The notes under the pieces: model-generated
What the model was told of the DNA's origin: nothing
What the model saw: the letters and a program-made list of their open reading frames with translations, nothing else
Database searches by the model: none
Shown here: positions 1 to 33,726 of the stretch, piece after piece
Numbering within the stretch: the stretch's first letter is position 1
Layout of the letters: each line of letters begins with the position of its first letter
Made by a program: the position numbers and the translations under genes
Origin: an uncultured Flavobacteriales bacterium
Lineage (GTDB): Bacteria; Bacteroidota; Bacteroidia; Flavobacteriales; Flavobacteriaceae
Length of the DNA stretch: 33,726 bases
Reading direction: 5' to 3'
NCBI GenBank assembly: GCA_913063255.1
Contig: CAJXYJ010000012.1
Span: 1 to 33,726, forward strand

Positions 1-156
1 AGTGTGGAAGTAATGGAAGTTCTTCAAGAATTAAACAGAAATGGAAATACTATTTTAATGGCAACCCACGATTATGCGTTATTGCTAAAGTACCCTTCAA
101 AAACACTTAAATGTGACGAGAATCAAATTTTTGAAGTCGTACAAAAAACGGTATAA
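1..156 (+). CDS. ftsE: Cell division ATP-binding protein FtsE, C-terminal fragment
   Basis: Open frame 1 runs from the left edge to TAA at 154-156 and gives 51 residues, so the 5' part is outside the window. The fragment starts just past the Walker B region (SVEVMEVLQELN) and contains LMATHDYALL, the switch (H-loop) histidine of ABC ATPases in the form usual for FtsE. FtsE pairs with FtsX in the inner membrane, where it couples ATP hydrolysis to peptidoglycan hydrolase control at the septum. The call rests on one short segment, so another ABC ATPase of the same subfamily is possible. The next gene (protease) converges on it with only 20 bases between the stops, and I see no clear hairpin there. 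Confidence 0.75.
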   Translation, partial: SVEVMEVLQELNRNGNTILMATHDYALLLKYPSKTLKCDENQIFEVVQKTV

Positions 157-176
157 TAGTTTGAAATACTAATCCA

Positions 177-1841
177 CTATTCCTTCGGAAAATAATATTT
201 ATTATTTGGAAATCCTTCCCGTAATTGCAGTTCGCATTCTTTTTCTAAAGTTGGATCTATTTTAAGAATTATACTCCCATTAGTATTTGGTTTTAAAACT
301 GTGTTTTCTCCAATTACAATTCTATTTTTTGCGGTAAGATTTAAAGTTGCGTCATTTGTAAATTTTTGATTCTGAATGACAACTTTTTTTGAAAGGGCTG
401 TTAATTTAAAATCCCATCTAGAGAAGCTTTGATTTTGAATAATCGCAGTATCTGTTTCGGTCATTAATTTGTAAACCATTTCGACAGCATTTCCAGCATT
501 AATCATTCCTGCTCCATAATAGCCTTCCCATGGTTTGTTGGCTTTTATATGATCGATATTTACAGCACTTAATTTAATAATAGCATCTACCTCATCAAAG
601 TTTAAACATGGCTGAAGAGAAAGCATTAAGCCAACGGTACCTGAAATTAAAGGTGCTATACCAGAAGTAGCACCATATTCACTAAATTTAATTTTATTAT
701 TTATTTTATATTGCCCATATCGAACCAAACCAACGCCTGGACCAAGAATGTCTACATCTGAATTCAAAGTCCGAATAGAAATAGGGTGAATAAATGGCTC
801 CCCTAAGGTGTCATTTTCTTTAAAGCCCAAAGTTCTACCTAAATATCCTCTAATATTTAACGCAAAATAGTTCCCATTATCTTCTTCTATATCAATATAA
901 TCTAAAACAGTTTCATATCGATGCATTACCGTTGCCACAGATATAACTTTATCATAAGAAGCTGGGTAATATCTTAATTCACCTTTGTTCTCAGTTTTAA
1001 TCCATTTTTTATTATGAGCACTAGCAACAATTATGGTTCCATTATCTATCATTTCATAAATTGCGTCTTGAGCAGTTTGGTAATATTTTGTTGTCCCCCA
1101 ACTACAGTTTATTACATCTGCACCTGCTTTTGACATTTCCATCAAATTACTTAACGTTTTCGTTTTCCCATAAGAAGAACCATAAATACTGCAATCGTAA
1201 CAAACACCTGTAAAACCAAATCCATTATCTCCTTGTCCGGCAGCTGTTGCAGCTATAGAGTATCCATGTCCCTTAGCTAAGCGTGAATAATTAAATAGTT
1301 TTGTTTTATTTTTAAACTCCGTATTTGTAGAATCGATTCCTCCATCAGAAATTCCAATAGTAATGTCTTTAGAACCTGTAGTATAGTACCATGCCTTTGG
1401 CAGTCCCATGACATCGAGATAATCTAGATTTGTTTTCCAAGCTATATTTTCACCAATCGTACTTGTGTTTCCATAATCATTGGGTTCGAATATTTTTTTA
1501 TCATCCTCATCAATAATTTCACCAAACTCGAACAAATGTGCTGTTTTAGTAAGGAGATCTTTTACTATTTCTTCTTTATTGGAGACTACAAAAAATGTTT
1601 TTTTTAAGTTCTTTTTATTGGCATTTCTGAAAGTCTTCTTAAATTCATAAATTGTATACTGATCTAAAACAGATTTTAATTTTAAATCATCACCAATATA
1701 AACTAATACATCATCTACTCTTTCAAACTTAGGCTCTATAAGCGTATCGTTTGCACGAAGATAAAACCAGCTATATTCTTGTGAGAATACTGAAGAAAAG
1801 CTTGTAATAAAACATAGTAACACAAAATAGAAGTACCTCAC
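177..1841 (-). CDS. Secreted S8 (subtilisin-like) serine protease
   Basis: This is a 554-residue protein with a signal peptide (residues 1-20, cleavage probably before QEYSW). The subtilase triad can be placed in order: Asp166 in GISDGGID, His192 in GHGYSIAATAAG and Ser393 in GATSGIAP, with the oxyanion Asn277 in ASAHN. The contexts are divergent: the usual HGTHVAG is GHGYSIA and GTSMAAP is ATSGIAP, but every catalytic residue is present. A pre-domain fills about residues 21-140. The last 90 residues are rich in short beta strands (TLNLTAKNRIVIGENTVL) and resemble the stacked-beta stalks at the C-terminus of many Bacteroidetes secreted proteins. I see no ordinary type IX sorting tail. Likely an outer-surface or secreted protease; the substrate is unknown. 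Confidence 0.85.
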   Translation of the reverse strand: MRYFYFVLLCFITSFSSVFSQEYSWFYLRANDTLIEPKFERVDDVLVYIGDDLKLKSVLDQYTIYEFKKTFRNANKKNLKKTFFVVSNKEEIVKDLLTKTAHLFEFGEIIDEDDKKIFEPNDYGNTSTIGENIAWKTNLDYLDVMGLPKAWYYTTGSKDITIGISDGGIDSTNTEFKNKTKLFNYSRLAKGHGYSIAATAAGQGDNGFGFTGVCYDCSIYGSSYGKTKTLSNLMEMSKAGADVINCSWGTTKYYQTAQDAIYEMIDNGTIIVASAHNKKWIKTENKGELRYYPASYDKVISVATVMHRYETVLDYIDIEEDNGNYFALNIRGYLGRTLGFKENDTLGEPFIHPISIRTLNSDVDILGPGVGLVRYGQYKINNKIKFSEYGATSGIAPLISGTVGLMLSLQPCLNFDEVDAIIKLSAVNIDHIKANKPWEGYYGAGMINAGNAVEMVYKLMTETDTAIIQNQSFSRWDFKLTALSKKVVIQNQKFTNDATLNLTAKNRIVIGENTVLKPNTNGSIILKIDPTLEKECELQLREGFPNNKYYFPKE

Positions 1842-1920
1842 AGGATAGTAATTATTTTTTCAAGATAATTAATTTTATATAAAAAGGATAATTGGTTTTA
1901 AAAAACTTTAAAATCTGTTT

Positions 1921-1938
1921 CTAATTTATCTAAATTAG
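1921..1938. promoter_or_regulatory. Perfect 8-bp inverted repeat before the first glycosyltransferase
   Basis: CTAATTTA at 1921-1928 and TAAATTAG at 1931-1938 are exact reverse complements with a 2-base spacer. They lie nine bases before the ATG at 1948. A transcription factor site overlapping the start of transcription is one reading. AT-rich DNA gives such palindromes by chance, so this is a weak call. Confidence 0.25.
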
Positions 1939-1947
1939 CACTTATTT

Positions 1948-2841
1948 ATGCTTTCAATTTTAATTCCTTCATATAATTATAATATTGTAAACTTGGTCAA
2001 TCAAGTTTATAGACAAGTAACTGATGCCAATATTTTATTTGAAATAATAGTTGCTGATGATTGTTCTACTAACAAAAAATTCATCGAAGAAAACAAGAAT
2101 ATTGAAAAGTTAGAATTTTGTAGATTAATTAGAAATAATGAAAATATTGGGAGAACAGCTACTAGAAACCTCCTAGCTAATAAAGCAACATACAATCTGT
2201 TATTATTTTTAGATGCCGATGTATTACCAAAATATAACGACTTTATATCTAGGTTTAACCTCTCAGAAAATAATAATTTTCAAGTTATTTATGGCGGAGT
2301 AAGTTATTATAAAGAAAAGCCAGAAGACAATAAGATTTTACGTTGGAAATATGGAAAAGAAAGAGAAGCTAAAAGCGTAAAACAAAGATTAAAGGAGCCC
2401 TATTTTATCATATCTCAAAATTTATTGATTAAAAAAGATATTTTTTTACAAATGAATTTTATGAATACAAATACCTACGGCTTAGACATTTTATTTTCTA
2501 ACAATCTAAAAACTAACAATATTTTAGTAACTCATATAGACAACCCAGTTTATCATTTAGGCTTGGAAGAAAATAATATTTTTATAAAAAAATCATTAGA
2601 AGCTGTAAAAACAACAATTCAATTAGAAGATAAAGGATCAATCTCTAATGATTTACGACCCCTACAAAAAAGTTATTTAAGTCTTAAAAAGAAAAGATTA
2701 ACGTTTCTTTTTAGTTTTTTTATTTCGATATTTATAAAAATTATGGAGCGAAATTTCAATTCTAAAAATCCAAATTTATTTTGGTTTGATTTATACCGTC
2801 TGAACTACTATATTGAATTAAAGTCTAAAAAAAGTGTCTAA
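1948..2841 (+). CDS. Family 2 glycosyltransferase
   Basis: This 297-residue protein has a GT-A fold N-terminus: LSILIPSYNYN at the start, the nucleotide-sugar Asp pair in ADDCS (37-40) and the metal-binding DAD at 89-91 (LLFLDADVLP). The C-terminal third is basic and has one hydrophobic stretch near 250-267 (FLFSFFISIFIKIM), probably a membrane anchor. It should transfer a sugar from a nucleotide donor to a lipid-linked glycan on the cytoplasmic face; donor and acceptor cannot be read from sequence. The gene overlaps the next by 8 bases, which indicates co-transcription and probably translational coupling. It begins the polysaccharide locus and is visibly very AT-rich, as is usual for exchanged surface-glycan genes. 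Confidence 0.85.
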   Translation: MLSILIPSYNYNIVNLVNQVYRQVTDANILFEIIVADDCSTNKKFIEENKNIEKLEFCRLIRNNENIGRTATRNLLANKATYNLLLFLDADVLPKYNDFISRFNLSENNNFQVIYGGVSYYKEKPEDNKILRWKYGKEREAKSVKQRLKEPYFIISQNLLIKKDIFLQMNFMNTNTYGLDILFSNNLKTNNILVTHIDNPVYHLGLEENNIFIKKSLEAVKTTIQLEDKGSISNDLRPLQKSYLSLKKKRLTFLFSFFISIFIKIMERNFNSKNPNLFWFDLYRLNYYIELKSKKSV

Positions 2842-3781
2842 ATTATCTATAATAATACCCCTTTACAATAAGGAAAAAGACATCAAAAAAACACTGACTA
2901 GTGTAATAGATCAGTCTTTTAAAGATTTTGAAATTATTATTATAGATGATGGCTCTACAGATTCGAGCGAGGAAGTGGTAAAATCTGTAAACGATCAACG
3001 TATTTTATTATATTCAAAAAAAAACGAAGGGGTTTCAAAAACCAGAAACTTTGGAGTTGAAAAAGCAACTACTAATTTTATAGTATTCTTAGACGCTGAT
3101 GACTATTGGCACCCTTTTCATTTAGATAATTTAAATTCTTTAATAACAAAATTCCCAAATCAATCATGGTATGCTGTTGCCTATGAGAAAAAAAGAAATG
3201 AAAAATTAACTGTACCAATGAATTCACCTATCATGAAATTGGGGGAATCTTGGCAAGGAGAAATTAGCAACTTTTTTGAAAATAGTTTAATCGATTGTCT
3301 TGCATGGACTTCAGCAGTATGCATGACAAAAGATTTTTTTAAATCGCTAAACGGTTTTGATATTGCTATAACTCATGGAGCAGGAGAAGATACTGACCTT
3401 TGGCTTAGAGCAGCTTTACAAGCTCCATTAGCCTTTTCTAATTTAGTTTCTGCTAGACATAATTTAGATGGAAGTAATAGAATTTCAAACACTCCTACAC
3501 TAAAAAGAAATTATATGAATCTAGAAAAATATGAAAAAGATGCCTTACTAGATCCTTATCTTAAAAAATACTTAGACTTGAATAGGTATTCATTTGCAAT
3601 TCAGCATAAACTAGCAAATGATAAAATCTCTTTTAAAAGATATTTAAAAAATATAGATTCAAAAAACCTTAATAAAAAACAACACTTTTTATTAAAACAA
3701 AATAAAACAACATTACGGTTATTAATTAATTTTCAGGCATTTATTGAGAAAAATGGCTTTAGATTAAGTTCTTTTAAATAA
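2834..3781 (+). CDS. Family 2 glycosyltransferase (GTG start)
   Basis: This 315-residue GT-A enzyme carries LSIIIPLYNKE at the N-terminus, IDDGSTDSS at 37-45, the DADD metal site at 87-90 and the acidic EDTDLWLR (185-192), which fits the catalytic-base region of GT2 enzymes. The start codon is GTG at 2834, inside the last codons of the preceding glycosyltransferase (8-base overlap). No later start keeps the N-terminal strand IIIPLYN. No membrane segment is evident, so it probably works at the cytoplasmic face with its neighbour. Its 3' end overlaps the convergent ketoisomerase gene by 18 bases. Donor and linkage are unknown. Confidence 0.85.
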   Translation: MSKLSIIIPLYNKEKDIKKTLTSVIDQSFKDFEIIIIDDGSTDSSEEVVKSVNDQRILLYSKKNEGVSKTRNFGVEKATTNFIVFLDADDYWHPFHLDNLNSLITKFPNQSWYAVAYEKKRNEKLTVPMNSPIMKLGESWQGEISNFFENSLIDCLAWTSAVCMTKDFFKSLNGFDIAITHGAGEDTDLWLRAALQAPLAFSNLVSARHNLDGSNRISNTPTLKRNYMNLEKYEKDALLDPYLKKYLDLNRYSFAIQHKLANDKISFKRYLKNIDSKNLNKKQHFLLKQNKTTLRLLINFQAFIEKNGFRLSSFK

Positions 3782-4180
3782 TACAAAATCACTATATTTT
3801 CTTATATAATCTTCTTCATCATACTCTTCATTTACTAAAGACAAACAAACGGTTCCTGCAGAAAAATTTTCTAATTCTCTCCAAACTCCATTAGGGATTA
3901 AAAGCCCTTTATTGGGTCTATTTAAGGTAATTATTCTTCTTTTCATACCATCATCTAAAACAACATCAAAACTGCCACTTAATGCTATTAAAAACTGTTG
4001 TAATTCTTTATGTGCATGCCCTCCTCTAGTAGAATCACTAGGGACATCGTATAAGTAATAAACTCTCTTTATTTTAAAAGGCAAAAAATCTTTTTCTATA
4101 ACAGAAAGATTACCACGGCCGTCAGGGTCAGATATTTTTGGAATATCAATAAGTTGAATGTTTTCGATTAAATAACTCAT
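3764..4180 (-). CDS. fdtA: dTDP-4-keto-6-deoxyhexose 3,4-ketoisomerase (FdtA/QdtA-type cupin)
   Basis: This 138-residue single-domain cupin matches the sugar 3,4-ketoisomerase family in length and landmarks: DGRGNLSVIE near residue 20, the YYLYDVP strand at 41-47, then TRGGHAHKELQQ with His55 and His57, the family's active-site histidines. FdtA/QdtA convert dTDP-4-keto-6-deoxyglucose to the 3-keto isomer, the substrate of a PLP aminotransferase. A fitting DegT-family aminotransferase lies at 7758-8858. The start ATG overlaps the stop of the upstream GT4 gene by one base (TAATG), so the two form an operon. FdtA and QdtA differ in C4 stereochemistry (galacto or gluco product), and I cannot tell which this is. 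Confidence 0.85.
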   Translation of the reverse strand: MSYLIENIQLIDIPKISDPDGRGNLSVIEKDFLPFKIKRVYYLYDVPSDSTRGGHAHKELQQFLIALSGSFDVVLDDGMKRRIITLNRPNKGLLIPNGVWRELENFSAGTVCLSLVNEEYDEEDYIRKYSDFVLFKRT

Positions 4181-5274
4181 TATAATTTTAAATCAATTAA
4201 CAATTGTTTCCACTCTTCCTTTATCACTTGAACTTCTAGGTGTAGCACAGACTTTTTTGCGTTTTCTTTACAATTTTGATATAAAGGTTGGTCAAATATA
4301 AAACTATTCATAGCTTCTGAAAGCGCATTTTTATCGAAATTTTCAACTAACAAGCCATTAACTTCATTTTTAATAACTTCTTTTGGACCCGACTTACAAT
4401 CTACTGAGATTACTGGAACTCCTAATGATAACGTTTCTGGAATCACCATTGGAAACCCTTCAAACCTACTGCTTAAAACCATAAATCTTGCGTTTTTAAC
4501 AAAGGGGTAAGGATTTGCAATAAAGCCCTTAAAAACTATATGGTTTTCCAATTTCAGATCTTTAGAATACTGAACTATAGCATCATAATCAGGACCATTA
4601 CCCAATATCAACAATTTTACGCCCTCTTTAGAAAGTTTAGAAAGCTTATAAGAATCAAGTAACAGTTTTAAATTTTTATGCTCATCATCTATTCTTCCAT
4701 AAAAGATGATAAAATCATTTTCTAAAGCTACACCCTCTAAAGCTTTATTGTTTATTTCATCAAAATCAAATCCATTATAAATAGTTCGAATATCCTTTAA
4801 TTTAAACTTTTTTCTAAATTTTTTAGTTGCAGCTTTAGAAACTGCAGTCATTACTTTGTCCTTATATAAAATTTTATTTAACCATGTGTATTTTGTAAAT
4901 ACCTTAGAAGTTTTATAATTGTGCAGTACATATATCGTTGGTATAGTATAAATAAACTTCGTTATTAAAAATTCTCTATACGCTTGGATTCTTGACCTGT
5001 TATCAATTATAATATCAAATTTGTTAGCAATTAGATATTTCTTAAATATTAGAAGCCTGTTAACTCTACTTAAAAAACTATCCTTACTATCTTTTAACGC
5101 TCCTAAATTAAAATGCACCCCAGAAAAAGGATATGCAACACCCGACAAAACAGTAACTATATGTATATCATGGCCAATATCACTAAGCATTTGAGAAAGA
5201 AGAGCACTAGATCGTTCTGCCCCCCCTTTTGCTAATGATGAAGCAACGATGCAGATTTTTAATCTTTTACTCAT
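4180..5274 (-). CDS. Family 4 glycosyltransferase
   Basis: This 364-residue GT-B enzyme has the N-terminal GGAERS loop (17-22) typical of retaining GT4 enzymes. The C-terminal nucleotide-binding half includes the E-x7-E motif in FEGFPMVIPE (Glu272 and Glu280), followed by SLGVPVIS and a GPKEVI loop. It should be a cytoplasmic or peripheral enzyme adding one sugar to the repeat unit. It is the first gene of a two-gene minus-strand operon with the ketoisomerase, sharing one base with it. A TATATTTG box lies 47-54 bases upstream of the start. Confidence 0.88.
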   Translation of the reverse strand: MSKRLKICIVASSLAKGGAERSSALLSQMLSDIGHDIHIVTVLSGVAYPFSGVHFNLGALKDSKDSFLSRVNRLLIFKKYLIANKFDIIIDNRSRIQAYREFLITKFIYTIPTIYVLHNYKTSKVFTKYTWLNKILYKDKVMTAVSKAATKKFRKKFKLKDIRTIYNGFDFDEINNKALEGVALENDFIIFYGRIDDEHKNLKLLLDSYKLSKLSKEGVKLLILGNGPDYDAIVQYSKDLKLENHIVFKGFIANPYPFVKNARFMVLSSRFEGFPMVIPETLSLGVPVISVDCKSGPKEVIKNEVNGLLVENFDKNALSEAMNSFIFDQPLYQNCKENAKKSVLHLEVQVIKEEWKQLLIDLKL

Positions 5275-5298
5275 ATAAATCGAATCATTATTAAATGG

Positions 5299-5306
5299 TA
5301 TTTTTG
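5299..5306 (+). promoter_or_regulatory. Candidate -7 box (TAnnTTTG) for the gene at 5335
   Basis: TATTTTTG fits the Bacteroidetes -7 consensus TAnnTTTG and sits 28 bases upstream of the ATG at 5335. A clear TTG -33 element at the expected distance is not present. Confidence 0.45.
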
Positions 5307-5320
5307 AAAATAATAAAAAC

Positions 5321-5328
5321 CAAATATA
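5321..5328 (-). promoter_or_regulatory. Candidate -7 box (TAnnTTTG) for the gene at 4180-5274
   Basis: The minus strand reads TATATTTG here, an exact TAnnTTTG match, 46 bases before the GT4 start at 5274. It faces the plus-strand box at 5299-5306, so the two predicted initiation points fall within a few bases of each other. Confidence 0.45.
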
Positions 5329-5334
5329 GTTAAT

Positions 5335-6471
5335 ATGAATATACTCTTAGTAGGAGAATATAGTAGATTACATAATTCATTAAAGGAAGGGCTTGAGGTT
5401 TTGGGCCATCAGGTATGTATTATTTCTACAGGAGATTATTTTAAAAATTACCCTGCCGACATTAAACTTATTAGAAAATTTGATAAGGGTTTTCAAAAAA
5501 AAATAAAAGTAGGTCTCTATAAACTTTTTAAGATCGATATCACTTCTATTTCTCTTAAAAATCAATTTTTAAAAAATAAAGCAAAATTAAAGAACTTTGA
5601 TGTTGTTCAGTTAATAAACGAAAGTCCACTAGGTATTCTCCCAAAACATGAAGAACAAATTATTACCTTCCTAAAAAAAAACAATAAGAGGTTATTTTTG
5701 TTATCCTGTGGCGCTGACTATACAAGTGTAAAATATGCCTTCGACAAAAAACCAAGGTATTCAATATTGGATCCATTATTTAACAAAAAATCTAATGAAA
5801 AAAACTTTTATGCTGCCCTAAAATATCTAAATCCAGACTTTAAAAGCCTTCACGAATTTGTTTACAAGAATATTGAAGGAGTAATTGCTTCCGATTTAGA
5901 TTATCATATACCACTAGTAAGACATCCTAAATATTTAGGAATGATACCAAATCCAATTAATTTAGAAAAATTAGAATATCAAGAGTCAAAAGTTAAAGGT
6001 AAAATCATTATTTTTCTTGGAATAAACAGATCCAACTTTTTAAAAAAGGGGGGAGATTATTTTGAAAATGCTTTGCAAATAATTAAAGAAAAATACCCTG
6101 ATAAAGTACAAATTGAAATCGCAGAAAACCTTCCTTATGAAAAATATATAACCGTTTATAACAACGCACACATTGTTTTAGATCAAGTTTTAAGTTACGA
6201 TCAGGGCTATAATGCCTTGGAGGCTATGGCCAAAGGAAAAGTAGTATTTACGGGAATTGAAAAAGAAGTTATTTCGTATTATAAATTAAACAATATTGTA
6301 GCTATTAATGCAATCCCAGATGTAAGTAATATTGTAGAAAATTTAGAGAAACTCATCCTCGATCCAGAACAAATTTCTGAAATTGGAAAAAACGCACGTG
6401 TGTTTGTAGAACAAGAACACGAATATATTAGGATCGCTCAAAAATATTTAGATTTCTGGAGAAATACTTAA
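5335..6471 (+). CDS. GT-B type glycosyltransferase (family 4-like)
   Basis: This 378-residue protein begins MNILLVGEYSRLH, a Rossmann-like strand and loop. Its C-terminal half resembles GT4 enzymes: a GxNR-like loop (FLGINRSNF), LDQVLSYDQGYNALEAMAKGK as the donor-binding helix region, and a final helix after DPEQISEIGKNAR. The EALAxGxPV motif is present in the variant form LEAMAKGKVV. No membrane segments are visible. It is a single plus-strand gene between two minus-strand operons; its 3' end overlaps the flippase gene by 4 bases. It is less canonical than the GT4 at 4180-5274, and the substrate is unknown. Confidence 0.75.
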   Translation: MNILLVGEYSRLHNSLKEGLEVLGHQVCIISTGDYFKNYPADIKLIRKFDKGFQKKIKVGLYKLFKIDITSISLKNQFLKNKAKLKNFDVVQLINESPLGILPKHEEQIITFLKKNNKRLFLLSCGADYTSVKYAFDKKPRYSILDPLFNKKSNEKNFYAALKYLNPDFKSLHEFVYKNIEGVIASDLDYHIPLVRHPKYLGMIPNPINLEKLEYQESKVKGKIIIFLGINRSNFLKKGGDYFENALQIIKEKYPDKVQIEIAENLPYEKYITVYNNAHIVLDQVLSYDQGYNALEAMAKGKVVFTGIEKEVISYYKLNNIVAINAIPDVSNIVENLEKLILDPEQISEIGKNARVFVEQEHEYIRIAQKYLDFWRNT

Positions 6472-7757
6472 TCTATTTTAGGATTCTTATTTTTAAAATA
6501 TCTAAAAACTAAAAACATTACCACAAAAAAGTAAACTATATATCTAAAAAAGTGAGCCATAACGACTCCTTCTATCCCATAATCTCTTGTTAAGTAATTT
6601 GCTAATCCATAAAAGAGCACTAAGGATATTATTTCTGAAAAAATAAAATTCCGAACCATCTTCTTCGCTAAAAATTGATGTGCTAAAACTAAGGAAGCTA
6701 ATTTAATGAAGTCCCCAAGTAACTGCCATTTAAATAATGGCCCCATACCTGTAAACCCAGGGTAAATAAGATCCACTAGCAAATCCCGAAAAAGATAAAC
6801 TACCAGCATACCAAGACCAAATAGCGGTAATAATGTTTTATAGATTGTAATTAATTCAGTTATAAATCCATTACGACTATGTATTCCTGCAAATTTTGGT
6901 AAAACATAAAGAGTGAAAATAGACCCTGAAAAGACCATATAGTTTTTAGAAATAAAAGTCATTGCTGTCCATATACCTGCATCTTGTTCGGTTAATTTAT
7001 TTGCTAACATCGAACGAATATCGATCTCAACATAATTTAATAGAACTGTAGAAACAAAAGACATTAATGAAAATGCCAATAAGCTTTTTGCAAGAGGCGT
7101 TGTAAATGTTAATTTAGAAAACTGAACATACTCTCTTAAGATCTTTATAAAAAGAAACATCATCACTATAACTTGTACTATTGGTGTAATAGCAATTGCA
7201 ACTAATGCTCCGTTTAAGTTATATTGAAATAAAAATATTACCGTTAATGTAGCGCTAATCAAATAACTTGCTAACTCTATTTTAACAAATTTTTTATACA
7301 GAGATAGACCGTTAACAACTCCATAAAAAACACGCTGAATTGCAATAAAAGGAACGACCACTGCAATTAACCTTACAAGATATATATATTCTATCGACCC
7401 AAATACATATTCACTTAAAAGTGGTGCAAATAAAATTAATGTAAGGGCAGTAAAAACTGTACCTATTACTGTAAATACAAGCGTGGTTGAAAACAGTTTT
7501 TGTAATTGATCTTTATCTTCTTTATGTTCTGAGACATACTTAACAATACCATTAAAAACACCTAAAGAAGTAATTGAAGTTAGTATTTGAGAAACACTAC
7601 GTAATTGGCCAATTTTATATATTCCAACCTCACCCACCATTTCAGCTAATAATCTTTGTATAAAAAAAGAAACGGCTAGTCTAATACTTATAACTACTGC
7701 ATTTAAAGAAGTCATCTTTAGCAGTAAGTTTTCTCGTATAAATCCTGGAATCTTCAA
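6468..7757 (-). CDS. wzx: WzxE-like lipid-linked oligosaccharide flippase
   Basis: This 429-residue polytopic protein has about 12 hydrophobic segments, as in the MOP/PST exporter superfamily. It aligns with E. coli WzxE from memory at several points: the N-terminal helix with GVFNGIVKYVSEH (WzxE GIFNGVTKYVAQY), IWTAMTFISKNYMVFSGSIFTLYVLPKFA in the middle, and FKWQLLGDFIKLASLVLAHQFLAK near 340. WzxE flips undecaprenyl-PP-linked repeat units across the inner membrane. The start at 7757 directly abuts the aminotransferase stop at 7758, so the two are translated together. The order acyltransferase, aminotransferase, flippase equals wecD-wecE-wzxE of enterobacterial common antigen. Confidence 0.88.
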   Translation of the reverse strand: MKIPGFIRENLLLKMTSLNAVVISIRLAVSFFIQRLLAEMVGEVGIYKIGQLRSVSQILTSITSLGVFNGIVKYVSEHKEDKDQLQKLFSTTLVFTVIGTVFTALTLILFAPLLSEYVFGSIEYIYLVRLIAVVVPFIAIQRVFYGVVNGLSLYKKFVKIELASYLISATLTVIFLFQYNLNGALVAIAITPIVQVIVMMFLFIKILREYVQFSKLTFTTPLAKSLLAFSLMSFVSTVLLNYVEIDIRSMLANKLTEQDAGIWTAMTFISKNYMVFSGSIFTLYVLPKFAGIHSRNGFITELITIYKTLLPLFGLGMLVVYLFRDLLVDLIYPGFTGMGPLFKWQLLGDFIKLASLVLAHQFLAKKMVRNFIFSEIISLVLFYGLANYLTRDYGIEGVVMAHFFRYIVYFFVVMFLVFRYFKNKNPKID

Positions 7758-8858
7758 TTAATATGCATTTAAAACTGAAATCACTTTAAAAACCTCATCA
7801 TCTGTAAGCATTGGACTCATAGGAACACTAACCACATTTTTATGTATTTTTTCAGTAATTGGAAATTTCATTTCCTGAAATTCTAATAATGCTTTTTGAT
7901 GGTGTGGGGGAATTGGATAATGAATTAAAAAACCTATTCCATTTTTTTCAAGGAATGCTGAAAAGTCTTCTCTGTTTTCGACTCTTACCACATATAAATG
8001 AAACACATGATTTTCACTTCCGTCATATTTTGGAAGTGTTATTTTTTTATTTTTAATCTTAGAAAGGTACTTTTTGGCAATCGCTCTTCTTTTTGAATTA
8101 TCCTCATTTAATAGTGGAAGTTTCTTTCTTAAAAAAGTCGCCTGAATTTCATCAAGACGAGAATTAAAACCTAATTCATCATTTACATATTTTGAAGAAG
8201 TTCCATAATTTCTAAGTTTTTTAATTATAGAAGCCAACTCTTTATTATTGGTGGTTATAGCACCAGCATCTCCCAAGGCACCCAAATTTTTTGTTGGGTA
8301 GAAACTAAACCCTGCGGCATCTCCTAAACATCCAGCTTTATTTCCATTTGCATCTTTTGCTCCATGTGCTTGAGCTGCATCTTCAATTACCAAAAGATGG
8401 TGTTTATCTGCAATTTTTAAAATTTCATCCATTGGAGAAAGTTGTCCATATAAATGAACGGGCATAATCGCTTTAGATTTTGATGTAATCGCCGACTCCA
8501 AATGCTGATAGCTAAAATTATAAGTATCTATATTAGCTTCTACTAAAACTGGAGTTAATCCCGCCTGTTTAATTGCCAATATAGTTGCTATATAAGTGTT
8601 TGAAGCCACTAACACCTCATCTCCAGCAGAAAGTAAGCCTAAGGATTTATATCCTTCAATTATTAATCGTAGGGCGTCTAAACCATTCCCAACACCTATA
8701 CAATACTTTGTTCCACAAAATTTTGCGTAATCTTTTTCAAAAGCAGTAACATTTTCTCCAAGAATATAATATCCAGAATCTAAAAATCCTTTAAAACTAT
8801 TCTGAAATACTGTTTCAAAACGTTTGTTAATTTTGTGAAGATCTAGAAAAGGAATCAT
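7758..8858 (-). CDS. DegT/DnrJ/EryC1 PLP-dependent sugar aminotransferase (FdtB/QdtB-like)
   Basis: This 366-residue protein is full length for the family. The PLP lysine is Lys190 in [16 protein letters not shown], and the ring-stacking region is [10 protein letters not shown] (158-167). The GNGLDALRL phosphate loop lies near 58-66. The [13 protein letters not shown] form is that of enzymes aminating C3 of dTDP-3-keto-6-deoxyhexoses (FdtB, QdtB, DesV type) rather than WecE. This agrees with the ketoisomerase at 3764-4180, which would supply the 3-keto substrate. Its ATG overlaps the acyltransferase stop by 4 bases (8855-8858). The likely product is a dTDP-3-amino-3,6-dideoxyhexose; the exact sugar is an inference. 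Confidence 0.87.
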
Positions 8859-9787
8859 AAGAAAACTGAATCTAATTTTGAATATTTAGTAGTCTCAATG
8901 GTATAAAATTGATGTGAAATTCCGCGTGCACCAAAACATTCTTTCCAATATAATAAACCATCGTTCATCTGCTTTCCATTATTTACATTTGAAATACCAA
9001 AATCAAAATACCGCTTACCTTTATATCTTTCAGTAATAAGGTAATGAAATAAAAAATCTAAACTTCCTAATTGTTGTTTTTGAGCATTCGCCGAAATGTA
9101 TTGAACATGTACTAGATGTTCCGTTTCGAATATGGTTGCCCCCGCAACAATCATTTCCTCCTTATATACAGAAAATTGAATAATGTTTTGGGGAAAGTTT
9201 TTAGCCAGTTTTTCAATTTCATCTAAACTATGAACGGGTGTTGCATCATGTTGTGCTTTCAAGTTTGGAATTAATATATCATTCCAAAAAGGAGTAAAAT
9301 TTGCATCTTCTTTAATGGTTAAACCTAGTTTTTTAGCTTTCTTAACACCTTCCATTCTATTTGATTGAATCTTGATTGGATTTCCCAAATCAATAGTACT
9401 GGAAAGGTCTGTTCTTGTTAATCTTGCATCGGTTAAAAAAAGTAAATAATCTATTTCATCTGCTGGCATAATGTGATAGATTTTTGGCATAACATTTAAA
9501 TGAAATCTCTGTATTTTATGTGATGCTAAATAGTTTAGTATCGATTTAAACGACTCTAAACTTTCTTTAAATTTTATTTTTTTTGAAAACAGTAAACCTC
9601 CATAAGAAAGTCCTTGATGAGACACAACTTCGTTTTCTTTTTTATTAAGTGGCAACAAGGCAATAAGCTTATCGTTTTTATAAACTAATAATGAGTAATC
9701 TTCAAAACGATTGCTGTGATAATCCATAAAATTTCTATGAAACAAAAACGTAGCATTTTTAGATTCGGCTACAAAATTATTCCACAA
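8855..9787 (-). CDS. FemAB/GNAT-like acyltransferase, probably N-acylating the amino sugar
   Basis: This protein has at least 310 residues and a double-GNAT (FemAB-like) arrangement: an N-terminal half with [20 protein letters not shown] and a C-terminal half with [24 protein letters not shown] and YFDFGISN. It sits first in the operon before the aminotransferase and flippase, the place of WecD in the E. coli common-antigen cluster, so transfer of an acetyl or other acyl group to dTDP-3-amino-sugar is the best guess. The start is odd. The only canonical codon in frame is TTG at 9787, but the frame stays open to a stop at 9845-9847, and the upstream residues [19 protein letters not shown] look like the true first strand and helix. 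Translation may start at an ATT (9826 or 9829). The function is inferred from context. Confidence 0.72.
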
Positions 9788-9973
9788 AACGTTATCTTCT
9801 TTCCTGTATTTCTTTACTTGGTAAATAATAGTGCCTTTTAAATTTTATTAAACATTTTTTTTATTTGCTAATTTAGAGTTTTTCATAGACAACAGTTCCA
9901 TCATTAACAATTACCTTCCTGCACCCTTAGTAAATGGTTTCTCTAATTTTATTCCCTTACTTTTTTAAATAGT
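9788..9973. other. Spacer with a possible gene remnant
   Basis: There is no complete gene. In the minus strand from about 9943 down to 9885 the frame reads GCRKVIVNDGTVVYEKL followed by a stop, with another stop just before it. This 17-residue tail has a protein-like composition and could be the end of a lost gene; I cannot name the family. The segment nearest 9787 probably belongs to the N-terminus of the acyltransferase. Confidence 0.25.
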
Positions 9974-10873
9974 CTATAATGATTTCAACAACTTACTAAG
10001 CTTTTCAGCTCCATCCTTATTCAAATGATCTGCATCAAAAAAATCTTTCTTAGTAAACAAATCATCTTCCAATAAGTTGTAATAACTACAGTTTGAGTAA
10101 TTATTAGCTACCTCATTACCTGTTGCTATCATGATATTTAATTGATTTAAATCTAAATTATCGCGATAACTATCATACGCAGGGGGTGTAAACAATAGTA
10201 CTTCAATGTTTTTTTCTTTACAAATTTGAATTATTCTATTTAATAATTGCAAGTTCTCCTCATATAAAAATTTATCTTCAATTGTATGTTTATGAGCTGA
10301 TATTTTACCGGATTTTTCAATGTCAAAATCAAAATCATGCTTTTTTAGTAGCCCCCAACCTTTCTCTGTGCAATTAACTAAATCTTCATCATTTATATAA
10401 TAATCATATATTATGTCTATATTATTTTTGAGTTTTACGCTTAATAATTCGGAATAATATTTTACATTTTTATGAATAGGAATGTTATAATAAATAGTAT
10501 AATTTTTCAACCTCCAGTCTTCATCAGTAAACTCAAGCTTCTCGAAAAGAGATGTGTACGAAAGCCTTATAATTATTTTTTTTAGCTTAGGGATTTTTTC
10601 AATGTAATTACTTAAAAGTTGATAATCCAAATCCAGCGTCTGTGAAACATGACTAAGATTAAAGGTTTCTTCTTTAAAAAACTTGGGATTTACCCCATAT
10701 AAAGTATGCGAACTCCCTAAAATTAACACCTCTATATCTTCAAGGCTATTTTCTATTTTCTCATGCTTGTATTTAAAACTATTAGGTACATTTCTAACTA
10801 ATAGTTCGACAACTACTCCCATTATAATTACAGGAATCAAAAAAAATAAAACCTTTTTTAAATATGTGTTCAC
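9974..10873 (-). CDS. SGNH-hydrolase-like membrane-anchored protein, partner of the MBOAT
   Basis: This 299-residue protein has one N-terminal membrane anchor (residues 7-25, VLFFLIPVIIMGVVVELLV) and a periplasmic domain. ILGSSHTLYG (51-60) is in the position of the SGNH block I serine, and DADHLNKDGA (280-289) is the C-terminal block with Asp280 and His283. The overall plan resembles AlgJ/AlgX, PatB and DltD-like partners of MBOAT acyltransferases. In such pairs the membrane protein passes an acyl group across the membrane and the SGNH protein transfers it to the glycan. The gene starts 4 bases after the MBOAT stop, so it is the second gene of a two-gene operon. The esterase or transferase direction is inferred. 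Confidence 0.72.
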   Translation of the reverse strand: MNTYLKKVLFFLIPVIIMGVVVELLVRNVPNSFKYKHEKIENSLEDIEVLILGSSHTLYGVNPKFFKEETFNLSHVSQTLDLDYQLLSNYIEKIPKLKKIIIRLSYTSLFEKLEFTDEDWRLKNYTIYYNIPIHKNVKYYSELLSVKLKNNIDIIYDYYINDEDLVNCTEKGWGLLKKHDFDFDIEKSGKISAHKHTIEDKFLYEENLQLLNRIIQICKEKNIEVLLFTPPAYDSYRDNLDLNQLNIMIATGNEVANNYSNCSYYNLLEDDLFTKKDFFDADHLNKDGAEKLSKLLKSL

Positions 10874-10877
10874 GATA

Positions 10878-12326
10878 TTAAAATTGAAAATAAATAAATT
10901 GTTGTTGTTCTCCGTTAAAGTAAAATATAGTAAATAAAATTAAATAATAAAAAAGCAATTTATATGGTCTACTCCATTTAGACAAAAGAGATTCGATTGC
11001 GTATTCATTATCTCTTCCAAGCCACTCTACTATAAAAAATATAGCTATAAAAAATAGCGTTAAAACTGCACCTGTTTTATTTGAAAATTCAGGTATTGTA
11101 AAAAGCGAAGGTGAAAATATTTTTGCTAAATAACCCAATGCAATTTGCAAAGAATCAGCTCTAAAAAACACTCTTACTAATACCAAAAAAGATAAAGTTC
11201 TAAGTATGCTGAAAAATTCTAATCTACTTGGAAACAACCTTCCTTTCGCTACAACATTTTTATATTTTGTGCTTTTTCCCGATAAAATATAAGGCACAAA
11301 ATGAAGGGCATTTATCATTCCATATACTACAAACTTCCAATGTGCTCCATGCCAAAAACCAATAACGATAAATATTAAGAAGGTGTTTCTTAATTGCATT
11401 AATTTACTACCTCGACTACCTCCTATTGGAATATAAAAATAATCTTTAAACCATGTTGTTAATGATATATGCCAACGTCTCCAAAATTCAGCCATATTTC
11501 TCGAAAAATATGGAAACGCAAAGTTCTTCTTTAAATTAAAACCAAATTGACGAGATAAGCCAATAGCTATATCTGAGTATCCAGAAAAGTCACAATAAAT
11601 CTGAATTGTGAACAAAAAAGCTCCAAGTAGCAAAGCACTTCCAGAATAAGAAGAATAATTTGCAAAAAAATCATCTACAAATACTGCACAGTTATCCGCT
11701 ATAACCATTTTCTTAAAAAACCCCCATAGCATTTGCTTTAAGCCATCAACCGCTTTTGTTTTATTAAAATTTCTTTTTTTATGAAACTGTGGTAAGAAAT
11801 TTGTGGCCCTTTCTATAGGACCTGCAACTAATTGTGGAAAAAAACATACAAAAGATGCAAAAGCTACAAAATCTTTTGTTGGCGACAATTTACCTCTATA
11901 AATATCTAAAGAATAACTCATCGTTTGGAATGTATAAAAACTAATTCCAACAGGTAATATGATATGTAAAAAATTAACATCGAAATCTCTTCCAAAAAAA
12001 GAGAATGCATATTTGAAATTTTCAATGAAAAAATTATAATATTTAAAGAAACCTAGAAGCCCAAGGTTGACAACAATACTTATAATTAAATATAATTTTT
12101 TATGACTTTTATTTTTCTGTTTTACTATAGCTAATCCTACAAAATAGTCAACTACAGTACTAAAAATTATAAGCCCTAAAAATCGCCAATCCCACCAAGC
12201 GTAAAAAAAATAACTCGAAGCAACAATTAGAATATTTTGAAGCTTTAAACTCTTATTAAACACAAACCAATACAGTGCAAAAATAACAGGAAGAAAAATG
12301 GCAAAATCTAATGAGTTAAAAAGCAA
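10878..12326 (-). CDS. MBOAT family O-acyltransferase (AlgI/PatA/DltB-like)
   Basis: This 482-residue polytopic membrane protein has the family signatures: FFPQLVAGPIERA (162-174), CDFSGYSDIAIG (245-256), FWRRWHISLTTWFKDYFYIP (281-300) with His286, and FWHGAHW (324-330) with the family's invariant histidine at 326. MBOAT proteins of this branch move acetyl groups from the cytoplasm for O-acetylation of polysaccharides, or alanine in the case of DltB. The absence of dltA or dltC nearby and the adjacent SGNH protein favour O-acetylation. It is the first gene of the operon with the SGNH protein. The full-length N-terminus (MLFNSLDFAIFLPVIF) supports the start. Confidence 0.9.
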   Translation of the reverse strand: MLFNSLDFAIFLPVIFALYWFVFNKSLKLQNILIVASSYFFYAWWDWRFLGLIIFSTVVDYFVGLAIVKQKNKSHKKLYLIISIVVNLGLLGFFKYYNFFIENFKYAFSFFGRDFDVNFLHIILPVGISFYTFQTMSYSLDIYRGKLSPTKDFVAFASFVCFFPQLVAGPIERATNFLPQFHKKRNFNKTKAVDGLKQMLWGFFKKMVIADNCAVFVDDFFANYSSYSGSALLLGAFLFTIQIYCDFSGYSDIAIGLSRQFGFNLKKNFAFPYFSRNMAEFWRRWHISLTTWFKDYFYIPIGGSRGSKLMQLRNTFLIFIVIGFWHGAHWKFVVYGMINALHFVPYILSGKSTKYKNVVAKGRLFPSRLEFFSILRTLSFLVLVRVFFRADSLQIALGYLAKIFSPSLFTIPEFSNKTGAVLTLFFIAIFFIVEWLGRDNEYAIESLLSKWSRPYKLLFYYLILFTIFYFNGEQQQFIYFQF

Positions 12327-12546
12327 CTTTGTAAATTTATTAAATTATTAACTAATCCTTAATCTATTTATTATTTGCAATAATATAACTTAACTCTTTA
12401 ATTATTTACATTAAAATAAAAAACAAACAGTTGTTATTTTTAAAAATATTTATTTGTCACTACTTTTAAATCATCTTTATAACCTTCATTGTTTGTCTCT
12501 AATGATGTTCCTTAATTAAGTGCAATTGTACTTTTAGCTAACAAAT

Positions 12547-14031
12547 TTAAGTTTTTTTCTCAAAAACAATATCTCCGTTTGCATTAATACATTTGTAAAT
12601 TCCTTGAGCTGCTCCTTCGTTAATTATCGTATAAGTAGCATCTTCTTCTAGATTTTGCAGATATGTTTTATCCTCACTTAAATATGTGAAAATATATCTA
12701 AATAAATTTATTGGTGTTTTAAAATTAGTATCAAATTCTGGGTTTCCAAACGGCCAATGTATTGATAATTGACTACTAAACATAGAGTATATTAAATCCC
12801 TGTCTTCTGTTTTATTATAAATCTGACCCGTATAGTCCAATCCAACATAACCTCCGTGATCTGCCATAATAATAATCAAGGCTGTTGAATCTTTTTGTTT
12901 TATAAAAGATACCACATCAGTTAGTTTTTTATTAGCTACTTCAAGGCTAGTTATCCACTTTTGCTTTTCAATATCCCTCCCTTTAGTATTTGACTTGCTA
13001 TTAGCAATATGTCCTGGGCTAAATATTTCAATGAAAAAGAATAATGATTGTTCATTTTTTTCATTTAATATCTTTTTCAAAGAAGGGAGAATATCTTTTG
13101 TAGCTTTTAATCCTGTTCCTAAATAATCTATCTCATTATAACTAAAATTACAATATTTATAGCCCATCTTAGGTCTGTTTAATAGCAAGTATGGCTTTTC
13201 TGTTATGAAGTGTGTTTTATAACCATTGTTTTTAAAAATAGTTAATGTAGGATTCTTTGATATTATTACTTTTCTAGCGTTTATGAGTTCACTTACGCTA
13301 CTGCCATTATGATAGTAATGGTGCTTCATACTAAAAGTAGCACTGTTTGAAGACAGTGTGGTTGCATAATTGGTTCTAAAGGAAGGATAATTTGTAAAGT
13401 TATTATCAATTAAGAAATTTTCGAAATTACTTGTATCAATATTATAATATCCTTTATTTAATTCTGAAAAATTAACATAGCCATCAGGTTGTATAAAGTA
13501 TACATTGGGTTTTTTCTTAAAAACCACATTCTCTATTGCATCTGGTTGTAACATCCATTCTTCATTATGACTCACTTGTTTTATTAAGACAGGAATCAAA
13601 CTAAGAAATCCAATAAAAATCAAAATAAATTGAATTATAATTATTTTTTTTAGGTACTTAAATAGAAAAAATGCGATTAACCCTGATAGAATAAATATTC
13701 CTAAAATTATCTTTTTATGCAACCCTGCATATAAACAAACTTTTAGTAAAAAAAGAAACGTAAAAACATTTAAAAAAGGGAGTACGAATTTTTGAATTTT
13801 ATTAAAAGTTTTAAGTTTTGAAACTCTATTTACAAGTAAAAAAAGAACACTAGGAATCAGTAAAAAATATGTAGTGAAATAAGCCAGATGCCCCCAAGTA
13901 TTCACTAATGTGAAATTATTTGAGTAATAAAATAACATTGGATATAAGCCTGCTGCTATGGCTGTAGTTATAGGGTATTGTTTGTCGCTTGAAAGAAAGT
14001 TTTGTAAAATGCTTTTCTTTTTATTTGTCAT
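12547..14031 (-). CDS. Membrane-bound sulfatase/LTA-synthase-like (alkaline phosphatase superfamily) protein, copy 1
   Basis: This 494-residue protein has about five membrane segments in residues 20-150, then a periplasmic catalytic domain. PNVYFIQPDGY places a metal-binding Asp at 183. TTLSSNSATFSMKHHYY (224-240) is where a Ser/Thr nucleophile is expected. SPGH (338-341) and MADHGG (389-394, with Asp391 and His392) complete the metal and substrate sites, as in sulfatases, phosphoglycerol transferases and LTA synthases. It ends with a small beta domain (GIYKCINANGDIVF). The start overlaps the methyltransferase gene by 11 bases. A paralogue with the same layout lies at 15701-17194. Hydrolase or transferase activity cannot be decided; the setting favours decoration of a glycan with a phosphate-linked group. 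Confidence 0.75.
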   Translation of the reverse strand: MTNKKKSILQNFLSSDKQYPITTAIAAGLYPMLFYYSNNFTLVNTWGHLAYFTTYFLLIPSVLFLLVNRVSKLKTFNKIQKFVLPFLNVFTFLFLLKVCLYAGLHKKIILGIFILSGLIAFFLFKYLKKIIIIQFILIFIGFLSLIPVLIKQVSHNEEWMLQPDAIENVVFKKKPNVYFIQPDGYVNFSELNKGYYNIDTSNFENFLIDNNFTNYPSFRTNYATTLSSNSATFSMKHHYYHNGSSVSELINARKVIISKNPTLTIFKNNGYKTHFITEKPYLLLNRPKMGYKYCNFSYNEIDYLGTGLKATKDILPSLKKILNEKNEQSLFFFIEIFSPGHIANSKSNTKGRDIEKQKWITSLEVANKKLTDVVSFIKQKDSTALIIIMADHGGYVGLDYTGQIYNKTEDRDLIYSMFSSQLSIHWPFGNPEFDTNFKTPINLFRYIFTYLSEDKTYLQNLEEDATYTIINEGAAQGIYKCINANGDIVFEKKT

Positions 14032-15415
14032 AATTATTATTTTTCAACAAATACAAGGTCCGCTTTGTACCTTCCACATTCTCTTTCTTTTCGATATTAA
14101 AATACCTTTTATATCCTGCTTCAAAATTAGATTCGTTATAGAAATCAAAATGACTAATAAATTCTCTTTTTCTTACTAATAAAGATTCAACCCAAGAGTC
14201 TTCTCTTGTAGGAAACTCAATAATTAAATATTTCGAGAATTTTGAAAAGAACTCTGCAGATTTTTCAAAAGGAACATTACCAGAAAGTGTTATGTGATGA
14301 ATTAGTGCTAACGCCATAGTAATGTCTGGCGCATATTCTTTTAATCGCTCAATCAATGAGTTTCTTTCCGTATTATTAAAACCAATACCAGGTGCGGGTT
14401 GGAGTACATCGCAAACAAATGGAAGCATATTTTCCTCTTTGTTTTCTCGTAATTGCTTAAAATTATAATCTACAGCATTTCGGTCTATATCGGTAACTAT
14501 AATATCTTGCACAATATCTTGTACTGTTCTTGCAAAAGTTCCATCATTACCTCCAATATCGATAAGACTATCTGCATTTAATGGTTGTACCCAATCTCTA
14601 ATTAAATCTTTTTTAGTTTTAAAGGCACCTTCATTATAATTTGTCTTTGTATAATAATTGCCCCATTCACTTGCCTCTTTTAAACTAAGCTTACTTATAT
14701 AATTATATAAACTACTAATTATGTTTTCTTGTGATTTTTTAGAAAGCTTAGCAATTTTTGTTTCTGCTTTATAATCTTCACTATGCTTATTTTCCATCTT
14801 CGCAAGCAAGTGTATATTAGGATACAAAACTGAACTTATCTTAGTCCGTTTAGGCAACATCGAAGCTATTAAATTAACTGGAATTCCATCTATAAAAGAG
14901 GTTAACATAGCAAATATATCAGTTCCATGGTATTTTGCTAAAACTAAAGGTCCAAAAAAATGAGTTATAAACTGTTTATAAGCTCTCCAAGGTGTTCCCT
15001 CTTCGTAAAAATCAAAAGATAAGGTATCTATAAAAATAGGTTTCCCTTTATGAAAAGTAACATTATAGGCAGAGGCATCTTTTAATATAAAGCCCTTAGA
15101 TAATGCAAATTTTTGAATTTTAAGGGTAAGTAATGCTGCTTGCTTAAACTGCTCAAAACCCCATTCGTAAGGATTTGTAATAAAAGGAATTTTCTCTGGA
15201 GTAATGATAATTTTATCATCAGAAACTAAAGTTTCTTCATGAGGAATTAACAGTTTGTTTTTTATAAGTGTTTTGTAAAATCCGCTTTGAGTTAGCTTCT
15301 TATATTGCGGAAAATAAATTGGATTTATTACCCTTCTCAGAGTATCGCCTTCGTAAAAAACATAACCAGAAGGGTCTCTAAAAGAAGCTTCGTGTGTATT
15401 ATTCGTTTTTGCCAT
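14021..15415 (-). CDS. Two-domain protein: kinase-like N-terminus and class I SAM methyltransferase
   Basis: The protein has 464 residues from this ATG; an ATG at 15445 would add 10 residues but overlap the upstream gene by 47 instead of 17 bases. In the longer numbering, LKDASAYNVTFHKGKPIFID (121-140) followed by TLSF resembles the catalytic and metal loops of kinase-like phosphotransferases, with Asp123, Asn128 and Asp140 in the right order. SLIDIGGNDGTFART (293-307) is the SAM-binding motif I and VTDIDRNAV (317-325) is motif II. From memory it resembles NoeA-type proteins of rhizobia, annotated only as methyltransferases. It is fixed between the 67-residue membrane protein and sulfatase-like copy 1, overlapping both. 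The substrate is unknown. Confidence 0.72.
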   Translation of the reverse strand: MAKTNNTHEASFRDPSGYVFYEGDTLRRVINPIYFPQYKKLTQSGFYKTLIKNKLLIPHEETLVSDDKIIITPEKIPFITNPYEWGFEQFKQAALLTLKIQKFALSKGFILKDASAYNVTFHKGKPIFIDTLSFDFYEEGTPWRAYKQFITHFFGPLVLAKYHGTDIFAMLTSFIDGIPVNLIASMLPKRTKISSVLYPNIHLLAKMENKHSEDYKAETKIAKLSKKSQENIISSLYNYISKLSLKEASEWGNYYTKTNYNEGAFKTKKDLIRDWVQPLNADSLIDIGGNDGTFARTVQDIVQDIIVTDIDRNAVDYNFKQLRENKEENMLPFVCDVLQPAPGIGFNNTERNSLIERLKEYAPDITMALALIHHITLSGNVPFEKSAEFFSKFSKYLIIEFPTREDSWVESLLVRKREFISHFDFYNESNFEAGYKRYFNIEKKENVEGTKRTLYLLKNNNYDK

Positions 15416-15602
15416 TAGAGTCGTCGGTATCTTCCTCTTCAACATCTATAGAATCGATAGTATCCTCTTCTTTTGTCAATCCTAATAATAATTTTATCTT
15501 ATACATTGCATTTTTAGAAAAAAGTAATACTCCTGCTGCAACTGCAACGACAGCCTGTACAATCATTGCCCCTAATCCTGGGTCGAAATACAATAAGTTC
15601 AT
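15399..15602 (-). CDS. Small single-span membrane protein (YFDPG type)
   Basis: This is a 67-residue protein. Residues 1-14 hold YFDPGLGAMIVQ, 15-29 are a hydrophobic helix (AVVAVAAGVLLFSKN), 30-42 are basic (MYKIKLLLGL), and the tail is strongly acidic (DSIDVEEEDTDDS). The YxDPGxGxMI start followed by one helix and a basic patch recurs, as I recall, in small proteins beside the same kind of methyltransferase and sulfatase-like genes in other phyla, so it is probably a real conserved component. It overlaps the methyltransferase start. No function is known; a scaffold or regulator for the membrane complex is a guess. Confidence 0.72.
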   Translation of the reverse strand: MNLLYFDPGLGAMIVQAVVAVAAGVLLFSKNAMYKIKLLLGLTKEEDTIDSIDVEEEDTDDSNGKNE

Positions 15603-15700
15603 AGATAAATTAATATAGGATTTAACAACAGCAAATTAATGAAAAATCCTCAAAACAATCACTATATAATTTATAAATCTCTTTTAATTAAAAAACCGTC

Positions 15701-17194
15701 CTATTCTTTTAAAACCCTATTAAAAACAATTTCTCCTTCTTCATTTATATATTCATATACACCAAATGGAGCTCCTTTATTAATTTGAATATAGCTTTTA
15801 TCGTCTTGTTGATTTTTTAAAAACGACTCATCATCACTTAAAACTGAAAATATTATACGAAATAAATTTACTGGAGTTCTTATATCTTGCTCTAAACCTG
15901 AAACATCATTAGGCCATTTTATTGCTAATTGTGATGTAAATATAGATTGAATTAAATCACGATCTGTTTGCTTTTCTCTACTTTCTAAAGTTGTGTTCAT
16001 GCCAACAAATCCACCATGATCTGCAGCAATAATAATTAGAGCATTTGAATCATTATTAATTATAAAATCTAGGATATCTTTTAACCAAACATTTGCTTCT
16101 TTTATTTTGCCCAAGTACTTTTCCCTTTCATTGGAAGCAATTTTTCCCGGAAATTTTCTATTTGTTATATGACCTGGCTTTATTTTTTCAATAAAGAAAA
16201 AATTATGGGTCTCTTTATTTTCTGAAAATGCTTGTTTAAAATCTTCTTTTGTATTTTTTGAAACCTGAAACCCTCTGGAGAAATATGTTATTTCACTGAA
16301 ATCAATATTACAATAGTCATAAAATATTTTGGGCCTATTAATTAATAAATATGATTTTTCAAGAATTGAAAATGTTTTATACGAATTATTCTTAAGGATT
16401 CGAATAACAGAGTTATCTCCAGCAATAACATCTCTAGTATTATAAACTTCTCTTATTTTACCTGTTGGATAATTATAATAATGATGCTTCATGGCAAACA
16501 TCGAACTATTAGAGCTCAATGTTGAATAATAATTACTTCTATAATCTGAATAGATTTTAAAATTATTTTGGATCAAATAATTATCAAATTTGCTATTATC
16601 AAATTGGTAATACCCTTTTCCAATTTCTGATGAATTGGCGTATCCGTCTGGTTGAATTAAATAAATATTAGGCTTTTTTTTCATTACAACCTGTTCAATA
16701 TTATCAGAATGCACCATCCAATCACTTGGATTAGTTAAACTGGACATATATATAATCAACAAAACAAGAGTAAGTATTGCCATTAAAAATTGAAATACTA
16801 TAATTTTGTTTAAATGCTTATAAAGCACTAATGCTAGTATAATTGCAATAAATACAGCAGTAAATAAAATTATCTTTTCCTGAAACCCAAAAGTTATGAT
16901 TACTATTAAAAAAGCAGAATATGTAAAATTTAAAACCGGGAGACAATACTTTTTATACGCCTTAAGAATACCAATTTTTGAGAAAGTGAAATAAGCAATT
17001 CGAAATCCAATTATGGGAAATACTAAAAAAAATAATATAAAAAACAGAAATTGATCCCACGAATTTATGAGTGTTAAATTCGAATTATAATAATACAAAA
17101 TCGGGAATAATCCTGAAGCAATTGCAGCAATTAAAGGATAATCCTTATTGCTATCAATAAAAGCAATTATTTTGTTTTGGGTGTCTTTTAGCAT
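15701..17194 (-). CDS. Membrane-bound sulfatase/LTA-synthase-like protein, copy 2
   Basis: This 497-residue paralogue of the protein at 12547-14031 has the same order: membrane segments, PNIYLIQPDGY, STLSSNSSMFAMKHHYY, KPGH, AADHGG and a final GVYEYINEEGEIVF unit. The open frame reaches an upstream ATG at 17278, but that codon lies in the T-run of the typA terminator. The ATG at 17194 puts the metal-site Asp at residue 183, exactly as in copy 1, so 17194 is preferred. It precedes the small membrane protein by 98 bases. The conserved Asp, Ser/Thr-rich loop, His and DHGG argue that both copies are catalytic. They may act on different linkages, or one may transfer and the other remove the group. 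Confidence 0.75.
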   Translation of the reverse strand: MLKDTQNKIIAFIDSNKDYPLIAAIASGLFPILYYYNSNLTLINSWDQFLFFILFFLVFPIIGFRIAYFTFSKIGILKAYKKYCLPVLNFTYSAFLIVIITFGFQEKIILFTAVFIAIILALVLYKHLNKIIVFQFLMAILTLVLLIIYMSSLTNPSDWMVHSDNIEQVVMKKKPNIYLIQPDGYANSSEIGKGYYQFDNSKFDNYLIQNNFKIYSDYRSNYYSTLSSNSSMFAMKHHYYNYPTGKIREVYNTRDVIAGDNSVIRILKNNSYKTFSILEKSYLLINRPKIFYDYCNIDFSEITYFSRGFQVSKNTKEDFKQAFSENKETHNFFFIEKIKPGHITNRKFPGKIASNEREKYLGKIKEANVWLKDILDFIINNDSNALIIIAADHGGFVGMNTTLESREKQTDRDLIQSIFTSQLAIKWPNDVSGLEQDIRTPVNLFRIIFSVLSDDESFLKNQQDDKSYIQINKGAPFGVYEYINEEGEIVFNRVLKE

Positions 17195-17285
17195 CAATAG
17201 TTCTTGATAAATATACAATACTTTCAGAGCTATCTTTACTTTTTTATTTTCAATTAAAAAAATTCTTGAAAATTTCAATAAAAAA

Positions 17286-17330
17286 AAAGCGTTATTTCGC
17301 CTAAAATAAAATTAGGTGAAATAACGCTTT
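17286..17330 (-). terminator. Rho-independent terminator of typA
   Basis: Arms 17286-17302 and 17314-17330 pair over 17 positions with one G-T wobble and an 11-base loop. On the minus strand the hairpin is followed by a run of eight T. It starts 18 bases after the typA stop and separates typA from the polysaccharide genes. Confidence 0.9.
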
Positions 17331-17347
17331 AACAGGTTTAGTTAAAC

Positions 17348-19141
17348 CTATAGTTTATATCTCTTACGATCTACTTCTTTAAGATAAACTTTACGTACTC
17401 TTAAAAAATTAGGAGTTACTTCAACATATTCATCTTTCTGAATATATTCTAAAGCTTCTTCTAATGAAAATTTGATCGCTGGTACAATTTTAGCTTTATC
17501 ATCTGCTCCAGAGGAACGAACATTACTCATTTTTTTGGTTTTTGTAATATTCACAACCATATCATCTTGACGTGTATTTTCACCAATAACCTGACCTTCA
17601 TAAATATCCTCGTTTGGATGTACAAAGAAACGTCCACGGTCTTGTAACTTATCTATAGAATAAGGAATTGCTTTCCCTTTTTCCATAGAAACCAAACTAC
17701 CGTTTTGTCTTTCTGGAATACCTCCTTTAAAAGGCTGGTATTCAAAAAATCTATGTGTCATTATTGCTTCTCCTGCTGTTGCAGTTAACAATTGATTACG
17801 CAATCCAATAATTCCTCTAGAAGGAATGATAAAAGTACACAACATACGATCACCTTTGGCTTCCATACTTTGCATTTCCCCTTTACGGATAGTTACCATA
17901 TCGATAGCTCTACCACTAACACTTTCAGGTAAATCTATTGTTAATTCTTCAACTGGCTCACATTTTTTACCATCAATTTCTTTGATGATTACTTGTGGTT
18001 GTCCAATCTGTAACTCATATCCTTCTCTACGCATAGTTTCAATCAATACAGAAAGGTGCAATACCCCACGACCGAATACCATAAATTTATCTGCAGAACC
18101 AGTAGGCTCTACACGCAATGCTAAGTTTTTTTCTAATTCACGCTCCAAACGATCTTTAATATGACGAGAAGTAACAAACTTTCCATCTTTACCAAAAAAT
18201 GGAGAATCGTTAATAGTAAATAACATACTCATTGTAGGCTCATCTATTGCAATAGTTGCAAGACCTTCTGGATTTTCAACATCACATACTGTATCTCCAA
18301 TTTCAAATCCTTCTATTCCAACTAAAGCACAAATATCTCCAGCTTTTACCTCAGCAACTTTCTTTCTTCCTAAGCCTTCAAAGGTTTGTAATTCTTTTAT
18401 TTTGGCTTTTGTAATGCTACCATCGCTTTTTACCAAAGCAATCTGCATATTTTCTTTTAGAGTTCCTCTATGTAACCTTCCAATCGCTACTCTTCCTGTA
18501 AAAGAAGAATAATCTAAGGATGTGATTAACATTTGCACATTTCCTTCTTCTGCTTCAAAAGATGGAACATGTTCCAATACCATATCTAATAAAGGCTCTA
18601 TGTTTTCAGTTTCATTTTGCCAATCATCACTCATCCAATTGTTCTTTGCCGAACCATAAACTGTTGGGAAATCCAATTGCCATTCTTCAGCACCTAATTC
18701 GAACATTAAATCGAAAACAGCCTCATGAACTTCTTCTGGAGTACAATTCTCTTTATCTACTTTATTTACAACCACACAAGGCTTTAAACCTAAATCTATT
18801 GCTTTTTGTAATACAAAACGAGTTTGTGGCATTGGCCCTTCAAAAGCATCTACCAACAATAAAACCCCATCTGCCATATTCAATACACGCTCTACTTCAC
18901 CACCAAAATCGGCGTGACCAGGAGTATCAATAATATTAATTTTTGTGTCTTTATATACAACAGAAACATTCTTTGAAGTAATGGTAATACCTCTTTCACG
19001 TTCTAAATCATTATTATCTAAAATTAGATCTCCTTTGTTTTCATTTTCACGAAACAAACTACAGTGATGCATAATTTTATCAACCAAGGTTGTTTTACCG
19101 TGATCTACGTGTGCAATAATTGCGATGTTTTTGATTTTCAT
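17348..19141 (-). CDS. typA: Ribosome-associated GTPase TypA/BipA
   Basis: This 597-residue protein is the normal length. The G motifs are in order: AHVDHGKTT (10-18), RERGITITS with the switch I threonine, [12 protein letters not shown] and NKVDKEN. EF-G-like domains III and V follow, and the C-terminal domain specific to TypA contains [16 protein letters not shown] and an [10 protein letters not shown] region. TypA binds 70S ribosomes and assists 50S assembly and stress or low-temperature growth. It has its own promoter (TACTTTTG at 19165-19172) and terminator, so it is monocistronic. Confidence 0.97.
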
Positions 19142-19164
19142 ACTACTATGTTTTTAAGAGGGTG

Positions 19165-19172
19165 CAAAAGTA
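19165..19172 (-). promoter_or_regulatory. -7 box (TAnnTTTG) of typA
   Basis: The minus strand reads TACTTTTG, an exact consensus match, 23 bases before the typA start codon. This predicts a short leader of roughly 15-20 bases. Confidence 0.55.
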
Positions 19173-19277
19173 GTGTTTATTAATGAATAACCTATCTATT
19201 TATATTTTAATGTTTTAATAGATCACAAATCACTTAAAACAGCTATATTTACAATGGCTCCCCCCAAAATACACTTT

Positions 19278-20651
19278 ATGAAAAATATACTGCTCCTATT
19301 TATTCTTGGATTGAGCTTTGTAACCGCTTCAGCTCAATTTGGATCCCAGCAGATCATTAGCACCACAACAATGAATCCACGTTATTTACTCACACCAGAC
19401 ATAGACAATGACGGGGCGACTGATGTGTTTTGTTATTCTGGAGAGGATCACAGAATGAGATGGTTTCGAAACTTAGATGGACTTGGTAATTTTAGTGACG
19501 AAATTATTATTTCTGAAAATACTGCATTTTATATATCAATAGATTTTGTCGATATAGATTCTGATGGTGATAATGATTTAATTTATCTCGAAAATAATCC
19601 TCGAAAAATTGAATGGTTAGAAAATACAGATGGGCAAGGTAATTTTGGTCCTGTTCATGTAATATTAGAAAATCAATCTGACTACATATTTAATTTTAAA
19701 GCTATTGACATTGACAACGATAATGATGCGGATTTAGTGGTTCATTACTCAAATACATTTTTTGATTGGATCGTATGGTACGAAAATCTAGACGGGCTAG
19801 GAACTTTTGGTGAAGAAATATTATTAATTGAAGGTCTTATGGAAGCTTATGAGCCTATTATTGTAGATATAGATAATGATGGTCTTTTAGACATTGTAAC
19901 TTCAACTGAAATTAATGGGCCTGCAAAAGCAATTTGGTTTAAAAATCTCGGTGATGTTACCTTTGGTGAAGAACAAGAAATATTTCATTTTGATTTTATA
20001 CAATCTGATTGGACAAGTATAATTCATTTAGAATATATAGATGTAAATACCGACAATAAAAAAGATTTCGTAGTAGTTGGGCATAATGATGATTTTGGAG
20101 TTAGTCGTTTTTGGATTGAAAATATGGACAACCAAGGAAATTTCGAAACTATACATTCTTTGACAGTTATTAGTAATTTTTTTGATATGGATAATGATGG
20201 AGATATTGACATATTAAAAAATAACTCGGTTAGTATTTATTGGATTGAAAATATTGATGGATTAGGCACTTTTTCTACACAACACATAGTTGATGATAAT
20301 ACTTCCTCCCCTTTCGGAAGTATCGCTACTTTTATAAATGATGATGGTTTGATAGACGTTGTAAGTTATTCTCTAGATGAGGATAAAATCGTCTGGTACG
20401 AAAACGGAGTTTTAGGAATAGAAGACCAAACAGAAAACCATTTTATGCTTTACCCAAACCCTACAAAAGGAAAACTTAACCTTAATACTAACCAAAAAAT
20501 TATTTTAATTGAAGTCTATAATCTCGTTGGGCAAAAAATACTAGAAACTAAAACTGAAATTAATCTCTCAAATTTTGAATCTGGAATTTATTTTGTAAAA
20601 ATTAAAGATTCTAATGGTTTTTCTGAAGTTCATAAAGTCATTAAAGAATAA
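19278..20651 (+). CDS. Secreted FG-GAP/VCBS-like repeat protein with type IX sorting tail
   Basis: The protein has 457 residues from the ATG at 19278, which gives a classic signal peptide (MKNILLLFILGLSFVTASAQ). The ATG at 19254 would add MAPPKIHF and lies almost on a TATATTTA promoter-like box, so it is less likely. Seven calcium-loop-like motifs of the form DxDxDGxxD recur (DIDNDGATD, DIDSDGDND, DIDNDNDAD, DIDNDGLLD, DVNTDNKKD, DMDNDGDID and a weaker INDDGLID). They are interleaved with W(F/Y/L/I)(R/E)N.DGLG.F units, as in beta-propeller VCBS proteins. The last 70 residues (LYPNPTKGKLNL ... GIYFVKI) are a Por-secretion (type A) sorting domain. It is probably exported by T9SS and surface-attached or released; the ligand is unknown. 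Confidence 0.87.
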   Translation: MKNILLLFILGLSFVTASAQFGSQQIISTTTMNPRYLLTPDIDNDGATDVFCYSGEDHRMRWFRNLDGLGNFSDEIIISENTAFYISIDFVDIDSDGDNDLIYLENNPRKIEWLENTDGQGNFGPVHVILENQSDYIFNFKAIDIDNDNDADLVVHYSNTFFDWIVWYENLDGLGTFGEEILLIEGLMEAYEPIIVDIDNDGLLDIVTSTEINGPAKAIWFKNLGDVTFGEEQEIFHFDFIQSDWTSIIHLEYIDVNTDNKKDFVVVGHNDDFGVSRFWIENMDNQGNFETIHSLTVISNFFDMDNDGDIDILKNNSVSIYWIENIDGLGTFSTQHIVDDNTSSPFGSIATFINDDGLIDVVSYSLDEDKIVWYENGVLGIEDQTENHFMLYPNPTKGKLNLNTNQKIILIEVYNLVGQKILETKTEINLSNFESGIYFVKIKDSNGFSEVHKVIKE

Positions 20652-20661
20652 AGCTTTTCGT

Positions 20662-20669
20662 TATCTTTG
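20662..20669 (+). promoter_or_regulatory. -7 box (TAnnTTTG) of kdsA
   Basis: TATCTTTG is an exact match, 18 bases before the kdsA ATG at 20688 and 10 bases after the stop of the preceding gene. Its position argues that kdsA is transcribed separately from that gene and that the TTG at 20667 is not a start codon. Confidence 0.55.
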
Positions 20670-20687
20670 CGGAAAATTAAAAGGATA

Positions 20688-21506
20688 ATGAACCTCAACC
20701 TAATTCCAAAAATAAAACACACACAATCTAATAATTTCTTTCTGCTTGCTGGCCCTTGTGCTATTGAAGGAGAAGATATGGCAATGCAAATTGCCGAAAA
20801 AATTGTAAAAATTACGGATGTCTTAGAGATTCCTTTTATTTTTAAAGGAAGTTTTAAAAAAGCAAATCGTAGTAGAATAGATAGTTTTACAGGGATTGGA
20901 GATGAAAAAGCATTAAAAATTCTTAAAAAAGTTTCCGAAACTTTTGATGTTCCTACCGTAACCGATATCCATGAAGTAAGTGATGCAGCTCTTGCTGCTG
21001 AATATGTAGATGTTTTACAAATCCCAGCATTTTTGGTTCGCCAAACAGATTTGGTGGTTGCTGCTGCAAATACAGGAAAAGTAGTCAACCTTAAAAAGGG
21101 GCAGTTTATGAGTCCTGAAAGCATGCAACATGCCGTTAAAAAAGTAATAGATTGTGGGAATAATCAAGTTACCGTTACAGATAGAGGCACCATGTTTGGT
21201 TATCAGGATATGATTGTGGATTATCGCGGTATACCAACGATGCAGCAATTTGCACCAACAATATTAGACATTACACATAGTTTACAACAACCCAATCAAA
21301 CCAGTGGTGTAACTGGCGGAAGACCAGACATGATTGGCACTTTAGCTCGTGCTGGAGTTGCAGTTGGTGTAGATGGATTATTTTTAGAAACTCATTTTGA
21401 TCCTGCAAATGCGAAAAGTGATGGCGCAAATATGCTAGACATTCAATATTTAGAAAAATTATTGAGTGATTTAGTTGCTATCAGAAAAACAATAAAAACA
21501 CTTTAA
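20688..21506 (+). CDS. kdsA: 3-deoxy-8-phosphooctulonate synthase (Kdo-8-P synthase)
   Basis: This 272-residue protein is full length. It condenses arabinose 5-phosphate and phosphoenolpyruvate in the cytoplasm, the first committed step to Kdo for lipopolysaccharide. Landmarks are LLAGPCAIEGED, FKGSFKKANRS, TDIHEVSD, LQIPAFLVRQTDL, KKGQFMSPE, VTDRGTMFGY, DITHSLQQPN, RAGVAVGVDGLFLETHFDP and SDGANML. The residue equivalent to the Asn of E. coli KdsA is Cys24 here (GPC), which marks the metal-dependent class. The start is the ATG at 20688, preceded by AAAAGGA; an upstream in-frame TTG at 20667 lies in the promoter box. The 3' end overlaps the DUF1801 gene by 4 bases. Confidence 0.96.
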   Translation: MNLNLIPKIKHTQSNNFFLLAGPCAIEGEDMAMQIAEKIVKITDVLEIPFIFKGSFKKANRSRIDSFTGIGDEKALKILKKVSETFDVPTVTDIHEVSDAALAAEYVDVLQIPAFLVRQTDLVVAAANTGKVVNLKKGQFMSPESMQHAVKKVIDCGNNQVTVTDRGTMFGYQDMIVDYRGIPTMQQFAPTILDITHSLQQPNQTSGVTGGRPDMIGTLARAGVAVGVDGLFLETHFDPANAKSDGANMLDIQYLEKLLSDLVAIRKTIKTL

Positions 21507-21850
21507 TAAAGAGATTTTGTTTTTTTAAGCACTTCTAATAATACCTTTTCATCAATATCTTCAAGATTTTTATACCTTAAAGAAACCATCTTTTTTCTGT
21601 TTTCGGTCACCAAATAATCTTCATGAATCTTAATTTGTTTTCCTCTACAAATTCCGAGGTCTACAAATTCTTTTTTGTGACTTGCATTTAAATAGCAAAA
21701 TGGTTTTTTATGGATATAGTAAAATGGAATTTTATATTTATATAATAATTCTACTTCGGGTATGGTATTTTCAATTATTATTTGAAGATTTAATAAAATA
21801 GAACAGTAAGGTTCGGGTTGGTTAAGGATGTAATTTTCCGCAGGATTCAC
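21503..21850 (-). CDS. DUF1801 (YdhG-like) protein
   Basis: This 115-residue cytoplasmic protein matches the DUF1801 plan: NPAENYILNQPEPYCSIL at the N-terminus, a Tyr/Phe-rich middle (YKYKIPFYYIHKKPFCYL), and KEFVDLGICRGKQI before a C-terminal helix. Members have a small alpha-beta fold of unsettled function, and some are annotated as iron chaperone or frataxin-like in Firmicutes. It is convergent with kdsA, overlapping its stop by 4 bases, and not obviously in an operon with the CBS gene upstream, from which it is separated by about 200 bases containing a hairpin. Confidence 0.7.
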   Translation of the reverse strand: MNPAENYILNQPEPYCSILLNLQIIIENTIPEVELLYKYKIPFYYIHKKPFCYLNASHKKEFVDLGICRGKQIKIHEDYLVTENRKKMVSLRYKNLEDIDEKVLLEVLKKTKSLY

Positions 21851-21882
21851 AGAGGCTAAATTAGAATATTTATTTCAATATA

Positions 21883-21911
21883 AAAGGGTTGTTAATTTAT
21901 AACAACCCTTT
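21883..21911. terminator. Hairpin between the CBS and DUF1801 genes
   Basis: Arms AAAGGGTTGTTA (21883-21894) and TAACAACCCTTT (21900-21911) pair perfectly over 12 bases with a 5-base loop. A long T-run follows on neither strand, so it could end transcripts of the CBS gene weakly or act as a stabilising structure. Confidence 0.5.
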
Positions 21912-22000
21912 CAATTCAAATAATCGCTTTTATTAACTCCCCAATTAATTAAGCACTATAAAGGTGCGAAATTGTTTAATTGGATTAACTGGATTTATCC

Positions 22001-22032
22001 TAAAAAAGGCTTAGGGTTTTTCCCCTTTTTTA
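22001..22032 (-). terminator. Possible terminator after the CBS gene
   Basis: TAAAAAAGG (22001-22009) pairs with CCTTTTTTA (22024-22032) around a GC-containing loop, 20 bases after the CBS stop. The A/T-rich stem makes this a moderate call. Confidence 0.35.
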
Positions 22033-22051
22033 TTTAGGGTTTTTCTTAAAA

Positions 22052-22471
22052 CTAAAATTGTTCCAACAAATAATTAATTAAATCTGTTGTAGTCACAATC
22101 CCCACTAATTTAGTATTATCTATTACTGGAAGGGCATGAAATTCTTTTTTAGATAAAATTTCTGCAACTTCTTTAATAGAAGTTTTAGAAGAAACACTAA
22201 CCAAATTTTTTGCCATGACTTGTTCGATAGTAAACATATTATAGACTATAGTATCAACTGTCTCTTCATCCTCATAAACTGCATCTGCGAAGCTAATTCG
22301 CAAAAGATCGGTATAGCTTAGCATTCCTATAATAGTGTCTTCATTCATTACTGGGATATGTCTAATACGATTTGTTTTAAATAACATTTCGGCTGTATCT
22401 AAATTATCCTTATTACTTAGAGTAATAACATTTTTTGTCATTATTTTGGCGACGGGAGTTCCTTTTTTCAT
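22052..22471 (-). CDS. Twin CBS-domain protein
   Basis: This 139-residue protein consists of two CBS motifs and nothing else. The first is VAKIMTKNVITLSNKD ... IRHIPVMNEDTIIGMLSYTDLL, the second IEQVMAKNLVSVSSKT ... FHALPVIDNTKLVGIVTTTDLINYL. Such Bateman modules bind adenine nucleotides and usually regulate a partner. A 35-residue linker rich in acidic residues (YEDEETVDTIV) joins the two halves. It is a single gene, divergent from the DUF3857 pair. The partner is unknown. Confidence 0.88.
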   Translation of the reverse strand: MKKGTPVAKIMTKNVITLSNKDNLDTAEMLFKTNRIRHIPVMNEDTIIGMLSYTDLLRISFADAVYEDEETVDTIVYNMFTIEQVMAKNLVSVSSKTSIKEVAEILSKKEFHALPVIDNTKLVGIVTTTDLINYLLEQF

Positions 22472-22643
22472 AGCTTCACCTTATTAATTTAACCTTAGTA
22501 AAAATCGGAAACATGAGTCCAAAAAAATATGATAAATATCACTGGATAATAAAAACATAAATTATAAATTAGCATTATACTTATAAAGTATTAATACTAT
22601 TTTAAATTGCTAATAATCTTTTTCTATTTATTCCAAATTCTTA

Positions 22644-24611
22644 ATGCCCCCTACTAAATTCACTTTTCTATATTTAATTTTATTTATTCCTATTTATAGT
22701 TTATCTCAGGAAATAAATACTTTTGAGTTTGGTTTTCCTACGTTTGAAGAAATTCATATGACAGAATATAAAGAAAACCCAAAAACAGCAGCTGTAGTTT
22801 TATTTGACCACGGTTACTATTATTTTACTACAGTAGGAGACAAAGTAAAGCTTGTAAAAGAAATTTATAGAAAAATTAAAGTTTTTGACTCTAAAAACTT
22901 TAAACAGGGGAAAGTAAATATCCCATATTTTGTAAGTGAAGATGAAACCGATATTATTACTCACTTTAAAGCATTAACCCAAAATGATTCAATAAAAACA
23001 TATGTTGACAGTGAAAAGGTTTACCCATTTTACAATGGAGGAGATATAGCTTATATAAATTTTGCATTTCCTAATATTAAAGATGGTAGTATTTTAGAAT
23101 ATTATTATAGAATTGAATCTCCTTTCTTCTTTAAATTTGGGGACTGGCATTTTCAAGGAGAACTACCCAAAATTTATAGTGAGTTCATAAGTTTAATACC
23201 TGGTTATTATAAATACAATAGAGTATTATTCGGAAAAGAAGAATTTTACTTAGACAAAGTTGATGTTTTAAAAAAATGCTTTCAAGTACCATCATCTAAA
23301 TATATCGTGGATTGTGAAGTGATTATTTATACAATGAAAAACATCCCTGCTTTTAAGGAAGAACCTTATATGATTGCTAAAAAAAATTATATTTCGAGAG
23401 TTGATTTTGAACTTATTGAAAAAACTAAATTTAATGGAAAAAAAAGTCAAACTTTTAATAATTGGAAAGAGCTTGAAAAACATTATATTAAAGAAAACAA
23501 TCTTGACAAACAATTAAATTTAAAAAGTTTCTTAAAAAGTAAATTACCGGATTCTATATATAGAATTGACAATTCTCTTCAAAAAGCAAAATCAATTTTT
23601 GCTTTTATCCAAAACCATTTTAATTGGAATCAATCCTTAACAATATCTATAGCAAATGTAAAGGAAGCTTTTAAACAAAAATCTGGAAACAATTTGGAAA
23701 TAAACCTCGCTCTCATTAATGCCTTAAATTCAGCTGATTTAGATGCCAAATTAATGCTAATTTCTACTAGAGAAAATGGCCTGCCTAAAAAAAAGGTACC
23801 TGTTTTATCAGATTTTAATTATGCAATAACACTTCTAACAATTGACAATAAAAAATATGTTATTGATGCGACAGATAAGCTTTATCCTTTTGACATATTG
23901 CCCTTTAGAACCTTAAATAATTATGGTAGAGTATTAGATTTCAAAAATGGGGGTTATTGGCAAACAATAAATCCTTACTCAAAAAACACACACTACTTTA
24001 ATGCACAACTTTCAATAAATGAAGACAAAACATTAACTGGAGAAATAAATGAAACAACTACTGGATATTTAGCAGTTTCAAAACGAGAAGATTTAGAATT
24101 ATTAAATGAAATTGAATATCATTCAAATAAAGAATATTTATCCAGTGATTGTGAAATTGATGATTATTCATTAATAAATAAAAAGAGTATAGAAAAACCA
24201 ATTAAAGAAAAATATTCTATTAATTATAATCTCGAATTTGTTGGCAATAAAATCTATCTTTTTCCATTTTTTTTACAAAAAACATTTACCGAAAACCCTT
24301 TTAAAGAAATAGAAAGAAAGTATCCAATTGATATTGGCCATCCATTTAGTAATACCTATATTTTAACGATAGAATTAAATAATAAATATGAAATAGAGCA
24401 GTTACCGAAGAATAAAAAAATAATACTTGCTAATAATGCAGGTTCATGCAATGTCTTTTATGAATATAAAAACAATAAGATCCATTTAAGATTTACATTT
24501 AACTTAAATAGTTATTTTTTTGGTATTGAAGAATATCAAAATTTAAAAGAATTTTTTAATCAAGTGGTTGAAATTCAAACTAAAGATGTGATCGTTTTGA
24601 GAAAATTATAA
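22644..24611 (+). CDS. DUF3857/transglutaminase-like periplasmic protein, copy 1
   Basis: This 655-residue protein has a signal peptide (1-21, ending SLSQ). A DUF3857 beta domain covers about 45-230, with LVKEIYRKIKVFD and FAFPNIKDGSILEYYYRI. A transglutaminase-like fold covers about 300-420, with a beta-rich C-terminal third. At the place where an active family member has Cys, this protein reads KSGNNLEINLALINAL (346-361), and the His position reads FNYAI (391-395); only the Asp in VIDATD (408) remains. It is therefore probably a non-catalytic binding domain. The next gene is a tandem paralogue in the same direction. The function of DUF3857 proteins in Bacteroidetes is unknown; secretion to the periplasm is likely. 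Confidence 0.82.
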   Translation: MPPTKFTFLYLILFIPIYSLSQEINTFEFGFPTFEEIHMTEYKENPKTAAVVLFDHGYYYFTTVGDKVKLVKEIYRKIKVFDSKNFKQGKVNIPYFVSEDETDIITHFKALTQNDSIKTYVDSEKVYPFYNGGDIAYINFAFPNIKDGSILEYYYRIESPFFFKFGDWHFQGELPKIYSEFISLIPGYYKYNRVLFGKEEFYLDKVDVLKKCFQVPSSKYIVDCEVIIYTMKNIPAFKEEPYMIAKKNYISRVDFELIEKTKFNGKKSQTFNNWKELEKHYIKENNLDKQLNLKSFLKSKLPDSIYRIDNSLQKAKSIFAFIQNHFNWNQSLTISIANVKEAFKQKSGNNLEINLALINALNSADLDAKLMLISTRENGLPKKKVPVLSDFNYAITLLTIDNKKYVIDATDKLYPFDILPFRTLNNYGRVLDFKNGGYWQTINPYSKNTHYFNAQLSINEDKTLTGEINETTTGYLAVSKREDLELLNEIEYHSNKEYLSSDCEIDDYSLINKKSIEKPIKEKYSINYNLEFVGNKIYLFPFFLQKTFTENPFKEIERKYPIDIGHPFSNTYILTIELNNKYEIEQLPKNKKIILANNAGSCNVFYEYKNNKIHLRFTFNLNSYFFGIEEYQNLKEFFNQVVEIQTKDVIVLRKL

Positions 24612-24689
24612 TTATCAAATAACTTAAAAAACAATCTTAATAAATTTATGTATAATAAACCATCCATAATTAAAATACTTAAAAACCAA

Positions 24690-26660
24690 ATGCTCCCTTT
24701 TAAATTCAACCTATTGTTATTGCTTTTTTCAGTTTCAATTTTCAGCTATTCCCAACAAACAAGAACTGCTTTTTTTGGAGAGCTTACGCATCAAGAACTA
24801 ACCATGTCAACTTTTGAAAAAGACCCCGAAGCATCGGGAGTTGTTCTTTATGAAAAAGGAGAATATACTATTGCTTTAGTTCAAAATTATATACAACTTA
24901 TAAAAAAAGTACACGTAAAAATAAAAGTATTAGATGCAAGTAAGTTTGACAAATCTACGGTGGATATCAATTTATATATAGGAAAAGAAAGTCGAGAAAA
25001 AATAAGAAAAATAAAAGCAGTTACTCATAATGGCAAACTACAGACCTATGTAAAAAAAGATGATTTTTATGATATTGATCAGGGCCCCTATTTGAATATA
25101 AAACGTTTTGCTTTTTCTAATGTTAAAGATGGTAGTGTATTAGAATACAAATACACGGTTCATTCTCCTTTCCTATTCAATCTAGGTAGTTGGGCTTTCC
25201 AAAGTGATTTGCCTACTATTTATAGTGAGTTTACTTCTAAAATCCCTTCAAATTATATTTATAATAGATCTCTTTATGGAAAACAAAAATTACTTATCAA
25301 TGAAGCAAAAATTTTAGATAATTGTTTTTCCGTTCCTGGAGCCACTTCAGTTATTGATTGTGAAGTCACAAAATATGTAATGAAAGATATTCCGGCATTT
25401 AAAGAAGAGGCTTATATGCTGGCAAAAAAGAATTACATTTCTAGAGTAGACTTTGAGTTAATGGTATATTACGACTATAACGGAGTTAAAAATAAATTTT
25501 CTAAAAGTTGGAAAGATGTTGACAAAGAGTTTAGAACTGACAAAGACATTGGTCGGCAATTAAACAATAACAGTTATTTTAAAGATAAAATACCTGAAAA
25601 CATTCTAACCATTACAGATGATCTAGAAAAAGCTAAAAAAATCTATACGTTTATACAAGATCATTATACTTGGAATGGGGTCCAAGGAATTTTTGGAAAT
25701 TCAAGAGTAAAAAAAGCGTTTGAAAATAATACAGGAAGTGTAACTGAAATTAATTTATCTTTAATAAATGCTTTACAAGCTGCTGAGTTAGACACAAAAT
25801 TAGTACTTCATTCTACTCGAAACAACGGACTTGCAAATACCAGTTATCCTGTAATTAAAGATTTTAATTACTCACTTGCTTTTCTTACCATTGGGGACAA
25901 CAACTACCTATTAGATGCAACCGATAAGGAGATTCCTTTTAACACTATCCCTTTTAAAGCCTTAAATGTACAAGGAAGGGTTATGGATTTTAAAAAGGGA
26001 AGTTATTGGCATCTAATTGAGCCTAACCCTAAAAATATAAATTATATTTCTGCACAATTAACCTTAAATGAAGATGATATTATTACTGGGGAAGTAAACG
26101 AAGTACATACTGGTTACAAAGCAATTGATATTCGTAGGGAATTAAACAATATAAATGAATCTGATTATACTATAAAAAAGGAATCTTCGCTAAGTGAAAT
26201 TGAAATTAGTGAATACTCTAACGAGAATAAGAAGGATTTATATAACCCCCTAAAAGAAAAATACTCTATCGAGTTTAGTCCAGAAATTGTAGCTGATAAA
26301 ATCTATTTGTTTCCTTATTTCTTACAAGATAACTTTTCTGAAAACCCATTTAAATTAAAAGAAAGAAGCTATATGGTAGATATTGGCTACCCTATCACAA
26401 ATACTTATATGCTTAGTTTGAATTTAAATAATTTATATGAAGTAGAACAACTCCCTCCCAATAAAAAAATAAAATTAGTAGGTGATGCTGGTGAATGCAC
26501 TGTTTTTTACTCTTATAGCAACGGAAAAATAAATTTAAGGTTTAATTTTAAATTAAATAGGTATCGTTTTAGTCCAGACGAATACCAAGATTTAAAAGAA
26601 TTTTTCAGTCAAGTAATAGATGTTCTTACAAAAGAGACTATTGTTTTGAAAAAACTTTAA
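24690..26660 (+). CDS. DUF3857/transglutaminase-like periplasmic protein, copy 2
   Basis: This 656-residue protein is a paralogue of 22644-24611, colinear throughout (FAFSNVKDGSVLEYKYTVHSP, PAFKEEAYMLAKKNYISRVDFEL, PLKEKYSIEFSPE, VDIGYPITNTY). The ATG at 24690 gives a signal peptide (LPFKFNLLLLLFSVSIFSYSQ) aligned to that of copy 1. An ATG at 24648 would add 14 residues before it and is less likely. As in copy 1, the transglutaminase-like site lacks Cys (NTGSVTEINLSLINAL) and His (DFNYSLAFL) but keeps LDATD. The genes are 78 bases apart and probably co-transcribed. The 3' end overlaps the convergent dehydrogenase gene by 4 bases. Confidence 0.82.
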   Translation: MLPFKFNLLLLLFSVSIFSYSQQTRTAFFGELTHQELTMSTFEKDPEASGVVLYEKGEYTIALVQNYIQLIKKVHVKIKVLDASKFDKSTVDINLYIGKESREKIRKIKAVTHNGKLQTYVKKDDFYDIDQGPYLNIKRFAFSNVKDGSVLEYKYTVHSPFLFNLGSWAFQSDLPTIYSEFTSKIPSNYIYNRSLYGKQKLLINEAKILDNCFSVPGATSVIDCEVTKYVMKDIPAFKEEAYMLAKKNYISRVDFELMVYYDYNGVKNKFSKSWKDVDKEFRTDKDIGRQLNNNSYFKDKIPENILTITDDLEKAKKIYTFIQDHYTWNGVQGIFGNSRVKKAFENNTGSVTEINLSLINALQAAELDTKLVLHSTRNNGLANTSYPVIKDFNYSLAFLTIGDNNYLLDATDKEIPFNTIPFKALNVQGRVMDFKKGSYWHLIEPNPKNINYISAQLTLNEDDIITGEVNEVHTGYKAIDIRRELNNINESDYTIKKESSLSEIEISEYSNENKKDLYNPLKEKYSIEFSPEIVADKIYLFPYFLQDNFSENPFKLKERSYMVDIGYPITNTYMLSLNLNNLYEVEQLPPNKKIKLVGDAGECTVFYSYSNGKINLRFNFKLNRYRFSPDEYQDLKEFFSQVIDVLTKETIVLKKL

Positions 26661-27874
26661 TCCTCACCATCCACATACCCCTGCAAATAAGAAAATCTTT
26701 CGGTAAGTTTCCCCTCATGGGTAGTCATTCTAGCACGATCTAATATCCCATCTTTATCCTTATTGAAAAAAGCAGGAATTACCTGATTAAAAAACATTTT
26801 ACCAAATCCTTCACTTGCATCTTTTGGCAATTCACAAGGTAAATTATCTACAGCCATTACTGTAATAGCTCCTTTTGCATTATAAGCTACTTCTTTTTCA
26901 GTTTGAGGATCGTAACCATAAAATGGACCTGCTATGGTAGAAGCTCGTAATGTACTAGCTACAGGACCATCAACATCGCAAGATATATCGGCAATTAAAC
27001 TTATTTTAAAATCGGGACGTTTTGCATCTTCTCTAGTAAATAAAAATGGAGCCTCATTGCCATAAAAATGACCCGCAATAAAAAAGTCACTTACTTTTGC
27101 ATAAGGCATAAAATTACTTTCATAGCCTGAAGGATCCTCATAAAACCCTACCTTATTACCAGCTTTTCCATCTTTACGACGATTATATTCCATAACATCT
27201 ATTAGACAATAAACTGGTTCAGAAAAATCTGATGTTAAATAAACAGTATCACTAACTTCATTAATTTTAAGATGGTCCAAAATTTCTTTTGCCCCCTTAG
27301 CTACTTTTCCGGTACCCGATAAAATTATTTTCAAATTTTGAGGCAATGTAATTTTATCTAATTCTACTTTAACCTCTTTAAAATCATGTAAGGTTTCCAC
27401 TTTTGGTAAGTTAAAAATATTGTCTCTTAATCCTAGTGCCCTAAAACCGTTATAAGCACCTACCAAACCAGCATACCTGCCAAAACCAATAAGTCTTGCT
27501 CCATTTTCTTTTACAATGACTTCATGGTCATAAAATTCAATTTTTTTCTGAAGAATGGCCTTTAACAATCCTCTATTATAGGGTTGTTTTTTAATAGTAT
27601 GACTAAAAAAGAAATATTTTTTATTTGGAATTAATTCCTCTATCGGCACTTCCTTTACCCCTAAAAGAACATCGCAATTTGAAACATCATTAGCTAATTC
27701 AATTCCAGCTTCTAAATAGGCTTCATCTTTAAAAAAACGGACTTCACTATTTTCTACTTTTAATTGAACCTCTGGAAAATTTTGAAGAACACTTTTACAT
27801 CGATTAGGCGAAAAAACAACTCGACGATCTGGTGGATTTTTACGCTCTTTAATTAATGCGAATTTTATGGGCAT
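26657..27874 (-). CDS. LYS1-like saccharopine/alanine dehydrogenase family oxidoreductase
   Basis: This 405-residue protein begins KFALIKERKNPPDRRVVFSP, the start typical of the alanine dehydrogenase/PNT N-terminal domain. A nucleotide-binding core includes ILSGTGKVAKGAKEIL. The segment SLIADISCDVDGPVASTLRASTIAGPFYGYDP closely matches the C-terminal part of NAD-dependent, lysine-forming saccharopine dehydrogenase (LYS1). Most flavobacteria make lysine by the diaminopimelate route, so the true substrate may be another amino or keto acid. No other amino-acid gene is near. A TATCTTTG box at 27907-27914 on the minus strand is a good promoter candidate. Confidence 0.8.
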   Translation of the reverse strand: MPIKFALIKERKNPPDRRVVFSPNRCKSVLQNFPEVQLKVENSEVRFFKDEAYLEAGIELANDVSNCDVLLGVKEVPIEELIPNKKYFFFSHTIKKQPYNRGLLKAILQKKIEFYDHEVIVKENGARLIGFGRYAGLVGAYNGFRALGLRDNIFNLPKVETLHDFKEVKVELDKITLPQNLKIILSGTGKVAKGAKEILDHLKINEVSDTVYLTSDFSEPVYCLIDVMEYNRRKDGKAGNKVGFYEDPSGYESNFMPYAKVSDFFIAGHFYGNEAPFLFTREDAKRPDFKISLIADISCDVDGPVASTLRASTIAGPFYGYDPQTEKEVAYNAKGAITVMAVDNLPCELPKDASEGFGKMFFNQVIPAFFNKDKDGILDRARMTTHEGKLTERFSYLQGYVDGED

Positions 27875-27906
27875 AGGGTATAATTTTTGTCTAGATAAAA
27901 GGATAG

Positions 27907-27914
27907 CAAAGATA
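27907..27914 (-). promoter_or_regulatory. -7 box (TAnnTTTG) of the LYS1-like gene
   Basis: The minus strand reads TATCTTTG here, 32 bases before the start codon at 27874. Together with 27927-27934 it forms an inverted repeat GCAAAGATA ... TATCTTTGC. Confidence 0.5.
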
Positions 27915-27926
27915 CATTTAATATTA

Positions 27927-27934
27927 TATCTTTG
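27927..27934 (+). promoter_or_regulatory. Candidate -7 box (TAnnTTTG) upstream of ssrA
   Basis: TATCTTTG on the plus strand lies 74 bases before the mature tmRNA 5' end, which implies a 5' leader of about 65 bases removed by processing. A weaker alternative, TAGCTTTT at 27980-27987, is closer to the mature end. Confidence 0.4.
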
Positions 27935-28007
27935 CCCTCCTCTCTTTAGGGAGAATGTTCTTTGATAAAAACATTTAGATAGCTTTTTAAAATTTATCTA
28001 AATTATT

Positions 28008-28405
28008 GGGGCCGACTGGTTTTGACAGCGGGTCTAATTGTAAGGTAAGCATGTCGAGCGCTGGGATACAGCTCGTAAATATCATATTTCACACTTTTTA
28101 AACGGCGAGAATAACTACGCCCTAGCTGCATAATCCGAATTATAGTAGGATAATGCCTCGGCCCGCAAGGCGGGCAAGCAGGAAGTTTCTCAAGAGCCTT
28201 GGTTTATGGCAATTGATCTAGAGACTTCGTAAATATAAACCTAGCTAGTATAGTGCTTTGATGTACTTGCGAAACTCAAATTAAAGATAAGCCATGCGTT
28301 GGTAGTTTTCAACCGGTAATTGGACGAAAATTTAAATGAAAACTAAACATGAAGAAAGCTTTATAATTGCACGTTTGGACGGGAGTTCGAATCTCCCCGG
28401 CTCCA
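28008..28405 (+). ncRNA. ssrA: Transfer-messenger RNA (tmRNA)
   Basis: This is a one-piece tmRNA of about 398 nt that rescues stalled ribosomes with SmpB. The 5' end GGGGCCGACTGGTTTTGACA pairs with the 3' end (CCGGCTCC), forming the acceptor stem 28008-28014/28398-28404 with discriminator A28405. The T-arm is GGGAGTTCGAATCTCCC. The tag reading frame 28104-28133 encodes GENNYALAA and ends in TAA, the flavobacterial type. The bases after the discriminator are CGA, not CCA, so the CCA end must be added by tRNA nucleotidyltransferase. Pseudoknot-like GC segments follow the tag (CTCGGCCCGCAAGGCGGGC). Confidence 0.96.
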
Positions 28406-28408
28406 CGA
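28390..28408 (+). repeat. tmRNA 3' tail repeat, copy 1 (in ssrA)
   Basis: AATCTCCCCGGCTCCACGA is the last part of the T-arm and acceptor strand of ssrA. The same 19 bases occur exactly at 28547-28565 and in a 15-of-17 form at 28718-28734. It is a plausible core attachment site, since the tmRNA 3' end is a common integrase target. Confidence 0.8.
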
Positions 28409-28440
28409 ACACTCACAACTGAGTTGTGGATGAAAAAAAT

Positions 28441-28480
28441 AAAACCCATCAAGTTTACTTGAATGGGTTTTGTTGTTTTT
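28441..28480 (+). terminator. Terminator of ssrA
   Basis: Arms 28441-28454 and 28457-28471 (AAAACCCAT-CAAGT / ACTTGAATGGGTTTT) pair with one bulged base around a TT loop. They are followed by TGTTGTTTTT. Confidence 0.85.
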
Positions 28481-28546
28481 AGACATCTGGCTTTAAAAGA
28501 CAGGCTGTTGTAATTGCAAATCTGGAACAAATAAGATCTTTTTAAA

Positions 28547-28565
28547 AATCTCCCCGGCTCCACGA
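28547..28565 (+). repeat. tmRNA 3' tail repeat, copy 2 (duplicate outside ssrA)
   Basis: This is an exact 19-base duplicate of the ssrA 3' tail, 157 bases downstream; the following CACTCA also matches with one base missing. Upstream, TTGTAATTGCAAATCTGGA resembles the ssrA bases TTATAATTGCACGTTTGGA, so the copy includes a decayed piece of the preceding tmRNA body. It has no partner 5' acceptor strand. Confidence 0.75.
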
Positions 28566-28573
28566 CACTCAAG

Positions 28574-28605
28574 AAACCACGCCAAAAATGGTGTGGTTTT
28601 TTTAT
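28574..28605 (+). terminator. Terminator after tmRNA-tail copy 2
   Basis: AAACCACGCC (28574-28583) pairs with GGTGTGGTTT (28590-28599) with one G-T pair, followed by a T-run. It stands at a similar distance after copy 2 as the ssrA terminator after copy 1. Confidence 0.8.
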
Positions 28606-28717
28606 TTTATGGAAAAACTGAGCTTGCTCAACGTTTTGGAGTAAAATGAAAAAAACGCAGTGTAGACTGTGGGATTTCTTATTTGCAAATTTAAAGCCTC
28701 TGGAGATCAACATAAGT

Positions 28718-28734
28718 AATCTCCCCGTTTCCAC
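28718..28734 (+). repeat. tmRNA 3' tail repeat, copy 3 (degenerate)
   Basis: AATCTCCCCGTTTCCAC matches the ssrA tail at 15 of 17 positions, 171 bases after copy 2. TTTGCAAAT and CTCTGGA upstream echo the sequence before copy 2. It is followed by a hairpin terminator. Confidence 0.6.
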
Positions 28735-28740
28735 TTTAAA

Positions 28741-28781
28741 AAAAGGGAAGCAAAAATTAGTGTAATTTTTGCTTCCCTTTT
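28741..28781. terminator. Bidirectional terminator (19-bp perfect stem)
   Basis: Arms 28741-28759 and 28763-28781 are exact reverse complements with a GTG loop, flanked by A-runs and T-runs. It lies 30 bases after the stop of the Spy/CpxP-like gene (minus strand) and ends any plus-strand transcript from the ssrA side. Confidence 0.88.
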
Positions 28782-28811
28782 GTAATAAAATTCTTCTAAA
28801 AGAAGATTTTT

Positions 28812-29279
28812 TTAATCTTCAATAATCATTGGAACTTGTGCAGCTATATTAGCAGCAACCATTGCTTCAATTTTATTTTCTGCTTGGAAATATTTTGCTG
28901 CTTTGGCTGCAGGTAATATTTTTTTGAATTTTTTATAGTATGCCTTCTCAAGTTTAAGAGATGCTGTCTTAAAGTCCATTACTTGATTCCAAAGAACATC
29001 TGCTTTTTCATCAGTTAATATACCATATTCTTTTGCATATTCCTTAATTGCATTAATTCTTATATTTTGAACTTTTGATAATTCAAAGTCATATTCATTA
29101 TAAAGCTCCCAAAATGGTGCAGACTCTGCTTCAGTTAATTCCATTACTTCAGCAATAACTGCTTTTTTCTCAGTTTTTAAAACTGACCGAACTACCTCGA
29201 TATAATCATTTTCTGTTTGTGCGAAAAGACTTATAGAAATCAAACATAAGAATAAGGTAATAATAGTTTTTTTCATCAT
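28812..29279 (-). CDS. Small periplasmic helical protein (Spy/CpxP-like)
   Basis: This 155-residue protein has a signal peptide (1-21, ending LFAQ) and an almost entirely helical, charged mature part. ELTEAESAPFWELYNEYDFEL, GILTDEKADVLWNQVMDF and KKILPAAKAAKYFQAENKI follow the pattern of LTxxQ/Spy-like proteins, in which the last motif contains Pro and Phe-Gln before an acidic residue. Such proteins bind unfolded proteins or metals in the periplasm. Assignment to Spy/CpxP is by pattern, so another helical family is possible. The gene is single, with a promoter-like TATATTTG at 29313-29320 and a strong terminator downstream. Confidence 0.65.
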   Translation of the reverse strand: MMKKTIITLFLCLISISLFAQTENDYIEVVRSVLKTEKKAVIAEVMELTEAESAPFWELYNEYDFELSKVQNIRINAIKEYAKEYGILTDEKADVLWNQVMDFKTASLKLEKAYYKKFKKILPAAKAAKYFQAENKIEAMVAANIAAQVPMIIED

Positions 29280-29312
29280 AATAAAAATTTAAAAATTAGT
29301 GTCTATTAATAA

Positions 29313-29320
29313 CAAATATA
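29313..29320 (-). promoter_or_regulatory. -7 box (TAnnTTTG) of the Spy/CpxP-like gene
   Basis: The minus strand reads TATATTTG, an exact match, 33 bases before the start codon at 29279. Confidence 0.5.
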
Positions 29321-29509
29321 CTTTTTATAAGAAGGTTTTCATAAACAATACCATATAATAAATTGAATTTGACTTATATAAGTTAATTTTCTGTCTAAAG
29401 TAATTCCATATATTTCAAATATTTCTGTTTATTCTTCTTTAAAAAAATCAACATTAATACACCAAATAACCATTTTAAGAAATCACAAACAGAATTATAA
29501 GACAAAATA

Positions 29510-29543
29510 AAAACCGCAAAACTTTTTACAGTTTTGCGGTTTT
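29510..29543. terminator. Terminator of the rhodanese gene
   Basis: AAAACCGCAAAACT (29510-29523) pairs perfectly with AGTTTTGCGGTTTT (29530-29543) around a 6-base loop, 26 bases after the rhodanese stop. The rest of 29280-29569 shows no gene. Confidence 0.85.
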
Positions 29544-29569
29544 AAATATATTTTATAATTAGCTAAAAG

Positions 29570-29980
29570 TTATTTTTCGGTTTTCAGCTTTTTCTCTTCC
29601 CAAGAGCTAATACCACCATCCATATCATAAACTTTAGAAAATCCCATTTTCTTTAATTTTTTTGCAGCATCAGCAGATCGTCCCCCCATTTTACAATACA
29701 CATAAACGGGTTTGTTTTTATCTAGAGTTTTAACTTTTTCATAAAAGTCATCATCTGTTACACAAATATTTTGAGCTCCTTTTAAATGGCTTGCAATAAA
29801 CTCTTCCTTAGTTCTTACATCTACTAATTGTACCGTATCATTATCATGTACCGCATCGTAAACTTGTTGTGGCGATATTACTTCAATCTCACCAATTAAT
29901 TCAGAGTTTGAACTTGCTTCTTTACAGGACTGAAAACTAAAAGATAGAATCAGTGCGATTATAAACAGTAAATTTTTCAT
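29570..29980 (-). CDS. Rhodanese-domain lipoprotein
   Basis: This 136-residue protein has a lipoprotein signal peptide with lipobox FQSC (Cys19). A single rhodanese domain follows: VQLVDVRTKEEFIASHLKGAQNI (50-72) and the active-site loop CKMGGRS (Cys96 to Ser102), then the KVYDMDGGISSWEE signature (about 115-128). The Cys is present, so it may accept or donate sulfane sulfur in the periplasm. It is followed by its own terminator. The redoxin gene lies 145 bases upstream, and the cluster suggests periplasmic thiol chemistry. Confidence 0.9.
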   Translation of the reverse strand: MKNLLFIIALILSFSFQSCKEASSNSELIGEIEVISPQQVYDAVHDNDTVQLVDVRTKEEFIASHLKGAQNICVTDDDFYEKVKTLDKNKPVYVYCKMGGRSADAAKKLKKMGFSKVYDMDGGISSWEEKKLKTEK

Positions 29981-30125
29981 AGGATTGGCATTTATGGTTA
30001 GGCCCTGGTGAACTATTTTTCAAATGTTAATATTTTCGTAATTTTAATTACTCTTAATATATAGACGCTGAAAATATAGGAATGTTACAATTTTTAGATT
30101 CAATTTCTAAAAAAAACTTGTGAAA

Positions 30126-30758
30126 TTAAACTTTTACTGAACAACCTATGGCTTTTGTCTCCTTAAGGCTTATTTCTTTACCAGCTAATAATTCATTAAT
30201 CGCATTTGCCAAAAATCGTTCTTTAACAGAAGAAGCCTTTCGCACATTATCATCAATAGCTCCAATATATTTTACTATGTTCTTATCTCCTTCTTTTTGT
30301 ATTAAATAAACATGAGGTGTTTTAGCTGCACCAAATTGAGCATATACTTTGTGGCTTTCATCAAACAAATATGGAAAAGTAAATCCTTTTTCCTTTGCCT
30401 TTTGTTGCATTAAAACAAAGGTGTCATCGGGTTGCACTTCTGGGTTATTAGGATTGATTGCAATAACAGGATATCCTTTTGTTTTAAATTCTGCATCCAA
30501 TGCATTTATTCTATCTTCACTAGCAACCGCATATGGGCAAGTATTACAAGTGAAAATGACTATAAACCCTTTAGCATCTGAGAAATCTGAAAAGGAAATC
30601 CTTTTATTATCTACGTTTAGTAAATTAATATCTGTAACCTCTGACCCAATTTGATAGCCTTTAATAATGGGTTCTGTTTCAGTTGAAATAAAGCTACTTA
30701 AAACCACAACACTAAGTACTGCAATTATTAAAACGGTTAAAACTTGTTGTTTTTTCAT
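30126..30758 (-). CDS. Thioredoxin-like (AhpC/TSA-type) redox protein, membrane-anchored
   Basis: This 210-residue protein has an N-terminal hydrophobic segment (residues 6-23) and a thioredoxin-fold domain starting at GSEVTDINLLNVDNKRISFSDF. The CxxC is in FTCNTCPYA (Cys71 and Cys74), the cis-Pro region is KTPHVYLI, and the chain ends with an additional Cys206 (KAIGCSVKV). Homologues are annotated as thioredoxin family or redoxin proteins. It starts 6 bases after the TlpA-like gene stop, so the two are co-transcribed. It probably works in the periplasm as a disulfide reductase or peroxiredoxin-like enzyme; the partner is unknown. Confidence 0.85.
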   Translation of the reverse strand: MKKQQVLTVLIIAVLSVVVLSSFISTETEPIIKGYQIGSEVTDINLLNVDNKRISFSDFSDAKGFIVIFTCNTCPYAVASEDRINALDAEFKTKGYPVIAINPNNPEVQPDDTFVLMQQKAKEKGFTFPYLFDESHKVYAQFGAAKTPHVYLIQKEGDKNIVKYIGAIDDNVRKASSVKERFLANAINELLAGKEISLKETKAIGCSVKV

Positions 30759-30764
30759 AGTGAT

Positions 30765-31310
30765 CTATTTTAAAATTGATTTTAATTCGATTTCTAGTTC
30801 CTCATAAGTAAATGAGCGTTCGTAAAATTTCCTTTCAGAATTAGAGTATATTATTGTTGCAGGAATTGCTCCACTCCAATTTTCATTCACTTTTGGAATC
30901 CATGAGTTTGCATCTGAATCGTCAAACAAAACTACTTCAGATTTAATATTACGTTTCTCCACAAAAGGAATTAATTTTTTTTCTAAATGTTCTGGGAAAT
31001 CTAAACTTACCAATATTACATTTACTTTTTTAGTTTTGTATTCTGCATTTATTTTTTCAAATGCTGGTATTTCTTTTATACAGGGCCTACACCAAGTTGC
31101 CCAAAAATTAACCACATAGATGCTGTCATTCTTTTTATTTAATAATGGTTCTAGTTCTTTATAATTTAGAGATGGAATCTTAGTTGCAGTTAGATTTTTT
31201 TCAATTTTAATTTCTGAAGAATTTGCATCCTCTTTCTGAATAGAATTTACTTTCTTTTCAGCACATGCAAGAAAAAAAAGCATTCCAATAGCAATTATCA
31301 TTTTTTTCAT
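30765..31310 (-). CDS. TlpA-like thioredoxin lipoprotein
   Basis: This 181-residue protein has a lipobox FFLAC (Cys16), a low-complexity linker to about residue 45, and a TlpA-type domain with FWATWCRPCIKEIP (active Cys74 and Cys77) and cis-Pro in AIPATII. It keeps the disulfide machinery of the envelope reduced. It is the first gene of an operon with the redoxin at 30126-30758. Confidence 0.92.
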   Translation of the reverse strand: MKKMIIAIGMLFFLACAEKKVNSIQKEDANSSEIKIEKNLTATKIPSLNYKELEPLLNKKNDSIYVVNFWATWCRPCIKEIPAFEKINAEYKTKKVNVILVSLDFPEHLEKKLIPFVEKRNIKSEVVLFDDSDANSWIPKVNENWSGAIPATIIYSNSERKFYERSFTYEELEIELKSILK

Positions 31311-31369
31311 CCTTTAAAACTATTCATTTAATCGTATAATGAAAAGCTTTTAACAAGAGATTAATAATA

Positions 31370-32029
31370 TTAGAAATAAGGACGATATTGATCCACTCTA
31401 AAATCTATAGTATTCATAGATGGGTTTTTAGCTTTCATCTCTTTATATTTTTGCAGACTACCTACAGCCCTATTAGCTGCTCCTGAAGGCGCAGTTAATG
31501 AAACCGTTTTAATCAACCTTTTAGAATTTGGAATTATAAATTGATGTATTCTTGGGACTTCATTGGAAACCACTTCAAATTTAGTATTATAAGTAGCCAA
31601 ATGCTTTCTGAAAAAATACTCTGGTCCGTTTTTGCTATTTCCTCCCGTAAACAATAGCGTATCTATTTTCGGATACTTTATAAGCACTCCTATTACATCT
31701 CGAAGCTCCACATCTAGCATTCCAATATCTGAAGCATCTACCTTTTCTCTTTTAGCCAAAGCTACAATATCACAAATCCCAATTCCTCTATTAATTAAAA
31801 ACTGTTTTCTTTGAGTTATAGCTTCTTCTGTAGTTTCGTATTTTAGATCGAGATTAAAAATAGTATTGAGTATTGGCCATAATTGCCCATCCCGACTTCC
31901 ATAGCAAAAATTTACATCGTCTGCTTTTAAATCACCTGTTGTAAACCTTGGTGGCGGCAATGTGCCTACAATTAGCTTTGTTGTACTATCGAAAATAAAA
32001 GGAGGATATGGATGTGTATGTAAAAACAC
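31370..32029 (-). CDS. Uracil-DNA glycosylase superfamily protein
   Basis: This 219-residue cytoplasmic protein carries LIVGTLPPPRF (19-29), the position of the GxxPG water-activating loop in the UDG fold. CYGSRDGQLWPIL (42-54) resembles the (Y/F)xxxxNxFW region of Mug-type enzymes, and GIGICDIVALAKRE (82-95) and LLFTGGNS (125-132) follow. The C-terminal substrate loop appears as VSLTAPSGAANR. The residue positions suggest a Mug/TDG-like or a divergent family; activity is not shown. The ATG shares one base with the yaaA stop, so it is the last gene of the rluD-yaaA operon. Confidence 0.62.
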   Translation of the reverse strand: MFLHTHPYPPFIFDSTTKLIVGTLPPPRFTTGDLKADDVNFCYGSRDGQLWPILNTIFNLDLKYETTEEAITQRKQFLINRGIGICDIVALAKREKVDASDIGMLDVELRDVIGVLIKYPKIDTLLFTGGNSKNGPEYFFRKHLATYNTKFEVVSNEVPRIHQFIIPNSKRLIKTVSLTAPSGAANRAVGSLQKYKEMKAKNPSMNTIDFRVDQYRPYF

Positions 32030-32790
32030 TATCGTATAAAAACGGGTTCGCTTTCATTTAGTGTAAATTCTTCACTGTATCCATAGCCATCTATAGTAAA
32101 TCCTTTAACTTCATCTAAAGAATTCGCATCTGAATCTATTAAATAACGAGCCATACTTCCTCTGGCTTTTTTAGCAAAAAAAGAGATTATTTTTAATTTT
32201 CCATTTTTATAATCTTTAAAAATTGGAGAAATCACTGGGACTTTAAGTTTTGAAGCTTGGATTACTTTAAAATATTCCTGACTAGCAAGATTAACAAACA
32301 GCTCTCCTTCTTCTAATTCATGATTCAAAGCATCGGTAACGGTGCTTCCCCAGAAATCATATAAGTTTTTCTTTCGATTGATTTTTAATTGCGTTCCCAT
32401 TTCAAGACGATATGGTTGCATTAAATCTAAAGGGTTTAAAACCCCATACATCCCAGATAAAATACGCAAGCTATTTTGCATCCCTTCTATTTTATCTTCT
32501 GGTAATGTATAAACATCAAAGCCAACATATACATCACCTGCAAATGCGTACACAGCAGGACGTGCATTGTTATTTGTAAAAGGTATTGAAAAATCTTGAT
32601 AACGCTGGTAATTTAATTCCGCAAGCTTATCACTTATCCCCATTAGCTTTCCAATTACCTTCTTCGATTTACTTGCCATTTTATGATTAAGCATTTCTGC
32701 TTTCTCGATAAAAAGTGGCATAGAACTATTTGAAGAAGGTAAAGTACTTTCGTAGTCTAGGCTTTTAGCAGGAGATAAAACTATTTTCAT
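32029..32790 (-). CDS. yaaA: Peroxide stress protein YaaA
   Basis: This 253-residue protein is of normal family length. [74 protein letters not shown] and [15 protein letters not shown] are the conserved blocks of YaaA (formerly DUF328). YaaA lowers free intracellular iron under hydrogen peroxide stress and binds DNA. It lies between rluD (22 bases upstream) and the UDG-like gene (one-base overlap). Confidence 0.95.
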
Positions 32791-32812
32791 TTAGAGTTTT
32801 TTATCAAAAAAA

Positions 32813-33726
32813 TTATTGGTTGTTAGAATTCACAGAATACTTTTGCCATTTTTCAACACACTTTGCAATATCTTCAGGTATTGGTGATTCAAATCGCATG
32901 AATTCTTCCGTTGTTGGATGTATAAACCCAAGTGTCCTAGCATGTAAAGCTTGGCGAGGTAATACTTTAAAACAGTTGTCTACAAACTGTTTATATTTAC
33001 TAAAACTGGTTCCTTTTAAAATTCTATCCCCACCATATCGTTCATCGTTAAACAAAGTATGTCCAATATATTTTAAATGCACTCTAATTTGATGTGTTCT
33101 TCCTGTTTCTAATCTACAGGAAACCAAAGTCAGATAACCAAGTCGTTCTATTACTTTATAATGCGTTACTGCGGGTTTTCCTTTTTCATCACCTTCTTCA
33201 TCCTCTTCAAACACTGTGTTTTGCAGTCTATTTTTTGGGTGACGTCCAATATTCCCTTCAATAGTACCTTCATCTTCCTTTACGTCTCCCCAAACTAAAG
33301 CTACATATTCTCGCTCTGTTGTTTTATTAAAAAACTGTTTTGCGAGATGGGTCATTGCTCCTTCCGTTTTTGCTACCACCAGTAACCCACTGGTATCTTT
33401 ATCAATTCTATGTACTAATCCTGGGCGATTGCTACTATTGTTAGGTAAGTTATCAAAATGAAAAGTAAGCGCATTAATTAAAGTTCCGCTATAATTCCCA
33501 TGGCCTGGATGTACCACCATTCCTGGAGGTTTATTTACTACCAATAGTTCGTCATCTTCGTAAACGATATCAATAGGAATATCTTCAGGAACTAATAAAA
33601 GCTCATAAGGCGGGTGTTCAAAAAGAACCCTAACCACATCCTTTGCCTTTACTTTATAATTAGATTTTACAGGAACATCATTAACATAAATATTTCCGTC
33701 TTTAGCTGCTTTTTGAATTTTACTTC
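32813..33726 (-). CDS. rluD: RluD-type 23S rRNA pseudouridine synthase, 5' end missing
   Basis: The frame is open to the right edge, giving about 304 residues with the N-terminus outside the window. An internal ATG or GTG near 33637 would remove the S4 domain, whose second half is readable upstream (KIQKAAKDGNIYVNDVPVKS), so the longer form is the real one. The catalytic domain has VNKPPGMVVHPGHGNY, the catalytic Asp in GLVHRIDKDTSG, and LETGRTHQIRVHLKYIGHTLFNDERYGG. RluD modifies helix 69 of 23S rRNA; RluA/RluC family members look alike, but the S4 domain and VHPGHGN favour RluD. It heads the operon with yaaA. Confidence 0.88.
   Translation of the reverse strand, partial: SKIQKAAKDGNIYVNDVPVKSNYKVKAKDVVRVLFEHPPYELLLVPEDIPIDIVYEDDELLVVNKPPGMVVHPGHGNYSGTLINALTFHFDNLPNNSSNRPGLVHRIDKDTSGLLVVAKTEGAMTHLAKQFFNKTTEREYVALVWGDVKEDEGTIEGNIGRHPKNRLQNTVFEEDEEGDEKGKPAVTHYKVIERLGYLTLVSCRLETGRTHQIRVHLKYIGHTLFNDERYGGDRILKGTSFSKYKQFVDNCFKVLPRQALHARTLGFIHPTTEEFMRFESPIPEDIAKCVEKWQKYSVNSNNQ

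Follow-up and report, generated by a model that had tools for sequence, protein, structure and literature searches.

Behind the tmRNA gene (ssrA) of an uncultured Flavobacteriaceae bacterium lie two short, folded units without genes, and each of them closes with a copy of the 3′ tail of that gene. Because related bodies stand behind ssrA, tRNA-Ser, and tRNA-Ala, with the matching tail in each case, these units appear to be tiny site-specific elements of a widespread kind that has been overlooked. The reading that we favor, and consider reasonably probable, is that they are non-autonomous mini-elements, inserted site specifically, that function as cassettes and use a putative recombinase in trans. 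A recombinase so supplied, probably of the tyrosine type, would insert a unit at the 3′ end of the gene, with a T-arm-like hairpin (P5) and the tail serving as attachment site. Each insertion would keep the 3′ end of the gene complete, bring a terminator, and push older tails outward, and the displaced tails would decay.

The ssrA locus and its units

The window (the whole stretch of DNA analyzed, 33,726 nucleotides, contig CAJXYJ010000012.1 of GenBank assembly GCA_913063255.1) carries an ssrA gene that encodes the tag GENNYALAA and ends in the tail AATCTCCCCGGCTCCAC. As a first-pass annotation of this DNA had claimed, the 19-mer closing ssrA (AATCTCCCCGGCTCCACGA, at 28390) recurs exactly at 28547, and a third copy (28718 to 28734) matches the ssrA tail at 15 of 17 positions, giving tail-to-tail spacings of 157 and 171 bp. 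The search of the organism's own genome that had been proposed alongside was run with up to 2 mismatches allowed, and the 19-mer had no other site in the whole 2.93-Mb assembly. Each unit starts where the gene, or the tail before it, ends. Features of the locus are listed below in order of position.

28008..28408, + strand: ssrA, host gene (tmRNA) and source of the copied 3′ tail (ARAGORN, 28008-28406; Rfam RF00023, 28008-28408, 133.6 bits)
28390..28406, + strand: tail copy 1, within ssrA (3′ strand of the T-stem plus acceptor)
28407..28563, + strand: type B unit of 157 bp (unit 1), running from the 3′ end of ssrA through tail copy 2 (covariance model R1, seed covariation)
28415..28511, + strand: closed domain of unit 1, P1 (28415-28422 with 28504-28511) around P3 and P4
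28441..28471, + strand: distal hairpin of unit 1 P3, apex CAAG-TTTA-CTTG, with a T-rich stretch after it (inverted repeat I2, fold, covariation)
28512..28526, + strand: conserved box AATTGCAAATCTGGA, between P1 and P5 (alignments A1 and A2)
28534..28551, + strand: unit 1 P5 hairpin, with the first bases of the tail as its 3′ arm
28547..28563, + strand: tail copy 2, exact
28564..28734, + strand: type A unit of 171 bp (unit 2), running through tail copy 3 (R1 match, type A covariation)
28571..28680, + strand: four-way junction of unit 2 (minimum-energy fold, z −4.55; covariation; terminator call at 28571-28602)
28571-28576 with 28675-28680, + strand: unit 2 P1
28577-28597, + strand: unit 2 P2, terminator-like
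28604-28647, + strand: unit 2 P3, apex TGAG-CTTG-CTCA
28656-28671, + strand: unit 2 P4
28702..28724, + strand: unit 2 P5 hairpin, GGAGAT...ATCTCC (covariation, fold)
28718..28734, + strand: tail copy 3, decayed (2 of 17 positions changed)
28741..28781, + strand: perfect 19-bp hairpin after the last tail (inverted repeat I1)

Covariance model R1 represents type B and was built from 12 seed sequences, unit 1 among them; it scores 143.5 bits at exactly 28407-28563. Built without type A, the model nonetheless finds unit 2 at 28580-28734 (44.1 bits; E value, 5.8e-8). No genes occur within units, which are ~125 to 180 bp long.

A terminator of its own had been assigned to each tail copy. A hairpin does follow each copy (28433-28479, 28571-28602, and 28741-28781), but the terminator scan, a simple one, calls the middle hairpin alone and makes no call on the unit 1 P3 hairpin (28441-28471), which is likely the ssrA terminator. 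The hairpin at 28741-28781 is probably the original ssrA terminator. The first-pass annotation had also seen traces of the tmRNA body before the tails; the shared TTGCA...TGGA is real and belongs to a stretch conserved among units, but unit bodies as wholes align with the 3′ part of ssrA no better than shuffles do, and local duplication of ssrA was rejected on this ground as the origin of the units.

The alternative named at first pass, a simple tandem duplication in which the ssrA 3′ end was copied and then decayed, would account for the near-regular spacing of the tails and for the near-identical tandem units of one array (L046). It fails at the window locus, where units 1 and 2 are of different types and are not alike end to end (65 of 207 aligned columns identical; z, 2.4). 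The ssrA 3′ body beyond the tail is missing from the units, and related bodies lie behind other genes; we therefore give duplication very little credence as the source of the units. As the process behind later changes in copy number, tandem duplication is likely.

Fixed length and conserved fold

A total of 144 distinct ssrA loci were surveyed, chosen regardless of repeats and drawn from genomes of the same genus, from other relatives, and, for many Flavobacteriaceae genera, from a single genome each. The gene's own tail recurred within 3 kb downstream at 13 loci, and the first copy lay at 153 to 173 bp in 12 of these; later copies lay at 328 to 330 bp, and one lone copy lay at 1053 bp. The other 131 loci had no second tail. 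Shuffled tails predict 0.05 hits over the 144 loci, and 15 were observed, so chance is excluded as the source of the copies.

The first-pass annotation had explained the ladder by large elements that integrated and were later lost, each tail being the right end of a deleted element. Islands with tyrosine integrases do insert here and leave worn tails (genome G007, locus L313; the ~4.4-kb blocks of genome G164, described below), but the residues of deleted islands should vary in length, and the near-fixed length of first copies across many genera argues against such scars. Their residue would also have to carry a conserved, covarying fold, whereas real island junctions lack the junction and P5, and several hold a T-loop part. 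The scar ladder was rejected on fixed length and fold, and we rate it as highly improbable; near-fixed length, conserved fold, and relatives at several genes indicate instead that the 157- and 171-bp stretches were themselves inserted. The broader idea, that 3′ ends were displaced by insertion behind ssrA, is upheld as likely, the most distal copy being the most eroded.

In type B units, P1 encloses a long P3 (apex AAG-YTTR-CTT) and a short P4 and is followed by a conserved ATTTGCA..TGGA box and then by P5, in which the 3′ arm doubles as the first part of the tail. Type A units add the terminator-like P2, which yields a four-way junction, the minimum-energy fold of unit 2. Many units begin with terminator-like hairpins. 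Covariation was scored in two unfitted alignments (A2, unit 1 with 11 type B relatives; A1, unit 2 with 11 type A relatives) and in one fitted to the covariance model (A3, 109 distinct R1 matches). It exceeded the controls in all three, as in a structured RNA family, reaching 0.463 in A2 (0.212 shuffled, at most 0.132 with slid partners), 0.301 in A1 (0.168 shuffled), and 0.465 in A3 (0.149 shuffled, at most 0.091 slid); double changes were found in 43 of the 44 pairs of A3.

The wobble pairs point to the strand on which the fold matters. Within P1 to P4, G-U outnumbers A-C by 156 to 26 in A3 and by 22 to 5 in the unfitted A2, and since G-U is tolerated far above A-C, selection would act on the sense strand; we infer that the P1-P4 domain acts as RNA or as sense-strand single-stranded DNA. 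In P5 the two are even (G-U, 35; A-C, 33), and P5 may be a DNA-level site. The P5 loop is 10 to 17 nt long versus 7 nt in a T-loop, so the core site differs from an ordinary T-loop core, which counts against our preferred reading. The match of the P5 arm to the tail is drawn from pair counts and from a comparison of two units (L329 and L143, below); an alignment-free test of P5 arm against tail was too blunt (4.72 versus 4.29 and 5.4 versus 5.0).

With R1, units were detected in 90 of the 249 Flavobacteriaceae genomes (E value, ≤0.001); chance may account for some of the weakest matches, which are partial. R1 matches few genomes in a phylum-wide sample in which one genus dominates, so the model is type-specific. 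No known Rfam family covers the flavobacterial units. At two Bacteroidota ssrA loci (L107 and L160), one full unit of ~170 bp is followed by miniature units of 86 to 88 bp, which seem to retain P1, a short hairpin, P5, and the tail without P2 and P3 and are perhaps the minimal unit.

Strong RNA-like covariation with a preference for G-U, together with the terminator-like hairpins that open many units, is what one would expect of functional RNA modules (terminator or 3′ processing domains of ssrA and tRNA transcripts) that were locally duplicated and selected and whose tails were homogenized by gene conversion. This is the main rival to the mini-element reading, and it can also claim the clustering of target genes on the body tree, the near-identical tandem copies in genome G412 (both below), and the filing of the RtT family as a cis-regulatory RNA in Rfam. 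We nevertheless think it rather unlikely, because it leaves unexplained the full tail copy in each unit, the missing second tail at those 131 tmRNA loci, and the related bodies behind ssrA, tRNA-Ser, and tRNA-Ala in which tail and P5 arm are exchanged jointly.

A retroelement-like origin would have a structured RNA, its 3′ tail homologous to the target, reverse transcribed into a nicked tRNA or tmRNA gene end, target primed as in non-autonomous relatives of R2. The conserved sense-strand fold with its RNA-like wobble agrees with this, as do tail identity exactly at the 3′ end and the lack of coding capacity, and such copying would be expected to leave the very anatomy observed. We regard it as improbable, given that no reverse transcriptase or nicking enzyme was found linked to the units, that terminators inside the units would block a full-length RNA from the gene promoter, and that no 5′-truncated copies, the hallmark of such elements, were noticed, the short forms (86 and 126 bp) being those without internal parts.

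Target genes, arrays, and islands

Strong R1 matches adjoin the 3′ end of a tRNA or tmRNA gene or an older tail. The genes that bear units are ssrA, tRNA-Ser (tail AATCCCTCTTYCTCCGC), tRNA-Ala (ACTCCGGTATTCTCCAC), and a second tRNA-Ala (AATCTCATCTTCTCCAC). Units lie directly behind tRNA-Ser at L300, L310, L322, L324, L325, and L330, behind tRNA-Ala at L317, L323, and (within 1 nt) L321, and behind the second tRNA-Ala at L329, and every one of them has the tail of its own gene, or a worn copy of it, at its end. The L329 unit (tRNA-Ala, genome G164) and an ssrA unit from another flavobacterium (L143:213-372) are identical at 88 of 102 positions in their first ~100 nt (86%). Their inner P5 is identical, and the outer P5 arm (ATGAGA versus AGAGA) and the tail have been replaced jointly. 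G164 itself has a third close copy of this body, in its ssrA ladder (84 of 105 positions).

Such exchanges appear to be infrequent. A poorly resolved tree of unit bodies needs 10 target-gene changes versus 16.6 with shuffled labels, and its well-supported branches force just 3 changes for ssrA; given this clustering, switching between target genes is supported but rare.

Three further tRNA loci were noted. In the window genome (contig C19), a folded unit behind tRNA-Ser has an eroded tail and is followed by a partial second unit (L365). A different unit type (AAAAGAAACCCGCAAC...GGGATCACG...AATCCC) stands behind tRNA-Ser in many flavobacterial genera (L350 to L358), where the usual tRNA-Ser terminator seems to be a unit. 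At L318 (G271:C11), the 3′ part of a tRNA-Ala, from the anticodon-loop region on, precedes a unit without a complete gene; it probably represents the right boundary of an element using an anticodon-loop site.

A clean insertion is seen behind tRNA-Ser, where genome G138 has the gene, a 126-bp unit, and then AAAAGAAACCCGCAACGA..., and genome G142 has the gene and then AAAAGAAACCCGCAACGA... directly. What lies downstream belongs in its turn to an older type of unit, so the pair shows the precise gain or loss of one unit and no virgin site; most of the "empty" tRNA-Ser sites likewise hold an older unit type. Unit number differs within one genus (one in G252, three near-identical units in G412). 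Arrays run B-A in the window and in G005, A and then another type in L029 and L047, and B-B-B in L046. The first tail is nearer to the gene tail than the last one is in 6 of the 7 arrays in which the two differ unequally and farther from it in 1. Genome G318 has two tmRNA genes (contigs C37 and C59) and an assembly listed at 6% contamination and is probably a mixed bin.

The 3′ ends of tRNA and tmRNA genes are favored landing sites of genomic islands. The first-pass statement that integrases target the ssrA 3′ end was borne out in the same-genus genome G007, in which an island with a Phage_integrase/Phage_int_SAM_5 protein lies directly before an old B unit; the tyrosine integrase, whose gene ends this island at the ssrA tail, occupies 3070-4398 of L313 (G007:C19:1-7500). 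In genome G209, a unit lies ~66 kb downstream of ssrA. Several island junctions retain a T-loop part (AGTTCGA...), and the unit junction and P5 are missing there, so units and islands appear to be distinct things at one address.

In G164 (L312, G164:C1:285000-300000, ~1131-10251), units behind ssrA alternate with two ~4.4-kb blocks, with a unit at each boundary. The blocks hold host-like genes (a collagen-like/T9SS pair; a TonB-dependent receptor), each end in a worn ssrA-like tail, and contain no recognized integrase; they look like cargo-carrying cassettes in the ladder.

No recombinase linked to the units was found near the window locus. Carriage by phages or plasmids was rejected: 18 viral contigs match the two-tail pattern, all of them through tRNA arrays, coding repeats, or chance and none with a unit, no plasmid matched a unit, and phages gave one trivial 38-bp match. 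For a tyrosine recombinase, circles of 86 to 180 bp would be remarkably small, and this also counts against the mini-element reading.

Wider occurrence and comparison with known systems

When 85,000 species genomes were scanned for pairs of tails 149 to 179 bp apart, at least 120 stretches fitted the pattern. Among the matches listed, structured units that close with a tail follow ssrA in Bacteroidota, Clostridia, and Proteobacteria, tail copies occur downstream of tRNA-Ala, and some matches are merely two tRNA genes; later copies in these listed matches, for which spacing was unconstrained, lie at 152 to 173 bp, with short forms at 86 to 88 bp and one at 319 bp.

The unit family probably includes the tyrT repeats of Escherichia coli, for which we know of no explanation since their discovery. 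At E. coli tyrT/tyrV, 178-bp tandem units end in the exact last 19 bases of tRNA-Tyr, and the unit is covered by Rfam RtT (RF00391, rttR). These are, like the units here (157 and 171 bp), structured tandem units behind a tRNA or tmRNA gene that end in its tail, and the 5′ half of that tail has an inverted mate inside the E. coli unit (GGGGAAGGAT...ATCCTTCCCC). Unlike the flavobacterial P5, which is local and stands beside a separate closed domain, the E. coli mate spans several hairpins. Positions 28380-28830 of the window gave no match to the RtT covariance model up to an E value of 10, and nucleotide similarity between the E. coli unit and the other units was not significant. The sole ssrA unit to match RtT, from Aestuariibacter halophilus (Alteromonadales; L152:482-627), does so over its full length and below the cut-off (30.3 bits, cut-off 45; E value, 0.048 across all families). 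RtT-like sequences have been reported within BIMEs in Enterobacteria (PMC2965389).

We propose, tentatively, a cross-phylum class of gene-less, retargetable mobile elements, the tyrT repeats included, whose folded 3′ end would imitate the T-arm of the host gene and copy its tail and which either a recombinase that reads structure or reverse transcription would move in trans. The literature searched, which lay mostly outside subscription journals, contained no account of such a class. The class would give the tyrT repeats a family, with origin and function testable in a laboratory strain. As cassettes, its members would bear on the evolution of attachment sites and on the annotation of islands and prophages, since several attachment sites would stand in one place; structured cassettes at island landing sites would also bear on termination and processing of ssrA and tRNAs.

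Of the known systems, integron cassettes share with the units a polar order in which small modules line up at a single primary site. The arms at the unit end pair, and the P5 arms resemble the R″/R′ boxes of integrons in their logic. Unlike integron attC sites, the unit tail AATCTCCCCGGCTCCAC has no GTTRRRY core, and its arms pair as P5; moreover, the units carry no genes, are linked to no integron integrase, and have as their primary site the end of a tRNA or tmRNA gene, matched over 17 nt. The units are like CIMEs in that copies of tRNA or tmRNA 3′ ends flank them, they have no integrase of their own, and they could move in trans and accrete in tandem. They differ from CIMEs and island scars in their near-fixed length (~125 to 180 bp, where variable remnants would be expected), conserved fold, and different junctions. 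With REP and BIME sequences they share short, structured, non-coding bodies that are presumably moved in trans; unlike these, the units are confined, as far as seen, to the 3′ ends of genes and carry the tail of the gene.
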